A stretch of DNA of 64,000 nt, from the NCBI GenBank assembly GCA_025361425.1, contig JANYAH010000053.1, forward strand, positions 1-64,000, given 5' to 3'. The position numbers and the translations under genes were made by a program. Shown in pieces: positions 1 through 64,000 of this stretch. The notes under the pieces were generated by a model that saw only the letters and a program-made list of their open reading frames with translations, was not told the DNA's origin and made no database searches. Position 1 is the first letter of the stretch, and the number at the start of each line of letters is the position of its first letter. This stretch comes from Candidatus Solibacter sp. GTDB lineage: Bacteria; Acidobacteriota; Terriglobia; Bryobacterales; Bryobacteraceae.

Positions 1-41
1 CTAGAAGGGCTTGCGAGGTGAAGCGACTGAATATGGGCCGC

Positions 42-536
42 TTAAGCGGGCACGGCAGATCCGCGAGTCGGGACTTCAACTTTCGGCTCCGACCGCACGA
101 TGTCGATGCTCCCCTTGAAATATGCCCCGTCGTCGATGCTGATCCCCGCAGCCTTAATGTCGCCGATCAAACTTCCCTGTTCCCGAATCGCAATCTTCTC
201 CGTCACCTCCACATTGCCATGGACACGCCCGAAGATCGCTACCTGCCGCGCCTTGATGTTCCCCCGCACCCTCCCGTTCGCTCCCACCGTCAACAGGCTC
301 TGCGATTCCAGCAGGCCCTCCACCTCGCCATCCACCAGCAGTTCCTCCATTGCGCGAATCTCGCCCTTGATGGTCATAGATGGACCGATCACTGCCGACT
401 GCTTCGGAGCGCTCATGGTGGCCGCGGGCGCCGCCGGGGCCATCGGCGATGGAGCGATCGGCATGGGCGCCGAGTTCCGCATCGGTTCGCCCTGCGGCCG
501 GACAGTGTTCAGTTCGTCGTTTCGTTTATTCCACAC
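42..536 (-). CDS. Bactofilin family polymer-forming protein
   Basis: A 164-residue bactofilin, a small cytoskeletal protein that polymerises without nucleotide into filaments and usually scaffolds cell-wall or envelope machinery at the membrane. Residues about 47-148 hold the beta-helix core, seen as short repeated hydrophobic/glycine turns such as GPSMTIKGEI, VDGEVEG, VRGNIKA, GRVHGNV and GSLIGDIKA. The first 45 residues are Pro/Ala/Met-rich and probably disordered; the tail is short. The start is GTG with an AGGAGAG sequence 11 bases upstream, a rather long spacing, so an internal ATG (residue 19) is possible. The gene stands alone, with a long gene-poor region upstream. The family call is firm; the specific role is unknown. 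Confidence 0.9.
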   Translation of the reverse strand: MWNKRNDELNTVRPQGEPMRNSAPMPIAPSPMAPAAPAATMSAPKQSAVIGPSMTIKGEIRAMEELLVDGEVEGLLESQSLLTVGANGRVRGNIKARQVAIFGRVHGNVEVTEKIAIREQGSLIGDIKAAGISIDDGAYFKGSIDIVRSEPKVEVPTRGSAVPA

Positions 537-1331
537 TTGGGTATTCTCTCCTTAGAGCAGTGCCTGATCAGACAGTGACAGCACCTGGATGGCCAGTTGC
601 TGAATCTCTAACGATCACAAGTTCGTGGGTGCCGTTCACGTAACTTTTACGTACGATTTTATTCGCACGAGGCTCCACTGTGAGAAGAAACCACACGCCA
701 CAGCAACGTTAAATTAGGCCTGTTGGGGATTCTCTTATGACTCATTTGAAGGAACACTGGGAGGGTGCGTCCGTCTACGGGGATTACACTCTGGAACGAT
801 GGCTAAGGCGACGATGACTCCGCCGTGTTTTTTTTAAGGTTCGCTTGCTCCCGAGGGCCGTCGTGCCGTCGAGGCGGTCTTCGATGGTGCTGCGCCAGTC
901 GATCTCTGGTATCGAACCCGCCACCTTCGTCACTCGACTTTGATCGACCTTTTCGATTGCGGGCGTGCCGAGCACCGCGGCGAAATTGTCCGCTATGCCG
1001 TATTCGAATCTCCCGACGATACCCTGGCCTCTCCTTGTGGGCGCGGATCTGATTGTGGTTACACGGAACAACGCCGCACTCCTCGAAGAAACGAGCAATC
1101 ACATACGATGTGTGCCATCTTCAGAGATAGATCCTGGTATGTCGAGATCCCATTCCGGCACGGAAGCTGGGCTTTCTCGAACCCCTGCCCCAGGATCTGG
1201 CTCCCCCACCTCCCGTGCTTGTCTATCTCCTTCGCCTCGATGTCCTGCCGGGTGCCATCGACGATTCCGGGACATGGAGCATGGTTCCGATGCTGCTTGA
1301 GATGCGGGAGAATATAAAGTAGGATCGCGGT
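537..1331. other. Gene-poor stretch upstream of the MntA/HepT pair
   Basis: Almost 800 bases without a convincing gene. Short overlapping minus-strand reading frames at about 784-1102 (99-104 residues) resemble no family I know and have no good ribosome binding site. An AT-richer part (about 590-720) probably holds the bactofilin promoter. A decayed gene or mobile-element remnant is possible but not shown. Confidence 0.4.
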
Positions 1332-1631
1332 ATGGACAAGTCTACAATCATAGCCAAACTGCGGGAACACGAAAGCGAGCTGAAAGCCGCGGGCATTCAG
1401 CATCTGTTCTTGCACGGCTCGTACGCGCGCGGGACAGCCATCCGGGAGATGTCGGATGTGGATGTCATAGCCGAGTTCGCTCCCGGACGGCGCCTGACGC
1501 TTCTGGACATGGTTGCTATTGAAAACAGCCTCACGGACATGCTGGGTGTCTGCGTGGATCTTTCCCCGGCAAAAGGCCTCAAGGAGCCAGTTGCCGCCAA
1601 GGCTTCGCGCGAGGCCGTCCTTGCCTTTTAG
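1332..1631 (+). CDS. mntA: MntA-type minimal nucleotidyltransferase antitoxin
   Basis: A 99-residue minimal nucleotidyltransferase of the polymerase-beta fold. The catalytic signature is complete: GSYARG at residues 29-34 followed by the metal-binding pair D42 and D44 in SDVD. In characterised pairs, MntA transfers AMP from ATP to a tyrosine of the HepT toxin and so neutralises it. The ATG start follows an AGGATCG ribosome binding site. The 3' end overlaps the start of the hepT gene, the usual arrangement for this type VII toxin-antitoxin system. The function follows from family knowledge plus context. Some homologues lack a toxin partner, but here the partner is adjacent. Confidence 0.88.
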   Translation: MDKSTIIAKLREHESELKAAGIQHLFLHGSYARGTAIREMSDVDVIAEFAPGRRLTLLDMVAIENSLTDMLGVCVDLSPAKGLKEPVAAKASREAVLAF

Positions 1632-1992
1632 AGAACCAGCACTTTCCCTGCGAGATGTACTAGACGGCATCGACATGATCGTCCAGTTCGTGCATGGAAT
1701 GGACTTGGAGGCGTTCAGGGAAGACCCGAAGACAGTTGCCGCGGTGGAGCGCAAGCTTCTGCTCATCAGCGAGGCGGCGATACGGCTTGGAGAGGATGCG
1801 GATCGACTGTGCCCCGGCTTGCCGTGGCACAATATCCGCGGCATCGGCAACTGGCTCCGGCATCAATATGACAGGGTGGATGTCGAAACGGTGTGGAACA
1901 CGGTCATCGACGATCTTGCGCCGCTCCGGACTGGGGTCTTGCGCGCGCTGACAGCGCCTCCAGCAGACCCAAAGGGGTTGGCGCCGGGCTGA
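1621..1992 (+). CDS. hepT: HepT-like HEPN (DUF86) toxin
   Basis: A 123-residue all-helical HEPN protein of the DUF86/HepT family, the presumed RNase toxin partner of the preceding MntA. The conserved end region RGIGNWLRHQY (residues 73-83) corresponds to the HEPN active site, with H81 and the would-be AMPylated Y83. The Arg that fits best (R73) lies seven residues before the His rather than the canonical four to six, and R80 is directly adjacent, so catalysis may differ. I chose the TTG at 1621, which overlaps the mntA stop by 11 bases, because the family domain begins before the first internal ATG. Upstream GAGG supports it. Toxicity is inferred, not visible. Confidence 0.82.
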   Translation: MPFREPALSLRDVLDGIDMIVQFVHGMDLEAFREDPKTVAAVERKLLLISEAAIRLGEDADRLCPGLPWHNIRGIGNWLRHQYDRVDVETVWNTVIDDLAPLRTGVLRALTAPPADPKGLAPG

Positions 1993-2562
1993 AATACTCC
2001 CTACGCGCCGGAACCGATTCCGCATTGCTGATGACAACCGTCCCACGATCATTCAGGGTGGTTGGCCCCGGAACGGCTTTCGAGGAAGTGTCGCCGGATT
2101 AGTCTCGATATGTCCCGATCCCGTCAATTGGCAGTCTAATGCCCCACGCGGATGGTAAAGTACTCGGGGAGCCCCGTGCCCACCGGGGCGCTCAACTTTT
2201 CGGGACTGCTTGGGTTCTACGCCGAAGAGTAGCGCCGTTTGAGCCAAACCAAACTGCACCCCAAAACTGGCCGCCGATTGACGAAAAGCCGGCCGGCCTT
2301 CGTAACTTCGCCGGCTGCTTCGCTTAGAGATGACGCAGACGCCACGGCGAACTTATGCCACGCCTTCGGCCTCGGTCCGCATCAACTGCCAAAGTCTCTC
2401 GACATGCTCGCGTTCGGTCAGCAAAGCTCCGATGGAGACGCGGACGATGCGCTGTCCAGGGTTTCACGAGAGTGGCAAAGCGTTCGTCAGTTTCGGGGCG
2501 AAGAAGGGCTAGTCCCTGATGTAAGATATCGTACATAGATCGACAACTAACATCATTTTTGC
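1993..2562. other. Intergenic region between hepT and the TonB receptor
   Basis: About 570 bases with no intact gene before the receptor promoter begins. It contains the degraded decarboxylase tail listed separately on the minus strand. I see no tRNA, repeat array or convincing small ORF in the remainder. Confidence 0.4.
2353..2530 (-). pseudogene. C-terminal relic of a PLP-dependent decarboxylase/aminotransferase
   Basis: On the minus strand one frame reads NPGQRIVRVSIGALL followed by TEREHVERLWQLMR and a stop (TAA complement at 2353-2355). This resembles the last helices of group II PLP-dependent decarboxylases, where an R-hydrophobic-SIG strand precedes a helix ending in LW-LL-R. The upstream part (LALLRPETDERFATLV) continues in a neighbouring frame, so at least one frameshift separates the two pieces, and no catalytic lysine region remains in the window. 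I read this as a decayed gene tail. The family assignment rests on a short stretch and is tentative. Confidence 0.35.
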
Positions 2563-2591
2563 TTGACTCACGGGAGGAAGTGGGATATCTT
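2563..2591 (+). promoter_or_regulatory. Sigma-70-type promoter of the TonB receptor gene
   Basis: TTGACT (2563-2568), a 17-base spacer and TATCTT (2586-2591) make a near-consensus housekeeping promoter ending 42 bases before the GTG start. The -10 box lies inside GATATCTT, whose reverse complement AAGATATC occurs at 2523-2530. This inverted pair could be a repressor or activator site, but the 53-base spacing makes that speculative. Confidence 0.6.
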
Positions 2592-2633
2592 CGACCAAAA
2601 TCATCCCCTTGCTGGGGTATGTGGAGGTGAGTA

Positions 2634-5600
2634 GTGAAACGAGGGAAAAAGGTTACCCGGGTCATTCCGTCCTGTTTGGCCATTTGTCTGGTGTTTCTGG
2701 GCTATGAGGCACCCAACGCTTCAGCCCAGGTCCTTTACGGTTCGATCATAGGGACTGTGACAGACCAGGCAAACGCCATGGTGCCCAGGGCCGTGGTGAC
2801 GGTCAAGAGTTTATCGACCGGTTTGTCGCGTCAGGTGATTACCGACGATGCCGGCTACTATTCGATTACGAACCTGGCTGAGGGTACCTACGATCTTTCG
2901 GTGAGCGCACCCGGGTTCAAAGCCCTTACGCAAAAGAACGTGAATGTTCTCATCAACAACGTGGCGCGCCTCGACCTCGGCCTGGTAGTGGGTGCGATAA
3001 CGGAAACCATCACTGTGGAGGCGACCGGTGCGCAGCTTCAGACGACCAAAACGGATGTCAATGTAAACCTGGCGGCGCGAGCCATCGGAAACCTGCCGCT
3101 CTCCGGCTACCGCAACTTTCAAAGCCTGGTTAATTTGGTTCCGGGCGCTACGCCGGTGCGTTTTCAGAACGCCGCCATCGATACCCCTCAGCGCGACCTT
3201 TCCACCAATGTGAACGGCCAGGAACGCGGCAATAACAACACACGAGTAGACGGTGCAGCCAATATTCTGGTCACCATGCCTCACCACATGGTGTACGTCC
3301 CCCCGGTGGAAAGCATTGAGGAGGTGAACGTCTCCACCAATAACTTCGAGGCGGAACAGGGCATGACCGGTGGCGCCGCCGTCACGGTGTCGACCAAGGC
3401 CGGCACGAACCAGTTCCACGGCAGCGCTTTTGCCATGCACACCGATGGCGCCTTTCGCACGTATTGGTGGGATGAAAACCGCGCCGGCGTAAAGACGAAG
3501 CCCAAAGGTATCCGAAACATCGATGGGGGCAGCGTCGGGGGACCAATCAAAAAGAACACGTTGTTCTTTTTCACTGACTGGGAAGGTACTTTCGAGCGCG
3601 TGGGCCGCTCCTTGACCTTTTCCGTCCCGATGGACGATTTCCGCACGGGGGATTTTGGGAGAAAGCTGGGGGCGCCAATTTCCGATGCCAGAGGCGCCGC
3701 CATTATGGTGCCCACCACAGAGGGTGGCTCAACGCAACTCCGCCAAGGGATGATTTTCGACCCCTTCACCGGCAACTTGGATGGCACGGGCCGCTCTGTG
3801 TTTGCGAGCAATGGGCGGCTCAATGTTATTCCCGCTTCCCGGCTAAACCCAGCCATGATGAAGTTGCTCGCATTGGTTCCCAGATCTAACCAGCCCGGGG
3901 ATACAAACAACTACTTCAACGGCGGCACGCAGCGCCTGAACCGCAACAACATTGACGCCAAGGTCAATTGGAACCCGAGTAGGAAGCACCAGATCTACTT
4001 CAAGTACAGCGTCATGGACGCGCTGGTTCACGGCGACTTTGGACTGGGTGCGGCAGGCGGCGGATGTTTGTGCGACGGGGGTGGCGTGGGTGACGGCCAC
4101 ACGCTGGTTCAAATAGCGGGCATCGGGCAAACCTATACTGTCTCGCCCACCTTCCTGATTGATGGGACGCTGGGGTGGACCCGATTTGGCCAGAACGTGA
4201 GGTCCCCCGACCTTGGCACCAACTTCGGATTGGATACGCTGAAGATTCCGGGGACGAACGGCCCGGACCCGAAGGAAGGGGGCATGCCGGCGTTCAACTT
4301 CGGCTCCGATTATTCCAGCCTCGGCAATACGGAAGGCTGGAACCCGCTGTTCCGCAACGACCAGTCTTATACCTTCAATACCAATGCAAGCTGGACGAAG
4401 GGGGCTCACGAGATTCGGTTTGGCTTCGACTTGATCCATCACCTGATGAACCACTGGCAGCCGGAACTGGGCGCTGGCCCGCGGGGTGCCTTCACATTCG
4501 GTAATGCGGTTACGTCGCTGAACACCGCGGCGGTGGGAGCCGCTGTTGGATTCCAGGGAGGCACTCCCTCGTTTGAGAACAGTTGGAACGGATTGGCGGG
4601 CTTCCTGCTTGGCACCCCCACGGACTCGGGGAAGAGCAGCCAGTTCATCAAGATGGACAGTTTGGAGAACCAGTTCGCCCTCTACATTCGCGACCGCTGG
4701 CGCGTCACGCCCAAACTGACCCTTAGCCTGGGTTTGCGATGGGAGCTTTATCCCGACCGGACGCGCTCGGCCGGTCTGGGTATCGAGTCGTATGACCCTA
4801 CAACCAACGAGGTCCTGGTGGGCGGGCGCGGCGGCATCCCCCAAGATAATGGGGTGGGCTATAGCAAGAAGCTTTTTGCGCCGCGCGTCGGCTTCGCCTA
4901 TCAGGTGGGGAACTCCACGGTGATCCGAAGTGGCTACGGCATCACCTACCATTCGCACCCCTGGGGCGCGCAAGCCTTGCGTGGCTGGTACCCGCAGACC
5001 ATTGTTGCAGTGTATTCCGGCATCAACGGCTACCAACCGGTCACCACTGACCCGAATTACGTTGCTGCCGGCGTCCCGAACAAACCGCTGGGCACCGAGG
5101 TCGGTATTCCACCGATCTGCTGCCCGGATATCAGCAAGGGGAGGATTCCGCTGCCATCGTCGGACGAGATGGGCTACCCGGTGGCCAACAGGCAGATGCA
5201 GCGGGGCTACATCCAGTCGTGGAACTTCATCATCGAACGGAAACTGCCGGGCGATATGGTAACGTCCGTTGGATACGTCGGGACGGCATCGGTGAACGGC
5301 TTCGCCTTCCTGGACATCAATGCGTCGCAAATACCTGGAACCGGTAATGCCGGCCGGCCGCTCTTCGCGAAATTTGGACGCACCGCTACAACCAGGGAGT
5401 GGGAAGGCCGCACGCACAGCAACTATCACTCGCTGCAAGCCACGATTAATCGGCGCGTCAGCGGGGGCCTGTTCCTGCAGGGTGCTTACACGTACTCGCA
5501 TGCCATCGATATGGCGAATTACGGTGACTGGACGGCATTTAGTTGGAACGCCCCGAGCGTGTTCAATCGCAACAAGGCGTCGGCGGCGAACAACATTCCG

Positions 5601-6152
5601 CACGTATTCCAGCTTGGGTATGTTTACGAAGCCCCCTTCGGCGAGGGCAAGAGGTGGGCTACCAATGGCGTATCCAAGGCGGTGCTGGGCGGCTGGCAGA
5701 TCAACGGCATCTTGAGCGCCTACCAGGGACGCCAGTTCTCGCTGAGCGCATCCGGGGCGACGTTGAATATGCCGGGCAACGCGCAGACCCCGGACCAGAT
5801 CAAGCCGATAGTCGAAAAGCTGGGCCGCGTTGCCGACGATGGGACGTGGTTCGATACGAGTGCATTCGCGCGGCCCACGGGGATCCGGTTCGGCACTGTA
5901 GGCCGGAACACCATGCGAGGACCCGGCGTGGTGAATACAGACTTAAGCCTATTCCGCACCTTCAAAGTAATGGAGAGGGTGAATCTGCAATTCCGGGCTG
6001 AGGCGTTCAACCTAAGCAACACGCCGCACTTCGCAAACCCGAACGGCAACGCCAACAGCTCAAACTTCGGAAAAATCCTCTCCACCCAGTCCGCCGCAGA
6101 TGCGGTCGGCCGATCCCGGGAGATGCGTCTGGGTTTACGTCTGGGCTTCTGA
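2634..6152 (+). CDS. TonB-dependent receptor, Oar-like, with carboxypeptidase regulatory-like domain
   Basis: A 1172-residue outer-membrane protein. A signal peptide ends near residue 31 (ASA before QVLYG). Residues about 33-115 form the Ig-like carboxypeptidase-regulatory domain (GSIIGTVTDQANAMVP, then TNLAEGTYDLSV), followed by a plug-like region with GGxVGGPIKKNTLFFF, then a long beta-barrel ending in LRLGF, with the terminal aromatic residue typical of barrel proteins. Oar-like receptors of this size are strongly expanded in Acidobacteria and are thought to import glycans or large substrates. The start is GTG with a strong GGAGGTGAG site. No dedicated ExbBD or SusD partner lies next to it; the fucosidase and sulfatase further on could use the same substrates, which is inference. 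Confidence 0.93.
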   Translation: MKRGKKVTRVIPSCLAICLVFLGYEAPNASAQVLYGSIIGTVTDQANAMVPRAVVTVKSLSTGLSRQVITDDAGYYSITNLAEGTYDLSVSAPGFKALTQKNVNVLINNVARLDLGLVVGAITETITVEATGAQLQTTKTDVNVNLAARAIGNLPLSGYRNFQSLVNLVPGATPVRFQNAAIDTPQRDLSTNVNGQERGNNNTRVDGAANILVTMPHHMVYVPPVESIEEVNVSTNNFEAEQGMTGGAAVTVSTKAGTNQFHGSAFAMHTDGAFRTYWWDENRAGVKTKPKGIRNIDGGSVGGPIKKNTLFFFTDWEGTFERVGRSLTFSVPMDDFRTGDFGRKLGAPISDARGAAIMVPTTEGGSTQLRQGMIFDPFTGNLDGTGRSVFASNGRLNVIPASRLNPAMMKLLALVPRSNQPGDTNNYFNGGTQRLNRNNIDAKVNWNPSRKHQIYFKYSVMDALVHGDFGLGAAGGGCLCDGGGVGDGHTLVQIAGIGQTYTVSPTFLIDGTLGWTRFGQNVRSPDLGTNFGLDTLKIPGTNGPDPKEGGMPAFNFGSDYSSLGNTEGWNPLFRNDQSYTFNTNASWTKGAHEIRFGFDLIHHLMNHWQPELGAGPRGAFTFGNAVTSLNTAAVGAAVGFQGGTPSFENSWNGLAGFLLGTPTDSGKSSQFIKMDSLENQFALYIRDRWRVTPKLTLSLGLRWELYPDRTRSAGLGIESYDPTTNEVLVGGRGGIPQDNGVGYSKKLFAPRVGFAYQVGNSTVIRSGYGITYHSHPWGAQALRGWYPQTIVAVYSGINGYQPVTTDPNYVAAGVPNKPLGTEVGIPPICCPDISKGRIPLPSSDEMGYPVANRQMQRGYIQSWNFIIERKLPGDMVTSVGYVGTASVNGFAFLDINASQIPGTGNAGRPLFAKFGRTATTREWEGRTHSNYHSLQATINRRVSGGLFLQGAYTYSHAIDMANYGDWTAFSWNAPSVFNRNKASAANNIPHVFQLGYVYEAPFGEGKRWATNGVSKAVLGGWQINGILSAYQGRQFSLSASGATLNMPGNAQTPDQIKPIVEKLGRVADDGTWFDTSAFARPTGIRFGTVGRNTMRGPGVVNTDLSLFRTFKVMERVNLQFRAEAFNLSNTPHFANPNGNANSSNFGKILSTQSAADAVGRSREMRLGLRLGF

Positions 6153-6197
6153 GCTAGTTTTGACCTCGCCCGATGGCGACGGGGAGCGACACGTTTA

Positions 6198-6217
6198 GCG
6201 GGACGAGGGCGTCCCGC
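6198..6217. terminator. Stem-loop between convergent genes
   Basis: A perfect 8-base-pair stem (GCGGGACG, loop AGGG, CGTCCCGC) sits between the ends of the TonB receptor gene and the convergent crcB. There is no T-run on either side, so it may protect transcript ends or pause polymerase rather than be a canonical terminator. Confidence 0.35.
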
Positions 6218-6261
6218 GCAGCCCAGGGGGTCTGCCCCACGGCTTCCGCGAAGGTGTTAAG

Positions 6262-6630
6262 TTATCGCCGGGCCAGCAGGGCGCCCAGCCAGACGGCGGC
6301 GTAGCCGAAGGTGACGCTGCCCACGATATTGGCCAGCCCAATCCAGAAGCCGCCTTCGCGCACCGCGGAGTAGGTTTCCCATTCAAAACTGGAAAACGTA
6401 GTGTAGCCGCCGAGGAAGCCGACCACCAGCACGAGGCGCCAGTAGGGGTGCGGTTGCAGCCGCTCAGTAAGCAGCGTCATGGTCAGCCCGATCAGGAAGC
6501 AGCCGGTGACATTGACCACCATGGTGCCGGTGGGGAAGCGGGCGCCGAAGCGGCTGGTGATGGCGGCGCCAACGAGGTAACGCGCCAGCGAACCCGCGCC
6601 GCCGCCGAGCAGGATCAGGAGGTACTTCAT
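6262..6630 (-). CDS. crcB: Fluoride channel CrcB/FluC
   Basis: A 122-residue four-helix membrane protein of the CrcB (Fluc) family, which exports fluoride as an antiparallel dimer and protects enolase and pyrophosphatase. Visible family motifs are GGAGSLARY near the N-terminus, NVTGCFLIG in helix 2 and GGYTTFSSFEWET in helix 3, which carries the phenylalanine track. I start at the ATG before KYLLILLGG; an upstream extension would add a non-family segment. The family often has a fluoride riboswitch upstream, but I could not find its conserved pseudoknot core here. The gene follows the Sua5-like gene on the same strand at about 90 bases and is probably separate. Confidence 0.92.
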   Translation of the reverse strand: MKYLLILLGGGAGSLARYLVGAAITSRFGARFPTGTMVVNVTGCFLIGLTMTLLTERLQPHPYWRLVLVVGFLGGYTTFSSFEWETYSAVREGGFWIGLANIVGSVTFGYAAVWLGALLARR

Positions 6631-6720
6631 CGGGATAGATCCGGAACCCCAGCGGAGCAGGGGGTGCTTCCCACGATTTGGGGACAACTGTGTGACATCA
6701 GGACTTCAGGCTGCCAGGGC

Positions 6721-7359
6721 CTACGAGGATTCCAGGCACTCCGCGATTTCCTTTTCCGCAATCGCGCCGCTCTTGATGACGCGCCAATAGGGCTCGGTGA
6801 TATCGATAGTGGTGGCGCCCGCGCCGGCACAGTGCCCACCATCGAGCACGAGATCCACGCGGCCATCCATCATACCGAAAACGTCGATGCCGCTATGGCA
6901 GGTGGGATGGCCGGAAATATTCGCGCTGGTGGAAATCAGCGGCTGGTTGAGCAGGGCGATCAACTTGTTGGCCACGGCGGAGCGGGAATGGCGCAATGCC
7001 AGGCGGCCCGCGTTGCCGGTGACCTTGAGGGGAATTCTAACCGACGCCGGTACGATCATGGTGAGCGGCCCGGGCCAGAACCGGCGGGCGAGGATAAAGA
7101 ACCGGGCAGTCAGTTCGCTGGCGAGTTCTTCGGCCATCATGTTGTCACGGATCAGAATGGGGAGGGCGCGGTTGGGCTCACGGCCTTTGGCGTGAAAGAC
7201 GCCAGCGACGGCGCGGAGGTTGAAGGGGTCGGCGACGAGTAGGTAGAGCGCGTCGGTGGGGATCGCCACGACGAGACCGCGTCGCACGGCGGCGGCGGCT
7301 TGCTCCAGCGCTTCGGGCTGGGGATCCTGGGGATCGATTTCGACCAGGTCGGTTGCCAT
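6721..7359 (-). CDS. Sua5/YciO/YrdC family protein, threonylcarbamoyl-AMP synthase-like
   Basis: A 212-residue single-domain YrdC-fold protein. The family makes L-threonylcarbamoyladenylate from threonine, bicarbonate and ATP, the first step of the t6A37 modification of ANN-decoding tRNAs. Seen here are IPTDALYLL (usual form PTDTVYGL), KGREPNRALPILI for nucleotide binding, FWPGPLTMI and STSANISG. The departures at the first motif (Ala and Leu for Thr/Val and Gly) leave open whether this is the essential TsaC or a YciO-like paralogue. There is no C-terminal Sua5 domain. It lies just downstream of the methyltransferase/MTHFR gene on the same strand (24-base gap), so the two may be cotranscribed. 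Confidence 0.85.
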   Translation of the reverse strand: MATDLVEIDPQDPQPEALEQAAAAVRRGLVVAIPTDALYLLVADPFNLRAVAGVFHAKGREPNRALPILIRDNMMAEELASELTARFFILARRFWPGPLTMIVPASVRIPLKVTGNAGRLALRHSRSAVANKLIALLNQPLISTSANISGHPTCHSGIDVFGMMDGRVDLVLDGGHCAGAGATTIDITEPYWRVIKSGAIAEKEIAECLESS

Positions 7360-7383
7360 CTTGAGCTATTGTCTGTTCCGATC

Positions 7384-9249
7384 TTAGCGGGCCTCGATGG
7401 CCTCGGCAACGTCGATCGCCATTTGGTAGCGGCCGAACGGGGCGCTGAGTTGCACGCCTTGCACCATCTTACAGACTCGGGAGACCATTTCGCGCGCGAT
7501 GGCTACGCCCTCTTCGCGGGCCTTCTCGGCGTTGTCGACACGGCGCATGCGCTCCATGAACATTTCGGGCACCGGCACGCGGAGTTCGTTGACCATGAAT
7601 TCGGCGTTCCGGAAGCTGGTAAGCGGCCAGATGCCGCAGAGCACCGGAATCTTAACGTGCTCGATGCGCTTGAGGAAAACCTCCAACTGGTCGAGATCGA
7701 AGACCGGTTGCGTCACCACGTACTCCGCGCCGGCCTCCACTTTCCATTCAAAGCGGCGGATCTCCTCATCCATATTGAAAGCGCCCGGGTTGGCGCCGAC
7801 GCCGATCAACAGCGCAGTCTGGGAGCCCATGGGGTTGCCGCCGATATCGAGGCCGTGGTTGAGATTGCGCACGATGTTGACGAGGCCGATGGCGTCCACG
7901 TCGAACACGGCGGTGGCGGCCGGATAGGCGCCCATGCGCGGCGGATCGCCGGTGATGCAGATGAGGTTGCGCACGCCCAGGCTGTGCGCCCCCAGCAATT
8001 CGCTCTGGATGCCGAGGATGTTGCGGTCGCGGCAGCAGAAGTGGTTGACGGCCTCAATGCCTGCGAGTTTCTGGATCAACTGGCAGGTGACCTGCGCGCT
8101 CATGCGGGCGCTGGCGCGCGGGCCATCGGGGACGTTGATGGCGTCGATACCGTGCTCGGCGCACATTTTCGCACCGGCGATCTCGCGCGTGGCGTCTACC
8201 CCGCGCGGCGGCAGAATCTCCACGAAGGTGACGAACTGCCCGGCGGCCAACTTGGCGCCCACCTTGGATTTTTCGGCGATGGGAACCGGGGTCAAGGCTT
8301 GCGCCTTGACGGTGGGCTCTTCGACCGTGACCGCGAGGTTTTTCTGGAGCGGTTGGAGCGAGCGGGTTTCGGAGCGGATCAGCTTGATGTGGTCGGGCGT
8401 GGTGCCGCAGCAGCCGCCGATGATCTTGACGCCGGCCCAGAGCAGGCGGCGCGCGTACTGGGCCATGTACTCTGGCGAGCACAGGTACATGTTGCGGCCT
8501 TCGACGCGCATGGGCAGGCCGGCGTTGGGCATGGCGCTGAGCGGCTTGGTGGCGTACTCCATCATGCGTTCGACGGTTTCGAGCGTGGCCTTGGGGCCTA
8601 CCGAGCAATTGAGGCCGATGGCATCGACGGGCCAGGAGTTCATCTCGCGGGTGAAGGTCTCGGTATCGGTGCCGCCGGGGAGATAGCCGAAATCGTCGAT
8701 GGTCACCTGCGCGATTATGGGCACGTCGCCGCCGGAGGCTTCGTGGCCGGCCATCACGGCCTCGCGCAGTTCATCGAGGTTGCCGAAAGTTTCGAAGATG
8801 AGCAGATCGACGCCGGCTTCGAGCAAGGCATCGATTTGTTCGCGGAAGGCGGCGCGCGCTTCGGCGAAGGAGGTGGGGCCGAGCGGTTCGATGCGCACGT
8901 TGAGCGGCCCGACGGCACCGGCGACATACGCGCCGTTGGCCACCTCGCGGGCCAGGCGCACGCCCGCCAGGTTGATGGCCTTTACCTTTTCGGCATAGCC
9001 GAACGCGCCCAAACGCTGCCGGGTGGCACCGAAGGTGTTGGTTTCCAGAATCTCGGCACCGGCCTTGGCATACTCCTGATGGATCTGGCGAACGGTGTCA
9101 GGCGAGGAGAGATTGAGCTCATCGAAGCAGCGGTTGATGAACACACCGCGCGAGTAGAGCATGGTACCCATGGCGCCATCGGCGACAATCACGCGGCTGG
9201 CCAACTGGTCACGAAATTCCTGGGCGCGGGTGCTGATGGATGTAGTCAT
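7384..9249 (-). CDS. Bifunctional homocysteine S-methyltransferase / 5,10-methylenetetrahydrofolate reductase
   Basis: A 621-residue two-domain enzyme of one-carbon and methionine metabolism, like the YitJ-type fusions of Firmicutes. Residues 1-300 form the homocysteine S-methyltransferase barrel: VIVADGAMGTMLYSRG at the start, then zinc cysteines in IGLNCSVGP and GGCCGTT. Residues about 325-620 form the MetF-like barrel with FVEILPPRG, CRDRNILGIQSE and ITGDPP, which bind FAD and folate. There is no cobalamin-binding domain, so methyl transfer would not use the MetH mechanism unless a partner supplies it. The gene seems to be monocistronic or paired with the downstream YrdC gene. I saw no SAM riboswitch in the 90 bases upstream. 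Family identity is clear. Confidence 0.93.
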   Translation of the reverse strand: MTTSISTRAQEFRDQLASRVIVADGAMGTMLYSRGVFINRCFDELNLSSPDTVRQIHQEYAKAGAEILETNTFGATRQRLGAFGYAEKVKAINLAGVRLAREVANGAYVAGAVGPLNVRIEPLGPTSFAEARAAFREQIDALLEAGVDLLIFETFGNLDELREAVMAGHEASGGDVPIIAQVTIDDFGYLPGGTDTETFTREMNSWPVDAIGLNCSVGPKATLETVERMMEYATKPLSAMPNAGLPMRVEGRNMYLCSPEYMAQYARRLLWAGVKIIGGCCGTTPDHIKLIRSETRSLQPLQKNLAVTVEEPTVKAQALTPVPIAEKSKVGAKLAAGQFVTFVEILPPRGVDATREIAGAKMCAEHGIDAINVPDGPRASARMSAQVTCQLIQKLAGIEAVNHFCCRDRNILGIQSELLGAHSLGVRNLICITGDPPRMGAYPAATAVFDVDAIGLVNIVRNLNHGLDIGGNPMGSQTALLIGVGANPGAFNMDEEIRRFEWKVEAGAEYVVTQPVFDLDQLEVFLKRIEHVKIPVLCGIWPLTSFRNAEFMVNELRVPVPEMFMERMRRVDNAEKAREEGVAIAREMVSRVCKMVQGVQLSAPFGRYQMAIDVAEAIEAR

Positions 9250-9343
9250 GAGAGACGGTCGCAGGTGCCGTTCGAAATGCGGAAAATGCGACAGCCTTCA
9301 TTTTAACGCAGGTGGACTCCACACCGCTCGCCGACCTGATACC

Positions 9344-10840
9344 ATGGCCATCGAAACTATGCGACGTCGTGACCTTCTCCGTACCAGCGCGTTGGCACCG
9401 CTGGCGCTTGCCGCCGGCCGCCGCGCCTTCGGCCAGAATAAACGCTATGAGCCCACCTGGGACTCGATCGATCAGCGCCCGAGCCCGGCCTGGTATACCG
9501 ATTCCAAGTTCGGCATCTTCATTCACTGGGGCGTCTACTCAGTGCCGGCGTATGCTCCGGTCAAAAGCAAGGGCGAGACTATGTACGCCGAGTGGTATTG
9601 GAACTCGCTCAACAAGGCGAATTCCTCTACCAGGAAGTTCCACGACCGCAACTACGGGGCCAACTTTCCGTACTTCGATTTCGCCCCGATGTTCCGCGCC
9701 GAACTCTACAATCCGGACCACTGGGCCGACGTGTTCGAGCGCTCTGGCGCCAAGTACGTGGCGCTGACCGCGAAGCACCACGAAGGCTTCACGCTGTGGC
9801 GGAACGAGCAGGCCAATAAGAGTTGGGGACGCCCCTGGAACGCGGTGGATATCGGTCCGAAGCGCGATATCGCGCTGGACCTGATGGAGGCCGGGCGGCG
9901 GCGGGGGCTGCACATGGGAATCTACTACTCGCTCTACGAGTGGTACAACCCGCTGTGGCTCTCCGACAAGAAACGCTACGTGGCGGAGCACATGTTCCCG
10001 CAGTTCAAGGACGCCGTCACGCACCTGAAGCCGAGCATTATTTTTTCCGACGGCGAGTGGGATATCGGCAGCGCCGAATGGCGGTCGCCCGAACTGCTGG
10101 CCTGGTTGTTCAACGAATCGCCGGTACGCGACGAGGTGGCGATCGACGACCGCTGGGGCAAGGACACGCGGCACAAACACGGGGGCTACTACACCACCGA
10201 GTACACGAGCGGCATGCAGCAGGCGGCGCATCCATGGGAGGAGAGCCGGGGCATGGGTTACTCCTACGGGTATAACCGCATGGAGACGCTGGCGGATTAT
10301 CACAGCGACCGGGAACTGTTGATGATGCTGCTGGACATTGTGGCGCGCGGCGGCAATTTGCTGCTGGATATCGGGCCCACCGCCGACGGACGGATCCCGG
10401 TGGTGATGGAGGAGCGCCTGATCCAGATCGGCGACTTCCTGCGCCCCAACGGCGAGGCAATTTACGGCACGCACGCGCGGAAGACGCCGCGGCAGTGGAG
10501 CAAGGGAACAATCCCCAAGCTGGAAGAGAAGGAGTTCATGTCGGATTACGACATCACGAAACTGGTGGATACTCCGCCTGCCGGCTACGCGCGCGTGGAG
10601 GCCTTCTACACGGTGAAGGACGACGCGGTGTACGCGATTCTGCCGCGCCGGCCGATCCGGGAGGTGGTGCTGGACGATATCGAAGCGCCTTCGGGGGTGC
10701 GCGTCACGCTGCTGGAAGGCGGCCAGCAACTGGAAACGTCGCGGCAGGGCAAGCAACTGCGGATCCGTATCCCGGACGCGGTGTCGGCTGGTTTGCCGGC
10801 GCGGCAGGCGTATGTCCTGAAGCTGGCCGGCGCGAGGTAG
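9344..10840 (+). CDS. Secreted alpha-L-fucosidase, GH29
   Basis: A 498-residue GH29 glycoside hydrolase that releases alpha-linked L-fucose from glycans by a retaining mechanism. A twin-arginine signal (RRRDLLRTSALAPLALAAG) points to folded export; residues about 30-385 form the barrel. Family landmarks are FIHWGVYSVPAY, LTAKHHEGFTLW, MGIYYSLYEW, IIFSDGEWD carrying the expected nucleophile Asp, and GGNLLLDIGPTADGRIP. A C-terminal beta domain follows. Two in-frame ATGs (9344 and 9359) are possible starts; both keep the Tat motif. The gene is divergent from the MTHFR fusion and stands alone. Specificity within GH29 cannot be read from sequence by eye. Confidence 0.93.
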   Translation: MAIETMRRRDLLRTSALAPLALAAGRRAFGQNKRYEPTWDSIDQRPSPAWYTDSKFGIFIHWGVYSVPAYAPVKSKGETMYAEWYWNSLNKANSSTRKFHDRNYGANFPYFDFAPMFRAELYNPDHWADVFERSGAKYVALTAKHHEGFTLWRNEQANKSWGRPWNAVDIGPKRDIALDLMEAGRRRGLHMGIYYSLYEWYNPLWLSDKKRYVAEHMFPQFKDAVTHLKPSIIFSDGEWDIGSAEWRSPELLAWLFNESPVRDEVAIDDRWGKDTRHKHGGYYTTEYTSGMQQAAHPWEESRGMGYSYGYNRMETLADYHSDRELLMMLLDIVARGGNLLLDIGPTADGRIPVVMEERLIQIGDFLRPNGEAIYGTHARKTPRQWSKGTIPKLEEKEFMSDYDITKLVDTPPAGYARVEAFYTVKDDAVYAILPRRPIREVVLDDIEAPSGVRVTLLEGGQQLETSRQGKQLRIRIPDAVSAGLPARQAYVLKLAGAR

Positions 10841-11006
10841 AAGGGTGTCTGCGCGGCGGTTAGGTTGGCGGGAGAAAGGAAGAACTACGTGGCCTCAGAT
10901 TGGCGGGGGAAAGGGCATCCCGATTGGGATAGACGCTTGCCAAAGGTAGAGAGTTCAGGGACCGGCCAGGAGCCCTGTCCTACCAATGTGCCACTCTGGA
11001 TGAGGC

Positions 11007-11615
11007 ATGCATAAGGCGATTCTTTTTGATTTGGGCAGGGTGCTGATTGACTTTGATTTCCGACGCGCGTATCGGGCGCTGGCGGGGCTGTGCCCTTACG
11101 CGGCGGAAGAGATTCCGCGGCGGCTGGCCGGCACGGGGCTGGTGGAGCGGTTTGAAACCGGGCTGGTGGAACCGCGCGAATTTGTGGATCAGCTGTGCCA
11201 GATTCTGGATTCGAAGGTGGATTACGAGCAATTCCGCGAGATCTGGAGCAGTATATTCACGGAGATTCTGATTCCGGAGAGCATGCTGGAGGGGTTGGGA
11301 CGGCGGTACCGGCTGGTGCTGGTTTCGAACACCAACGCGCTGCACTTCGAGATGATCCGGGAAACCTACGGCCACCTGTTGGGTCACTTCGACGATCTGG
11401 TGCTGTCTCACGAAATTCACGCCATGAAGCCGCGGCCGGAGATTTTCCAGGCGGCGGTGGAGCGCGCCGGCTGCCGGCCGGAAGAGTGCTTCTATACGGA
11501 CGACATCGCGGCGTACATTGAGGGGGCGAGGCGGATGGGGATCGACGCGGTGAGGTTTGAGTCGCGGGCGCAGTTGGAGGGGGAGATGCGCGGGCGGAAA
11601 ATCGTCTGGGAATAA
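11007..11615 (+). CDS. HAD-superfamily hydrolase (YihX-like)
   Basis: A 202-residue haloacid-dehalogenase-fold phosphatase. Motif I is ILFDLGRVLIDFD, where the second Asp of the usual DxD is replaced by Gly-Arg context (D8, then L-G), as in the YihX and epoxide-hydrolase N-terminal branch. Motif II is LVSNTN, motif III the Lys in HAMKPRPEIF, and motif IV FYTDD. A small helical cap lies between motifs I and II. Substrates in this branch are sugar phosphates such as alpha-D-glucose 1-phosphate, but the substrate here is unknown. It is followed by a hairpin whose T-run faces the opposite gene. Confidence 0.85.
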   Translation: MHKAILFDLGRVLIDFDFRRAYRALAGLCPYAAEEIPRRLAGTGLVERFETGLVEPREFVDQLCQILDSKVDYEQFREIWSSIFTEILIPESMLEGLGRRYRLVLVSNTNALHFEMIRETYGHLLGHFDDLVLSHEIHAMKPRPEIFQAAVERAGCRPEECFYTDDIAAYIEGARRMGIDAVRFESRAQLEGEMRGRKIVWE

Positions 11616-11653
11616 AAAAAGACCGGGCGTGACGGAGGAGAAACGCCCGGTCT
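11614..11653 (-). terminator. Intrinsic terminator of the molybdopterin-binding gene
   Basis: A 10-base-pair stem (AGACCGGGCG with CGCCCGGTCT) is followed on the minus strand by seven T residues (A-run at 11614-11620 on the plus strand). It lies 54 bases after the stop of the minus-strand molybdopterin-binding gene and directly abuts the end of the convergent HAD gene, so it could also block read-through from that side. Confidence 0.8.
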
Positions 11654-11706
11654 ATCAAGGCCTACAAACCACTCGGAGGATATGGCTTGCAGGATGGAGG
11701 AGCCTT

Positions 11707-12678
11707 CTAAGCCAGCAGGCCCCCGTGTCCGAGACAGGCAATTTCCCATCCGGTCACGTGGTACCGAGCCAGCAGCGGAGGCAACACCAAATCGACAACG
11801 TTCGGCTTGGCCGAACGGAAGCAGCCAGGGGCGGAAATGATGGGGACTTCGTCCTTATACGCCATCAGGAGCAGATTACCGGGCTCCACGGGAGCCAGGA
11901 AGCGCTCGACTTGTCCGCCGACCTTAAGCATGGCCTGGCCAATGATGTCTTCGGGACCGGCCGGCGCGGTGGTGGATGCCACCAGAATGGTACACGGCTT
12001 CGATCTTAAGAGATGTTGTAGGCAACGGGCGACAGAATTCTCATCTTCCGTGCAGGCTAAAACAAAATTTGCATTGACGCCGAAGCGTTCGAGGCGTTGG
12101 CGCATGATGTTCTCGAACAACTGGCGGGCGCGGTCGCCGCTAACGGGGTCAGTGTAGAGAACACCTACAGTTGGAGTCCGGACGGGACGGGCCTGGAGGA
12201 TGGGGCCACGCTCCTTGAGGATACCGATGATGGCGTCAAGCTGATCTTTGGCGACGGCAAAGGGGGCGCTCTTGACGGTGGCAATGCGCTGGCCGGCGAC
12301 GGCGTAGCTGAAGTTCAGGGTAGTGGCGATGACGACGCTGGCGGGGCAGTTGATCTGCTTGAGGAGCTCATCATCCACCAGCACGCAGCAGTTTTCGGTG
12401 GCGAGGAGGTTGGCCCGGCCGCCGGCTGCGAGGCGGATCTCGAAACTTCCGCAGCCCATCTCACTGGCGACGGCGCAGACAGCGTCATCCTCGCCGATTT
12501 CCCCGTCTTCCAGTTCGGTTACCCAAATGGTTTCCATGCCTTCGGACTCCAACACGCGAATGTCTTCGTCGCTAATGACATGGCCCTTGGCCAAGAGTTT
12601 CTTCCCACCGGGCCGGAAAACGGTACAACAAAGGATTCGACCAGTTGAGGATTTCACACCAACCGTCTGCGCTCTCAT
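11707..12678 (-). CDS. Molybdopterin-binding protein, MoeA/MoaB-domain (MoCF fold)
   Basis: A 323-residue cytoplasmic protein of the molybdopterin-binding family. The N-terminal half (about 1-160) carries KKLLAKGHVISDEDI and LATENCCVL, typical of the accessory domains seen in molybdopterin-binding proteins. The C-terminal half has the MoCF-like pieces TPTVGVLYTDPVSGD, STTAPAGPEDI and VEPGNLLLMAYKDEVPI ending in APGCFRSAKPNVVDLVLPPLLA. Such proteins usually accompany molybdenum hydroxylases or cofactor biosynthesis, but no molybdoenzyme is in the window. It is transcribed alone from an AT-rich region with repeated sites and ends at a strong terminator. Whether it binds, inserts or stores the cofactor is not known. 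Confidence 0.8.
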   Translation of the reverse strand: MRAQTVGVKSSTGRILCCTVFRPGGKKLLAKGHVISDEDIRVLESEGMETIWVTELEDGEIGEDDAVCAVASEMGCGSFEIRLAAGGRANLLATENCCVLVDDELLKQINCPASVVIATTLNFSYAVAGQRIATVKSAPFAVAKDQLDAIIGILKERGPILQARPVRTPTVGVLYTDPVSGDRARQLFENIMRQRLERFGVNANFVLACTEDENSVARCLQHLLRSKPCTILVASTTAPAGPEDIIGQAMLKVGGQVERFLAPVEPGNLLLMAYKDEVPIISAPGCFRSAKPNVVDLVLPPLLARYHVTGWEIACLGHGGLLA

Positions 12679-12702
12679 TTTCGCCTTTCAACTATCTATC
12701 TG

Positions 12703-12760
12703 ACTAGATTTTAGGTATTCAATATCCTAAACTAGATTTTATTCCAAAAAGAATAGGAAT
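12703..12760 (-). promoter_or_regulatory. Paired direct repeat and inverted elements upstream of the molybdopterin-binding gene
   Basis: On the plus strand ACTAGATTTTA occurs twice (12703-12713 and 12731-12741), 28 bases apart. Between and overlapping them TTTAGG and CCTAAA form an imperfect dyad around 12711-12732, and ATTCC/GGAAT form another at 12741-12760. The block starts 25 bases upstream of the ATG and is far more AT-rich than its surroundings, as expected for an operator-bearing promoter. The regulator is unknown. Confidence 0.45.
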
Positions 12761-12820
12761 CGATGATTATTTCAACGGTCTTATGAGGGGAGGGACGTCC
12801 CTACTTTTAGGGGGTATCGT

Positions 12821-13429
12821 CTACAGTTGGCGCGGGGTAGGGATTTGGATCAGCTCGTCGGTGGGAGAGGTCATCAAAGGACCCCAGGGTTGGGGCTCCG
12901 CCTGAGCCCAATGGGCGGGCCGGAGTATGCGCAGAACGGCGATTTCATCGCAGGCCTGGAACTTGGGGCAGCGAACACAATCTTTCCATGCTTTGAGGGG
13001 GAGGGTGCCGCGTTCGACCACGTGAAAGCCCACTCGGCTGAAAAACTCTACCACGTAAGTGAAAGCAAAGACGGCGTCGAGTTCGTACTGTCCGGCTTCG
13101 GCAAGCAAGGCTTCGACGAGTTTGCGGCCCACGCCTTTTGTCTTGGCATGCTCGTGGACGGCCAGGGAGCGGATTTCGGCGGTGGTGGGGCTGTAGAAGT
13201 GGAGTGCCCCGGAGCCCAGCAATTGGCCGTCAAGGGTGACGACGGTGAAATCGCGGATGGCTTCCGACATCTCAAATTCGGTGCGAGCGAGCATGATACC
13301 GCGGGCGGCGTAACTGTTGATGAGGTGCAGTATGGGCGCGATATCGTGCATCACGGCCTTGCGGACGGTGAGGCGCGATGCCGGGCCGGGCGATTCCACG
13401 AAGGCGTCGGCACGAAGACCGCTAATCAT
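12821..13429 (-). CDS. argA: Short-form N-acetylglutamate synthase, GNAT family (ArgA-like)
   Basis: A 202-residue single-domain GNAT acetyltransferase. Residues about 20-165 hold the fold, with LGSGALHFY, the acetyl-CoA segment SLAVHEHAKTKGVGRKLVEAL, and VEFFSRVGFHVVE. This pattern matches the stand-alone N-acetylglutamate synthase described in mycobacteria (Rv2747), which acetylates glutamate in the first step of arginine synthesis without the usual kinase-like domain. The ATG start overlaps the argB stop by 8 bases (ATGATTAG), so translation is coupled and context strongly supports the role. A Cys-rich stretch CVRCPKFQAC near residue 150 is characteristic of several acidobacterial and deltaproteobacterial homologues. 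Another acetyltransferase function is possible but less likely. Confidence 0.82.
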   Translation of the reverse strand: MISGLRADAFVESPGPASRLTVRKAVMHDIAPILHLINSYAARGIMLARTEFEMSEAIRDFTVVTLDGQLLGSGALHFYSPTTAEIRSLAVHEHAKTKGVGRKLVEALLAEAGQYELDAVFAFTYVVEFFSRVGFHVVERGTLPLKAWKDCVRCPKFQACDEIAVLRILRPAHWAQAEPQPWGPLMTSPTDELIQIPTPRQL

Positions 13430-14213
13430 TCGGGCACCAATCGGCGGTGACCATCCGGGTGCCGAGATCTTCGCCGGCGAGGATTCGAGCCAGGACATTG
13501 TCGGCGGCGCCGGGGGCGATGCGCACTTGTGCCACGCCGGCCGCAAGCGCGCTCAACGCCGCGTTCAGCTTGGCCTGCATACCGCCGGTGACGACGCCGT
13601 CGGCGATGAGCTGGAGGCTGGCGGCAGGGGTGAGAAGCGGCCGAACCTGTTTGGCGCCATCGAGGACGCCTTCGACATCGGTCAGGCAGATGAGTTGCCG
13701 GGCGCCGAAGGCGGTGGCGCAGGCGACAGCCATCTGATCCGCATTGACGTTGTAGACTTGGCCCTGGCGGTCGCCGGCGACGCAGGCCACGACGGGGACG
13801 TAGCCGTGGGCGGTCAAAAGGTGCAAGAGCGCGGGGTTGGATTTGGTGACACGGCCGACGGCGCCGAGCGCGGGGTCCATCTGCTCTGCCTCGACGAGCA
13901 AGCTATCGATGCCGGAGATTCCGACAGCAAGCGCTCCGGCGCGGTTGATGGCGGCCACGAGTTCGTGATTGACGCTGCCGGCGAAGACTTTGAGCACGGC
14001 GTCGAGGGTTTCGGGCATGGTGACGCGGAGGCCGCCGACGAAGGTGCTTTGGATGCCGCGCTCAGTGAGGTAGCGGGTCATCTGCTTGCCACCCCCGTGG
14101 ACGACGGTGATTTCGTGCCCGGCGGAACGGGCGGCGGCGATTTGGCGGGCCAGACGATGGCGCGAATCCGCGTCATCGAGTAGGGTGCCGCCGAGTTTGA
14201 CGAGGAGTTTCAC
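13422..14213 (-). CDS. argB: Acetylglutamate kinase
   Basis: A 263-residue amino-acid kinase that phosphorylates N-acetylglutamate with ATP, the second step of arginine biosynthesis. Visible are KLGGTLLDDADSRHRLA at the N-terminus, the glycine-rich VVHGGGKQM, NHELVAAINRAGALAVGISG, DVEGVLDGAKQVRPLL and GGMQAKLNAALSALAAGV. The GTG start overlaps the argC stop by four bases (GTGA), and the 3' end overlaps the acetyltransferase gene, giving a three-gene coupled operon. An N-terminal extension that would allow arginine feedback inhibition is not present, so the enzyme may be feedback-insensitive, which is inference from known ArgB types. Confidence 0.95.
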   Translation of the reverse strand: MKLLVKLGGTLLDDADSRHRLARQIAAARSAGHEITVVHGGGKQMTRYLTERGIQSTFVGGLRVTMPETLDAVLKVFAGSVNHELVAAINRAGALAVGISGIDSLLVEAEQMDPALGAVGRVTKSNPALLHLLTAHGYVPVVACVAGDRQGQVYNVNADQMAVACATAFGARQLICLTDVEGVLDGAKQVRPLLTPAASLQLIADGVVTGGMQAKLNAALSALAAGVAQVRIAPGAADNVLARILAGEDLGTRMVTADWCPND

Positions 14214-15214
14214 AACAGTCCCTCGGTCTCGGGATAGCCGAGCATGAGGTTCATGTTCTGGATGGCTTGTCCGGCGGCGCCTTTGACCAGGTTATCGATG
14301 GCGCTGACGACGACGGCGCGTTTGGTTGGGGCATCGAAGGCGACCCCGATGTCGCAGAAATTGGTGCGGGCCACGCCGCGGAGGTCGGGCACGTGCGGCG
14401 GATTAAAGAGGCGCACGAAGGGTTCGGCGGCGTACTGGCGTTCATAGATGGCGAGCAGGTCTTCCACGCGGGCCACGGAGGGGGCGCGGAAGTAGATGGT
14501 CTCGAGGATGCCGCGATGGAGCGGCAGGAGTTGGGCGGTGAAGCTGAACTCGTGTTCTTCGAGGCCGGATACCTGGAGCACTTCCGGCACGTGGCGATGA
14601 TGGAGGATGGAGTACGCCGAGAAGTTTTCGGTAACTTCGCAGAAGCTGGTCTTAAGGCTGGGCTTGCGTCCCGCGCCGCTGGCGCCGGATTTGGCGTCGC
14701 AGACGATGCCGGCGGCGCGATCCACGACGCCAGCTTGCACAAGGGGGCGGAGAGCGAGGTTAGCGGCGGTGGGGTAACAGCCCGGGTTAGAGACGAGGCG
14801 GGCGGCAGGGATGAGGTTTCGGCAGAACTCGGGCAGACCGTAGACCGCCTCAGCCAGCAGCTCGGGCTGGGTGTGGGCCTGCTTATACCAGGCCGCGTAG
14901 TTTTCGGGCGTGCGCAGGCGGAAGGCGCCGCTGAGATCCACAACGCGGGCGCCGGCGGAGAGCATGACGGGCGCCAGTTCCATGGAGACTTCGGGAGGGG
15001 TGGCCAGGAATACGACTGCAAGCCCTTCCTGGTGTACGGCTTGGCCGGTGCAGGGGATGCGGGCCGACGGGGTGGAGCGGCGAATTGCGGGAGTGCCGCC
15101 AGGGGCTTCCCGATGATCTATAAGGACTGGCTCCACGTGGGCGTGGCGCTGGAGGAGACGGATCAACTCCGCGCCGCTGTAGCCTCGATAGCCGACAATT
15201 CCGACCCGCTTCAT
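14210..15214 (-). CDS. argC: N-acetyl-gamma-glutamyl-phosphate reductase
   Basis: A 334-residue NADPH-dependent reductase catalysing the third step of arginine synthesis. The Rossmann start VGIVGYRGYSGAELIRLL, the catalytic cysteine in SNPGCYPTAANLAL (about residue 145) and GASGAGRKPS for substrate binding are all intact, and the C-terminal HRGILETIYFR region is typical. It is the first gene of the argC-argB-argA operon. Just upstream on the minus strand lies TATTATTCATTA, which has a possible -10 (TATTAT) and resembles one half of an ARG box; the other half is poor. The start ATG is right after an AT-rich leader with no strong ribosome binding site. Confidence 0.95.
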   Translation of the reverse strand: MKRVGIVGYRGYSGAELIRLLQRHAHVEPVLIDHREAPGGTPAIRRSTPSARIPCTGQAVHQEGLAVVFLATPPEVSMELAPVMLSAGARVVDLSGAFRLRTPENYAAWYKQAHTQPELLAEAVYGLPEFCRNLIPAARLVSNPGCYPTAANLALRPLVQAGVVDRAAGIVCDAKSGASGAGRKPSLKTSFCEVTENFSAYSILHHRHVPEVLQVSGLEEHEFSFTAQLLPLHRGILETIYFRAPSVARVEDLLAIYERQYAAEPFVRLFNPPHVPDLRGVARTNFCDIGVAFDAPTKRAVVVSAIDNLVKGAAGQAIQNMNLMLGYPETEGLL

Positions 15215-15230
15215 GTATAAATATACTCTC

Positions 15231-15241
15231 TAATGAATAAT
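15231..15241 (-). promoter_or_regulatory. Possible argC promoter with ARG-box half-site
   Basis: On the minus strand ATTATTCATTA sits 17-27 bases before the argC ATG. ATTCA preceded by four A/T bases matches the right half of the ARG box consensus, but the left half matches only at two of five positions. TATTAT could be a -10. Weak evidence. Confidence 0.25.
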
Positions 15242-15336
15242 ACCACACCTCGGGGGTGGGGGCGGATGGCGTGCGCGGCCGGCCCTTTGGCGAGCCTGCC
15301 GCGACGGCAAGGTCTTGATAATACTAGCGAAAGGCG

Positions 15337-15368
15337 TACCCCGGGGATCCGCCCCCGGGGTATTTTTT
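15337..15368 (+). terminator. Strong intrinsic terminator facing the plus strand
   Basis: A perfect 10-base-pair stem (TACCCCGGGG, six-base loop, CCCCGGGGTA) is followed by a run of six or seven T on the plus strand. It lies between two minus-strand genes (argC and the OmpA-like gene), so it has no plus-strand gene to terminate. On the minus strand the hairpin alone could still stop read-through from the OmpA-like gene into argC. Confidence 0.7.
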
Positions 15369-15403
15369 TCGAACCGCAAGCCGATTGTTCCAGCCTCTTT
15401 ACT

Positions 15404-17035
15404 TTACTGTATCTGTGAACCCGGTTGTCCGGCCACGCCGATCTGCTCACCGGAAACCACCATCTCCACTCGCCGGTTCTGTTGGCGGCCAGCCGCGGTA
15501 TCGTTGGAAGCCACAGGGCTGGCTTTGCCCAAGCCGGTAGCGGACAGGTTCGCCATGGATACGCTTTGGGACACCAGATAGTCGCGCACCGCGCCAGCGC
15601 GTTCATTCGATAACTTCATATTGTACTCCTCGGTTCCGACGCTATCGGTATGGCCTTCTAATTGGACCTTGAGGCCGGGATAAGCCAGCAGAATGCCGGC
15701 GACCTTGGCAAGTTTTTCGCGGGCTCCGGGCTTGAGGGTGTACTTGTTGAAGTCAAACAGGACGTCGTTGATGTTCACGATGAGGCCGCGGGCGCTCTCA
15801 CGGGTCTCGAGGATGGTGTTGAGCTGCAGGCGCAAACGTTCGCGAAGTTGGACCTTCTCGGCTTCCGACTGCTGAGCAGCCTGCCGTAGACGGTCGGCAT
15901 CGGCTTTGGATGCCTCCTGCTGAGCAACGGCGGCTTCGCGGGCGGCTTCGGCCGCGGCCTTATCGCGTGCAGCCTGGGAGGATGCCTGTTGGGCTTCCAT
16001 TTTTGCCTGTTCGGCTTGCATTCGCTCCTGTTCCGCCTTCATTCGCGCCTGCTCCGCCGAACGGCTAGCCGCTTCGGCGGATTCGCGCCTGTCCTGATCG
16101 AGCTTGGCCTGCGCGGCAGACAGTCTGGCTTTCTCCTGCGCATCGGCTTCGCGTTGGGCAGCCCCGGCGCGTTCATTGGCCAGCATCTCTTCCGCCCTCT
16201 TGCGGAAGGTAATGATTCGGGCATCCTCAGCCATCTGCGCGGCTTCGCGGGCGTTGGTTTCGGATTCCTTGCGATTCTTGCCCTTGCGCAGGTAGTCCTG
16301 GGCATTCTTCAAGTCCACAAGCGCTTTGTGGAAGGTATCGGAGGCATACTGTTCCGCGCCGGCGAGCCGGGCGATTTCCACGGCGTTTTCCGCTTGGGCG
16401 AGTTGCAGCGGGCCTTTCGGATTCACCTTGACCGGCTGATATAGACCGCGGTTCAACACGTACTGGCCGCGTTGCAGCAACTCGTACTTGGCATCCACCT
16501 GCTCTATGGTGCCGGTGGTGTCATTGCGCATGAAGTTCTCCGCGACGACCACGTCGCTCGGCTGGGTCACGGCAAAGTATGGCTCGGCTGTAACGATCAG
16601 GCCAAACGTCTGGAGCTCTGTAGTGGAGAGCAGCTTGGCATGGTCGTTTTGGAGTACCACTTCCCCGAGGTTCGCGGGCCGGCCTTCTGGTGTGATGCCC
16701 CACAAAACATACGTCATGTACTCGGCGCCGAACTGATTGGCCGGGGTCATGTGGTTGAGCGTGGTTTCGATTTTCGTCGAGCCCATTTGGCTCTCGACTC
16801 TGGCCTCACCCTTGGCCAGCGGCATGAGTTCCGTGCCGCGAAAATCGATGTGCGTCGATCCGTTTCGATGGTGATAGTTCACGGCCTTGGTGGTGCGGGA
16901 AACCACCGTGACGCGAAAGATGGGCATGGGCTGCCCTGAATTGCCGGGCGGGACCCTTGTTTGCTGCTGGGTGGGGTTGGGAATCTGCGCTACCAGCGCT
17001 CCGGACAATAGGATTAGCAAGGCGGTGGTTTTCAT
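15404..17035 (-). CDS. OmpA-family outer-membrane/peptidoglycan-binding protein with coiled coil
   Basis: A 543-residue exported protein. A signal peptide covers residues 1-16, followed by a Pro/Gln-rich linker and an N-terminal domain without an obvious family. Residues about 290-385 are an Ala/Glu/Gln-rich heptad-like coiled coil (repeats of AEQARMKAEQERMQAEQ type). Residues about 418-530 form an OmpA C-terminal domain with DVLFDFNKYTLKPGA, LEGHTDSVGTEEYN, LSNERAGAVRDYL and QQNRRVEMV, which carry the Asp and Arg that bind diaminopimelate in peptidoglycan. The protein therefore probably links the cell envelope layers. It is monocistronic. A short unrelated region lies between it and argC. 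Confidence 0.9.
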   Translation of the reverse strand: MKTTALLILLSGALVAQIPNPTQQQTRVPPGNSGQPMPIFRVTVVSRTTKAVNYHHRNGSTHIDFRGTELMPLAKGEARVESQMGSTKIETTLNHMTPANQFGAEYMTYVLWGITPEGRPANLGEVVLQNDHAKLLSTTELQTFGLIVTAEPYFAVTQPSDVVVAENFMRNDTTGTIEQVDAKYELLQRGQYVLNRGLYQPVKVNPKGPLQLAQAENAVEIARLAGAEQYASDTFHKALVDLKNAQDYLRKGKNRKESETNAREAAQMAEDARIITFRKRAEEMLANERAGAAQREADAQEKARLSAAQAKLDQDRRESAEAASRSAEQARMKAEQERMQAEQAKMEAQQASSQAARDKAAAEAAREAAVAQQEASKADADRLRQAAQQSEAEKVQLRERLRLQLNTILETRESARGLIVNINDVLFDFNKYTLKPGAREKLAKVAGILLAYPGLKVQLEGHTDSVGTEEYNMKLSNERAGAVRDYLVSQSVSMANLSATGLGKASPVASNDTAAGRQQNRRVEMVVSGEQIGVAGQPGSQIQ

Positions 17036-17134
17036 ATAATTTTCTCCAAACTAAAACTGAGCACGCCGCAGACCTCTGTGAAGGACATCACGGAATAGAC
17101 AACGTTCCCAGGAAAGGGGAATGGGTCAATCGGC

Positions 17135-17593
17135 CTAATCTTCAGCGACTGATTTGTGAGCTAGTTCGCCGAAGAGGGGGAGGGAGTAGGCTTCGTCGTG
17201 GGCGGCCTTCACCATCATGAAGATAGACATGCCGAGGAGGACGGCCTGAACGAGGGAGTGGAGATGAAACCCGGGGATGCGCTGGAGGACGGGGCGCAGC
17301 ACCTGATCATCGAGGAGCCAGGCGACGAAGAGGTACAAGCCCTGAAAACCGTGGAAGCGGACGAGGCGATCGTGACGGAAGCGATCGCTGGCCAGCACGA
17401 TGATGGACGCAATCCAGCCGATGCCAGGGATGTAGCAGAGGATGGAGGCGGTACGAGGATTGAGTGCGGCCAGCGGATCTCGCGCGGCGGCCCTGGGGGG
17501 CGGAGCGGCGGAATCCACTGGCTGTTTGGCGCCGCACCGGGCGCAGTAGCGCGCCGTCCCAACCTGGTTTCCGCATTGGCTGCAAAAAGACAT
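17135..17593 (-). CDS. Zinc-ribbon plus DUF4870-like small membrane protein
   Basis: A 152-residue protein. An N-terminal zinc ribbon (CSQCGNQVGTARYCARCG, two CxxC pairs) is followed by a Pro/Ala linker and a membrane domain with about three hydrophobic segments (SILCYIPGIGWIASIIVLA, then FHGFQGLYLFVAWLL, then VQAVLLGMSIFMMVKAA). This resembles the DUF4870/YtxH-neighbour family of uncharacterised bacterial membrane proteins with an RFH-F-A/G-FQ motif. The gene is close to and divergent from the secreted MBL hydrolase gene. No function is known; a zinc-sensing or assembly role would be speculation. Confidence 0.75.
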   Translation of the reverse strand: MSFCSQCGNQVGTARYCARCGAKQPVDSAAPPPRAAARDPLAALNPRTASILCYIPGIGWIASIIVLASDRFRHDRLVRFHGFQGLYLFVAWLLDDQVLRPVLQRIPGFHLHSLVQAVLLGMSIFMMVKAAHDEAYSLPLFGELAHKSVAED

Positions 17594-17720
17594 CTACCCT
17601 TACATACGCTATTCCTTTTGAGGGTGTTCCGGCAACCAAAATCGATCTTTTTGGGAAATCCGGCATCCTGGTTCCCTGGGGAGGTTGCCGCGGGCGCCCG
17701 CGGCGGGGCACAATCTACGT

Positions 17721-18722
17721 ATGCGAACCCTTTGTGCGGGCATTCTCCTAATGGCATCGGCGGCGATTCTCCCGGCGGCCAAGAATCTGGAAATCTACTC
17801 GATCGACGTGGAAGGTGGGCAAGCGACGCTGATCGTTTCCCCGTCGGGCGAATCAATGGTGGTGGATACGGGGTGGGGCGGGCACAACAAGCGCGATGCC
17901 GAGCGCATCGCGGCGGTGGCGAAGGCGGCGGGGGTAAAGAAGATCGATTATCTGGTGATCACGCACTATCATTCCGACCACGTGGGCGGGGTGGCACAAC
18001 TGGCGGAGAAGATGCCGATCCGCAACTTCGTGGACCACGGCGCCAACGTGGAAGATAACAAGGAGGGGCAGGTGCTGTTCAACGAGTACGCGGCATACCG
18101 GGCAAAGGGGAATCACATTGAGGTGAAGGCGGGCGACACGATTCCGATTAAGGGAATTGAGGTGAAGGTGATCTCAGCGGGCGGGAAGACGATCGATGCG
18201 CCTTTGGCGGGTGCGGGGCAGGCGGGCGCGGATTGCGCCGGGTTCCAGATGCACGACGCCGACCCGACGGAAAACGCGCAATCGGTGGGGCTGCTGATCA
18301 GCTACGGCAATTTCCGCATGATCGACATGGCCGACCTAACGTGGAACAAGGAAAAAGATCTGGTGTGTCCGGCGAACAAGATCGGGAAGGTGGATTTGTA
18401 CCTTGTATCGCACCACGGAATGAATATGAGCGGGTCGCCGCAGTGGGTGAATACGCTGCGGCCCAAGGTAGCGCTGATGAACAATGGCGCGAGGAAGGGC
18501 GGGTCGGCGGAGATCTGGCAGACGATACACGACGCGCCAGGCACGCCGGACGTGTGGCAATTGCACTTTGCGGTAAGCGGCGGCAAGGAGCACAATTCGG
18601 GCGACCCGTTTATCGCCAATGTGGACGAGAACTGCGAAGGCAAATGGATTCGGGTGGACGCGCAGAAGGACGGGGCGTTCAAGATATACAACAGCCGGAA
18701 TCAGTTCGAGAAGAGTTATTAG
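17721..18722 (+). CDS. Secreted metallo-beta-lactamase-fold hydrolase, ComEC-like
   Basis: A 333-residue MBL-fold hydrolase with a signal peptide (residues 1-19, ending LPAA). Residues about 22-260 hold the metallo domain: MVVDTGWGG, the two-metal motif THYHSDHVGG, and HHGMNMSG downstream with a likely final His. The ordering YSIDVEGGQATLIVSP at the start and the second HHG motif match the ComEC/Rec2-type branch of MBL proteins, though here without any membrane domain. Substrate unknown: nucleic acid, lactone or phosphodiester hydrolysis are all possible. I start at the ATG of MRTLCAGILL because it gives a clean signal peptide. Confidence 0.87.
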   Translation: MRTLCAGILLMASAAILPAAKNLEIYSIDVEGGQATLIVSPSGESMVVDTGWGGHNKRDAERIAAVAKAAGVKKIDYLVITHYHSDHVGGVAQLAEKMPIRNFVDHGANVEDNKEGQVLFNEYAAYRAKGNHIEVKAGDTIPIKGIEVKVISAGGKTIDAPLAGAGQAGADCAGFQMHDADPTENAQSVGLLISYGNFRMIDMADLTWNKEKDLVCPANKIGKVDLYLVSHHGMNMSGSPQWVNTLRPKVALMNNGARKGGSAEIWQTIHDAPGTPDVWQLHFAVSGGKEHNSGDPFIANVDENCEGKWIRVDAQKDGAFKIYNSRNQFEKSY

Positions 18723-18809
18723 GAGGCGTGGGCGCTGACGATTGTCGATCAACGCCCCTGCGCCGGCTCATGCTGGGGATACAGTGATAACGCCCTGGCG
18801 CATTGCCGA

Positions 18810-19088
18810 CTAATTTCTGCCTTTATGCTTTTCGTGCCGATCGTACAGTGCACCTGCACCGGCGCCAGCACCGGCTCCAATGGCAGCGCCCTTGCCCCCG
18901 CCCGCCAGTGCGCCGATGGCGGCTCCGCCGGCCGCGCCCACACCGACGCGCTTAGCGGTGTTGACGCGGCGTTTGTGCCTGATGGCCTGCCGGCGTGTCC
19001 GGTGACGCGTGGTGGCCGCTGCCGCGTCGGTCGTGGTTCCGAAGAAAAGGCCTGACGCGATCAATACGGCAAGAATGTGCTTTGTCAT
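18810..19088 (-). CDS. Small exported glycine-zipper protein
   Basis: A 92-residue protein with a signal peptide (residues 1-24, FFGTTTDAAAA), a strongly basic stretch (HRTRRQAIRHKRR, residues about 28-42) and a Gly/Ala-rich zipper (VGVGAAGGAAIGALAGGGK, residues about 49-80) that could insert into membrane. It matches the glycine-zipper/YMGG-type family seen near envelope genes, usually of unknown function. The gene ends convergent with the MBL hydrolase gene. A ribosome binding site is weak. Confidence 0.72.
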   Translation of the reverse strand: MTKHILAVLIASGLFFGTTTDAAAATTRHRTRRQAIRHKRRVNTAKRVGVGAAGGAAIGALAGGGKGAAIGAGAGAGAGALYDRHEKHKGRN

Positions 19089-19290
19089 TTTCCCGTGCTC
19101 CCTGAATCCTTTGTAGCAAGAAGACTGCCACTACCCGGTCTCGGCCGCAGGAATTTGTGGCTTTGGTTACTAACGGCTGTGCGATCCACCGGTAGGCCAG
19201 ACGGACGCCGACTGGCGGCAGAGGCAACGGAATGCCACCCCTGCGAGAGGGGGGCTTAGCGGCGAAACGGCGGGGCGGGCGGAGCGCCAG

Positions 19291-20733
19291 CTACGAATAG
19301 GGGAACCAGGCGGGGTCAATGGTTGCGCGCTCGCCGCTGGTTTCGCGCATGCGGGCGAGCAGGCGCTGGCGCAAGTCCGCGGCGATTTTCTGGTAGGGGG
19401 CGCGGCCGGCGAGATTGACTTGCTGGTAGGGGTCGGCATGTAGATCGTAGAGCATGTACTCCACGTATTTCTCCACCGACTGGACGGACTTCCATCCAGG
19501 GACCCTAGGCGCGGCGGCGGCGTAAGTGTACTGCGGGGTGCGTAGGCCGCGTCCGGTGATGAACTCCGACATTTCAAAGTAGACTTCGTTGCGCCAGCCT
19601 TCGGTGCGGCGGTCGAGCAGCGGGAGGAAGTTGTGGCCCTGCATGGTGGAGGGCACGGGAAGGCCGGCGGCGGAAAGCAGGGTGGGGGCGAAATCCACGA
19701 GGCTCACCAACTCCGAAACCTGCGTGCCGCGATTGAAACCGGGGCCTTCGATAATCAGCGGGATGTGGATGGAGCTTTCATGCGGGCTGCGTTTGTACTC
19801 CGCATTGCGGGTGCGGAAGTGATTACCGTGATCGCTGGTGAACATGAAGATGGTGTTCTTATCCATGCCGGTTTCCAGCAGGGTCTGGCGGAGGGTGCCG
19901 ACCACCTCATCTATCTTTGCGACACAGGCGAAGTAGTCGGCAATCTGGCTGGGCCATGACCCGGGCAGGGGGCGGAGGTCGGGCGGGATGAACGGATTGG
20001 GATAGCGGCCGGCGAACTCCTTCGGCGGATCGAAGGTGTCCTTATCATTCTGGTGGTGGACTTCGAGATAGGAGAGCGTCAGCAGGAACGGCGATTTGGC
20101 GGCTGGCGAGCGGAGGAAGAGCTGCGCGCGGTCGGTCATGAAGTCGGCGCGGTAGCGGTTGGAGAAGTGGATGGGCTTGCCGTCGTTATCGAAGAGGTCG
20201 CCCTCATAGGCGTGAGAGGTCAACTCGAGGGCGTTGGCGGCTTCCCAGAGGTCGGCAAATCCGCCGCGATGCCCGGGCTTTACGGCGCCGCGCGTTTCGG
20301 CCGCGGTGCCGGCCTCCGGCCGCGCGAGATGCCACTTACCGATGTAGTTGGTGGAGTAGCCGGCCTGCTTCATTACGGTGGCCAGTGTAGTGGCATCTTC
20401 GGCCAGGCCGAAGGCATTTTTCCACACGCCGTGCTTGCTGGGATACTGGCCGGTGAAAATGCAGGCTCGCGCGGGGGCGCACACGGGCTGGTTGGAAATT
20501 GCCTGGCGGAAGAGGACGCCGCGCGCGGCCATCTGGTCCAGGTTGGGCGTCAGGTTCATGGGATTGAGGCCCATGGCGCCGACGCAATCCCAGCGAAACT
20601 GGTCTGAAATCACGAGAACGATGTTGGGCCGGCCGACACCGCCGCCGGTTTGAGCGGCTGCCGCCGAGGCAACTGCCGCCGCGGCCGGAACCGCGCTCAA
20701 CCACTCACGCCGGGTTTGCTTTTCCGATGCCAC
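19291..20733 (-). CDS. Sulfatase (formylglycine-dependent)
   Basis: A 480-residue sulfatase of the alkaline-phosphatase superfamily, likely acting on sulfated glycans outside the cytoplasm. Residues about 35-50 hold NIVLVISDQFRWD with metal-binding Asp residues. The key motif is CAPAR (C-x-P-x-R) in QPVCAPARACIF, whose Cys is oxidised to formylglycine by a maturase not found here. GKWHL and TSDHGNH follow. The signal segment carries RREWL plus an Ala-rich stretch, a possible Tat signal. I chose the GTG at 20733 because GGAGG lies five bases upstream; an ATG at 20760 would add nine residues with no ribosome binding site. Confidence 0.92.
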   Translation of the reverse strand: MASEKQTRREWLSAVPAAAAVASAAAAQTGGGVGRPNIVLVISDQFRWDCVGAMGLNPMNLTPNLDQMAARGVLFRQAISNQPVCAPARACIFTGQYPSKHGVWKNAFGLAEDATTLATVMKQAGYSTNYIGKWHLARPEAGTAAETRGAVKPGHRGGFADLWEAANALELTSHAYEGDLFDNDGKPIHFSNRYRADFMTDRAQLFLRSPAAKSPFLLTLSYLEVHHQNDKDTFDPPKEFAGRYPNPFIPPDLRPLPGSWPSQIADYFACVAKIDEVVGTLRQTLLETGMDKNTIFMFTSDHGNHFRTRNAEYKRSPHESSIHIPLIIEGPGFNRGTQVSELVSLVDFAPTLLSAAGLPVPSTMQGHNFLPLLDRRTEGWRNEVYFEMSEFITGRGLRTPQYTYAAAAPRVPGWKSVQSVEKYVEYMLYDLHADPYQQVNLAGRAPYQKIAADLRQRLLARMRETSGERATIDPAWFPYS

Positions 20734-20818
20734 ACACGCCTCCGCGGGCAAGTTTATCATGTGGCGCGGTGCATGGTGGGGCGGGCTTCGGGAGGCGGTT
20801 TTTTTCTCAGGCTCGCGC

Positions 20819-22540
20819 TCAGTTGGGCTTGGGGGGGTAGCCGGTTTCGATCAACGTGACGCGCGGCGCACCGCGCTGGCCGAAATTCGAATCTGAGGTG
20901 ACGACGGATCCGTCGTTGGAAATGGCGGCGCGGGGGGCGGCCCAGTAATTGGCGTCGCCGCCGTTGGTGAAGAGGACAGTGCGAGTGAGGGCGAGGCGGC
21001 GGATTTCCAAACCGTTCTCGCGCATGACGACGATCTCCGCGGCGTGGGGGGTCGGGACATACGGAGACGTGTCGTCAGGCCGGCGCGCCTCGGACTGGGT
21101 GGAGACCACGCAATACGGCGCGGACTTGGCACAGGCCACGTGCTCATCGACCCAGCCGCGGCCGCAGCGCCACAGAGTCAAGACCTTCTTTCTGCCTCCG
21201 CCCAGCTCCACCTGTTTGAGCAGATCGAGCCCCTTATTCAACTGATAAGTGGATAAAGACACCTCGCACGGAACGCTGTTTTCGCCATTAGTGACGAGGT
21301 ACTGAATTCCAGCGGAGTCTTCCAGGGTGTCCAAATGCGAGCCGACGAAGCAGCGTTCGCCGGGATCGCAGGCCCCATCGTTATTGCCTGGTTTTTCGGG
21401 ACTCTCCGGCCCGCGGAATTCCAATTTCAGCGTGCCGCTGGCGAGATCGACCGAAAACACGCCCATGGCCGGCGGCGCAATCAGCATGACGTAACGCTTT
21501 CCGCTGGTTCGGTCCGTCCCTTTGGAAATCAGGGTGAAATCGATATTGCCGTAGGGCAGGTTGCGCTGGGAATCCGCGTAATTCGCGCAATAGGTTTTCA
21601 TGTGACTGAGATCCAGGGCGCAGATTGTCTTTTCGCCGGGCGCCCAGAAGGAAATCCAGTTGTCCTTGGAAGTATCACCGGTACCGCCGCGCACAATTTC
21701 ATGCAACTTCTGGGGCGCTTTGGAGTAATCGATCAGGACGGAGCTCTTATTGTTTCGCAGATCGTGTTTGAGGATCGCGGCGCCCTGTAGGTAGTAATAT
21801 ACCTCGTCGTCATTGGCATCCCAGAAGTAACTCTGATTGCATGGCTTGCGTTGGAAACGCACGCGGGCGGTGGTGACATCGACAATCTCCCAGGTGCCGT
21901 TATCGAGAAAGGTCATCAAATACTTTTTATGAGCGCTGAGCGGCGACGGGCTGGAGTAGGTGTGGTAGACCGGGGAGGCAGTCATCACGCGGACGCGGCC
22001 GCCGAAATTAGGATCGACATAGGTGGCCGCGGGCTGAGGCAGGCCGGAAATACCGGGAAGGGGAAGCGGAGTGCAAAGCGGTGGATCGAAGTAGCCCGCC
22101 GCCTTGCTGCATCCGGCCGGTCCGGAAAGGTAGCTGAAGACCGGAGGCGGATTGGCGGCGCGAACTTCCAACTCCACGGGAAGTGTCACGGCCGCGCCAC
22201 CGGACTTAATACTGATACTGGCTTGATATTTGCCCGGTTTCTTCAACTCCCCGCGCCAGGCGACGATTTCGACCGTAAGCAAAGCGGGCGTGGTGCCGCC
22301 GGGGGCGCTGACCTGGATCCACGGGTCATTGGGGTCCCCCGGTGTGGCGGTGACTGTCCAGTTTTGTACATTTTGGCTGGCGGAACGAATCGAAACCTTG
22401 GCCAGGGCGATGGGTCCGCCCTCCACCTGCAGGAGTTTGACGGCCTTTGGGGTGATCTCAAGGCCTTGCGAAGACAGCAGGCCGGGCAGGGCGAGCAGCA
22501 CCGCAGCCACGGCAGTTTTACCCAGTGCAGCAACTCGCAT
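20819..22540 (-). CDS. Exported beta-propeller-like protein of unknown function
   Basis: A 573-residue exported protein. A signal peptide (residues 1-25, MRVAALGKTAVAAVLLALP) is followed by an Ig-like region (about 26-130) with regularly spaced beta strands that looks like a BACON-type or similar beta-sandwich domain. Residues about 160-570 are rich in repeated WEIVDVTT, LKHDLRNN, ICALDLSHM and FSVDLASG strands, suggesting a TolB/PD40-like propeller with cysteine pairs (CDPGERC, CGRGW). Such proteins are common in Solibacter-like genomes and have no known role. The ATG chosen gives the cleanest signal peptide; the longer upstream extension lacks one. Adjacent sulfatase is on the same strand with a 85-base gap. 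Confidence 0.7.
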   Translation of the reverse strand: MRVAALGKTAVAAVLLALPGLLSSQGLEITPKAVKLLQVEGGPIALAKVSIRSASQNVQNWTVTATPGDPNDPWIQVSAPGGTTPALLTVEIVAWRGELKKPGKYQASISIKSGGAAVTLPVELEVRAANPPPVFSYLSGPAGCSKAAGYFDPPLCTPLPLPGISGLPQPAATYVDPNFGGRVRVMTASPVYHTYSSPSPLSAHKKYLMTFLDNGTWEIVDVTTARVRFQRKPCNQSYFWDANDDEVYYYLQGAAILKHDLRNNKSSVLIDYSKAPQKLHEIVRGGTGDTSKDNWISFWAPGEKTICALDLSHMKTYCANYADSQRNLPYGNIDFTLISKGTDRTSGKRYVMLIAPPAMGVFSVDLASGTLKLEFRGPESPEKPGNNDGACDPGERCFVGSHLDTLEDSAGIQYLVTNGENSVPCEVSLSTYQLNKGLDLLKQVELGGGRKKVLTLWRCGRGWVDEHVACAKSAPYCVVSTQSEARRPDDTSPYVPTPHAAEIVVMRENGLEIRRLALTRTVLFTNGGDANYWAAPRAAISNDGSVVTSDSNFGQRGAPRVTLIETGYPPKPN

Positions 22541-22944
22541 ACACAGCCATTTTAGCAGCGAAGTCCGGGAGCAAAGGCGCACGGGCTGGTGACGCGACCT
22601 TCCTGTATACTTTTTATCAGCGCGCAAACAGGCAACCACTAATCCGCGGATAAGGCAAGACCGGCGTGAAGAGATCCCCAGGGACAGTTATCACAACGTT
22701 GGGGGCGATTGCATGGGTCATCGGTTGCCGCTCGCCGTATTCGAGTAAGCGCTGAGTACCGGGGTGGCATTGAAGGAGTACGTTTCTCCGGAAGGGACGG
22801 ACGCTGGCGCACCCTGGCGCACGGAGCGGGTGCCGACCTAAACCTGGACGGCATCGGGATAGTGGAGGCGGGGCAGTAAAGACGGGCGCCACTACCGGTC
22901 GAAAATGGCCGGCCAGGGCGTAGATCTCGCGGTTGAGGCACAGG

Positions 22945-23940
22945 ATGACATCGATCGAAGAACTGGAAGAAGAGCTGTCGCGGCCGAGCGAAGCGGATGT
23001 GGAGTTTCTGCGGCAACTGGAAGGGGACATCCTGATTCTGGGCGCGGCGGGAAAGATGGGGCCCACGCTGGCGCGCCTATGCCGGCGGGCCGCCGATGCG
23101 GCGGGACCGGGGAGGCGAATCCTCGCGGTGTCGCGGCGGCCGATCCCAGAGCCGGGAATCGACGCGGTCGCCTGCGATCTGCTGGATCGCGCGCAGGTGG
23201 CGCAGTTGCCCGATTGTCGGAATGTGCTCTATCTCGCGGGGCGCAAGTTTGGGTCGTCGGAAAATCCCGAACTCACCTGGGCGATGAATACGGTGGTGCC
23301 GGCCAACGTGGCGGAGCGCTTCCGGGAGAGCCGGATTGTGGTGTTCTCTACCGGCAACGTGTATGCCCTGCGCGCGGTGACGGCTGGTGGAGCGCGCGAG
23401 ACGGAGGCGCCCGCGCCGGTGGGCGAGTATGCGCAGAGTTGCCTCGGGCGGGAGCGCGTCTTCGAGTACTTCGCCAAACACCACGGAGTGCGCTGTCTCT
23501 TCTTCCGCCTCAACTACGCGGTGGACCTGCGCTACGGCGTGCTGGTGGATATCGCGCGCAAGGTGTACGCGGGCGAACCGGTGGAACTGGGTGTTCCCGC
23601 GTTCAATGCGATCTGGCAGCGCGATGCCAACTCATACGCGCTGCGTGCGCTGGCGCATTGCGGCACGCCGCCCCGCATCCTGAATATCACTGGGCTGGAA
23701 ACGGTCTCCGTACGGGCAGCGGCCGAGTTTTTCGGGGCGCACTTTGCGCGGCCTTGCCGGCTACAGGGCACCCCAGGACCGGTCGCGCTCTTGAGCGATG
23801 CCTCGGCCGCGGCGGCGCTGATGGGGCCGCCCGGGGTAACCACGGCGCGGTTGATGGAACTGGTGGCCGAATGGGTGGGCACCGGCGGCGCGAGTTTGGA
23901 CAAGCCTACGCATTTCGAGGTGGCCGATGGGAAGTTTTGA
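22945..23940 (+). CDS. NAD(P)-dependent epimerase/dehydratase-family oxidoreductase
   Basis: A 331-residue Rossmann-fold protein of the extended SDR (epimerase) group. LILGAAGKMGPTLARL at residues about 30-45 is the GxxGxxG dinucleotide site, and VFSTGNVYAL near residue 135 matches the usual catalytic Ser/Thr strand. The expected YxxxK is not clear: the closest is EYAQSCLGRE, with Tyr then Cys in the Lys position, so the active site may be altered or non-catalytic. It overlaps the following DHDPS-family gene by 14 bases, suggesting joint function in sugar-acid breakdown. I start at the ATG preceded by GAGG rather than the in-frame TTG at 22933. Confidence 0.78.
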   Translation: MTSIEELEEELSRPSEADVEFLRQLEGDILILGAAGKMGPTLARLCRRAADAAGPGRRILAVSRRPIPEPGIDAVACDLLDRAQVAQLPDCRNVLYLAGRKFGSSENPELTWAMNTVVPANVAERFRESRIVVFSTGNVYALRAVTAGGARETEAPAPVGEYAQSCLGRERVFEYFAKHHGVRCLFFRLNYAVDLRYGVLVDIARKVYAGEPVELGVPAFNAIWQRDANSYALRALAHCGTPPRILNITGLETVSVRAAAEFFGAHFARPCRLQGTPGPVALLSDASAAAALMGPPGVTTARLMELVAEWVGTGGASLDKPTHFEVADGKF

Positions 23941-24991
23941 CCAGATGGACCCGGCGGTGATGCAGACGCTTCAGCGCGGCGTGGCGATCCCGGCGCATCC
24001 GCTGGCGCTCAAGGAAAATCGCAAGCTGGACGAACGGCGTCAGGTGGCGCTGACCCGCTACTATTGCGCGGCGGGCGCGGGCGGTATCGCGGTGGGAGTA
24101 CACACCACGCAGTTTGCGATTCGCGATCCGCGGGTGGGGCTATATTCGCCGGTGCTGCGACTGGCGGCCGGGGCAATCGCGGAGTTCGAGCGCGCGAGTG
24201 GGAAACGCATCGTCAAGGTTGCGGGTGTCTGCGGCGTGACGATGCAGGCGGTGCGGGAGGCGGCGATCGCGCGCGAGGCGGGGTACGATCTCGGCCTGCT
24301 GAGCCTGGCGGCGCTGCCGGCCGCAGCGGATGGCGAACTGCTGGCGCACTGCCGCGCGGTGGCGCAGGAGATCCCCGTCTGCGGATTCTATCTCCAGCCT
24401 TCGGTGGGCGGGCGGCTTCTGACTTACGAGTTCTGGCGGGAGTTCTGCCGGATTCCCGCGGTGGTGGCGATCAAGGTGGCGCCATTCAATCGCTATCAGA
24501 CGCTGGACGTGGTGCGCGCGGTGGCGGACAGCGGGCGCACGAGGGAGATCGCGCTCTACACCGGGAATGACGACAACATCATCGCCGATCTGCTGACGGA
24601 GTTTCGCGTGGCGGGCCAGAGCCTGCATTTTTGCGGTGGATTACTGGGGCAATGGGCGGTGTGGACGCGCCGCGCCGTGCAGTTACTGGAGACCATCCAA
24701 GCGTGCCGCGACGCGGGAGGCGAGGGCGCGGCAGGGATTCTGGCGGGTTCGGCGGCGCTAACGGACGCCAATGGCGCGCTGTTCGACGTGCGCCACCGGT
24801 TCGCGGGCTGCATCGCCGGCCTGCACGAGATTTTGCGGCGGCAAGGCTTGCTGGAGGGGCGTTGGTGCCTCGATGCCGCGGAGGACGTCTCGGGCGGACA
24901 GTTGGAGGAGATCGACCGGGTGTGTGCCAGCTATCCCGAGCTTACCGATGACGAGTTCGTGCGCCAGAATCTGGATGAGTGGCTGCGCTGA
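23927..24991 (+). CDS. Dihydrodipicolinate synthase-family aldolase
   Basis: A 354-residue DHDPS/N-acetylneuraminate lyase-family barrel. The Schiff-base lysine is in VVAIKVAPFNRYQ (about residue 185), and CGFYLQPSV supplies the nearby Tyr. The N-terminal IPAHPLALKENRKLD and the VGVHTTQF segment are family-typical but the usual GTTGE motif is altered, as in many acidobacterial paralogues that cleave or dehydrate sugar acids rather than make dihydrodipicolinate. It forms an overlapping pair with the preceding oxidoreductase gene, so I infer a shared pathway such as aldonate or keto-deoxy sugar catabolism. The exact substrate cannot be read. Confidence 0.83.
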   Translation: MGSFDQMDPAVMQTLQRGVAIPAHPLALKENRKLDERRQVALTRYYCAAGAGGIAVGVHTTQFAIRDPRVGLYSPVLRLAAGAIAEFERASGKRIVKVAGVCGVTMQAVREAAIAREAGYDLGLLSLAALPAAADGELLAHCRAVAQEIPVCGFYLQPSVGGRLLTYEFWREFCRIPAVVAIKVAPFNRYQTLDVVRAVADSGRTREIALYTGNDDNIIADLLTEFRVAGQSLHFCGGLLGQWAVWTRRAVQLLETIQACRDAGGEGAAGILAGSAALTDANGALFDVRHRFAGCIAGLHEILRRQGLLEGRWCLDAAEDVSGGQLEEIDRVCASYPELTDDEFVRQNLDEWLR

Positions 24992-25066
24992 GGCGTTGGG
25001 CTAGCGCGTTTGCGGCAAGCAGAATCGCGAGTATGCACTTGACCGTGAAGCGGCCAACGGAGCACG

Positions 25067-25174
25067 CACTTGCGGAGCACGCAGGGGCGCGCTTTGCCCG
25101 AAAGAGGCGCCTGAAAGGCGGCTGCAGGCAAGATTGCCCGCCCCACAAAAGCGGCAGGACTTCGGCCGCGTAGT
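25067..25174 (+). repeat. Dispersed intergenic repeat, copy A
   Basis: About 108 bases closely similar (roughly 80 percent by eye) to 41116-41220. Shared landmarks are CTTGCGGAGCACGC, CCTGAAAGGCGGCTGC, GGCAAG followed by GCCCGCC, and CACAAAA. It sits in the gap between the DHDPS-family gene and the convergent MFS gene. Confidence 0.8.
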
Positions 25175-25203
25175 GGGTGGCGTCAAGCGGCGGCGGGCTT
25201 GCA

Positions 25204-26373
25204 CTAAGTGGCGGCCGCGGCGAGCGGTTTGCGCAGTTGGAAGAAGAGCAGCGCGGCGGACAACTGGGCCAGGACTCCAAACGCCACCAAAGCGACGAGG
25301 GAGTGGTCGTACAGCCACCCCATCGCAGCGCTACCCAGGAACCATGCCACGCCGTAAACACCGTTGAAGGCGCCAAACGCGCTGCCGCGCTGGTTCATGG
25401 AGACCACTTGGGCTAGCCCCGCGCGCAGCGACGCGTCCTGTGCGCCCAGTCCCGTGGCCCAGCAGGCGACACCGACAATGGCGCCGATCTGGCCGCCGAG
25501 GAAGCCAAGCGGCAGGGCCAGCAGCGACACCAGAATTCCGCAGGTGAGGACCGGGAGGCCGTAGCGGTCAAACAGCCGACCGAAAACCAGGGCGGTGATT
25601 CCGTTGACGGCCATCGCGCCGGAATATAACAGCGGAATCATGGCGGGCTTGGCTAGGCCGGTCTTTTGGAAGTGATACCCAAGCAACGGAAAATCCACGA
25701 AGCCACAGGCGAGCAACGCGGCGGCGGCAACGTAGATCCAGAAGAAGTGCGGCAGCGCTTGGGGAGCTTTCGGCGCCGGGGGAATACCGCGCGCGGGGTA
25801 GGCGGCACGCGCCGTGAAGAGCGCGATGAGAGCCAGAATGGCGGGGATGCCGAGGCGCAGAAAGGCAGGGCCGAATTGGTTGGATCGGGCTACCGCCACC
25901 GCCATCAGGAGCGGGCCCAGCATCGCGCCGGCCTGGTCCAACGCGGCGTGCAGACCGAATCCCCAGCCGTGGCCGACTACACTGGTGGCCTCCGAGAGGA
26001 GGACGTCGCGTGCCGGTCCGCGCAGGGCCTTCCCGGTACGCTCGGCGACCACGAGGAGCGCGGCCATCTGCCAGTTGCCGGCGAAGGCGAGCAGGGGCAC
26101 GGCGATCAGATTCATTGCGTATCCGCAAATGGCGATGGTCCAATACGCGTGAGTACGGTCGGCAAAACGGCCGGAGAAGAAGCGCAGACTGGCGGCCAGC
26201 ATCTCACCCAATCCCGCGATGAGCCCCACCTGGGTGGCGCTGGCGCCCAGAGCTTGCAGGAATGGGCCAATGATGCTGCGCGCGCCTTCGTACGTCATGT
26301 CAGCGAAAAAGCTGACCACTCCCAGGCAGACAATAAACCGGATTGCCGAAGTGCGCTGCTTCCGCGGACGCAT
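25204..26373 (-). CDS. MFS transporter
   Basis: A 389-residue major facilitator with about 12 hydrophobic helices. SVVFSFF-type helices alternate with short loops, and the A-motif-like segment GRFADRTHAYW between helices 2 and 3 (SGRFADR) is clear. Substrate is unknown: similar acidobacterial carriers are annotated only as MFS. The gene is separated from the NO reductase gene by a perfect hairpin, so it probably has its own transcript. Convergent with the DHDPS-family gene. Confidence 0.82.
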   Translation of the reverse strand: MRPRKQRTSAIRFIVCLGVVSFFADMTYEGARSIIGPFLQALGASATQVGLIAGLGEMLAASLRFFSGRFADRTHAYWTIAICGYAMNLIAVPLLAFAGNWQMAALLVVAERTGKALRGPARDVLLSEATSVVGHGWGFGLHAALDQAGAMLGPLLMAVAVARSNQFGPAFLRLGIPAILALIALFTARAAYPARGIPPAPKAPQALPHFFWIYVAAAALLACGFVDFPLLGYHFQKTGLAKPAMIPLLYSGAMAVNGITALVFGRLFDRYGLPVLTCGILVSLLALPLGFLGGQIGAIVGVACWATGLGAQDASLRAGLAQVVSMNQRGSAFGAFNGVYGVAWFLGSAAMGWLYDHSLVALVAFGVLAQLSAALLFFQLRKPLAAAAT

Positions 26374-26440
26374 GGAGTCTGTACGATACCACTTCGTTGA
26401 CGAGCCGCAGTTGGAATCCCGCTGGTCCCAAGACGAGTGT

Positions 26441-26471
26441 CACCCGGCAGCGCAGGGTGCGCTGCCGGGTG
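26441..26471 (-). terminator. Stem-loop after the NO reductase gene
   Basis: A perfect 13-base-pair stem with a five-base loop lies nine bases downstream of the nitric oxide reductase stop (minus strand). No T-run follows, so it may stabilise the 3' end or act with Rho. Confidence 0.55.
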
Positions 26472-26479
26472 TGGTTGCG

Positions 26480-28735
26480 TCAGACCCGCGTCAGCACGTT
26501 CGGGAAGGTCTCCGCTTTCTCCGCACCGGCTTTGTTGCCGGTTCGCGTGGTGAAGACGAAAGCCACCAGAACCAGCGCGCCAAGGGCGAAGAGGGTGTCG
26601 CCGGGGGCGCGCATCCAGCGTAGATTCTGCATGAGGGGCGTTCCCAGGAACTCCGAGCTGCGGGCGTACCAATAGCCCTGATCCACGCATGCCCACGTCT
26701 GCATGAGTCCCACCGGCAACAAGCTGCCGACGCACATGGCAAACAGGCCGACGTTCATCGCCCAGAAAGAGAATTTGAGCCAACTCTCGCGCCAGATGGC
26801 GTGCGGCCCCATGGCGCGCAGGCAAACCAGCATGAGCCCCATGCCCAGCATTCCGTAGACGCCGAACAGCGCGGCGTGGCCGTGCAGCGGCGTGGTGTTC
26901 AGCCCTTGCATGAAGTAGAGAGCGATGGGCGGGTTGATCATGAAACCAAACAGCCCGGCGCCCACCATGTTCCAGAACGCGACGGCGACGAAGAAGTAGA
27001 TGGGCCACCTGTAGCGTGCCGCCCATACCGTCAGCTTGCCGCGCCGCAAATCATCAAGAGCGGAGTAGGCGACAAAGGTCAGGGGCACTACTTCGAGCGC
27101 GCTGAAGACCGAACCCCACGCCAACGCCACGGTCGGAGTTCCGGAGAAATACAGGTGGTGGCAGGTGCCGATGATGCCGCCGGCCAGAAAGATAGTGGCC
27201 GAGAGCAAGGCGGCTTTGGCGGCGAAATCCGGACGGATGAGCTTGAGCCGCGTGAAGAAGAACGCGATGACGGTGGTGGCGAACACCTCGAAGAAGCCTT
27301 CCACCCAGAGGTGAACGACCCACCAGCGCCAGTACTCGACAATCGAAAGGTGGGTATGCTGTCCCCAGGTCAATCCGGCGCCATAGAAGAGGCCAATGGC
27401 TCCGGCGGAGAGCACGAAGAGCCACAGCAGGTGGCGTTGTTCGCCGGCGGTTTTTAGCGCGGGACGAATGGCGCGCACCACCAGGAATAGCCAGATGAGG
27501 AGTCCGGCGAACAGCAGAATCTGCCACATGCGGCCCAGATCCACGTATTCATAACCTTGGTGGCCCCAGAGAAACGCGTTGGAATCGCTCAGCCGGTTCA
27601 TGATGCTGAGCCACTGGCCGGTCATGGAACCGGCGACCACGAGCAGCAGCGCACCGAAGAGCACATTCACACCGAGGCGCTGATATTTGGGTTCATGGCC
27701 GCTGACAAGAGGGCCGATGAAGAGGCCCGCGGCCAGCCACGCCGTAGCGATCCAGAAGATTCCCAACTGCACATGCCAGGTGCGCGTCACGCTATAGGGC
27801 AGCCATTTGGCGAGCTTGATGCCGTAGAATCCGCCACCTTCCACGCCGTAGTGAGCGGTCACGATGCCCACCAGAATCTGCACCAGAATGAGCAGCGACA
27901 CCACCCAGAAATATTTGATAGTGGCGCGCTGCGAGGGAGTTGCCACCCACTTGCCCAGGGGGTCCTCGGTGGGTAGTGTGCCATGCTCCACTTCCCGATT
28001 TTGCGATGCGTACCACCAACTCAAGCCGCAAATCCCGGCCAGCAGCATGATGATGCTGACGCCGGTCCACATGACGCCCTCGCCGGTGGGGCGATTGCCT
28101 ACCAGCGGCTCATGAGGCCAGTTGTTGGTATAAGAGATGACGTCGTTCGGCCTTCTGGTTACGGCTGACCACGAGGTCCAGAACATGAAGGCCGCAAAAC
28201 TCCGCATGCGTTGCGGAGTGCTGACGCTGCCCGCGGGGATGGCATACGCGTCGTGCCCCTTCATGAAGACGTCGGAATAGTGCCTTAGGCAGCTTTCAAA
28301 GGCGCGGGCGCGTGCCGGGTCGATGCGAATGACGCCGGTGGCGGCATCATAGGTGTTGGTGCGGAAGAGTTCTTCCAATCGTCCGCGAAGCTTGGCTTTG
28401 TCCTCGGCGAGCAGTTGGCCGTAAGGCTTGCCGAAATCCCTGGATGCCCACTCTTCGAGTACGAACATGGCTTCGCGGTGCAGCCAGTCGGCGGTCCAGT
28501 CCGGCGCTACATAGCTGCCATGTCCCCAGATGGAGCCCACCTGCATGCCGCCGAGGGACTGCCAGACGTTCTGGCCGCGGCCGATCTCGCCGCTCGCGAT
28601 GACCACGCTTCCATCGGTGGCAATCACCTGGTCCGGGATGGGCGGCATCTCCTGATAGATCCTGGTCCCAATCCATCCCAGAATGCTGAAAGAGACAACC
28701 AGGACGACGGCAAAACTTATCCATAATTTCTTCAT
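26480..28735 (-). CDS. norZ: Quinol-dependent nitric oxide reductase, NorZ/qNOR
   Basis: A 751-residue single-subunit nitric oxide reductase of the heme-copper oxidase superfamily, which reduces NO to N2O with electrons from quinol. An N-terminal periplasmic region with WQSLGGMQVGSIWGHGSYVAPDW follows the first helix, and lack of a CxxCH heme-c motif distinguishes it from the cytochrome-c-dependent cNOR. The core has 12 or more helices with heme ligand histidines in WGHQGYEYVD, QHTHLSIVEYWRWWVVHLWV, WVEGFFEVF (with the conserved glutamate) and CHHLYFSG. The gene is monocistronic. A perfect palindrome lies 66 bases upstream. It likely serves denitrification or NO detoxification. Confidence 0.94.
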   Translation of the reverse strand: MKKLWISFAVVLVVSFSILGWIGTRIYQEMPPIPDQVIATDGSVVIASGEIGRGQNVWQSLGGMQVGSIWGHGSYVAPDWTADWLHREAMFVLEEWASRDFGKPYGQLLAEDKAKLRGRLEELFRTNTYDAATGVIRIDPARARAFESCLRHYSDVFMKGHDAYAIPAGSVSTPQRMRSFAAFMFWTSWSAVTRRPNDVISYTNNWPHEPLVGNRPTGEGVMWTGVSIIMLLAGICGLSWWYASQNREVEHGTLPTEDPLGKWVATPSQRATIKYFWVVSLLILVQILVGIVTAHYGVEGGGFYGIKLAKWLPYSVTRTWHVQLGIFWIATAWLAAGLFIGPLVSGHEPKYQRLGVNVLFGALLLVVAGSMTGQWLSIMNRLSDSNAFLWGHQGYEYVDLGRMWQILLFAGLLIWLFLVVRAIRPALKTAGEQRHLLWLFVLSAGAIGLFYGAGLTWGQHTHLSIVEYWRWWVVHLWVEGFFEVFATTVIAFFFTRLKLIRPDFAAKAALLSATIFLAGGIIGTCHHLYFSGTPTVALAWGSVFSALEVVPLTFVAYSALDDLRRGKLTVWAARYRWPIYFFVAVAFWNMVGAGLFGFMINPPIALYFMQGLNTTPLHGHAALFGVYGMLGMGLMLVCLRAMGPHAIWRESWLKFSFWAMNVGLFAMCVGSLLPVGLMQTWACVDQGYWYARSSEFLGTPLMQNLRWMRAPGDTLFALGALVLVAFVFTTRTGNKAGAEKAETFPNVLTRV

Positions 28736-29034
28736 GAAAAGTTCCTCTTAAGTGGCTTATAGCCAAGTATAGAGGCTAGCAACGGGCTGGAGGATGGGCA
28801 GTGACCGAAGTCACACGGCTGACGGGAAGCCTTTATCGGCGCCAGCGGATTGCGGGAGCGCTCGACCGGCGGACGCAACCACCTAAGACCGCTTACTCCC
28901 GCGCATCGATCCAGCCCGCTGTGCACCTGCGGAGGCTTTGTTCAGGCGGTTGAGATGTGGTTTAATTCCCGTAGGCCGCCGTCAGGCGCAGGGGCTTTTT
29001 TGCACGCGGAGATTCAACGATAGGAGGCTATGCA
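28736..29034. other. Divergent region between qNOR and an unknown membrane protein
   Basis: About 300 bases holding the qNOR palindrome. The rest shows no gene, repeat or RNA I can support. Confidence 0.4.
28801..28814 (-). promoter_or_regulatory. CRP/FNR-type palindrome upstream of the NO reductase gene
   Basis: GTGAC-CGAA-GTCAC is a perfect 5-4-5 dyad 66-79 bases before the qNOR start. It resembles operators of CRP/FNR-superfamily NO or redox sensors (DNR, NnrR, HcpR), although the usual TTGAT or TTGAC half-sites differ in the outer base. The distance suits an activator site near -41. The regulator is not in the window. Confidence 0.5.
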
Positions 29035-29520
29035 ATGGACACATTTTGGTCGGCGGTAATGGGTGCTGGGGGAACAATAACCGCGGCGGTGATCACAGGT
29101 CTATTTGCCAGACAATCATCCGTCCGGAACAGGTCCTACGATAAGGTTACGGGGAGCATAAGCGATCCGCAACCGAATGAAGCGGTTCGACGAACCTTTA
29201 AGTGCTCCGGCGTGGTGACCGGCATGCAACCCGGATTGAGTCTCTGGTTGGCGGTGGAAGTCGGCGACCTTGTGTGGCCGAAGGAAAGCAAGGTGACGCC
29301 TGACCAGGACAACAAGTGGAGCGCAATCGTTTTTGAAGATGGAGCTACTCAAACGTTCGCCGTAGCTCTCTTTGTCGCAGACTCCAAGGTGGATAGACGC
29401 ATCGGGAAGTGGTTGGAAGCCGGCCGCAGCAGCGGAACCTACTCGGTGTTGAGGGGTATTCCGGGAGCGCGACGCATCGCGCGGGTTGACGGCCTGCGCC
29501 TGAACCTGGGGATTTCGTAA
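29035..29520 (+). CDS. Unknown membrane-anchored protein with beta-rich domain
   Basis: A 161-residue protein I do not recognise. The N-terminus (residues 3-24, FWSAVMGAGGTITAAVITGL) is one hydrophobic helix, likely a signal anchor, with the rest cytoplasmic or periplasmic. After a short basic linker (RNRSYDK) residues about 45-160 contain alternating beta strands with LSLWLAVEVGDLVWPKE, KWSAIVFEDGATQTFAVALFV and a terminal RRIARVDGLRLNLG. The order of a single helix plus a beta-sandwich resembles small proteins accompanying prokaryotic conflict or signalling modules, but no such module is adjacent. It stands alone between qNOR and gatB. A ribosome binding site (GGAGG at about 29025) is good. 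Confidence 0.6.
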   Translation: MDTFWSAVMGAGGTITAAVITGLFARQSSVRNRSYDKVTGSISDPQPNEAVRRTFKCSGVVTGMQPGLSLWLAVEVGDLVWPKESKVTPDQDNKWSAIVFEDGATQTFAVALFVADSKVDRRIGKWLEAGRSSGTYSVLRGIPGARRIARVDGLRLNLGIS

Positions 29521-29572
29521 AAGCCACTCACTCGCCGAACTGGCCCTGTGGCTCGCCTGCTTGTAACATGCA

Positions 29573-31051
29573 TCACCCCAATTTCTGTTTGAACAGATCC
29601 GTCACCACGGCCACATTGGCCTGGCCGCGCGTGGCTTTCATGGCCTGGCCCACCAGGAAATTGATCACCGTGGTTTTGCCGCCCTGGTACTGCTCCACCT
29701 GCTTGGAATTGGCGGCAATCACGTCCGCGATGATTTTCTCCAGCGCTCCCGTGTCGGAGATCTGCTTCAAGCCTTCCCGTTCCACGATGACGTCCGCGGG
29801 CTCGCCAGTGGAAAACATTTTCGGAAAAATCTGCTTGGCGAGTTTGCCGGAGAGTTTGTCGCTCGCGATCAGCTTGACCAGTTGCCCCAGATTTTGCGCG
29901 CTGACCGGCGACTCGGCGATCTCCCGGCCCTCGGCCTTCAGCATGGCCATCAGGTCACCCATGACCCAATTAACGGCCATCTTGGGATTGCCGGAAACCC
30001 GGGCGACGGTCTCAAAATACTCGGCTGTGGCGCGGGTGGCGGTGAGCACCCCGGCGTCGTATTCGGAGAGTCCGAATTCGCCAGTGAAGCGCGCCCGCTT
30101 GGGCGCGGGCAGTTCCGGCATGGAGGCGCGGACTTCGCCCAGCCACTTTTCGCCGATGCGCAGGGGCACCAGATCGGGCTCGGGGAAATAGCGGTAGTCG
30201 TGCGCGTCTTCCTTGCTGCGCATACTGACGGTCTGGTCCAGGTCTGGGTTGTAGAGGCGCGTCTCCTGCACCACGCGCCCGCCGCTCTCAAGCAGTGCCA
30301 CTTGACGGGCGACCTCAAACTCGATGGCCTGCTTGAGGAAGCGGAACGAGTTCAGGTTCTTGACCTCGGCGCGGGTACCGAAGGGCTCCGTGCCCTTGAG
30401 CCGCACGCTGACGTTGGCGTCGCAGCGCAGATGACCCTTCTCCATATCGCAGGTGGAGACTTCGATGAACTGGATGACCTGCTTCACCTCCATCAGGTAG
30501 GCGTGCGCTTCGTCGGCGCTGCGCATATCGGGTTCGCTGACGATTTCAATGAGCGGCGTGCCGCTGCGGTTCAGATCGACATAGGAGAAGCGGTCCGAAT
30601 CCTTGAAGCCATCGTGAACGCTCTTGCCGGCGTCGTCTTCCATGTGAACGCGGGTGACGCCGATACGCTTGGGGACGCCGTCCACCACGATATCGACGAA
30701 GCCATGCTCGGCCACCGGCTGGTCATACTGTGAAATCTGGTAGCCCTTCGGCAGATCGGGGTAGAAGTAGTTTTTGCGCGCGAATCGCGAGAGCGGACGC
30801 ACCTGGCAGTTCAAGGCGAGCGCGCCCTTAATGGCCAGTTCCACGGCCTCGCGGCTAAGCACCGGCAGCGCGCCGGGAAGGCCGAGGCAGACCGGACACA
30901 CGTTGGTGTTGGGCGGCGCGCCGAAGCTGGTGGGGCAGCCGCAGAATATCTTGGTGGCCGTGGCCAGTTGCACGTGCACTTCGAGCCCGATTACGGGCTG
31001 GTAGCGCGCGATCATCTCAGGCGTAGCCGCGGCGATTGCGGAAGAAGACAT
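29573..31051 (-). CDS. gatB: Aspartyl/glutamyl-tRNA amidotransferase subunit B
   Basis: A 492-residue GatB, the kinase/tRNA-binding subunit of the GatCAB amidotransferase that converts Glu-tRNA(Gln) and Asp-tRNA(Asn) to the amidated forms. The N-terminal GLEVHVQLATATKIFCGC and NVCPVCLGLPGALP hold the zinc cysteines. DLNRSGTPLIEIVSEPD is the family signature, and HLRCDANVSVR and SRKEDAHDYRYFPEPDLVP follow. The C-terminal GatB-YqeY tail (about 350-492) ends in NFLVGQAMKATRGQAN. GatA and GatC are not in the window. The start is at the ATG of MSSSAIAAATP, with GGAGGG upstream. Confidence 0.96.
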   Translation of the reverse strand: MSSSAIAAATPEMIARYQPVIGLEVHVQLATATKIFCGCPTSFGAPPNTNVCPVCLGLPGALPVLSREAVELAIKGALALNCQVRPLSRFARKNYFYPDLPKGYQISQYDQPVAEHGFVDIVVDGVPKRIGVTRVHMEDDAGKSVHDGFKDSDRFSYVDLNRSGTPLIEIVSEPDMRSADEAHAYLMEVKQVIQFIEVSTCDMEKGHLRCDANVSVRLKGTEPFGTRAEVKNLNSFRFLKQAIEFEVARQVALLESGGRVVQETRLYNPDLDQTVSMRSKEDAHDYRYFPEPDLVPLRIGEKWLGEVRASMPELPAPKRARFTGEFGLSEYDAGVLTATRATAEYFETVARVSGNPKMAVNWVMGDLMAMLKAEGREIAESPVSAQNLGQLVKLIASDKLSGKLAKQIFPKMFSTGEPADVIVEREGLKQISDTGALEKIIADVIAANSKQVEQYQGGKTTVINFLVGQAMKATRGQANVAVVTDLFKQKLG

Positions 31052-31114
31052 GGTGTCCCTCCATTATAGTTACTGCTTGAGGCGGGCTCGCCCGGGTGTT
31101 CGAAGGATGAGATT

Positions 31115-31162
31115 CAACGCAGAGACGCAGAGGGCGCAGAGGAAAGCGCAGAGAAAACACGG
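31115..31162 (+). repeat. CGCAGAG-type dispersed repeat, copy 1
   Basis: Iterated CGCAGAG units (CAACGCAGAGACGCAGAGG, then GCGCAGAGG, then GCGCAGAGAAAA) in the gap downstream of the lipoprotein gene and upstream of gatB. The same pattern occurs in reverse at 48609-48655. Such repeats are known from many bacterial genomes but their role is not established. Confidence 0.65.
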
Positions 31163-31256
31163 AGAGAGAATGCGAGACTTCGGCTGAAGGGGAGAAGGTC
31201 AACGGCAAAAGGAGCGGAAGACGCGGAAAAAGCGGGCGAGCCGCGATGCGGTCCGT

Positions 31257-31661
31257 TTACTGCCTGGCGGGGAACTTCTTCTCTAGCGCGCGGACGAATT
31301 CGTGCAGCGCTTTCCGGTCCGCGGTTTGCCACTGGATGAGGACGAAGAAGCGGCCGTTATAGAAGAAGACGGTGTCGGGAGCCGGCTTCCAGCGCTGCAC
31401 CACATCCAAAGCCACGGCGGACGAGGTCAACTGGTACACGCGCGCGTCGAGCTTCCCGGGACCTTCGTAAGAGGCCGCGCGAGCGCGTTCGATGGCGGCC
31501 GGCGGCACGGGGGCGGGCGCTGAAGAGGGCGGGAGTTCACGGACGGAGGTGCGATGCCAGGCGCCAACAACCTCCGTGAAAATATCGGGCATGGGAGCGG
31601 GAGCGCGCCGGCACGAAGCGACAGCAAGCGCACATGCCAGGAGAAATCGGGGCCGCGGCAT
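31257..31661 (-). CDS. Small putative lipoprotein
   Basis: A 134-residue protein with a short signal and lipobox-like LAVASC (Cys at residue 17), so it is probably a lipoprotein. The mature part is Pro/Ala-rich at first, then has a folded region with RVYQLTSSAVALDVVQRW and TVFFYNGRFFVLIQW, a pattern of alternating strands. No family recognised. It is divergent from the small membrane protein at 31687, sharing a short promoter region. Confidence 0.62.
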   Translation of the reverse strand: MPRPRFLLACALAVASCRRAPAPMPDIFTEVVGAWHRTSVRELPPSSAPAPVPPAAIERARAASYEGPGKLDARVYQLTSSAVALDVVQRWKPAPDTVFFYNGRFFVLIQWQTADRKALHEFVRALEKKFPARQ

Positions 31662-31686
31662 CAGTCACGATGCTACCATCTGGGTT

Positions 31687-31833
31687 ATGGCAAAGTTCAG
31701 GCCCGTCCGGGCGAATGCCAAAAAAACTACGCGCCCGCAAGGCGCGGCCGGCTGCGTCATCCTGATCCTGCTGATCATGGTTGGCGTGATGGTATTTCTC
31801 TACTTGGTGATGAAAAGTAATGCGAACGGATAA
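31687..31833 (+). CDS. Very small single-helix membrane protein
   Basis: A 48-residue protein: basic N-terminus (residues 3-18), then one transmembrane helix ([19 protein letters not shown], residues about 23-41) and a short tail. The ATG start has weak upstream support. The gene overlaps the start of rph by 14 bases, so the two are translationally coupled. Function unknown; a small-protein call, but the overlap and frame make it credible. Confidence 0.6.
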
Positions 31834-32536
31834 GCGAACAGACGGGCAGTTACGACCCGTCCAAATCACGACCGGTTGCCTCATGACGGCGGAAGGTTCC
31901 GTGTTAATCAAGGTGGGGAACACGCACGTACTGTGCGCCGCCACGGTGGAAGACACGGTGCCACCGTTCCTGCGCAATAGCGGAAAGGGCTGGGTGACGG
32001 CCGAGTATTCGATGCTGCCGCGGGCTACGGCGAAACGCACGCCGCGCGAAGTCACCAAGGGTCGCCCCTCGGGGCGCACCCACGAGATCCAACGCCTGAT
32101 TGGGCGCTCCATGCGGGCGGCGGTGGATATGAGCGCGCTGGGCGAACGTACGGTGATCATCGATTGCGACGTGATCCAGGCGGATGGGGGCACGCGCACG
32201 GCGTCCGTCACCGGAGCTTTCGTGGCGATGGCGATGGCCTTCCGGCAACTTCGCGAGTACGGCGTGCTCAAGAACAACCCCCTGCGCGCATACATCGCGG
32301 CCACCAGCGTGGGACTGGTGGGCGGAGTGCCGATGCTGGACCTCTGCTACGAAGAGGATTCGCAGGCCGACGTGGATATGAACGTGGTGATGACGGGCGA
32401 CGGCCAGTTCGTCGAAGTGCAGGCCACGGCGGAGCACACGCCGTTCGACGACGCCCAGATGGCGCAAATGATGGATTTGGCGCGCATCGGCATCGCGGAG
32501 CTGGTGATCATGCAGAGGGAGATCATCGGCGATTGA
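31820..32536 (+). CDS. rph: Ribonuclease PH
   Basis: A 238-residue 3'-to-5' phosphorolytic exoribonuclease that trims tRNA precursors and some r[16 protein letters not shown] at the start, [20 protein letters not shown] for the substrate and subunit contacts, and [19 protein letters not shown] for phosphate and nucleotide binding are canonical. It forms a hexameric ring. The ATG start is inside the preceding small gene; its stop overlaps the start of rdgB in the sequence ATTGA. The pair rph-rdgB is a widespread conserved order. Confidence 0.97.
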
Positions 32537-33108
32537 CCAAGCTTTACTGCGCCACGGGGAATGCGGGCAAGCTGCGCGAATTCCGCATGGCGGCGGAGAG
32601 CGCGCAGGTGGAGATTGAGCTGCTGCCGGGCTTCAAACAACTGCCTGCGGCTCTGGAAGACGGCGCCACGTTTGAAGAAAACGCGATCAAGAAGGCGCTG
32701 CACTACGCCCCGCATGCCGCCGGCAAACTGTTCGCCGACGATTCCGGCCTGGAGGTGGCAGCGCTCGGCGGCGCGCCCGGCGTGTATTCGGCGCGCTTCT
32801 CCGGCCCGCATGCCACGGACGATGCCAACAACCGCCTGCTGCTCAAAAAACTCCACGGCGCGGCCAACCGGAAGGCGCGGTTCGTGTGCGCCATCGCGCT
32901 GGTGGAGGGCGAGCGCGTGGTGGAGGTTTTCCACGGCGCGGTGGACGGCATGATTCTCGACGAGCCTCGCGGCAGCGGCGGCTTCGGCTACGACCCGCTG
33001 TTCTACTGCCCGGCTTTTGGCTGCACGTTCGGCGAGGCGACGGGAGAGCAGAAGTTTTCGCTGAGCCACCGGGGGCAGGCGGTACGCGCGATGCTGGCGA
33101 GCCTGTAG
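32533..33108 (+). CDS. rdgB: RdgB/HAM1 dITP/XTP pyrophosphatase
   Basis: A 191-residue nucleotide pyrophosphatase that removes deaminated purine triphosphates (dITP, XTP) from the pool. The N-terminal [12 protein letters not shown], the catalytic region [10 protein letters not shown] with [25 protein letters not shown], and [15 protein letters not shown] are family-typical. I start at the TTG at 32533, which overlaps the rph stop by four bases, because the family motif begins immediately after it. No ATG occurs early enough. This TTG start inside a stop codon suggests coupled translation. Confidence 0.94.
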
Positions 33109-33112
33109 GGCA

Positions 33113-33589
33113 TCATTTTGACGCGGCGCCGGGCTTCTCTGGCGGGGGCGGCGATGGCGCATCCAGCCTGGCCTTCACCGGGAGCAATACGCGCAGGGTG
33201 AAGAGATTCAGTGCGGCCAGCGTGACGGCCAGCAGGTAGCGGTTCTGCGCCACCGACGCGCCGACGACGCCCATATTCCAGATACTGGCGGCGGCGGCGA
33301 CGCCTTGGACGTGGCTCTCCGATTTCAAAATGGCGCCTCCACCAATGAACCCGATTCCGGCCACCAGGCCCTGGATGATGCGGGATTGGGCGTCGATGCT
33401 CATGTGATCCGATGGCGTGCCGAGCAACACATAGGCACAACTGGCCATCGCCACCACGGGGAACGTGCGCACGCCCACGGTGTGCGCCTCGCGTTCCCGA
33501 TACCATCCCACCGGCAGCGCCAGCACGTAGGCAATGAACAACTTGATGACGTCCTCCAAACCCTGCGGCCAATCGAATGCAAACTGCAT
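33113..33589 (-). CDS. MgtC/SapB family membrane protein
   Basis: A 158-residue membrane protein with about four or five helices. Motifs typical of MgtC/SapB are LPVGWYREREAHTVGVRT, IQGLVAGIGFIGGGAILK and GVAAAASIWNMGVVG. In pathogens the family affects magnesium homeostasis and ATP synthase inhibition, but most environmental members, like this one without the C-terminal soluble domain, are uncharacterised. The gene is convergent with rdgB. An upstream region of 88 bases, shared with the divergent coiled-coil gene, should hold both promoters. Confidence 0.88.
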   Translation of the reverse strand: MQFAFDWPQGLEDVIKLFIAYVLALPVGWYREREAHTVGVRTFPVVAMASCAYVLLGTPSDHMSIDAQSRIIQGLVAGIGFIGGGAILKSESHVQGVAAAASIWNMGVVGASVAQNRYLLAVTLAALNLFTLRVLLPVKARLDAPSPPPPEKPGAASK

Positions 33590-33677
33590 ATGTGGGTTAT
33601 ACCATTGGTAGGGAGGCGGCGGTAACCCCCGCCGATTGCTCTTCCCACCCTAAGACATTTTCTGTACATTATGTTAT

Positions 33678-34616
33678 ATGCAGAACAGCCGCGATTCGTC
33701 CGTGTGGCGAACCCTGGCCGTCGCCTTTGGGGACGGCCTGGCGTTCGGCGTGGGCGTCACCCTCACGCGCAACGCGGCGCGCCTTGCCGCCACAAGATCC
33801 GCGACTCCCGAACTTCGCCCGCTCAGCGACCGGGTCACCGAAATTGAGCAGCGCATCGAACGCGCACGCGCCGTGGGCACGCTGCCCGTGGCGGGCGCGG
33901 CGCTCAAACACAAAGCGGCCGACGCCGTGCTGACGGCGATCGACGGACGGTTCGCCGAAATCGGCAGCCAGATCGACCGGCGGCTGGCCGGACTCGAGGT
34001 CAAGGTCAAGATAGAGTTCGACGCCCTGGACGCGCAGGACCGCTCCCTGGCCGAGGGCGTGGAAACCCGGCTCGACGGACTGCGCAGTGAACTGACCGAG
34101 GCCGTCGCGGCGCAGCGCCAGGGCATCGACAACGACATGCGGGGCATGCGCGCGCAGATGACGGAGATCCACAGGGAGTTCGCCGAAACGCTGGCCCGCC
34201 TGGTGGAAGAACAGATCGCCAACTCCATCGCCGCGCGTTGGCAGTCCGCCGAAGAGCAATTGCGCGAGACCATCCGGGAGGAGACCAGGCTGGGCGGCAA
34301 GGAGCAACAGATCGCCGAACTCCGTGAGCGTGTGGAAAGTCAGGAGCGCAACGTGGTGAACCTGGTGATGGCGCTGGGACAGAGCTGCCTGCAGGCCGTG
34401 GAGCGCATTTCGCCCGCGGAGCCGCCCGCGCCGCCGCCGGCTTCCGGCCCCACGGGAGGAGATGCCACTGCGAACGAAACCGGCGTGGAACCCGCCGCGG
34501 ATCCGGAACTGCCGGGGTTCGCCCGAGCCAGACCGCGGGGCCCGCTGTGGCGCGTCCCGATCGTCTCCTCCTTCCTCTTCGCCATGGGCGGCATGCTGCT
34601 GCTGCACTACCTGTAG
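33678..34616 (+). CDS. Coiled-coil protein with C-terminal transmembrane helix
   Basis: A 312-residue protein I do not recognise. The first 35 residues contain a short hydrophobic patch (GLAFGVGVTLT), then residues about 45-245 are mainly heptad-like coiled coil with many Glu/Arg/Gln (RVTEIEQRIERAR, RGMRAQMTEIHREFAETL, LREREL-like segments). A Pro/Gly/Ala linker (about 250-290) leads to one C-terminal helix (PIVSSFLFAMGGMLLLHYL) that anchors it in the membrane with little outside. This tail-anchored arrangement suggests a cytoplasmic scaffolding or tether protein. It is followed by an enolase-family gene. Confidence 0.68.
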   Translation: MQNSRDSSVWRTLAVAFGDGLAFGVGVTLTRNAARLAATRSATPELRPLSDRVTEIEQRIERARAVGTLPVAGAALKHKAADAVLTAIDGRFAEIGSQIDRRLAGLEVKVKIEFDALDAQDRSLAEGVETRLDGLRSELTEAVAAQRQGIDNDMRGMRAQMTEIHREFAETLARLVEEQIANSIAARWQSAEEQLRETIREETRLGGKEQQIAELRERVESQERNVVNLVMALGQSCLQAVERISPAEPPAPPPASGPTGGDATANETGVEPAADPELPGFARARPRGPLWRVPIVSSFLFAMGGMLLLHYL

Positions 34617-34645
34617 GGGCGCATGCTATTCTGATTCCGCGTCCC

Positions 34646-35890
34646 ATGAAGATCACCAGCGTTCGATCTTTCCTGCTTTCTTATCCCTTCCCGGAGCCGG
34701 TCCGGCTCCCCTTTTACGGCGGCGAGCGCACGCTGCTCAAACGCGACGCCCTGCTGATCCGCGTGGAGGCGGATAACGGCCTGGTGGGCTACGCGCCGGG
34801 ACCGGGCAGCGAGAGTGTACACCACGCCATCGAGCGGACCATCGCGCCGTTCCTGGAAGGGCGCGTCCTGGCCGACCCCGACGCCCTGCGCGTGTTCTTC
34901 CTGCAAGGGCCGGGCGCCGGCACCGCACTCGGCAAAATCTATTGCGCGGTGGAAATCGCGCTCTACGATCTGGCCGGCAAAGCGCGCGGCGTGCCGGTTT
35001 CGGAACTACTGGGCGGGCGGGTGCGCGACCGCATCCGCCTTTATGGCAGCGCGGGCATGTACATGTCTCCGGAGGCTTACGCCGCCGAAGCATCGGCCAT
35101 CGCCGAGCTGGGATTCCGCGCCTACAAGATGCGCCCCGCCGCGGGCCCGGAGCAGGACCTGGAAACCGTGCGCCTGATGCGCCGGGCGGTGGGCCCAGAT
35201 TTCGACCTGATGGTGGACGCGCATACCTGGTGGCGCATGGGAGACCGCAACTACTCGGCGGCCACGGTGGAACAACTGGCGCGGGACATGGCCGCGCACC
35301 GCATCGCGTGGCTCGAAGAGCCCCTGCCGCCCGACGACCACGCAGCCTACGTCGCGCTCAAGGAGAAGGATTTGATACCGCTGGCCTCGGGCGAGCACGA
35401 GCCGAACGAAGAACGCTATCTCGACCTCATCCTCACCCGGGCGGTGGATTACGTGCAGATGGACGTCTGCTGCCAGGGAGGCTACTCGCTGGCGAGGCGC
35501 CTGTTCGCGGAGATCACGCGGCAGGGACTGCGCTTTGCGTTCCACAGTTGGGGCACCGCGCTCGAACTCGCGGCCGCCGCGCAATTGGGCATCTGCTGGC
35601 CGCAGATGGTGGTGGAGTGGCTGGAGTACCCCTGTTATGCGACGCCCGGCCGCGCCGGTATGTACCCGTTCCCGCTGGCGGCCGAGATTTTGACCGAGCC
35701 GCTGCAGCTGGAGCGCGGCGAGCTGATTGTGCCGCGGACGCCGGGGCTCGGCGTGACGGTGGACGAACGGGTGATTGAGCGCTACCCGTGGATCCCGGGG
35801 CCGTGGTCGCTGTTCCGCACGGATTCCCCGGCGGAGACGCGCGCGGTCGGCAGCGACTACAGTGTGCAATGGGATGCGGGGACGCAGTAG
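34646..35890 (+). CDS. Mandelate racemase/muconate lactonizing enzyme family protein
   Basis: A 414-residue enolase-superfamily enzyme with a capping N-terminal domain (about 1-130) and a C-terminal barrel. Metal ligands are D in FDLMVDAHTWW, E in WLEEPLPPDD and E in SGEHEPNEE; the KxK-type segment reads AYKMRP, and the later His is in FAFHSWGTALELAA. These allow base abstraction of an alpha-proton from an acid sugar. Substrate (for instance fuconate, galactonate or another aldonate dehydration) is not determinable. The ATG follows the coiled-coil gene by 30 bases; both may form one transcript. The protein ends with no obvious extra domain. Confidence 0.9.
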   Translation: MKITSVRSFLLSYPFPEPVRLPFYGGERTLLKRDALLIRVEADNGLVGYAPGPGSESVHHAIERTIAPFLEGRVLADPDALRVFFLQGPGAGTALGKIYCAVEIALYDLAGKARGVPVSELLGGRVRDRIRLYGSAGMYMSPEAYAAEASAIAELGFRAYKMRPAAGPEQDLETVRLMRRAVGPDFDLMVDAHTWWRMGDRNYSAATVEQLARDMAAHRIAWLEEPLPPDDHAAYVALKEKDLIPLASGEHEPNEERYLDLILTRAVDYVQMDVCCQGGYSLARRLFAEITRQGLRFAFHSWGTALELAAAAQLGICWPQMVVEWLEYPCYATPGRAGMYPFPLAAEILTEPLQLERGELIVPRTPGLGVTVDERVIERYPWIPGPWSLFRTDSPAETRAVGSDYSVQWDAGTQ

Positions 35891-36000
35891 GGCGGGGGCT
35901 TGAGAAAGCCGGACTCGGGGCCGCGGCCGTCACGCCGCCGCACCCCGGAGGCGCCATCGCGCGCCGTCCTGCTAGAATCGCTACGGGATCGGAATTTCGC

Positions 36001-38292
36001 ATGAGGCCTGCAATCTTTGGACTATTTCTTCTCGCCTGCGGGCTGTCGGCGCAGGACCAGCACGTCACCTGGAAGCTCAGTGTGGAGCCGCCCGCCGCGC
36101 CCCCCGGCGGTAAGGTGCTGGTGCGCATCGCTGGGCACATCGACCAGGACTGGCACCTGTATTCCATGTCCACCCCGGCGGCGATTCCCACCAGATTCCA
36201 ACTCGCGCCCAACCCCGCCGTCGCCAAGTATCGCGCCCTGCAACCCCAGCCCACACGCGCCTTCGACGCCAACTTCAATTCCGACACCGAGACCTTTGAA
36301 GGCGACGTCGCCTTCCTGCTCGAACTGGAGCTGAAGAAGGACGCCCCCGCGGGCGCGGCGGAACTCTCCTTCTCCGCCCGCTACCAAACCTGCAATCCCA
36401 AAATGTGCGTGCCCTCCAAGTGGACCGGCGCCGCCACCCTCACCGTGGACCCGGCGGCCGCGCCTGCCACGGTAGTCATCCCCGCGGGGTACGCCGAGCC
36501 GCGGGCGCCCGCGCCGGCCCAATCGTCCACCCCGGCTGCGCCCGCCGAAGGGCTTCTGGCGTTTCTCGCCGTGGCCTTCGGCTTCGGCCTCGCCTCGATC
36601 TTCACCCCGTGCGTCTTCCCGATGATTCCCATCACGATGTCCTACTTCCTCAACCGGCAATCCGGTGGACGCCGCGAGAGCATCGTGCAGGCGTTGGTCT
36701 TCTGCCTGGGAATCATCGTCCTCTTCTCCGGCCTCGGCCTGGCCACCACCGCCATCCTGGGGCCATTCGGCATCGTCACCCTGGGGTCTAACCCGTGGGT
36801 CAACGCATTCATCTCAGCCCTCTTCATCGCCTTCGGCCTGAGCCTGCTGGGAGCCTTCGAAATCACCATCCCCTCGGTGATCCTCACCCGCCTCAATCAA
36901 TCGGCCGGCCAGGGCGGCTTCCTCGGCAGCCTACTCATGGGGCTGACCTTCTCGCTGGCCTCCTTCGCCTGCGTGGGACCCTTCGTGGGCACCTTGCTGG
37001 CCGCCTCGGTATCGGGCGGCAAGACGCGGCCGTTTGTCGGCATGGTCGCCTTCGCCACCGGTCTCGCCCTGCCCTTTTTTCTGCTCGCGGTGTTCCCCTC
37101 CTACCTGAAACGCATGCCGCGCAGCGGCGGTTGGATGGCGCGGGTGAAAGTGGTCATGGGCTTCATCATCCTGGCGGCCAGCCTGAAGTATCTCAGCAGT
37201 CTGGACCAGGTACTGCAACTGGGCTTCCTCACCCGCGAGCGTTTCCTGGCCGCCTGGATCGTGCTCTTTGCCATGGCGGGCCTGTATCTACTCGGCTTCC
37301 TCCGTTTGGAAGGCATCAAGCCCGACGAGTACGTGGGGCTCGGCCGCCTACTCCCCGGCATCGCATTCGTCATCTTCGCCATCAGCCTGCTGCCCGGCAT
37401 GTTCGGCGGCAAACTGGGTGATCTCGACGCCTATGTCCCCCTCAGCAACCAGTCCGCGGGCATGGGCGCGTCCGGCGGCGAGAGCGCTTTGGTGTGGATG
37501 AAGAACCAGTATCGCGAGGCGCTCGACCGGGCGCGCCGCGAAGGTAAGCTGGTGCTGGTCAACTTCACGGGCTACGCCTGCACCAACTGCCACTGGATGA
37601 AGGCCAACATGTTCACCCGGCCCGAGATCGCCGCCGCCATGAAGAATTTCGTGCTGGTGGAACTGTACACCGACGGCACCGACGCGGTGTCCGAGGCCAA
37701 TCAGAAAGTCCAACTGGCTAAATTCAATACCGTGGCGATTCCCTATTACGCCATCGTCGATCCCGATGAGAAGGTCCTCGCCACCTTTCCCGGCTCCACC
37801 GGAGATTCGGCGGAGTACCTGGCGTTCCTGAACAAGCCGGCGCCCTCACCCGCGGTGACCGCGGCGCCGCCCGCCGCTGCCGCCGCGTTGCACTCTGGGC
37901 TGCCGCAGGCATCGAAACTGGAAGGCGGCAGCATCGATACCGCCGCGCTCTCCGGCAAGGTAGTGGTGGTCAACTTCTGGGCCACCTGGTGCGTACCCTG
38001 CATTCAGGAGATCCCCAGCTTCAACAAACTGCACAAGGATTTCGCCGCTCAGGGCGTCGCCGTGCTTGGCATTTCGATGGACGAAGAGGGGGCCGCACGC
38101 GTCCAGCCCTTCCTCAAAAAACACCCCATGGATTACCCCGTGGGCCTGGGCAGCGAGACGCTTAGCAAGCAATACAACCTGGATCAACTGCCGGTCACGC
38201 TGGTCTTCGACCGCACCGGCAAGCAGGTCAAGCGCTTCGAAGGCTTCACCGCCGAAGCCGATCTTCTCTCCGCCGTCAAGCAAGCGCTGTAA
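36001..38292 (+). CDS. DsbD-like thiol:disulfide interchange protein fused to a C-terminal TlpA-like thioredoxin domain
   Basis: A 763-residue inner-membrane redox protein. After a signal peptide (1-17), residues about 25-160 form the DsbD alpha-type domain with C-x4-C in YQTCNPKMCVPSKW. The membrane part (about 180-460, eight helices) has FTPCVFPMIPITM and ASFACVGPFVGTLL, the two cysteines that carry electrons across the membrane. Residues about 495-610 are a thioredoxin-like domain with YACTNCHWMK. Residues about 650-763 add a TlpA/ResA-type domain with FWATWCVPCIQEIPSF, absent from E. coli DsbD. The extra domain could be a dedicated client, for instance for cytochrome c biogenesis. ATG start chosen because it begins the signal peptide. 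Confidence 0.92.
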   Translation: MRPAIFGLFLLACGLSAQDQHVTWKLSVEPPAAPPGGKVLVRIAGHIDQDWHLYSMSTPAAIPTRFQLAPNPAVAKYRALQPQPTRAFDANFNSDTETFEGDVAFLLELELKKDAPAGAAELSFSARYQTCNPKMCVPSKWTGAATLTVDPAAAPATVVIPAGYAEPRAPAPAQSSTPAAPAEGLLAFLAVAFGFGLASIFTPCVFPMIPITMSYFLNRQSGGRRESIVQALVFCLGIIVLFSGLGLATTAILGPFGIVTLGSNPWVNAFISALFIAFGLSLLGAFEITIPSVILTRLNQSAGQGGFLGSLLMGLTFSLASFACVGPFVGTLLAASVSGGKTRPFVGMVAFATGLALPFFLLAVFPSYLKRMPRSGGWMARVKVVMGFIILAASLKYLSSLDQVLQLGFLTRERFLAAWIVLFAMAGLYLLGFLRLEGIKPDEYVGLGRLLPGIAFVIFAISLLPGMFGGKLGDLDAYVPLSNQSAGMGASGGESALVWMKNQYREALDRARREGKLVLVNFTGYACTNCHWMKANMFTRPEIAAAMKNFVLVELYTDGTDAVSEANQKVQLAKFNTVAIPYYAIVDPDEKVLATFPGSTGDSAEYLAFLNKPAPSPAVTAAPPAAAAALHSGLPQASKLEGGSIDTAALSGKVVVVNFWATWCVPCIQEIPSFNKLHKDFAAQGVAVLGISMDEEGAARVQPFLKKHPMDYPVGLGSETLSKQYNLDQLPVTLVFDRTGKQVKRFEGFTAEADLLSAVKQAL

Positions 38293-38443
38293 TTGCGCCA
38301 ACGTGGGGCGGACGCCCTCATCGCGCGCGACCAGGAGGCTCGGGTCGGCTGGTTTTTCCGCCACGCAACGCTCATAATCGTTCGTGATGGCCTCGTCACC
38401 TCCGCGCCGTCTGCTGTCTGAAATTCACCCTTTGGAGCGTCTC

Positions 38444-39673
38444 TTGAAATTTAGCATCGCAATTCTGATTCTGAGCGCCGCCGCTTGCAGCGCCGCCGCC
38501 CAAACTCCCTCCACGCCCGCGCCAGCCCCGGGCGCAGGCCGCGGCGCCCCCGCGGTAAAATCTCCGGAAGTTTCCGCCGACGGCAAGATCACCTTCCGCC
38601 TCCGCGCCCCCAATGCGAAGGAGGTTTTCGTCACCGGCATGGGCCAGCGCATTGCCATGGAAAAGAATGAACAGGGCGTCTGGACGGCCACCACCGATAC
38701 GCTGAAGCCGGATATTTACACCTATGCGTTTTCCGCCGACGGCACTACCTTTAACGACCCCGCCAACCCTCTATTCAAGACCTCCTACGGTAGTGCCGGT
38801 TCCAGCCTGGTACACGTGGGCGGCGCCGTCAGTTGGGAGCCCGCCCCCGGGGTGGCCCGCGGCGCGGTCACCCGCCATTTCTACCATTCGGCCGTCGCCG
38901 GCGACGATCGCGACTACTGGGTCTACACGCCCGCCAACTACGACCCGAAGCGCAAAGAGGCGTACCCGGTACTCTTCCTGCTGCACGGTCTGGGCGACGA
39001 AGCGGGTTCCTGGATCGCCACCGGCGCGGCCAACGTGATTCTGGACAACCTGATCGCCCAGGGTAAGGCCAAGCCTATGATCATGGTGAATCCCCTTGGC
39101 TACGGCAACTCCGGCGGACCCGGCGGCGCAATGGGCGCCGGCATGATTCCCGCCTACGCCCGTACCGTCGTGGAAGAAGTCCTGCCCCAGGTGGAGAAGG
39201 GCTACAACGTGACCAGGGACAGCAGCCAGCGCGCCATCGCCGGCCTCTCCATGGGCGGCGCCGAGGCTGCCTTTGTGGGGCTCAATCACCTCGATAAATT
39301 CGCCTGGATCGGCTCCTTCAGTGGCGCCTATGTCATGTGGCCGGGCGCTCGGGGCGCGGCGGCACCGGGAGCAGCCCCTGGCGCCGCAGGTCGCGGTGGA
39401 CGCGGCGGGATTCCCACCATCGACGCCGCGGCCATGCCCCAGAACTTCCCCAAGCTCGACGCCAAGGCCAACGCCCAAATCCGCCTGCTCTGGGTCGCCT
39501 GCGGCACCGCCGACAGCCTGGTCGGCGTCAACCGCCAGTTCCGCGACTGGCTGAACACCCAGGACGTCGAGCTCACCTATATTGAGATCCCCGAGATTGG
39601 CCACGTCTGGCCGCTCTGGCGCCAGAACCTTACCGACCTGGCGCCGCTCCTCTTCCAAGCCAAAGCGAGGTAG
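38444..39673 (+). CDS. Carbohydrate esterase (CE1-type) with N-terminal CBM48-like domain
   Basis: A 409-residue secreted esterase. A signal peptide (1-18, MKFSIAILILSAAACSAAAQ) precedes a glycogen-binding-like E-set domain (about 45-130, with FRLRAPNAKEVFVTG and PDIYTYAFSADG). The catalytic domain (about 150-409) resembles enterochelin/feruloyl esterases of family CE1: YPVLFLLHGLGDEAGSW, the nucleophile elbow GLSMGGAEA (Ser), VACGTADSL and a final His in IGHVWPLW. It probably removes acyl groups from hemicellulose. I chose the TTG start at 38444 because GGAG lies six bases upstream and the signal peptide then begins at once; an ATG at 38387 and GTG at 38384 lack a ribosome binding site and add a charged extension. 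Confidence 0.85.
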   Translation: MKFSIAILILSAAACSAAAQTPSTPAPAPGAGRGAPAVKSPEVSADGKITFRLRAPNAKEVFVTGMGQRIAMEKNEQGVWTATTDTLKPDIYTYAFSADGTTFNDPANPLFKTSYGSAGSSLVHVGGAVSWEPAPGVARGAVTRHFYHSAVAGDDRDYWVYTPANYDPKRKEAYPVLFLLHGLGDEAGSWIATGAANVILDNLIAQGKAKPMIMVNPLGYGNSGGPGGAMGAGMIPAYARTVVEEVLPQVEKGYNVTRDSSQRAIAGLSMGGAEAAFVGLNHLDKFAWIGSFSGAYVMWPGARGAAAPGAAPGAAGRGGRGGIPTIDAAAMPQNFPKLDAKANAQIRLLWVACGTADSLVGVNRQFRDWLNTQDVELTYIEIPEIGHVWPLWRQNLTDLAPLLFQAKAR

Positions 39674-39888
39674 TGACCGGCCGGCAGGGGCGCCCCCCGA
39701 TAGCCCATGCCGGCTTAAAAACGCAGTTTCGGTCTAGTGGCCACGGTACGCTCATGACGCCGAACTGGTCCCGTCTCATAACCAGAACCTCTATGATTTG
39801 CCTTGTGCTCACGTGATAATTCAGTACCAGCTTGACAAGGCTTCGCTGAATGCAGAAGCCAAACTCAAAAAAGGATTGGTGATCGAAC

Positions 39889-40074
39889 GTGAGTACACTT
39901 CGCAACTTCTGGAACGACGATCAAGGACAGGACCTCATCGAATACACCCTGCTGATCGCGTTTGTCGCATTGGCATCGGCCGCCCTTTTCATAGGCGTCG
40001 GCGGCAGTGTCGCCGGCATCTGGACCGCTGCCAACAGCCAGCTGGCCGCCGCAAACGTGGCTGCCGGAGGCTAG
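39889..40074 (+). CDS. Flp-family type IVb pilin
   Basis: A 61-residue prepilin. The N-terminus holds a short basic leader, then the cleavage site DQG before QDLIEY (prepilin peptidase cuts after Gly; the conserved Glu and Tyr follow), and then one hydrophobic helix (TLLIAFVALASAALFIGVGG) and a small tail. Flp pilins polymerise into Tad pili for adhesion. No Tad secretion genes (tadABC, cpaBC, rcpA) are in the window, so this is an orphan or a distal copy. GTG start; weak ribosome binding site 13 bases upstream. Confidence 0.9.
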   Translation: MSTLRNFWNDDQGQDLIEYTLLIAFVALASAALFIGVGGSVAGIWTAANSQLAAANVAAGG

Positions 40075-40240
40075 CCGTAGACACCTTTCGCCGCGGAGCA
40101 GGGGCTGCCCCCGATCCGCGCAATGAACACGCTTTAATTTTCACCCCCGCATTCCAATAATTTCAGGTCAAATCCCGAGATTTTGCCTCGCGTCTCTGTC
40201 GCAACTCTCCTCAGTCTGTTGAAAACGTAGCGAACTGTGA

Positions 40241-40257
40241 TTGGGTATCTAATTGCT
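40241..40257 (+). promoter_or_regulatory. Candidate sigma-54 promoter of the PEP-CTERM gene
   Basis: TTGGGTATCTAATTGCT has GG and GC dinucleotides at exactly the -24/-12 spacing (12 bases between the first Gs), with good TTGG and TTGCT cores but a poor middle of the -24 box. It is about 50 bases upstream of the ATG. Known PEP-CTERM genes are often sigma-54 controlled through PrsK/PrsR, which makes this plausible. Confidence 0.5.
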
Positions 40258-40269
40258 CGAGGGGACAGC

Positions 40270-40288
40270 ACGACTTTCAAAGAGTCGT
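40270..40288 (+). promoter_or_regulatory. Leader stem-loop before the PEP-CTERM gene
   Basis: ACGACT and AGTCGT form a six-base-pair stem around a seven-base loop, 18 bases before the ATG and directly upstream of a GAGGAGGG ribosome binding site. It may affect translation. Small, so possibly chance. Confidence 0.3.
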
Positions 40289-40306
40289 TGTAAGAGGAGG
40301 GACTAG

Positions 40307-40996
40307 ATGAATAAACGGATTTACAGAACGGTTCTTTTTGCCCTGGCTATCAGTATCTTGCTAACGGTTCCAGCGATGGCTGACAGCTACACGGTATACG
40401 TGGGCTACGCAGACGGACTTCGTGGCTCCGGATTCTTCCCGAACCCATGGGAGGGAGATTCCGGGATCACATACATAGGTACACCCGGTGGGGGCCATGA
40501 TGCTGGTGCCATCATGATCCTGAACACCGGAGGTACCGCCATCACCGTGAGCGACATTTCGGTAAACATTAACGGAAGCGCACTTGGAGACATCTGGACA
40601 TTGCTTTTGCCGAAAACGATCGCGGCGGGCAATGCGTTGATCGTCACCGAGACGGTCCACTATAACTTCGACACCAGCGACGTTCACGTCATCACCAATT
40701 CCGGCTCACCCTGTTTGGGTTTGGTAACCGACTCGGTCACCTGTAAGACGGTTTTCCCAACGGTAAAGGTGACGACTGTTGCCGGCGCCTTAACTTTCAA
40801 TGACACGGGCCACGTGCTGGACACCGAGGGTTTCGACTTTGCCGCGGTTGGAAACGAGTCCTTCGCGTGGCGGCCGATCGGGAGTCTTGGTGGTCCGGCA
40901 GGTGGCAACGTTCCGGAACCCGCATCGCTGGTTCTGCTGGCCAGCGTGGCCGGCTTTATCGAAATCGCGCGGCGCCGCAAGCTAAGCCGTCAGTAA
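40307..40996 (+). CDS. PEP-CTERM sorting-domain exported protein
   Basis: A 229-residue exported protein. Residues 1-25 are a signal peptide (ISILLTVPAMA). The middle (about 27-195) is a beta-rich domain with no family I know. The C-terminus is a textbook PEP-CTERM signal: VPEPASLVLLASVAGFI, a hydrophobic helix, then the basic ARRRK. Exosortase cleaves at PEP and joins the protein to surface or exopolysaccharide material. No exosortase gene is in the window. The ATG has a strong GAGGAGGG site. Upstream is a candidate sigma-54 promoter. Two cysteines (about residues 133 and 143) may pair outside the cell. Confidence 0.9.
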   Translation: MNKRIYRTVLFALAISILLTVPAMADSYTVYVGYADGLRGSGFFPNPWEGDSGITYIGTPGGGHDAGAIMILNTGGTAITVSDISVNINGSALGDIWTLLLPKTIAAGNALIVTETVHYNFDTSDVHVITNSGSPCLGLVTDSVTCKTVFPTVKVTTVAGALTFNDTGHVLDTEGFDFAAVGNESFAWRPIGSLGGPAGGNVPEPASLVLLASVAGFIEIARRRKLSRQ

Positions 40997-41064
40997 GTAC
41001 CACGCCCGGCACTTGCCTTCCGGGCAAAACACGAGGGCGGCCCGTGCCGCATGGTTTTCTCTCG

Positions 41065-41090
41065 CAGGCCGCCCTTCATTGGGCGGCCTG
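41065..41090 (+). terminator. Terminator-like hairpin after the PEP-CTERM gene
   Basis: CAGGCCGCCC, loop TTCATT, GGGCGGCCTG form a perfect 10-base-pair stem 69 bases downstream of the PEP-CTERM stop. It is followed by CTCTATTTC, with only a weak T-run. Confidence 0.55.
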
Positions 41091-41115
41091 CTCTATTTCA
41101 CGAGATCTCGGCAGC

Positions 41116-41220
41116 CACTTGCGGAGCACGCGGGCGGGCGCTCCGCTCGAAAAAGCCTCCTGAAAGGCGGCTGCGGGCAAGGTGGCCCGCCACAAAACCG
41201 GCACGGCGTGGGCCGCACTA
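41116..41220 (+). repeat. Dispersed intergenic repeat, copy B
   Basis: Closely similar to 25067-25174, in the same strand orientation and also in an intergenic gap. In the frame starting CTTGCGGAG both copies read AEHAG-x-R then K-GGC-x-Q, perhaps just conserved base pattern. Confidence 0.8.
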
Positions 41221-41263
41221 CCCTAGTCCTTGCGCTCGCGCCTTTGGCAAACCCTGGCTTATT

Positions 41264-42982
41264 TTACGGTTTTTCCTTGTCCGTCGCCGTTCCGCCGAAG
41301 GTAATGGAAGATTCGCCGCTGTACTTGTGATAGTTGCGGAAATCGATCACGTTGCGGGAACAGTAAGCCGTGCCGCGCTGGCAGCTCAGGGTCTCCGCAT
41401 GAACCGGCAGCAGGTATTGCTTGGCATCGCCCAGCCGGATGTACTGGTAGTCCGTGGCCGATTCCACGTGGTCCAACGGAAACTCCCCGGGCATGCCCTT
41501 GGCTTCCATCTCAATGCGCAGCACGCGCGACGTCGCCGGGTCGATCCACACCGAACCCGTGTAGGCCGGGTTGTAGGTCTGCGATGCGGCGTGAATGCTC
41601 CAGTGGGAGTTCTCGCGCGCCACGTCGAAATCGTACATTTTGGCCGCGACGCCGCCCGCGCGCGAATCGCGCCGGAAGCGGAAGTTGGCCGCCGTTGCCG
41701 GGGAGAAGAGGTCCACCAGGACCGTCCCAAATTCGCCCGTGCTCCAGGCCCCGCCGGTGTCCTCGATCTTCTTCACCGTCTTCTTCCCGTTGATCTGGAT
41801 ATTGCGGTAGTCTTCGCGCCCGTTCTGATAAATCACTTCCATCGAGACCACGTCGATCGGCTGGAAATTCGCCGGCGTGCTTTCGCTCTGCGAGCGCGTC
41901 ACCAACTCGGTGCAGACGTAACTCGGCAGGGTTTCGGTGAACTCCAAGGCGGCATCGGCCGCGCGGCGGATCAACGGCTCATCCTTGCGCTGCACGATGC
42001 GTACCGTGTCCTCGTCCCCATCGCCGCGGATGACAGAGGGCCGTGAACCGTCCGTGGCCCGCTCCACCCCACGCTCCGCCGACGGAGGGATGCGAGTTGC
42101 GGCCGTCTGTTCCGGCATATCAGGCGCCTTCTGGCGCGCAGCGTCGGCCACTCCGCCGCGCTTCAGCTTGGGCGGGCCGGGGTCATCGGGATCGCGGCTG
42201 ACCGGTGGCTCGGTTTTGCTCGCGGTGGGACGCTTCAGCGTCGGCGGGCCGCCCGCCTCGGCATCGCTCGCGGCCGTCCGCGCCGTCGGCTCGCCGGCGC
42301 GCTTCAAACGCGGCGGACCCGAATCCTCGCCATCGCGTCCAGCGGGTGGCGCTGCCTTGTCCGTGGAGTGCTCCGGCCCCGTCTTCGGTTCGTCCTTCCA
42401 CGTGTCCACCACGCCGTCATCTTTCCTGGAGGACGTGCCGCCCGCACCGCCCTTCTCCCAATACACGTTGACCGCCGTCATGTAGCCGCCCGGTTCTTCC
42501 ATGGCTTCCACGGAAAGCTGGTCGCCCGCGGCGAATTTGGGCGTCTTTACCTCGTCACCACTCTTGAAGAACCTGGTCTTATCGTTGCGCTTGAAATCCA
42601 GGACGCGTTTGTCGCCCAGTTCCACGCTGAGTGACTTTCCATCCATCTGCTTCAGGGTGCCGCGAAAGTTGGGGAGCGGTTGGCCGTTCTTGGCGCCGTC
42701 CGTCTTGCCGCTCTTGCCGGGGCGCCCCGGAATCGGAATGCCGGAGCCGGTCGGGTTGCGGCCGCCAGGGTAGGGCGATTGGCCCCCCGGATACCCGCCA
42801 CCCGGATACCCGCCACCTGGATAGCCACCCCCTGGATAGCCACCCCCCGGGTAGCCACCTCCGGGCGGATAGATCTGCGCCAGGGCGGCGGCGGACAGAG
42901 CGAACAGCAAAATTCCGGTTCTCACGCTGGATGGTAGGATGCGCTGGGGGAGTCCCGGGTTACCTTGGATTTTTCTCGGCAT
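41264..42982 (-). CDS. Secreted protein with GGYPGG repeats and Pro/Thr-rich linker, function unknown
   Basis: A 572-residue exported protein. A signal (about 20-36, GILLFALSAAALAQ) is followed by about six GGGYP repeats (residues about 40-75), a basic linker, then residues about 95-175 containing a beta-barrel-like unit FRGTLKQMDGKSLSVELGD. A Pro/Arg/Asp-rich disordered region (about 180-330) follows, then residues about 340-572 form a folded domain with VCTELVTRSQSE, YDFDVARENSHWSIH and HKYSGESSITFGG. The order resembles cell-envelope proteins seen in Solibacter. The repeat was checked against a collagen-like pattern but has period five. Start at the ATG near 42982. Confidence 0.68.
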   Translation of the reverse strand: MPRKIQGNPGLPQRILPSSVRTGILLFALSAAALAQIYPPGGGYPGGGYPGGGYPGGGYPGGGYPGGQSPYPGGRNPTGSGIPIPGRPGKSGKTDGAKNGQPLPNFRGTLKQMDGKSLSVELGDKRVLDFKRNDKTRFFKSGDEVKTPKFAAGDQLSVEAMEEPGGYMTAVNVYWEKGGAGGTSSRKDDGVVDTWKDEPKTGPEHSTDKAAPPAGRDGEDSGPPRLKRAGEPTARTAASDAEAGGPPTLKRPTASKTEPPVSRDPDDPGPPKLKRGGVADAARQKAPDMPEQTAATRIPPSAERGVERATDGSRPSVIRGDGDEDTVRIVQRKDEPLIRRAADAALEFTETLPSYVCTELVTRSQSESTPANFQPIDVVSMEVIYQNGREDYRNIQINGKKTVKKIEDTGGAWSTGEFGTVLVDLFSPATAANFRFRRDSRAGGVAAKMYDFDVARENSHWSIHAASQTYNPAYTGSVWIDPATSRVLRIEMEAKGMPGEFPLDHVESATDYQYIRLGDAKQYLLPVHAETLSCQRGTAYCSRNVIDFRNYHKYSGESSITFGGTATDKEKP

Positions 42983-43078
42983 GGCCCCTTCTTTCCTCCC
43001 TGACCGGCTGTGCGCGGGAGAGAGAGATGTTACTACATGGTATGCTGAACCTCGGCTAAATTAAAGAGTGGAGATGTT

Positions 43079-43912
43079 TTGAGCCCCCGCCGCTTGTTGC
43101 TCATTGAGGCCGACCCCGAGGTCCAGGGATACTGGTCCGGTCTGCTCAAACAGGACGACCGCGAGATTCAGCAGGTACCCGGCAGCAAGGAGGCGCTGCG
43201 CATCCTCCGTACCGGCTCCATCGATCTGGTGCTGGCGGGGCAGGGCAACAACGGCTTCGACGGCCTCGCATTATTGCGGCGCGTGCGTTCCATACACCCC
43301 GCCACCAAGGTCATCCTCACCGGAGATTCCGACCCGCAGCGCATCCTCGCGGCTATCCGCCAGCGCGCTTTCGGCTATCTCCACCGGCCCCTGGCGCCCG
43401 GCCCGCTCGGTGAGTTGGTTCAGCAGGCGCTCGATTGCGACGCCTGGCAGGACGATATCCGGGTGGTTTCCGCTCGCCCGGACTGGATCACCCTGGACGT
43501 GCGATGCAAGATCGATGCCGCCGACCGCACCACCCATTTCCTGCGCGAGATCACCGCCCACCTTTCGCCGCAGGCCGGCGAGGATGTGGCCTCGGCCTTC
43601 CGCGAATTGCTCATGAACGCCATCGAACATGGCGGCAACAATGACCCGCACAAGCGCGTGCGCACTTCCGTGCTGCACACCGCGCGCTCCATCGTTGTGC
43701 ATATCAGCGACCCAGGCACCGGCTTCTCCCTGGACTTTCTGCCCCACGCCGCCATCTCCAACCCGGAGGACTCCCCCACGCGCCACGTCCAAGTGCGCGC
43801 CGAAATCGGCAAGCGTCCCGGCGGCTTCGGCATTCTACTGACCAGGCACCTGGTGGACGAACTACTCTATAACGAACGTGGCAACGCCGTCCTTTTCATC
43901 AAATACCTCTAG
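43079..43912 (+). CDS. Receiver-like domain fused to an HATPase_c (anti-sigma kinase-like) domain
   Basis: A 277-residue cytoplasmic signalling protein. Residues about 4-120 have a CheY-like receiver fold (LLLIEADPEVQGYW, VILTGDSDP, FGYLHRPLAP), but the phospho-acceptor Asp position in IDLVLAGQGNNGFDGL is Gly and the final Lys is Arg, so it is probably a pseudo-receiver. Residues about 150-277 match the RsbW/SpoIIAB-type ATPase: FRELLMNAIEHGGNNDP (N-box), then ISDPGTGFSLD (G1) and GKRPGGFGILLTRHLVDEL (G2). This pairing suggests a partner-switch anti-sigma kinase controlled by protein binding rather than phosphorylation. TTG start with GGAG five bases upstream. No STAS or sigma partner is adjacent. 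Confidence 0.85.
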   Translation: MSPRRLLLIEADPEVQGYWSGLLKQDDREIQQVPGSKEALRILRTGSIDLVLAGQGNNGFDGLALLRRVRSIHPATKVILTGDSDPQRILAAIRQRAFGYLHRPLAPGPLGELVQQALDCDAWQDDIRVVSARPDWITLDVRCKIDAADRTTHFLREITAHLSPQAGEDVASAFRELLMNAIEHGGNNDPHKRVRTSVLHTARSIVVHISDPGTGFSLDFLPHAAISNPEDSPTRHVQVRAEIGKRPGGFGILLTRHLVDELLYNERGNAVLFIKYL

Positions 43913-43954
43913 CGCTTTCGGGCATACAATTCGGTTTCCGCTCGCCACCTTTAT

Positions 43955-44641
43955 TTAGAACCTCTCCCGCAAGTCTTCGAACTTCTCCAGCACCAGCAGT
44001 TGCCCCTTCCCCGGACGCAGTTCCTGCTTCTCCAATACCCAGGTGTGCGCGTGCGGTACGAACACCGCGTTCAACCCCGCTTCCAGCGCCGGATTCACAT
44101 CCGATTTCGGGCTGTTGCCGATCATCCACGCGACCGACGCGTCCATCCCACGCTCCGCCACCAGCCGCCGGTACGCCGCCGCATCCTTCTCTTTCACGAT
44201 CGCTGTGTGCTGGAAGAACCCGCCCAGGCCGGAGCGATCGATCTTGAGCTTCTGTTCGTCCACATGCCCTTTGGTGAATAGCGTGAGTTGGTGCCGCTCC
44301 GCCAGGTAGCGCAGAGTTTCCGGAACCCCCGGAATCACTTCCATGGGGCACTCCAGAATGCGCTCCGCAAAGCCCATCACGGTTGCCAGATCGTCCTGGC
44401 GTATTTCCCGTTCCACCAGGTGCTGGTAGCACTGCCCCAGATTACGGCCGAAGTTCAGCGAGCCGTATCCGTGTATCTCCGCGTTGACCCGCTCCATCTC
44501 ATCCAGGATGTCGCGGACCTCCCGCGGCCCGAGCGACGAATGATCCAGGAACCCCACAAACTCTTCGAACGCACGCTCAAAGTAGATGTTGTTTTCCCAG
44601 AGCGTGTCGTCGGCATCGACGATCAGGTGTTGGCGTGTCAT
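43955..44641 (-). CDS. HAD-superfamily phosphatase
   Basis: A 228-residue HAD hydrolase. Motif I is LIVDADDTLWENN (with both DxD aspartates), motif II LFTKGH, motif III the Lys of KEKDAAAY, and motif IV MIGNSPKSD. A large helical cap (about 20-105) lies after motif I, as in type C1 phosphatases. Substrate unknown. Four bases separate its ATG from the stop of the TonB-like gene, so they are probably cotranscribed. Convergent with the REC-HATPase gene. Confidence 0.87.
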   Translation of the reverse strand: MTRQHLIVDADDTLWENNIYFERAFEEFVGFLDHSSLGPREVRDILDEMERVNAEIHGYGSLNFGRNLGQCYQHLVEREIRQDDLATVMGFAERILECPMEVIPGVPETLRYLAERHQLTLFTKGHVDEQKLKIDRSGLGGFFQHTAIVKEKDAAAYRRLVAERGMDASVAWMIGNSPKSDVNPALEAGLNAVFVPHAHTWVLEKQELRPGKGQLLVLEKFEDLRERF

Positions 44642-44645
44642 TGGT

Positions 44646-46415
44646 TCATCGTTGGTTGGGTCGCGGGGCCAGATGGAAGGGTATCTCGAAGATAGCATCC
44701 ACGTCGACGGGAACGCCGTCGCGCAGCGCCGGCACGAACTCCCATTTCGCCAGGGCCTGCTGGGCGCTGCGGTCCAGGCGTCCGTCCAGTTGACGCAGCA
44801 GCGCGATCCCGGTGACATGCCCGTCTTTGCGGATGACGCCGAAGAGCCGCACCGTGCCCTCCACCCGCTCCTCAGCCGCGGCGGCGATGTACTTGGGATC
44901 CACTTTTCGCACCACCACCGGTGGCCGCAACTGGTGCGGCGCCGCACCGGGTAGCGGCTCGCGCTCCGCGAACCATACCAGCCAGCTCCCGGAAAAGCTC
45001 GTGATATTGGGCATCTGGATGGCGATGCTGTAAACCACCCTCCCGGCAAATCTGGGATCGGGCGCTTGCGCCACGCGCGAGGCGCGGGGTTCCACCGGAA
45101 CTTTTGGGGGCGCCCCCAACGAGGCCCGTGCCGCCAGCAGATTTTCTCTAGAAGTTGGCGAGAGGTTCGCCACTAGGGTCGGCTGTGTGTCCTTGAGGCC
45201 GCCTTGTACCACTAGCCCCGGGACATGCAGCAGAGCGCCGCTACTGGCGCCTGTGCCCCCTTCCTCGCGTGGCTGGGGACCAGCCGAGAAACCCGCCGCC
45301 CGCGAAGCTGGCGCCGGAACTACGGTAGTCTTTGCCGGATTCAGTCCGACAATTGCCAGCGATGCCTCGGCCATCGCCCCTGGATCTCCCCGCGCCACCG
45401 GCGGCTCGGCGGGCATGGCCGGCGCTGCGGGGGGCATCGCCGGAAGCTGGCGCGGCAGGTAGCCCCGCGGCACCTTTTCCAAGCCACCCGTTGCGACGCC
45501 CCCAACCGCCACCTCGGGTGCCGCCGGTAAACTTACCGCGGCCACCGCCCGCGGTTTCGCAGGCGGCGCAACGAATGCCCGGGGTTGCGGCCGCGGCCCG
45601 GCGTTGGGAAACGGCAGCGCGTTCGGCTGCACCACCATCTCCGGCTGTGGACCTTCCGGAAGTGGTAGCATGGCCTGCCGCTGCATCCGGATATTGCGCG
45701 GAGTCGTAAAGGCGCGGGACGGTCCGCTCGGCGCCGCCCCGGTTTCAAGCAGAGCCGCGACTCGGGTACCCACCTGGAGTCGGGAGCGTTGCTTGGCATC
45801 CGCCGCCACGCGCGGGGCATCCGGCAGTGGCACGGCGGGGTTCGGCGCCAGAGATTTTACCGGCGGCGCCAGGAACGGCCGCACTATTTTCGCTGGCGGC
45901 GCAACCGGCAGCGGAAACGCCGTCTTCACATCCGCCGCCACGCGCGGGGCCTCCGGCAGCGGCACGGCGGGGTTCGGCGCTAGAGATTTTACCGGCGGCG
46001 CCAGGAACGGCCGCACTATTTTCGCTGGCGCCACCGCCACTACATTGGGCAGCGGCATTGTTTTAGCCGCAGGCATTTCCGGCTCCGGAGCCCAGATCAG
46101 CGGGGCGGGCCGCGCATCGTCCCGAACGCCGGCCATCATGGTCTGCGGCGCCTTCACGCGCGCACGGGGCGGGCGCGCGTCGGGCTGCGTATCCGCCGGC
46201 GCGATCTCCGGCAGCTTTTCCCGCAAGCTGTACCAGACGATCTTCTTCTCGTTCGGCCGGATCTCCCGATCGTAGATCGATTGCGCCCGTGGTTGCGGCC
46301 GGCCCGTCCCACCTAGAATTACCCACGCCAGCACGCACCCGTGCAGACAGCCCGACACCGCGAACGACACGGAACTGCGCCTCGGGGGCATCGTGCCACG
46401 GCCTGCCACCGTCAT
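44646..46415 (-). CDS. TonB-like energy transducer with long Pro/Ala-rich spacer and internal duplication
   Basis: A 589-residue protein. One transmembrane helix near the N-terminus (VSFAVSGCLHGCVLAWVIL, about 15-35) precedes a very long Pro/Ala/Lys/Arg spacer (about 60-490), the periplasm-spanning arm. A 44-residue unit containing AKIVRPFLAPPVKSLA and NPAVPLPDAPRVAADAK occurs twice in tandem. The last 90 residues (RPPVVVRKVDPKYIAAAAEE, then FGVIRKDGHVTGIALLR and LAKWEFVPALRDGVPVDV) form the TonB C-terminal domain that contacts receptors. It probably powers TonB-dependent receptors. The arm is roughly twice the usual length. Start at the ATG three bases after the LON-domain gene stop. Confidence 0.88.
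   Translation of the reverse strand: MTVAGRGTMPPRRSSVSFAVSGCLHGCVLAWVILGGTGRPQPRAQSIYDREIRPNEKKIVWYSLREKLPEIAPADTQPDARPPRARVKAPQTMMAGVRDDARPAPLIWAPEPEMPAAKTMPLPNVVAVAPAKIVRPFLAPPVKSLAPNPAVPLPEAPRVAADVKTAFPLPVAPPAKIVRPFLAPPVKSLAPNPAVPLPDAPRVAADAKQRSRLQVGTRVAALLETGAAPSGPSRAFTTPRNIRMQRQAMLPLPEGPQPEMVVQPNALPFPNAGPRPQPRAFVAPPAKPRAVAAVSLPAAPEVAVGGVATGGLEKVPRGYLPRQLPAMPPAAPAMPAEPPVARGDPGAMAEASLAIVGLNPAKTTVVPAPASRAAGFSAGPQPREEGGTGASSGALLHVPGLVVQGGLKDTQPTLVANLSPTSRENLLAARASLGAPPKVPVEPRASRVAQAPDPRFAGRVVYSIAIQMPNITSFSGSWLVWFAEREPLPGAAPHQLRPPVVVRKVDPKYIAAAAEERVEGTVRLFGVIRKDGHVTGIALLRQLDGRLDRSAQQALAKWEFVPALRDGVPVDVDAIFEIPFHLAPRPNQR
45797..46030 (-). repeat. Tandem 132-base duplication within the TonB-like gene
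   Basis: Bases 45797-45898 and 45929-46030 are near identical (a few substitutions in about 102 bases) at a 132-base period, encoding a repeated 34-residue segment of the spacer. This implies a recent in-frame duplication. Confidence 0.9.
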
Positions 46416-46418
46416 GCG

Positions 46419-47048
46419 CTACAGCCCCGCGGGTTTGGGGCCATGCCCGTTGGTTGCCGCCCGTGCCTTCATGCGCTCAATGGAACGCTGCCGCGGCAGG
46501 TATTCGGCCACGTATTGGTTGAATTGGCGCAGGCGCCCGCTCTCAGAGCGCTCGCGCAGTATGCGGCTCAGGAACTCCAGGTCCGGCACCGCCTGCGCCA
46601 CCTGAAAGCTCACCTGCCGATCTCGAAGGTCCGGGTCGCTGTGTCCTCGCGCGGCTCCCAGCCGGCTCAGGGCGCGGTAATTGGAAAGCGCCAGATCGCG
46701 CACTTCCGCCGGGGCCGGCGCCATGTCATCGTCATCGAAGAACGCAACTTCCGCCTGAAGATACTCCTTCTCCTCGTTGAGATTCTCGATCTCGAAGCGC
46801 CTCTGGCCGCGCGTCAGAATGTCCATGCGGCCATCCGGATACATCTCCAGCACCTTCTCTACCATCACCGTGCAGCCGGCGTCCAGAACCCCATCCTCTT
46901 TGGCCAGCACAATGCCGAATTCCGAGCCGTCCCGTATGGCCTGGCGCACCATCTCCTTGTACCGGTCTTCAAAAATGTGCAACGGAAGGAGGGTCCTCGG
47001 GAAGACCACCAGTTGCAGCGGGAACAGCGGGATAAGCCGCTTCGGCAT
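46419..47048 (-). CDS. LON peptidase N-terminal domain protein
   Basis: A 209-residue stand-alone LON substrate-binding domain, without ATPase or peptidase. LFPLQLVVFPRTLLPLHIFE at the start, GIVLAKEDGVLDAGC, VEKVLEMYPDGRMDILTRG and the later helical bundle (about 115-185, FQVAQAVPDLEFL) are typical. Such proteins are widespread; their target is unknown. It starts at an ATG 54 bases from the divergent SDR gene. The downstream TonB-like gene begins three bases after its stop, so the LON, TonB and HAD genes form an operon. Confidence 0.9.
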   Translation of the reverse strand: MPKRLIPLFPLQLVVFPRTLLPLHIFEDRYKEMVRQAIRDGSEFGIVLAKEDGVLDAGCTVMVEKVLEMYPDGRMDILTRGQRRFEIENLNEEKEYLQAEVAFFDDDDMAPAPAEVRDLALSNYRALSRLGAARGHSDPDLRDRQVSFQVAQAVPDLEFLSRILRERSESGRLRQFNQYVAEYLPRQRSIERMKARAATNGHGPKPAGL

Positions 47049-47102
47049 GGTACCATTATGACGTTTCTGTACGACAGAGGCGACCTGCGCAGGTGCGCTC
47101 GC

Positions 47103-47876
47103 ATGCGAATTGAAGGCAAAGTGGTACTCATTACCGGAGCTTCGGAAGGCATCGGTGCCGCTTGTGCCCGCGAATTCGCCTCTTCCGGAGCCAAGCTCTC
47201 CCTGACCGCCCGCAATGAAGAGGGGTTGCGCCGCGCCGCCGGCCCCGATTCCCTCATCACGGCCGGCGATATCACTAACGACCAGGACCGTCGCCGCGTG
47301 GTGGAGCGCACGCTGGAGCGTTTCGGCGCCATCGATATCCTGATTAACAACGCCGGCGCCGGCATCTACCAGCCCTCCTGGGAGATGCCCATGGACGAAG
47401 CCCGCTACCTCATGGAGCTGAATTTTTTCGCGCCCCTCGCCATGACCCAACTGGCGGCCCCGCACATGCGCGCGCGGCGCACCGGCATGCTGGTCAACGT
47501 GGGCTCCATCGGCGGCAAGGTGGTGCTCCCCTGGATGACCCTTTACAGCGTCACCAAATCCGCTCTCGGCGCGCTTACCGAAGGCCAGCGCATCGAACTC
47601 ATGCGCGATGGAGTGCGCACCATGCTGGTCTGCCCCGGCTATGTGAAAACCGGATTCCAGAAGAACGTCCGGGCCGGGCAGTCCCCTGAGAAAGTACAAA
47701 AGGCGCGCCGCTTCGCCATCACCCCGGAGCAGTGCGCGGCGGCCATTCGCCGCGGTGTGGAGCGCGATGCCCGTACCGTGGTGACGCCCCGCTCGGGCTG
47801 GCTTTTGGTGCTCGCCATGCGCCTATTCCCCGCTATCGTGGAATCGCGCCTGGCATCCATCAACGGGACGGCATGA
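47103..47876 (+). CDS. Short-chain dehydrogenase/reductase
   Basis: A 257-residue classical SDR. VVLITGASEGIGAA is the NAD(P) site, NNAGAG the central strand, and YSVTKSAL holds the catalytic Tyr and Lys with the Ser in VGSIGGK upstream. Substrate unknown. I start at the ATG at 47103; an upstream ATG at 47058 would add 15 residues without family similarity. The stop overlaps the shikimate kinase ATG by four bases. Confidence 0.9.
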   Translation: MRIEGKVVLITGASEGIGAACAREFASSGAKLSLTARNEEGLRRAAGPDSLITAGDITNDQDRRRVVERTLERFGAIDILINNAGAGIYQPSWEMPMDEARYLMELNFFAPLAMTQLAAPHMRARRTGMLVNVGSIGGKVVLPWMTLYSVTKSALGALTEGQRIELMRDGVRTMLVCPGYVKTGFQKNVRAGQSPEKVQKARRFAITPEQCAAAIRRGVERDARTVVTPRSGWLLVLAMRLFPAIVESRLASINGTA

Positions 47877-48403
47877 ACCTCACGCTGAAGCGCACGCCCG
47901 GAATCTACGTGGTGGGCTTCATGGGAGCCGGCAAGAGCACGGTGGGCCGCCATCTCGCCTATCGACTGGGCTGGAGCTTCTTCGATTCCGACGCCGAGAT
48001 TGAGGCCGCCGAAAAGGCTGCGATCGCCGACATCTTCGCCTTGCGCGGCGAGCCGGAATTCCGCTCCATTGAGACCGCCATCATCGGCCAACACGTGCGC
48101 TTGATCGAGCGCGGCTGCCCCGCGGTGCTGGCCCTTGGCGGCGGCGCCTTCAGCCAGCCCGGCAACCGCCAGTTGCTTCAGAACAACGGCATCACGGTCT
48201 GGCTGGATTGCCCTTTCGAAACCCTGCGGCACCGAGTCGGCCAGGCCAGCCACCGCCCGCTGGCCCGCGACCCGGAAGCCTTCGCCGCCCTGTTCGAAGC
48301 GCGCCGCCACCACTACTGCCTGGCTGAGGTACACATCCCCATCTCTAGCGAAGACCCCGAAATCGCCGTCGCCGCCATCCTCGCCCACCCCCTAATCCAA
48401 TGA
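47873..48403 (+). CDS. aroK: Shikimate kinase
   Basis: A 176-residue P-loop kinase that phosphorylates shikimate at O3 in the aromatic amino-acid pathway. GFMGAGKSTVGRHLA is the Walker A, FFDSDAEIE the substrate-binding Asp pair, LALGGGAFS the glycine-rich Walker B equivalent, and HRPLAR the lid arginine. The ATG overlaps the SDR stop (ATGA), so the two are coupled. No other aro genes are adjacent. Confidence 0.93.
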   Translation: MNLTLKRTPGIYVVGFMGAGKSTVGRHLAYRLGWSFFDSDAEIEAAEKAAIADIFALRGEPEFRSIETAIIGQHVRLIERGCPAVLALGGGAFSQPGNRQLLQNNGITVWLDCPFETLRHRVGQASHRPLARDPEAFAALFEARRHHYCLAEVHIPISSEDPEIAVAAILAHPLIQ

Positions 48404-48424
48404 CCACCCGCCGTCACTGCCGGC

Positions 48425-48500
48425 CACCATTGTGGGGCAGCCAACGCTGGCTGCAGCTACCTTTTGGGCGGCCCTTTCCGGCCCGGCGCGAAGCTTCGCA
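48425..48500 (-). repeat. Dispersed intergenic repeat, diverged reverse copy C
   Basis: On the minus strand CCGGAAAGGGCCGCC, AAAAGG, GCTGCAGCCA and GCTGCCCCACAA align in order with copy A at about 70 percent by eye. Boundaries are approximate. Confidence 0.55.
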
Positions 48501-48608
48501 TGCAGCCAAGGTGGGACGGACGCCCCTGTCCACGCAGGCCCCCCTGGTCGCCCTCTGGCTGGTTGCTCCTCTTCTCTCGGCTTCCCCTGTGCCGCCGCAT
48601 CAAAGTGC

Positions 48609-48655
48609 CTTCTCTGCGCTCATCTCCGCGCCTCTGCTTCTCTGCGTGGAATGGA
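48609..48655 (-). repeat. CGCAGAG-type dispersed repeat, reverse copy 2
   Basis: Reverse complement reads CACGCAGAGAAGCAGAGGCG followed by GGAGATGAGCGCAGAGAAGG, the same iterated unit as at 31115-31162. It ends next to the glycerate kinase start region. Confidence 0.6.
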
Positions 48656-48677
48656 CGCCTTCTCTCCCACGACTCCC

Positions 48678-49970
48678 ATGACCACTAAGACTCTCCGCCG
48701 TCACGCCATATCCATCTTCCGCGCCGCCCTGGCCGCCGCCCAGCCGGCCGACGCCGTCGCCCACCACCTGGCGCGGCGCAGCTTCGCGCGCTTCCGCAAT
48801 ATCTACGTGATCGGGGCCGGCAAGGCGGGAGCCTCCATGGCGCAGGCCGCCGAACGCGTGCTGGGCGGCCGCATCACCGCCGGTCTGATCAATGTCAAGG
48901 ACGGCCATGTGGCCCGCTTGCGCCACATCGAGCTGAACCAGTGCGGCCACCCTGTCCCCGATGAGCGGGGCGCCGCCGGCAGCGCACGCATCGCACAGAT
49001 CGCCGCCGCCGCCGGCCGTGATGACCTGGTGATCTGCCTGGTCTCCGGTGGGGCTTCGGCGCTCTTGCCCTTGCCCGCCGAAGGCATCACGCTTGAGGAA
49101 AAGCAGGCCACTACGCGCCTCCTCCTGGCCTGCGGCGCCACCATCCACGAGATCAACGCGGTCCGCAAGCACATCTCGCGTATTAAGGGCGGGCAATTAG
49201 CGCGCCTGGCCGCCCCCGCCCGCGTCGAATCCCTGCTGCTTTCCGACGTCATCGGCGACGATCTCGACGTCATCGGTTCCGGCCCCACCGCCCCCGACGC
49301 CTCCACCTTCGCCGCCGCCGCCGCCGTGCTGGACCGCCACGCTATCCGCGACCGCGTGCCGGCCTCCGTCCGCAACCGCATCGAGCAGGGCGTACGCGGC
49401 GAAATACCCGAGACGCCCAAGCCCGCCGACCCGCTCTTCGCCCGCGTCCGCAACACCGTGGTGGGCGGCAACGGCCTGGCGCTGGCCGCCGCCGCGCGCG
49501 CCGCCCGCCAGTTGGGCTACCGCACGCTGATCCTCTCCAGCACCATCGAGGGCGAGACCCGCGAGATCGCGCGCATGCACGCCGCTATCGCCCGCGAGAT
49601 CGCCGTCGGCGGGCGTCCCGTGCGGCCGCCCGCCTGCATCATCACCGGCGGCGAAACCACCGTTACCATCAAGGGCGATGGCCTCGGCGGCCGCAACCAG
49701 GAGTTCGTCCTAGCCGCTGCCTTAGAGATCGCCGGCCTCCACCGCGTGGTGGTCTTCAGCGCCGGCACGGACGGCACAGATGGCCCCACCGATGCCGCCG
49801 GCGCCATCGCCGATGGCGGAACCCTCACGCGCAATCGAGAGGCGCGCCGCTACCTCGACCGCAACGATTCCTACCACTACTTCGAGCCGCTGGGCGATCT
49901 GGTGATCACCGGCCCTACCAATACCAACGTGATGGATGTGCGTCTGATTCTGGTAGCATCGGAAAAGTGA
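48678..49970 (+). CDS. Glycerate 2-kinase, GckA/MOFRL type
   Basis: A 430-residue class II glycerate kinase. Residues about 30-270 are the DUF4147 domain: VIGAGKAGASMAQAAE, GHPVPDERG, LVSGGASALLPLP, NAVRKHISRIKGG and LSDVIGDDLDVIGSGPT. Residues about 310-425 are the MOFRL domain with ITGGETTVTIKGDGLGGRNQE and FSAGTDGTDGPTDAAGA. It makes 2-phosphoglycerate from glycerate, linking glyoxylate or serine breakdown with glycolysis. I start at the ATG of MTTKTLRR; an ATG at 48651 is in the repeat and less likely. The stop overlaps the TPR gene in GTGA. Confidence 0.92.
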   Translation: MTTKTLRRHAISIFRAALAAAQPADAVAHHLARRSFARFRNIYVIGAGKAGASMAQAAERVLGGRITAGLINVKDGHVARLRHIELNQCGHPVPDERGAAGSARIAQIAAAAGRDDLVICLVSGGASALLPLPAEGITLEEKQATTRLLLACGATIHEINAVRKHISRIKGGQLARLAAPARVESLLLSDVIGDDLDVIGSGPTAPDASTFAAAAAVLDRHAIRDRVPASVRNRIEQGVRGEIPETPKPADPLFARVRNTVVGGNGLALAAAARAARQLGYRTLILSSTIEGETREIARMHAAIAREIAVGGRPVRPPACIITGGETTVTIKGDGLGGRNQEFVLAAALEIAGLHRVVVFSAGTDGTDGPTDAAGAIADGGTLTRNREARRYLDRNDSYHYFEPLGDLVITGPTNTNVMDVRLILVASEK

Positions 49971-50308
49971 GTTTCTGGCGTAAACAAGTTATCGATTTCG
50001 CCCTAGATCGCGAGACCCGGACGCACATTCAAGAGCAGCGTGCCTGGATCGCCCGCGACCCCGCCAACGCCAAGCCCTATTACCATTTAGCGCAGTTGTA
50101 CCGCGTGGCCTTTAAGCCCGATGAAGCTCTCGGACTGCTGCTCGAAGCCGTGCGCCTGCACCCCAACTTCGCCGACGCCCACGCCTCGCTGGCCGAAATG
50201 TACATCCTGCGCGACGACTCCCCTTCCGCCTGGCGCCACGCCCGCCTCGCCGAAGCCAACGGAATCCCGCGAGTAGTCGAGATGCTCACCCGCCACGGCG
50301 TGAAGTAG
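49967..50308 (+). CDS. Small TPR-like protein
   Basis: A 113-residue protein with two TPR-type helical hairpins (residues about 25-90, PYYHLAQLYRVAFKPDEAL and LHPNFADAHASLAEMYIL) after a short basic start. Probably a protein-interaction adaptor. GTG start overlaps the glycerate kinase stop by four bases (GTGA). Confidence 0.75.
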   Translation: MSFWRKQVIDFALDRETRTHIQEQRAWIARDPANAKPYYHLAQLYRVAFKPDEALGLLLEAVRLHPNFADAHASLAEMYILRDDSPSAWRHARLAEANGIPRVVEMLTRHGVK

Positions 50309-50592
50309 TCGATGGTGGTGCGAGTGCACGGCCTGGCAGTGATGCGGGTTCGGGTGCTTGTGGAACGCACACCAGGCACCGCCTATTCTGCGGATGTTTT
50401 CAGGATGCGCTGATTGCACACTTCGACGCAATGCGTGAAGTGGGCGAGCCGGACACAGTTGTGCGACTTGTCGCGATAAGGCGACGACCCATTCCGAGTG
50501 GATCTTGGCGCCGGCGATTCGGCTTCAGTGCCGCTCCGCCGGGACGTGCGATGTCATAGTCGCAAGAGCAGCGTGACGTTACGCCCCGCGCG

Positions 50593-51219
50593 CTACTTGA
50601 CGATTACGCCGGTTGTGGCATTCACTAACGCCGCATAGCCGTTTTTGGTGGTTCCCCACATCACGTACCATACCGGTGCCGCGAACCGCGAGGCACTGCC
50701 CAAGCGGAACGTGGCCGTCTGGTCCGGATGCTTCTTCAGCCAGTCCGCCGCGTTTTCAAACGCCGCTTTGTAGGCAGCATCGGAATCCACCACAAACTCA
50801 CTATTGGAGAATGGCTTGCTCGTGGTTGTGGCGCCGCCCCAGGCCTGCGCGTTGCTCACGTTGACTCCCTTTCGGATGTCGACTCCGCTGTCGAGCACTG
50901 CGTAGCTGAAGCGTCGGGCCTCTCTACGGCTTGAGGAAACGAAGACGGCAGTCCACAGCCCAGCCTTCCCAGCCTCATTCTTAATATTCGGCACTTCGCC
51001 GCTGGCCACACTGAGAGTTACCAGATCTGGCGCCCAGCCGCGTGCCAGCTTGTACATTTCATAGAAGGCCCGTTGTGCGGTTACGGCCTCGGGGGCCTTG
51101 GCAGGCTCCTTCTTCACTTCAGTCTCAGCCTTGGCCGCTGTTTTCGGAGCGTCCGAACAAGCCGATAGCACAAGAGCGGCAACTATGGCAGTTGCGGTTA
51201 ACAGAACCTGTTTATTCAT
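50593..51219 (-). CDS. Putative lipoprotein of unknown function
   Basis: A 208-residue exported protein. A signal with lipobox LVLSAC (Cys at residue 21) predicts a lipoprotein. A Lys/Glu/Ala-rich linker (24-45) leads to a folded domain (about 50-208) with RAFYEMYKLARGWAPD, RRFSYAVLDSGVD and VWYVMWGTTKNGYAALVNATTG, the last typical of PepSY-like or similar small beta domains. No family recognised firmly. I start at the ATG at 51219, which gives the signal; upstream codons are non-family. Confidence 0.72.
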   Translation of the reverse strand: MNKQVLLTATAIVAALVLSACSDAPKTAAKAETEVKKEPAKAPEAVTAQRAFYEMYKLARGWAPDLVTLSVASGEVPNIKNEAGKAGLWTAVFVSSSRREARRFSYAVLDSGVDIRKGVNVSNAQAWGGATTTSKPFSNSEFVVDSDAAYKAAFENAADWLKKHPDQTATFRLGSASRFAAPVWYVMWGTTKNGYAALVNATTGVIVK

Positions 51220-51612
51220 ATAACACCACACCCATATTACTCCCGCGCCGATTCGTGCGTGGTGTATATTAGTCGCGGCGTCGCTGTCGCCTCTACGAGG
51301 CATCCAGCCGCGGCCTCTTCAACACCGATCTGACCGCCGGTATTCGACGCGTCCGGGGCGTGAAGACGCTCTTCGGCGCTCGCTCGGCGTCCTCCCCGCG
51401 GCACCGTCCACTTGCACATAAAAGTGGCCGCTGAATAGCTCAATGCCGCATACTTTTTGCAAAACCTGCGAATCCTGCAGAAATTGTGGGGCGGACCCGC
51501 TGGTCCGCGCGGGCACTCCCGGACCCGCTTTTCGCCAATGAAATCAGTTCATACACACGGCAGCAAGCCGACGGGGCGTCGGCTGCGGACCAGGGGGTCG
51601 AGTCTGCCGCTC
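51220..51612. other. Intergenic region upstream of the lipoprotein gene
   Basis: About 390 bases with no convincing gene. The 51484-51612 part contains GTGGGGCGGACCC followed by GTCCGCGCGGG, a possible remnant related to the dispersed repeats (it shares the GTGGGGC core in reverse). No T-run terminator is visible for the ABC operon that ends at 51613. Confidence 0.4.
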
Positions 51613-52437
51613 CTACTCCCCGTAGCTGATCTCCGTATGCCGCGCCGACAGGCCCGAATACACCAGCAAAATCAGCGACAGCACCAGCAACCCTGGTACG
51701 GCGATCCAGAAAGGGGTCGGGTCGGCGTCGATTACCATCACGTTGAAGGGCGGCGGAATCGGGATCTCCACCGGGCAGAGATTCTTCAAATAGAAAATCA
51801 CGCTGATTTTCTTCAGCACGGTGGGCAGGAATGGGTTCAAATTTTCCCACACCATCACCACCGCGGCCGGAATCATCGGGTTGCGGAATAAGATACCGCA
51901 CATCAGGAACACGGCGCCATAGCCGATGCACGCCAGCGCCGCCACCAGCACGTAGGAGCCGAGTTGACTTAGCCCGGGACCGTGCAGGATGTAGTCCGTG
52001 TAACCCGCGCCGAAATGGCGGCCAATCAGCAGGAAAGAGATCGCCGTGCTGCTCACGAACAGAAACAGCGCCGTGGCGAGGCCGGCCAGGTATTTGCCTG
52101 CCACCAGCAGTTCCCGCCGCAGCGGCGTCAGGTAATAGTAGTGCAGCGTCTTTTCCAGCATCTCGCCGCGAAAAAGATTGGAGAAGATGCCCACGCACCC
52201 GAAGAAGATTCCCAGGCGCAGATAGTAGAAGTGAAACAGTCCGGCGAACACCAGGCTGTCCTCACCCATACTGTGGTGTCCGCGGCTGCGCGTGCCGATC
52301 TCGATCAGCCAGTGCCCCAGGGTGAGCAGCACCGGGCCCAGCGCCAGGAAATACACCCACCAGCCGCGCCGTGAGAGAAACGTCTTCTTCATTTCGAGCC
52401 GAAGCACGCCGCCAATCTGGCGCACCCATAGATTCAT
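51613..52437 (-). CDS. ABC transporter permease (second pair)
   Basis: A 274-residue membrane protein with six predicted helices and the long cytoplasmic loop typical of ABC-2 type permeases. Helices include VYFLALGPVLLTLGHWL, LGIFFGCVGIFSNL and LGSYVLVAALACIGYGAVFLM. RGEMLEKTLHYYYLTPLRR resembles the ABC-2 motif. It overlaps the preceding ATPase gene by four bases. It is the last gene of the operon. Export of lipid, peptide or polysaccharide is the likely role; substrate unknown. Confidence 0.85.
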   Translation of the reverse strand: MNLWVRQIGGVLRLEMKKTFLSRRGWWVYFLALGPVLLTLGHWLIEIGTRSRGHHSMGEDSLVFAGLFHFYYLRLGIFFGCVGIFSNLFRGEMLEKTLHYYYLTPLRRELLVAGKYLAGLATALFLFVSSTAISFLLIGRHFGAGYTDYILHGPGLSQLGSYVLVAALACIGYGAVFLMCGILFRNPMIPAAVVMVWENLNPFLPTVLKKISVIFYLKNLCPVEIPIPPPFNVMVIDADPTPFWIAVPGLLVLSLILLVYSGLSARHTEISYGE

Positions 52438-53378
52438 ATCGTGCTCCCTTCTCCGCCGATCAGGTATTGATACACAGAGTTCACGTCGTCATCCGCCGGC
52501 GCCACCGATTCCACCACCAGGCCGGAATCGATCACGATGCGGTTCAACAGCAGGTAAAAGCCGTCGGCGTCGGTGGTGCGCAACAGCAGCCCATGGCCAT
52601 CGGTGTGGATCTTGGCCTCCACCACGTGGTTCTCTTGGAACAGTTGCGCCGCCAGTTGGCTGGGGCGGTCGCAGCGCACCAGGATCTGCATTGGCTGGTC
52701 CTTCACCTCGCCGCGCACGCTCTGAATCTGGCCCTCGGCCACCACGTAGCCCTGACTAAGCAGGATCACCTGATCGCTGATCCGGTCCACTTCGTGGAGG
52801 ATGTGACTGGAGACGATCACGTGCCGTTCCTTCTTGCCCCACTGTTCGAAAAGCGCGATCGCTTCGGCGCGGGCCAGCGGGTCCAGGCCGTTCAACGGCT
52901 CATCGAGGATGACCACTTGCGGATCGTGCGCCGTGGCCTGCGCCAGTTTCACGCGCTGCCGCATGCCCTTGCTGTAGGCGGCCACCTGACGGTTACGCGC
53001 GCCGGTAAGCCCGACGGCTTCAAGCGCGGCCATGGTGCGCTGGTCGCACTCCTCGTGGCTCATGCCGAACACGCGCAGGAAAGAGTAGATGAATTGATAG
53101 CCGGTGAGACCCTTGGGGTAGGCGTCGAACTGCGCGCAATAGCCCACCGCGCGGCAGAGGTGTGACGGGTCTTCGGTGGACATGCCCAGCACGCGGATCT
53201 CCCCCTGGCTGGGGCGGATGAGGCCCGTCAGCAGGTTCATCAGCGTGGTCTTGCCGCTGCCGTTGGGGCCCACCAGGCTGGTCACGCCGGGCGGGATCGC
53301 CAGGCTGACCTTGTTCACCCCCAGCACTTCCCCGTAGAAGCGCGAGACATTCGCGAAGGTGATCAGGCTCTCGCTCAA
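52434..53378 (-). CDS. ABC transporter ATP-binding protein (second pair)
   Basis: A 314-residue ATPase. LVGPNGSGKTTLMNLLTG is Walker A, YSKGMRQRVKLAQA the signature, VVILDEPLNGLDPLAR Walker B, and SHILHEVD the H-loop. A C-terminal extension of about 80 residues follows. TTG start at 53378 overlapping the permease stop in TTGA, with a strong GGAGGTGG just upstream. Confidence 0.92.
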   Translation of the reverse strand: MSESLITFANVSRFYGEVLGVNKVSLAIPPGVTSLVGPNGSGKTTLMNLLTGLIRPSQGEIRVLGMSTEDPSHLCRAVGYCAQFDAYPKGLTGYQFIYSFLRVFGMSHEECDQRTMAALEAVGLTGARNRQVAAYSKGMRQRVKLAQATAHDPQVVILDEPLNGLDPLARAEAIALFEQWGKKERHVIVSSHILHEVDRISDQVILLSQGYVVAEGQIQSVRGEVKDQPMQILVRCDRPSQLAAQLFQENHVVEAKIHTDGHGLLLRTTDADGFYLLLNRIVIDSGLVVESVAPADDDVNSVYQYLIGGEGSTI

Positions 53379-54280
53379 CGCACCACCTCCATGCCGCGGA
53401 TCTTGCGCGTCAGCATGTAGAGGCAGATGAGGCAGAGCACCGCCAACGCCGCCCAGCAGCACCATAGCGGCAGTTCCTGGCCTTGCGGCATGCGGAAGAA
53501 GACGCCACCGTTGTTGACCGCCGGGTCCGCCCCGAAGAGATGTACCCAAACGGAACCGATCAGCGCGCTGATGTTCAATAGGTGTCCCCACCGCGTGCGC
53601 TGCACGCCGTTGATGGCCACGCCGAATCCGGCCGCCACAAAGAAGACGCCGAACATCAGGGCGCCGGCGGCGGGTTTCACCTTCACCCAGGCGGAGAGCG
53701 CGAGCGCCATCAGGGCCAGAATCAGCAGCCAGACCCAGGAGCCGACGAACAGGCCCACCGCCACGCTGGAGTTATCGTGCATCCACGTCCAGCCTTCTTC
53801 CAGGTAGGCTTGCAGCATGAAAAGCAGCAGGCCGGGAACCCAGGTCATCAGCGACATCAGCACCACCAGAATCCACATCTTGCCCAGCACATACTCGACC
53901 CGCGAGAAGGGGCGCGCCAGATACAGCGAGAGGGCGTTGTTGGCCAGATCGGGCGAGACCTGTCCGGGGCCGGTGAAGGCCGCCAGGAACAGCGCCAGCA
54001 TGCTCTGCCAACCCAGGAAGTTCATGAAGAAGGTGGTGTTGATGGAGATCAGGCGGTTCGCGTTCTGCACCCCGAGCAGGTTGAGCGCGCTGGCATTGTG
54101 CTGCACGTAGATGATCAACGCGCAGACCAACGGGTAGATGAAGCTGGTGATATAGAAGACGGTGAGAAATCGCGATTTGCGCATTTCCTCAAACGCGTAG
54201 CGCGGAATCACCAGGAAGCGCGTCAATGAAGACGTCAGCCCGCCGTCATACGGCCGGTAGGTTTTCTTATAGACGGCCAT
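53375..54280 (-). CDS. ABC transporter permease (first pair)
   Basis: A 301-residue ABC-2-type permease. Hydrophobic helices include [69 protein letters not shown] and [37 protein letters not shown] is the cytoplasmic loop of this family. It overlaps the first ATPase gene by 14 bases, and its stop overlaps the next ATPase start. Confidence 0.87.
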
Positions 54281-55199
54281 CGGCGGCCTCCATGGCTTTG
54301 AGGAAGATGTCTTCCAGCGAATCGCGTTTGTGGTTGAGGCGGCGGATCTGTATGTTCTGGTCGGCGGCGATCTGGTAAAGCTGGCGTACTTCCAGGTGCT
54401 CCGGCAGAATCAGTTTGAGGCGGCCCTGGGCACCGGTGGCAGTCTCGCAGCCCAGTTTTTCGACCGCCTCGGCGAAAGCTCCGTTGACCCCTCCGCGCGT
54501 TTCCACTTCCAGGAAGCGGCGGTTCGCCCGGCGCTCTTCCTCCAGGTTGCAGAACGCGGCGATGTTGCCGTCCTTGAGGATCAGTACCTCATCGCAGCAC
54601 TCCTCCACGTCGCGCAAGAGGTGCGAAGAAAGCAGCAGGTGGAGATCGCCGCGGTCGCGGATTTCCTGAATCAGCGCGATCATGCGCAGTCGGGCGGGCG
54701 GGTCCAGCCCATTCGTGGGCTCGTCCAGAAACAACACCTTGGGGCCATGCGCGATGGCCTGCGCCAGTTTCGCAGCCTGCTTCATGCCCAGCGAGTAGGT
54801 GCCCAGCGCGCGGTAACGAACCTCGCCGAGACCCACGTAGAAGAACGCTTCGTGCGCGCGTTCCAACGCGTGCTCGGGCGGCAGGCCGGAGAGTTCGGCC
54901 ATCAGGCGCACAAAGCGAACGCCGCTCATCGAAGCGATGTAGGCGTCGTTCTCCGGCATGTAGCCGATCAGGCTGCGCACTTCGCGCACCTGCGTGCGTA
55001 CGTCCTTGCCGAAAATGCGGGCGGTTCCGGAAGTCGGCTTGTGAAAGCCCAGCAGGGTGTTGATCAGAGTACTCTTGCCCGCTCCATTGGGGCCCAGCAG
55101 GCCGATGGATCGCCCCGTGAGCTTGGCTTTCAGGTTTTTCAGGATGGTGCGGTCGCCGAAGCGGACTTCAAGGCCATCCAGTTCTATAACGGGCTCCAT
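54267..55199 (-). CDS. ABC transporter ATP-binding protein (first pair)
   Basis: A 310-residue ATPase. [18 protein letters not shown] is Walker [15 protein letters not shown] the signature, [16 protein letters not shown] Walker B, and [11 protein letters not shown] the H-loop, with a regulatory C-terminal region. ATG start four bases after the FecR-type gene stop. Two distinct ATPase/permease pairs in one operon suggest a heteromeric or dual-substrate exporter. Confidence 0.93.
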
Positions 55200-55203
55200 T
55201 CTG

Positions 55204-57684
55204 CTATTTAAACGCAGGAGCGCGGTCTCGTGTTCCCATGAATTGCGTGAACGGGATGGCGTTTTGCAGATTGCCGCCGATGAGGCTGCTCAAGCTCATC
55301 CCCATCAGGTTGCCGCTGGTGGCGACGCTGATGCGGTCCGGTTCTCCGTAGGCCGCGATCAAGGTGGATTTCATATTGCCCAGGTTCTGCATCATGTTCG
55401 CCTGTCCGCCGCCGCCCTGCGGCACCATGCCGCCCAGTAGATTGAGGATCGGCGCCAGCGTCGTGCCCAGATTCTGGTAGATCAGCGCGGAGAAGTTATT
55501 GTAGTGGTCGCGCGGCAACAGGGCGATGAACGCCGCGGAGTGGGTGATCGACGCCCTCCCGCTCTTCGCCTGCAAGGCGCGGGAAATCAGCACGCGGGTG
55601 GGCCCGGCGATCATGTAGCCATCGGCAAAGGTGTAATGCGCTTCCGTGAGCGGGCTGCCATCGCCGCCCGCGATCATGTAGTAAGTCCGGCCCTCCACCA
55701 CTTCCTGCGCGATGCGCAGCGGCCGGTTGCCGGCTTTCACAGTCTCCCGGCTGTAGGCCTCGCCGAACTTTTGCAGTGCGGTCTGCATCTTGACTGGGTC
55801 GTAGACTTCGGTTACCAGCTTCCAGGAAGGCACGGGGATGGCGGAACCGTCCAGCGAGAGGGAGAACTCGCTGCCCAGCGCAGCCGCGAAATCGTTGCGC
55901 AGATCGACGCCGCTCTGCGCCAGCAGGCCGCTCAGCGATTTCTCGGTGGACGCGGCCACTCCGCGGTTTTGCAGGCCCACCAGCCCATCCACAATGGCGA
56001 CCGGGCTCTTCACCACGAACGCCGTGACTATGGTAGCCTCGGGCGAAACGTAATCCAGCGAGCCCATCGGGGAGGGGTCCGCCAGCCAGGCGGCCATCCC
56101 GGTGCGGGGACCATCGAAGCCCAGCGCGGCGCGGGCTTCCATCTGGTGATTAATTTCCTTTCCCTCGGCGATGAAGTAGCGTGCGCCGCCGGCAAGGGCT
56201 TGACGCGGTCCCAGGGCGGAGAGGTCGGCGCTCAACAGCAGGCCGGCGCCATTCTTGTAGGATTCGTTGATGCGCGCATAGAACTGTGTGTTCTGGAAAC
56301 CGCCGGCGGGCGCGTCCAGACTGGCGGCAAAGGCGGCGACCGCGTCGCGGGGACCAAAAGCCACCAGGCCATTGCGCTCTTCCACCGCGACCCCGGCGGG
56401 CAGATGCTGCTGCTTGAGGAACTCGGCAAATCCGGGGCGCTTCACTTCGGCGAAGAAGACCGGCAGTTGGGTTTTCCCATCGGCCGTTGTGAAGCCCGTG
56501 ACCACAATCTCTTCGCCCAGGTACACGCTAGCGGTGCGCAGTTTTTCGAGGATGGGCCCCGCGCCGGCGGCGTGGCCGCTCCACCAGGCCCGCAGTTCGG
56601 GGCTTTCCGACATCTTCTGGTTGAACACGTTCTGCGTCTGCCCCAGATAGCCGGCCAAGTTCGGGATGCTGGCGAAAAAAACGGTGGACGCCGGCAGGCG
56701 GCCCAGCAGCTTGCTTGCATAGCGAAGCTCGGGCATGCGGATCTGCGACAGGCCGGCGCGCAGGCTTTCCAGTTGCTGCGTGAGCTTCTCGCGATTGCGG
56801 CTCCAGCCGATATCGTCCTTCACCGACACGGCCTCCAGGTTGGGGCTGGTCACCGTCTGATCGCCGGGGTGCAGAATCTTGTCGTTACTATCCTGCGACA
56901 CATGCACTTCGCCTTCTATCACGGACACTCGCGAGCCTTTGACGCCAGACGTGACGCTGAAGACGGTGCCGGTGACGGCCACGCGGCAATCGGCGGTGGC
57001 GACATACAGGTGGCCGGAACGCCGCTTGGCGGCCTGTACGATGATGCTGCCGCGTCCCAGGCGGATGGTGAGATCGCTGGCCGTTTGCGTATTGGAGAAG
57101 CCGGAACGTTCGCGGAGTTCCACCACGCTGCCGTCCTTCAATTGCAGCATGGCGTTAGAATCCTTCGCGGTGCGAATCTCGACGCCATCGGGGAGGTCCT
57201 GGCCCACCGCCAGCACCTGGATTCCGGTGGGCAAAATCTCATAGAGCGTGCCGTTGACGGCCTGCACGATGGCGCGGCCAGTGTGGTTGCCGTACTGATC
57301 CACGGCGAACCAGACCGAAAGCCCGGTGGCGGCGATTACGGTGGCGGCCACAGCCCAACGGGCGGTATAGTTGACGCGTCGCGGCGCGGAGGGCGCAGCC
57401 ATGGCAACCACACGGCCTTCGTAGACGCGGCGGCAGGCGACGCACTCATGCAGGTGATCTTTCACCAGCAGGGCGCGCGCTTCCGCCAGACGCCCGGCCT
57501 TGAACTCGGGGATCAGCGCCTGGAAATCTTCGCAACTGTGCAGCGGGGCATGGCATTGCGCGGCGAGGTTGGCCCACACGCGGGCGGCCGCGGCTTCGAT
57601 TACGGCTGCGTCGACGGTGTCCTCGCGGATTTCCATCATGGCTTGCTCCAGGGCAGGGTCCAAGGGTGTGTATTCGGTATTCAT
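55204..57684 (-). CDS. Zinc-finger/FecR-domain transmembrane regulator with large extracytoplasmic domain
   Basis: An 826-residue single-pass membrane protein. Residues about 35-90 hold a zinc-binding anti-sigma-like region with H-x3-C-x2-C (HLHECVAC). One helix (about 115-133, [19 protein letters not shown]) crosses the membrane. Residues about 165-275 form a FecR domain with [13 protein letters not shown] and [13 protein letters not shown], the usual iron- or signal-receptor module. Residues about 310-826 are a large, two-fold repeated beta/alpha domain ([18 protein letters not shown], then [18 protein letters not shown]-type strands) of unknown family, perhaps DUF3352-like. Its start ATG overlaps the sigma factor stop (ATGA). 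The fused anti-sigma and sensor would control the sigma factor. Confidence 0.82.
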
Positions 57685-58238
57685 GCCACGCCTCCCATGT
57701 AAGCTTGATATTCCTTCTGCAAACGGTCTCTAGTGCGCGAGAGCGTCACCGCCACGGTTCCCGGTGTGGTGTTGAGCAGGCGCGCGATTTCCGGGTTGTC
57801 CTTGCCCTCAAAGAAGCGCAGGGCGAACATCTGGGCGATGCGGGGATTGAGCCGGGCGAGAGCGCCGCGCAGCCAATCCCGGATCTCGTTGGAATGCTGG
57901 GCACGCTCGGGACTGCGGGAGGCCGGTGCCGCCAGTACAGGTTCCAGTTCATCCAGGGGAATGTGGCGGATGTTCTGGCGGGAGCGCATCAGGTCCAGCG
58001 CTGCGTTAACGGCCGAGCGGTGCAGAAAGCTGGCCACGTTGCCGATGGGTTCGGCGCCGGTGTCGCGCTTTACCATGCGAAGGAAAACCGTCTGGAGGAC
58101 GTCTTCCGCGTCGCCGGCGTTGGCGGTGATGCGGTACGCGGCGCGAAAGACCAGGGCATGGTGTTCGCGAAAGATCTGTTCCAGGTCCTGGACGGAGAGG
58201 TCGGCCGGTTCTGTGGGGGCAGCCATTAGCGCTTTCAT
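57681..58238 (-). CDS. ECF-type RNA polymerase sigma factor
   Basis: A 185-residue sigma-70 family factor. Region 2 is about residues 20-85 (FREHHALVFRAAYRITANAG, then AEDVLQTVFLRMV), region 4 about 120-180 with IRDWLRGALARLNPRIAQMFALRFFEG and a helix-turn-helix IARLLNTTPGTVAVTLSRTRDRL. It probably drives its own six-gene operon. Regulated by the adjacent FecR/zinc-finger protein, as deduced from the overlap. Confidence 0.94.
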   Translation of the reverse strand: MKALMAAPTEPADLSVQDLEQIFREHHALVFRAAYRITANAGDAEDVLQTVFLRMVKRDTGAEPIGNVASFLHRSAVNAALDLMRSRQNIRHIPLDELEPVLAAPASRSPERAQHSNEIRDWLRGALARLNPRIAQMFALRFFEGKDNPEIARLLNTTPGTVAVTLSRTRDRLQKEYQAYMGGVA

Positions 58239-58531
58239 CCTATCAGGCTCATCCTACTGTAGATGACGCCATCCGCATCGGCGAATTAGCGGGTTTGACA
58301 GGGGCGGAAGCAAATTTGTCTAAACTGTTGTTTCCCCACATTCGCCATTAAGCAACAAAGCATCACGATTCCCCTCACCCAAAAAAAGCTCCACACCAGG
58401 AAGGCGTGGAGCCATAGAGTCTTACTACGATCCGTCTCGGAGGATGACAGACCAGGATGATGCTATCATTTAACGTTCACGAATGCAATCTAGAACTGGA
58501 TCCCATTTTCGGATATGGTTCTCCGGGCGAC
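58239..58531. other. Gap between sigma operon and ferredoxin oxidoreductase operon
   Basis: About 290 bases. It holds the terminator at 58379-58412 and presumably the sigma operon promoter. A short plus-strand ORF (58457-58858) overlaps the oxidoreductase gene and is not supported. Confidence 0.4.
58379..58412 (-). terminator. Intrinsic terminator after the 2-oxoacid oxidoreductase operon
   Basis: On the minus strand GCTCCAC and GTGGAGC form a seven-base-pair stem extended by two more pairs (CC/GG), followed by seven T residues (A-run at 58381-58387 plus strand). It lies about 120 bases past the beta-subunit stop. Confidence 0.8.
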
Positions 58532-59578
58532 CTAACGCAGTTCTTCCATGATCTGTTCCAAAACCTCCCGCGAAGGCCTGATTTTGGACTCGGGCAAGGT
58601 CCCTATGGGTACGTCCACCAGGTTCAACTGCTCGATGAAAGTCGGTTTCAAGGGGTTTACATACAGAACACCTGTAAGCACTTCGCCCTTGGCTTCGGCT
58701 TCTTCCAGGATGGCTCCGGCGGCCAGACGGTTGGTGGGGTCGTAGTCGCGGTCCAGTTTGCGGATGCGCAGGTGAGAGCCATCATGCATTTCGACATCCA
58801 TGACTTCCCCCTCGGGGATGTCCACGGCAATCTCCTGGAAATGCGGCACAAAATCTAACTCGTGTAACACGGTCTCGTGTTCCTTCATGTAACTGTAGCT
58901 TTTGGTGGAGCCCACGTGGTCGTTGAAGGTGACGCAGGGCGAGATGACGTCGATCACCGACAGCCCCCTGTGCGCGATTGCGGTTTTCAAAATGGCCTGC
59001 AACTGCCTCTTGTCGCCGCTGAAGGAACGGGCGACGAAAGTGGCGCCCCATTTGAGGGCAAGCGCACAGCAATCGAAGGGGGGCAGATCGTTGACCGTGC
59101 CCGTCTTGAGCGTGGAACCGATGTTGGCGGTGGCTGAGAACTGTCCTTTGGTCAAGCCGTAAACACCATTGTCTTCAATAATGTAAATGAGTGGGATGTT
59201 GCGGCGTACCATGTGCATGAACTGGCCGAGCCCAATGGAAGCGGTATCGCCGTCACCGGAAACGCCGATTCCCATCAGCGTGCTATTGGCCAGCAGCGCG
59301 CCGGTGGCGATGGCCGGCATACGTCCGTGGACCCCGTTGAACCCATGGGAGAGTCCCAGGAAGTAGGCCGGCGACTTGGATGAGCAGCCGATGCCGCTGA
59401 ACTTGGCCACGGTCCACGGTTCAACCCCGAGTTCATAGAAAGCTTCAATAACCCGCTCGGAAATTGAGTTGTGCCCGCACCCCGCGCACAACGTGGTCTT
59501 GCTGCCCTTATAGTTGATGACCTCCAGCCCGATGTGGTTGACCTTCTTGGCGGGAGGAGGCGTGGTGGTGGTGCTCAT
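58532..59578 (-). CDS. korB: 2-oxoacid:ferredoxin oxidoreductase subunit beta
   Basis: A 348-residue thiamine-diphosphate subunit of a 2-oxoacid:acceptor oxidoreductase. LCAGCGHNSI holds two iron-sulfur cysteines, GIGCSSKSPAYFLG the third, GDGDTASIGLGQF the thiamine diphosphate/Mg motif, and VISPCVTFND the fourth Cys. It oxidatively decarboxylates 2-oxoglutarate (Kor type) or a similar acid to the acyl-CoA and reduces ferredoxin. ATG start directly follows the alpha stop with no gap. The choice of 2-oxoglutarate rather than pyruvate is by family resemblance. Confidence 0.92.
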   Translation of the reverse strand: MSTTTTPPPAKKVNHIGLEVINYKGSKTTLCAGCGHNSISERVIEAFYELGVEPWTVAKFSGIGCSSKSPAYFLGLSHGFNGVHGRMPAIATGALLANSTLMGIGVSGDGDTASIGLGQFMHMVRRNIPLIYIIEDNGVYGLTKGQFSATANIGSTLKTGTVNDLPPFDCCALALKWGATFVARSFSGDKRQLQAILKTAIAHRGLSVIDVISPCVTFNDHVGSTKSYSYMKEHETVLHELDFVPHFQEIAVDIPEGEVMDVEMHDGSHLRIRKLDRDYDPTNRLAAGAILEEAEAKGEVLTGVLYVNPLKPTFIEQLNLVDVPIGTLPESKIRPSREVLEQIMEELR

Positions 59579-61423
59579 TTACTTGCCCTCCTGTTTCACG
59601 ATGTCGTCGGTGACCGTGCGCGCATCCAGCGGCAAGCCGCCGTAGTAGCGCACGCTGCGCAGCTTGGCAATCAGGTCGGCGTCGAGTTCCAGGCGCATGA
59701 GGCCGAGCAGTTGGGCATCGCGGTTCTGGTCCACCACGTAGACGCGGTCGTGGCGGCGGATGAACTCCAGCATGTCATTAGTGAAGGGATACGCTTTGAG
59801 GCGCAAATAGCTGGCTGCGATGCGGTATTCGTCGCGCAGTTGATCGCAGCTCTCGCGCACCGCGCAGTCGGAGGTGCCGATGGCGATGAACCCGATGCTG
59901 GCCCCCTTGGCTTCCTGAATCACCGGCACGGGGACGAACTGGCGCATGACTTCGAACTTGTGCGCCAGCCGATCCATGTTGTTCACGTAATCGTCTTCCC
60001 GTTCGGTGTATTGGGCCTTGTCGTTGTGGCCGCTGCCGCGCGTGAAGTAGGACGCCGCCGGATGGTTGGTGCCCGGCAGGGTGCGGTAGCCGACGCCGTC
60101 GCCATCCACGTCGCGGTAGCGCGCAAAGCCCCCCAGCTTTTCGAGATCCTCGGCGGACAGCACTTTGCCGCGGTCGATGGGCTTTTCGGGATAGGCGAAG
60201 GCGTCCGAGGTCCAGTTGTTCATGCCAAGATCGAGGTCGGTCATGACGAACACCGGGGTCTGGAACTTCTCCGCGAATTCGAAGGCGTCGATGGACATCG
60301 AGAAGCACTCCGCCGGCGATGCGGGGAAGAACATGGGGTGCTTGGTATCGCCGTGGGAGAGGAGCGCGGTGGAAATGAGGTCGCTCTGCGCGGTTCGGGT
60401 GGGCAAGCCCGTCGAGGGTCCCACGCGCTCCACGTTGAAGACGACGGTGGGCCGCTCCGCGTAGTAGCCGAGGCCGATGAACTCGCTCATCAGTGAGATG
60501 CCCGGCCCGGCGGTGGCGGTCATCGAACGCGCGCCGGCCCATCCCGCGCCAAGCGCCATGCCGATCGAGGCCAGTTCGTCTTCGGCCTGCACAATTGCAA
60601 AGGTGGCCTTGCCCGTTTCGGGGTCCAGGCGGAAGCGCTTCATGTAGCCGATCATAGTTTCGACCAGCGAGGAAGAAGGCGTAATGGGATACCACGTCAC
60701 CACGGTGCAGCCGGCGAACATGCAGCCCAGCGCGCAGGCGGCGTTGCCATCGATGATGATCTTGCCGGCCGTTTCGTTCATCCGCTCCAGGTTGAAGCGC
60801 AGGCGCCCGGTGAACGTTTTGGTGGCGTACTCGAAACCGGCCTGGCACGCGCCCCAGTTGAGTTCGGCGGCCTTGGCCTTCTTCGTGCCGAACTGTTTTA
60901 GCAACGCTTTGTGGATCTCTTCCATTTCGATGCCGAGAAGTTTGGCCACCACGCCGTCGTAAATCATGTTGCGGACCAGTTTCCGCAATTTGGCATCGGG
61001 GCACACCGGCGCCACCAGCTTATCGAACGGGATCGGGAAGAAGTGTACATCGCTGCGCAGTTCATTGAGCTTCAACGGCTCGTCGTAGACAACGGCGGCG
61101 CCGCTGTCCAGCTTCATGACATCCTCGCGGGCGGTTTCCGGGTTCATGGCCACCAGGAAATCGATTTCCTTGCGGCGTCCGATGTACCCATATTTGCTCA
61201 CGCGGATCGTAAACCAGGTGGGCAATCCCGCGATGTTCGACGGGAACATGTTCTTCCCGGAAACCGGAATGCCCATCTGAAAGATGGCCCGCAGCAAGAC
61301 GGAGTTCGCCGTCTGGCTGCCGCTCCCGTTCACGGTTGCTACCTGGATACTGAAATCGTTGGTTACCGAGTGGCTCGGCTGGCCGGGCAGAGAGTCCGCC
61401 GGAGATACCTCTAGTGTAGACAT
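59579..61423 (-). CDS. korA: 2-oxoacid:ferredoxin oxidoreductase subunit alpha (gamma-alpha fusion)
   Basis: A 614-residue subunit with an N-terminal gamma domain (about 20-190, GSGSQTANSVLLRAIFQMG and SGKNMFPSNIAGLP) fused to the alpha domain (about 215-614). Alpha landmarks are WYPITPSSSLVETM, AEDELASIGMALGAGWAG and TATAGPGISLMSEF, which contact thiamine diphosphate and CoA. Together with the beta subunit it makes a two-gene enzyme. I start at the ATG of MSTLEVSP, with AAGGAA upstream; 21 upstream codons lack family similarity. A TATAAT-type -10 lies 52 bases upstream. Confidence 0.93.
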   Translation of the reverse strand: MSTLEVSPADSLPGQPSHSVTNDFSIQVATVNGSGSQTANSVLLRAIFQMGIPVSGKNMFPSNIAGLPTWFTIRVSKYGYIGRRKEIDFLVAMNPETAREDVMKLDSGAAVVYDEPLKLNELRSDVHFFPIPFDKLVAPVCPDAKLRKLVRNMIYDGVVAKLLGIEMEEIHKALLKQFGTKKAKAAELNWGACQAGFEYATKTFTGRLRFNLERMNETAGKIIIDGNAACALGCMFAGCTVVTWYPITPSSSLVETMIGYMKRFRLDPETGKATFAIVQAEDELASIGMALGAGWAGARSMTATAGPGISLMSEFIGLGYYAERPTVVFNVERVGPSTGLPTRTAQSDLISTALLSHGDTKHPMFFPASPAECFSMSIDAFEFAEKFQTPVFVMTDLDLGMNNWTSDAFAYPEKPIDRGKVLSAEDLEKLGGFARYRDVDGDGVGYRTLPGTNHPAASYFTRGSGHNDKAQYTEREDDYVNNMDRLAHKFEVMRQFVPVPVIQEAKGASIGFIAIGTSDCAVRESCDQLRDEYRIAASYLRLKAYPFTNDMLEFIRRHDRVYVVDQNRDAQLLGLMRLELDADLIAKLRSVRYYGGLPLDARTVTDDIVKQEGK

Positions 61424-61474
61424 CGGTTGGGGTTCCTTGTATCGGGGAGTGTGGCCCACTTCACGGTTGCTCCA

Positions 61475-61480
61475 ATTATA
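61475..61480 (-). promoter_or_regulatory. Probable -10 element of the 2-oxoacid oxidoreductase operon
   Basis: TATAAT on the minus strand is a perfect -10 match 52 bases before the chosen korA start. No good -35 is seen at 16-18 bases, so an activator may be needed. Confidence 0.4.
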
Positions 61481-61724
61481 TTGCAAAATGCGGTAGGGGT
61501 GGGTGCTGGGCGGAAGAGGCCTTCACGAATCCGGAGAGTCCACCTACATCGTCAGGTCCATATCCTCTACTAGTCCATCGCGCTCCACACGAACGTGAAA
61601 TTACCGTGCTCGATCCCTTTGCCTCCGCCCCCGACGAGTTTCTCGGCTAACCGCCCTACCGCCGGTGTACTCTCTTCCAGGTACCGCGCCTCCGGATTTC
61701 CGTCCGTGTTAACTTGAAAGCTCT

Positions 61725-62504
61725 GTGAAAATTCTCTTTATCGGCGATATTTTCGGCGCACCCGGACGACATATTGTGGCGGACCACGTGGAGGATATCG
61801 TCAAGACCAATCAGATCGACCTGGCGATTGCCAATGGCGAGAACGCCGCCGGAGGCTTCGGCATCACGCCGGCGATCGCCGAGGAGCTGTTCGCCCTCGG
61901 CCTGGATGTTATCACCAGCGGCAACCATGTCTGGGACAAGCGCGAACTCTACGATTACCTGAACCGCCAGCCGCGGATGCTGCGCCCGGCGAATTACCCC
62001 GACGGGCCCGGACATGGACTCGTGACCGTGCGCGCCCGCAACGGCGTGGAGTGCGCCGTGATCAATCTGCAAGGCCGCACCTACATGCCGTCCACGGATT
62101 GTCCGTTCCGCAAGGCGGATTTGCTCTTGAGTCAGCTCGACCCCGCGGTTAAAGTGAAGTTCCTGGATTTTCATGCCGAGGTGACCAGCGAGAAGATGGC
62201 GATGGGCTGGTATCTGGACGGCCGCGTATCGGCCGTAGTGGGCACGCACACCCACGTCGCCACCGCCGATACCCGTATCCTGCCCGGCGGCACCGCCTAC
62301 CAGACGGATTGCGGCATGACCGGCCCCTACCGGTCGGTGATCGGCGTCGATACGGATACCATTTTGCAGCGCTTCCTTTCCGGCATGCCGGTGCGCATGG
62401 AAGCTGCCAAACACGGGGCGGAGTTGCACTCGGTAATCGTCGACGTGGACGAGGAGACCGGGAACGCGCGCTCCGCCCGTCGCCACACCATCAACGGAGA
62501 CTAG
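61725..62504 (+). CDS. YmdB-family metallophosphoesterase (TIGR00282)
   Basis: A 259-residue phosphodiesterase. LFIGDIFGAPGR, NGENAAGGFGIT, SGNHVWDK and GTHTHVATAD are the di-metal motifs. Its Bacillus homologue hydrolyses 2',3'-cyclic nucleotides and affects biofilm/motility decisions. GTG start with acceptable upstream sequence. Followed 3 bases later by the GGDEF gene on the same strand, so they are probably cotranscribed, linking two nucleotide-signalling enzymes. Confidence 0.94.
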   Translation: MKILFIGDIFGAPGRHIVADHVEDIVKTNQIDLAIANGENAAGGFGITPAIAEELFALGLDVITSGNHVWDKRELYDYLNRQPRMLRPANYPDGPGHGLVTVRARNGVECAVINLQGRTYMPSTDCPFRKADLLLSQLDPAVKVKFLDFHAEVTSEKMAMGWYLDGRVSAVVGTHTHVATADTRILPGGTAYQTDCGMTGPYRSVIGVDTDTILQRFLSGMPVRMEAAKHGAELHSVIVDVDEETGNARSARRHTINGD

Positions 62505-62507
62505 TCG

Positions 62508-63698
62508 ATGGACCCTTCCAGCCCGGTTGCCGATATCACCTCGTTTTATGTGCAGGAAATCGGCGCCGTGCTCTTCGGAACGGTTTTTCTGTTCCTGTAC
62601 CGGCAATCGCGGGTCGTCTACTTCGGGCTTTGGGCCGTCGCCTGGGGAATGCGGATTCTGGCCACGTTTTTCGGCTTCCAGTTGCTGCGCACACAACACT
62701 CCGGCTGGCTGGCGCCCTATGCCACCTTCGAATTCGGATTTGCCATTGTACTGATCTCGGCGGCGCGTGCCGGCTTTGCCTCCAGTATGAAGGACTGGCG
62801 CACGGTGCTGCGCCTGATCTCCATTCTTCCCATCTTCGTGGCGCTGGTTTGGGCCATCGGCCAGTATTCCGGCCTGGAAGCCTACCACGCGTCGCACGCC
62901 GTGATCATCGGCTTCGTCTATATCTACAACTTCTACACCCTGCGCCACAGCGGCGGCGTGGGTGCGCGAATTTTCCGCTACTCCCTACTGGTGCTGGCCG
63001 CCGCGTTCTTTGAGCACGCCGTGATTCTGCTCTACCTCTTCAATCGCGCCGGCGCGCCCGCCTGGAGCGTGTACCTGCACCATGAGACGTATTACGATTT
63101 CGCGCTGCACTGCGTGATGGCCTTTGCCGCCATGGCGATGTGGAGTGAGAGCCAGATCGACCGCCTGCGCGACCTGACCGGCGAACTGGATCACCTGCGC
63201 CGTGAGCGCAAACAGACGCTGGATCTGGACCGGTTGACCGGCCTCTTGAATCAGGCGGCGCTGGCGCGCCGGGTGGAGGAACCGGCGGGCTTCGAAGGCG
63301 CCGTGGTGGTCTGCGACATGGACAATTTCAAGGACATCAATGACCGCTACGGGCATCTGGTGGGCGATGAAATCCTGCGCAACATCGGCAACCTCTTGCA
63401 GTCTTCCATCCGCCATGAGGATGAAGCCTTCCGCTGGGGAGGCGATGAGTTTGTCATCCTGTTTCACAATCAGCGCACCGAAGTCGCCGTGCGGCGCATG
63501 GCGGATGTGGAATTCCGTCTGCGCGATTTCCGTGTCCGCGGCCTGGGCGTCCTGCCCATCAGCTTCAGTTGGGGAACGGCCGATACTGAAGGGCGCGCCC
63601 TCCGCGACGCGCTCGACCAAGCCGACCGGAACATGTACACCCTCAAGCGCTCCCGCGCCGCGGAAGGCGCACCGCGGCAGTACCCTCCGGCCCGCTAA
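62508..63698 (+). CDS. Membrane-bound GGDEF diguanylate cyclase
   Basis: A 396-residue protein. Residues about 10-215 contain six or seven hydrophobic helices (FGTVFLFLYRQ, LISILPIFVALVW, FRYSLLVLAAAFFEHAVILL), then a short coiled coil (about 218-240) and a GGDEF domain (about 242-390). The active site RWGGDEFVIL is intact, and RHED five residues before it matches the inhibitory I-site (RxxD), so feedback by cyclic di-GMP is expected. Metal Asp is in DMDNFKDIND. The sensor domain has no family name I recognise. Start ATG three bases after the phosphoesterase stop. Confidence 0.94.
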   Translation: MDPSSPVADITSFYVQEIGAVLFGTVFLFLYRQSRVVYFGLWAVAWGMRILATFFGFQLLRTQHSGWLAPYATFEFGFAIVLISAARAGFASSMKDWRTVLRLISILPIFVALVWAIGQYSGLEAYHASHAVIIGFVYIYNFYTLRHSGGVGARIFRYSLLVLAAAFFEHAVILLYLFNRAGAPAWSVYLHHETYYDFALHCVMAFAAMAMWSESQIDRLRDLTGELDHLRRERKQTLDLDRLTGLLNQAALARRVEEPAGFEGAVVVCDMDNFKDINDRYGHLVGDEILRNIGNLLQSSIRHEDEAFRWGGDEFVILFHNQRTEVAVRRMADVEFRLRDFRVRGLGVLPISFSWGTADTEGRALRDALDQADRNMYTLKRSRAAEGAPRQYPPAR

Positions 63699-63748
63699 AC
63701 CCTCGCGCACCAACGTGTCACAGACGCTTTCGTCCGAAAACCCGGCGC

Positions 63749-64000
63749 TTACGGCTTCGCTGCGTAGAACACAATGCGGTATCCCGTGCTCGCGTCGGTG
63801 TCCCCGACGCTATTTAACACCAGCCTCACCGTCTGCGCGCCGGGGGCGGTGGCTTGTGGGATACGCACGTTGATTTGCCACATTCCGGGGAAGGCCGGCG
63901 AAAGGCCCGAGAACTGGATGAAGTTGTTGTCCACGCCGGGGATGCTCCGCTGTTCTGAGCCTTGCAGCGAAATCTGATCCGTATAATCGCTGCCGATGAA
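63749..64000 (-). CDS. Partial CDS: TIGR03437-like C-terminal domain
   Basis: The last 83 codons of a gene that begins beyond the right edge. The frame stays open from the edge to a TAA at 63749-63751. QFSGLSPAFPGMWQINVRIP matches the TIGR03437 domain, a C-terminal domain expanded in Solibacter exported proteins (typical form G-x-APGFxGLxQINV-xIP), and the tail ends with TGYRIVFYAAKP. The whole protein is likely a large secreted or surface-bound product. Convergent with the GGDEF gene, 50 bases between stops. Confidence 0.8.
   Translation of the reverse strand, partial: FIGSDYTDQISLQGSEQRSIPGVDNNFIQFSGLSPAFPGMWQINVRIPQATAPGAQTVRLVLNSVGDTDASTGYRIVFYAAKP

Follow-up and report, generated by a model that had tools for sequence, protein, structure and literature searches.

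The closest described counterpart of the locus analyzed here is the PrsK/PrsR-sigma-54 system of Proteobacteria (Haft 2006, PMC1569441), where a -24/-12 motif precedes single-gene PEP-CTERM units. In the sections of that paper drawn on here, the combination of a sigma-54 motif, PrsK/PrsR, and an upstream TTTACA motif is given for Proteobacteria only, the sigma-54 motif lies at a mean of 71 nt (SD 38.5) from the start codon, most PEP-CTERM genes form single-gene units, and motifs beyond this proteobacterial class are described as still to be found. Another relevant case is the RpoN1-dependent pepA of Aquincola tertiaricarbonis (PMC9850573), a PEP-CTERM gene with a GG/GC -24/-12 promoter. The parts of the paper used here give it a TGGCAC element, a mapped start site, PrsK/PrsR, and a place in an EPS locus, closely 5' of a prsT-like gene.

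We analyzed a 64-kb stretch of an acidobacterial genome (hereafter, the window), which lies on contig C114 and holds a PEP-CTERM gene at 40307-40996. The genome is assigned to the acidobacteria on the basis of proteins on its contigs with matches to the Solibacter C-terminal domain and to the acidobacterial VWFA family. We consider it likely, with a probability of about 0.6, that this gene is under sigma-54 control through a candidate element at 40241-40257. The locus resembles the system of Haft 2006 in having a -24/-12 motif before a PEP-CTERM gene that is probably a single-gene unit, and in the distance of this motif to the start codon (49 nt, against the published mean of 71, SD 38.5). It differs in the phylum, in PrsK and PrsR matches that stay below cut-off, in the lack of a TTTACA-type motif, and in elements that mostly lack TGGC; the share of PEP-CTERM genes with the motif is 8 of 139 here versus 99 of 167 there. 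An earlier note on this DNA had invoked a published link between PEP-CTERM genes and sigma-54. The link does exist, but in the parts of the source used here it concerns Proteobacteria with PrsK/PrsR and TTTACA; here PrsK and PrsR stay below their cut-offs, and the 300 nt upstream of the gene hold no TTTACA. With the Aquincola pepA, the gene shares a GG/GC -24/-12 element. Unlike pepA, it is located away from EPS and exosortase loci, and its element was read from the sequence, whereas pepA has the TGGCAC form, the mapped start, and PrsK/PrsR.

The PEP-CTERM gene and its surroundings

The features of the locus are the following (window coordinates, strand, description):

39889-40074, +, 61-aa ORF, Flp/Tad-type pilin-like by eye; upstream neighbour, probably a separate unit
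40092-40120, no strand assigned, G+C-rich inverted repeat, arms of 14 nt, 86% complementary, 1 nt apart
40241-40257, +, candidate -24/-12 element TTGGGTATCTAATTGCT (TTGG-N8-TTGCT), read from the sequence, its end 49 nt 5' of the ATG
40270-40275 and 40283-40288, +, stem-loop, perfect 6-bp inverted repeat ACGACT/AGTCGT with a 7-nt loop
40295-40300, +, Shine-Dalgarno AGGAGG, read from the sequence
40307-40996, +, gene encoding the 229-aa PEP-CTERM protein; start codon ATG (40307), last base of the stop codon 40996
40307-40381, +, predicted signal peptide MNKRIYRTVLFALAISILLTVPAMA, by eye; helix 3-18 in a low-confidence model
40910-40981, +, PEP-CTERM sorting domain (TIGR02595), residues 202-225: VPEPAS, hydrophobic helix, RRRK
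41064-41091, +, terminator-like stem of 11 pairs, 3' of the PEP-CTERM gene

The 229-aa protein exceeds the cut-off of TIGR02595 (18.8 bits versus 16), is slightly below that of PF07589 (19.5 versus 20.7), and ends in the PEP motif, hydrophobic helix, and basic stretch expected of an exosortase substrate. The PEP-CTERM gene of the earlier note and the spaced TTGG...TTGCT before it are both confirmed. Searches of Pfam and NCBIfam gave no domain besides PEP-CTERM, in line with the lack of an assignment for the middle domain in the earlier note. Structure prediction yielded a poor model from two sequences (pLDDT 45.6) and a middling one from three (pLDDT 59.3), with hints of beta-sandwich strands. 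Foldseek found no match to the model at E<=0.001, and VIA-align 2 gave Z values of at most 6.7, with mixed beta-sandwich proteins as matches; judging from these models, the fold is possibly a beta sandwich. The product would be an exported surface protein, with a signal peptide, an ectodomain of about 175 residues, and a C-terminal PEP-CTERM anchor. Its sorting domain suggests that one of the three exosortases of the genome, encoded elsewhere, would cut it and pass it on.

The gene is probably a single-gene unit, since a 232-nt gap with an inverted repeat separates it from the pilin-like ORF and a terminator-like stem lies downstream. The pilin-like ORF itself has no match in Pfam or NCBIfam. 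The inverted repeat at 40092-40120, which the terminator scan did not call, may mark the end of the upstream transcript. Directly 3' of the PEP-CTERM gene lies a copy (41111-41197) of a dispersed repeat of about 70-100 nt, with further copies, 82-90% alike, at 25062-25148 and at 7706-7772 of locus L085.

A search of the genome with profiles found no exosortase on C114, as the earlier note had remarked for the vicinity of the gene. Yet this is ordinary, since three exosortase genes (PF09721; contigs C351, C291, and C355), each above the TIGR02602 cut-off, are encoded elsewhere, and the 23 PEP-CTERM matches above the TIGR02595 cut-off are scattered on many contigs. The same three genes rule out a genome devoid of exosortases. 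Contig C291 carries an XrtA-type EPS locus with EpsB_2 (462, cut-off 393), a polysaccharide deacetylase (330, cut-off 276), the exosortase, and EpsI; its PrsT-like protein scores 284.5, slightly below the cut-off of 312.2. At the head of this locus (L069, 1517-5179) stands a second PEP-CTERM gene with an exact YTGGN8TTGCW, TTGGTATATATCTTGCA at -72, followed by a small gene and then the PrsT-like TPR gene. It is this gene whose setting has the pepA-prsT order of Aquincola, here in an acidobacterium.

Three relatives of the 229-aa protein were found. One, 55-59% identical, lies at 2571-3248 of L013, in a contig labelled as a Burkholderiales MAG, and represents either a recent exchange or misbinning. 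The other two (44% and 34% identity) came from 101 genomes of the same family. There were none in a further 296 genomes sampled from the phylum, none in viral contigs, and none at E<=1e-5 in plasmids. Given so few relatives in the family (2 in 101 genomes) and none in the 296 other genomes of the phylum, the gene is patchy, a distribution that would fit an exchangeable surface protein. The two homologues with readable upstream regions, L067 and L013, lack a sigma-54-type element.

The sigma-54-type element and the sigma-54 machinery

The element at 40241-40257 has the core of a sigma-54 promoter, with an interval of ten bases between GG and GC (YTGG-N8-TTGCW). The usual -24 of sigma-54 promoters is TGGCA, and the fuller consensus TGGCACG is not reached here: the element reads TTGGGTAT, without CACG, and is not among the matches found with up to three mismatches to the sigma-54 consensus in the window. 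Taken alone, the site is unremarkable. YTGGN8TTGCW occurs three times in the 64-kb window against 2.14 expected, and 37 of 100 shuffles reach three. Consensus scans taken alone show no enrichment of the fuller consensus in the window or in the genome: three-mismatch matches are rarer than chance in the former (46 versus 65), and near-consensus patterns are about as frequent as the reversed pattern in the latter (23 versus 19). Only when PEP-CTERM genes are compared as a class, as below, does the element gain weight. We found no convincing sigma-70 pair 5' of the gene, the best reaching 7/12 and the consensus scan returning none.

The genome encodes a single rpoN (TIGR02395, 392 bits) and many activators of the NtrC type. 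Sigma-54 seems to be in use, as a near-consensus element, TTGGCAGGTTTTTTGCT, lies at 530-546 of L052 (contig C115), 232 nt before an ORF that is flagellin-like by eye. The -24 of this gene has TGGCA, unlike that at 40241-40257. The Prs system was considered and rejected, since neither family reaches its cut-off in this genome, which is about 95% complete: the best PrsR match has 422.2 bits (TIGR02915 cut-off 502.6), and the best PrsK match, covering the C-terminal kinase part only, has 122.5 (TIGR02916 cut-off 300). The neighbourhoods of six PrsR-like regulators, read by eye, hold no EPS or PEP-CTERM locus. The 17-nt motif 1 of Haft was searched by its TTTACA end, which does not occur in the 300 nt that precede the gene.

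Elements upstream of the PEP-CTERM genes of the family

We compared 139 PEP-CTERM upstream regions of 300 nt: 18 from the same genome, 115 from relatives in its family (22 genomes), and six from homologues. The 18 come from the 23 matches of the genome, after dropping L016, L026, L034, L037, and L038, whose frames were short or doubtful or lacked a PEP. For the relatives, 117 entries were chosen by hand among the matches listed, for frame length and contig room and before any motif inspection, and 115 were kept, leaving out L159 (no start) and L237 (no PEP found). Nine homologue loci were re-read, of which L013 (other phylum), L068 (an oversized match with an internal stop), and L101 were left out. 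The other-gene set has 440 upstream regions from the genome and five relatives, defined by crude longest-ORF gene calls, with 352 long enough; among the sites counted in it, one upstream of an EpsI gene falls inside a longer reading of EpsI and was kept. Elements were counted when their end fell 32-110 nt upstream of the start codon, the range of 71 +/- 38.5 in Haft 2006, with distance and spacing preset by the literature and by sigma-54 anatomy.

Within this distance range, YTGG-Nk-TTGCW occurs four times at k=8 and never at any of the 14 other spacings between 2 and 16. TGG-Nk-TTGC occurs eight times at k=8, versus eight in total over the 14 others; the choice of TTGC over looser -12 forms was made after seeing the site, a point that this spacing control answers only in part. 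In the corresponding control on other genes (n=441, one being a PEP-CTERM gene), TGG-Nk-TTGC gave six at k=8 and about three on average at the others. TGG-N8-TTGCW was found in 8 of the 139 upstream regions, compared with 0.32 and 0.29 on average in two series of 400 shuffles each (never more than 2), none in the reversed PEP-CTERM regions, and 3 of 440 other upstream regions (P=0.0026). Leaving out the 40307-40996 gene, the count is 7/138 (P=0.0067).

The eight carriers are L023, L024 (the gene studied here), L025, L102, L155, L225, L231, and L244; L155 and L244 are from the same genome and have similar-looking elements, and the assumed start codon of L225 is doubtful. The motif thus recurs before other PEP-CTERM genes of the genome, where the earlier note had suggested looking for it: three of the 18 have it, the 40307-40996 gene included. 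The base after TGG-N8-TTGC is A or T in all nine cases of the PEP-CTERM set and in four of nine in the other set. Seven of the eight elements, that at 40241-40257 among them, have no C after TGG. TGGCA forms show no enrichment, TGGCA-N7-TGC being found in 1/139 PEP-CTERM and 1/353 other regions, and the looser YTGG-N9-TGCW, at the same distance, in only 5/139 and 6/353. A first reading of the 115 relatives alone, in which the exact YTGGN8TTGCW occurs once versus 0.47 in shuffles, had placed the element at chance level, and was overturned by the spacing control. Shared enhancer sites were not found among five of the sigma-54-type upstream regions. Since TGG-N8-TTGCW is in excess before PEP-CTERM genes at this particular spacing and distance, it is probable that a minority of these genes in the family, among them the one at 40307-40996, have sigma-54-type promoters. 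The sigma-54 reading proposed earlier thus draws its strength from the class and remains weak on the single site.

The main competitor of this reading, which we consider about half as likely, is that the element is a chance match and that the gene is driven from a promoter of a different sigma factor that escaped recognition. The window count (3 sites against 2.14), the missing TGGC, and the lack of conservation in L067 and L013 all speak for chance, and L067 has by eye a TTGACA-like and CATACT-like pair instead; in this family TTGAC is also frequent upstream of PEP-CTERM genes, for the most part at 60-120 nt from the start. However, the excess of the element in the class at one spacing and distance argues against chance, and the best sigma-70 pair upstream of the gene is the 7/12 match mentioned above. 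It is rather unlikely that the enriched TGG-N8-TTGCW is real and yet the site of something other than the sigma-54 RNA polymerase. The absence of the usual TGGC in seven of eight elements and the lack of enrichment of TGGCA forms would fit such a site, but the ten-base interval between the core GG and GC, the A or T after TTGC in nine of nine cases, and a position before the start codon that matches the sigma-54 PEP-CTERM promoters in the published data used here argue for sigma-54.

The stem-loop at 40270-40288 is indeed present before the ribosome binding site (AGGAGG, 40295-40300), as the earlier note had it, and the same note saw in it a possible translational layer. It would sit only a few bases from the putative transcription start, and a 28-nt stretch trimmed closely around it folds better than shuffles (z -2.97). 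However, the fold of the 66-nt leader is close to that of its shuffles (z -0.69), and perfect 6-bp stems are as common in other leaders of the genome (14/218) and before the PEP-CTERM genes of the relatives (7/115), with 2/18 before those of the genome itself. Shuffling produces such a stem in 2.45% of cases for the 49-nt leader but in 25.6% for the complete intergenic region. Furthermore, AGGAGG falls outside the stem, and the leader RNA has no Rfam match up to E=1. Given the leader fold and the equally common stems elsewhere, the stem-loop is ordinary and a regulatory role is without support; that it governs translation or mRNA stability is very improbable.

Under sigma-54 control, transcription would most likely start some 10-12 nt past TTGG-N8-TTGCT, and the stem-loop would form the extreme 5' end of the transcript. 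The single RpoN would read the element with the help of an NtrC-type activator, and the element would belong to the minority class of sigma-54-type promoters before the PEP-CTERM genes of this acidobacterial family. If this is true, sigma-54 control of exosortase substrates is neither confined to Proteobacteria nor dependent on PrsK/PrsR, and another activator must exist.

A second upstream signal

An open word count on 133 PEP-CTERM upstream regions ranked the palindrome AGTACT first (39 regions versus 4.9 in shuffles), and it again came first in each of ten runs leaving one genome out. Across five genomes compared with control regions from the same genomes, it was found in 22/50 PEP-CTERM and 9/216 other upstream regions (P about 8e-12), with an excess in each genome (P from 0.0004 to 0.015); the control regions are often shorter than 300 nt, and 2 of the 74 full-length ones have AGTACT. 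The signal is weak in the genome studied here (3/18 PEP-CTERM versus 7/224 other, P 0.03) and is found in 0/9 regions of the relative G307. The 300 nt upstream of the 40307-40996 gene have no GTAC, hence no AGTACT, and the palindrome is found in none of the eight genes with the sigma-54-type element versus 41 of all 139. Judging from these upstream sequences, AGTACT is the commoner PEP-CTERM signal of the two in this family.

The titles and abstract openings listed by literature searches gave no account of an AGTACT-type element. In the part of the work used here, the cyanobacterial LexA boxes RGTACNNNDGTWCB (PMC3091678) share the GTAC core with the AGTACT sites, at times as a pair with a four-base gap; unlike these boxes, most AGTACT sites have no fixed second half, and only seven LexA-like boxes occur in the 133 upstream regions. 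We give even odds to the proposal that the PEP-CTERM proteins of the family are under two cis-codes, a minority using sigma-54 without PrsK/PrsR and a larger part using a putative regulator that would bind clustered AGTACT palindromes about 60-140 nt before the start. If so, a palindromic signal that marks PEP-CTERM genes offers a route to the regulator of surface and matrix proteins. The AGTACT sites, with their GTAC core, concentrate at some 60-140 nt from the start codon, in many cases close to TTGAC, and are often present in several copies, e.g., among L133-L249 in the relatives and in L021, L028, and L036 of the genome studied here.
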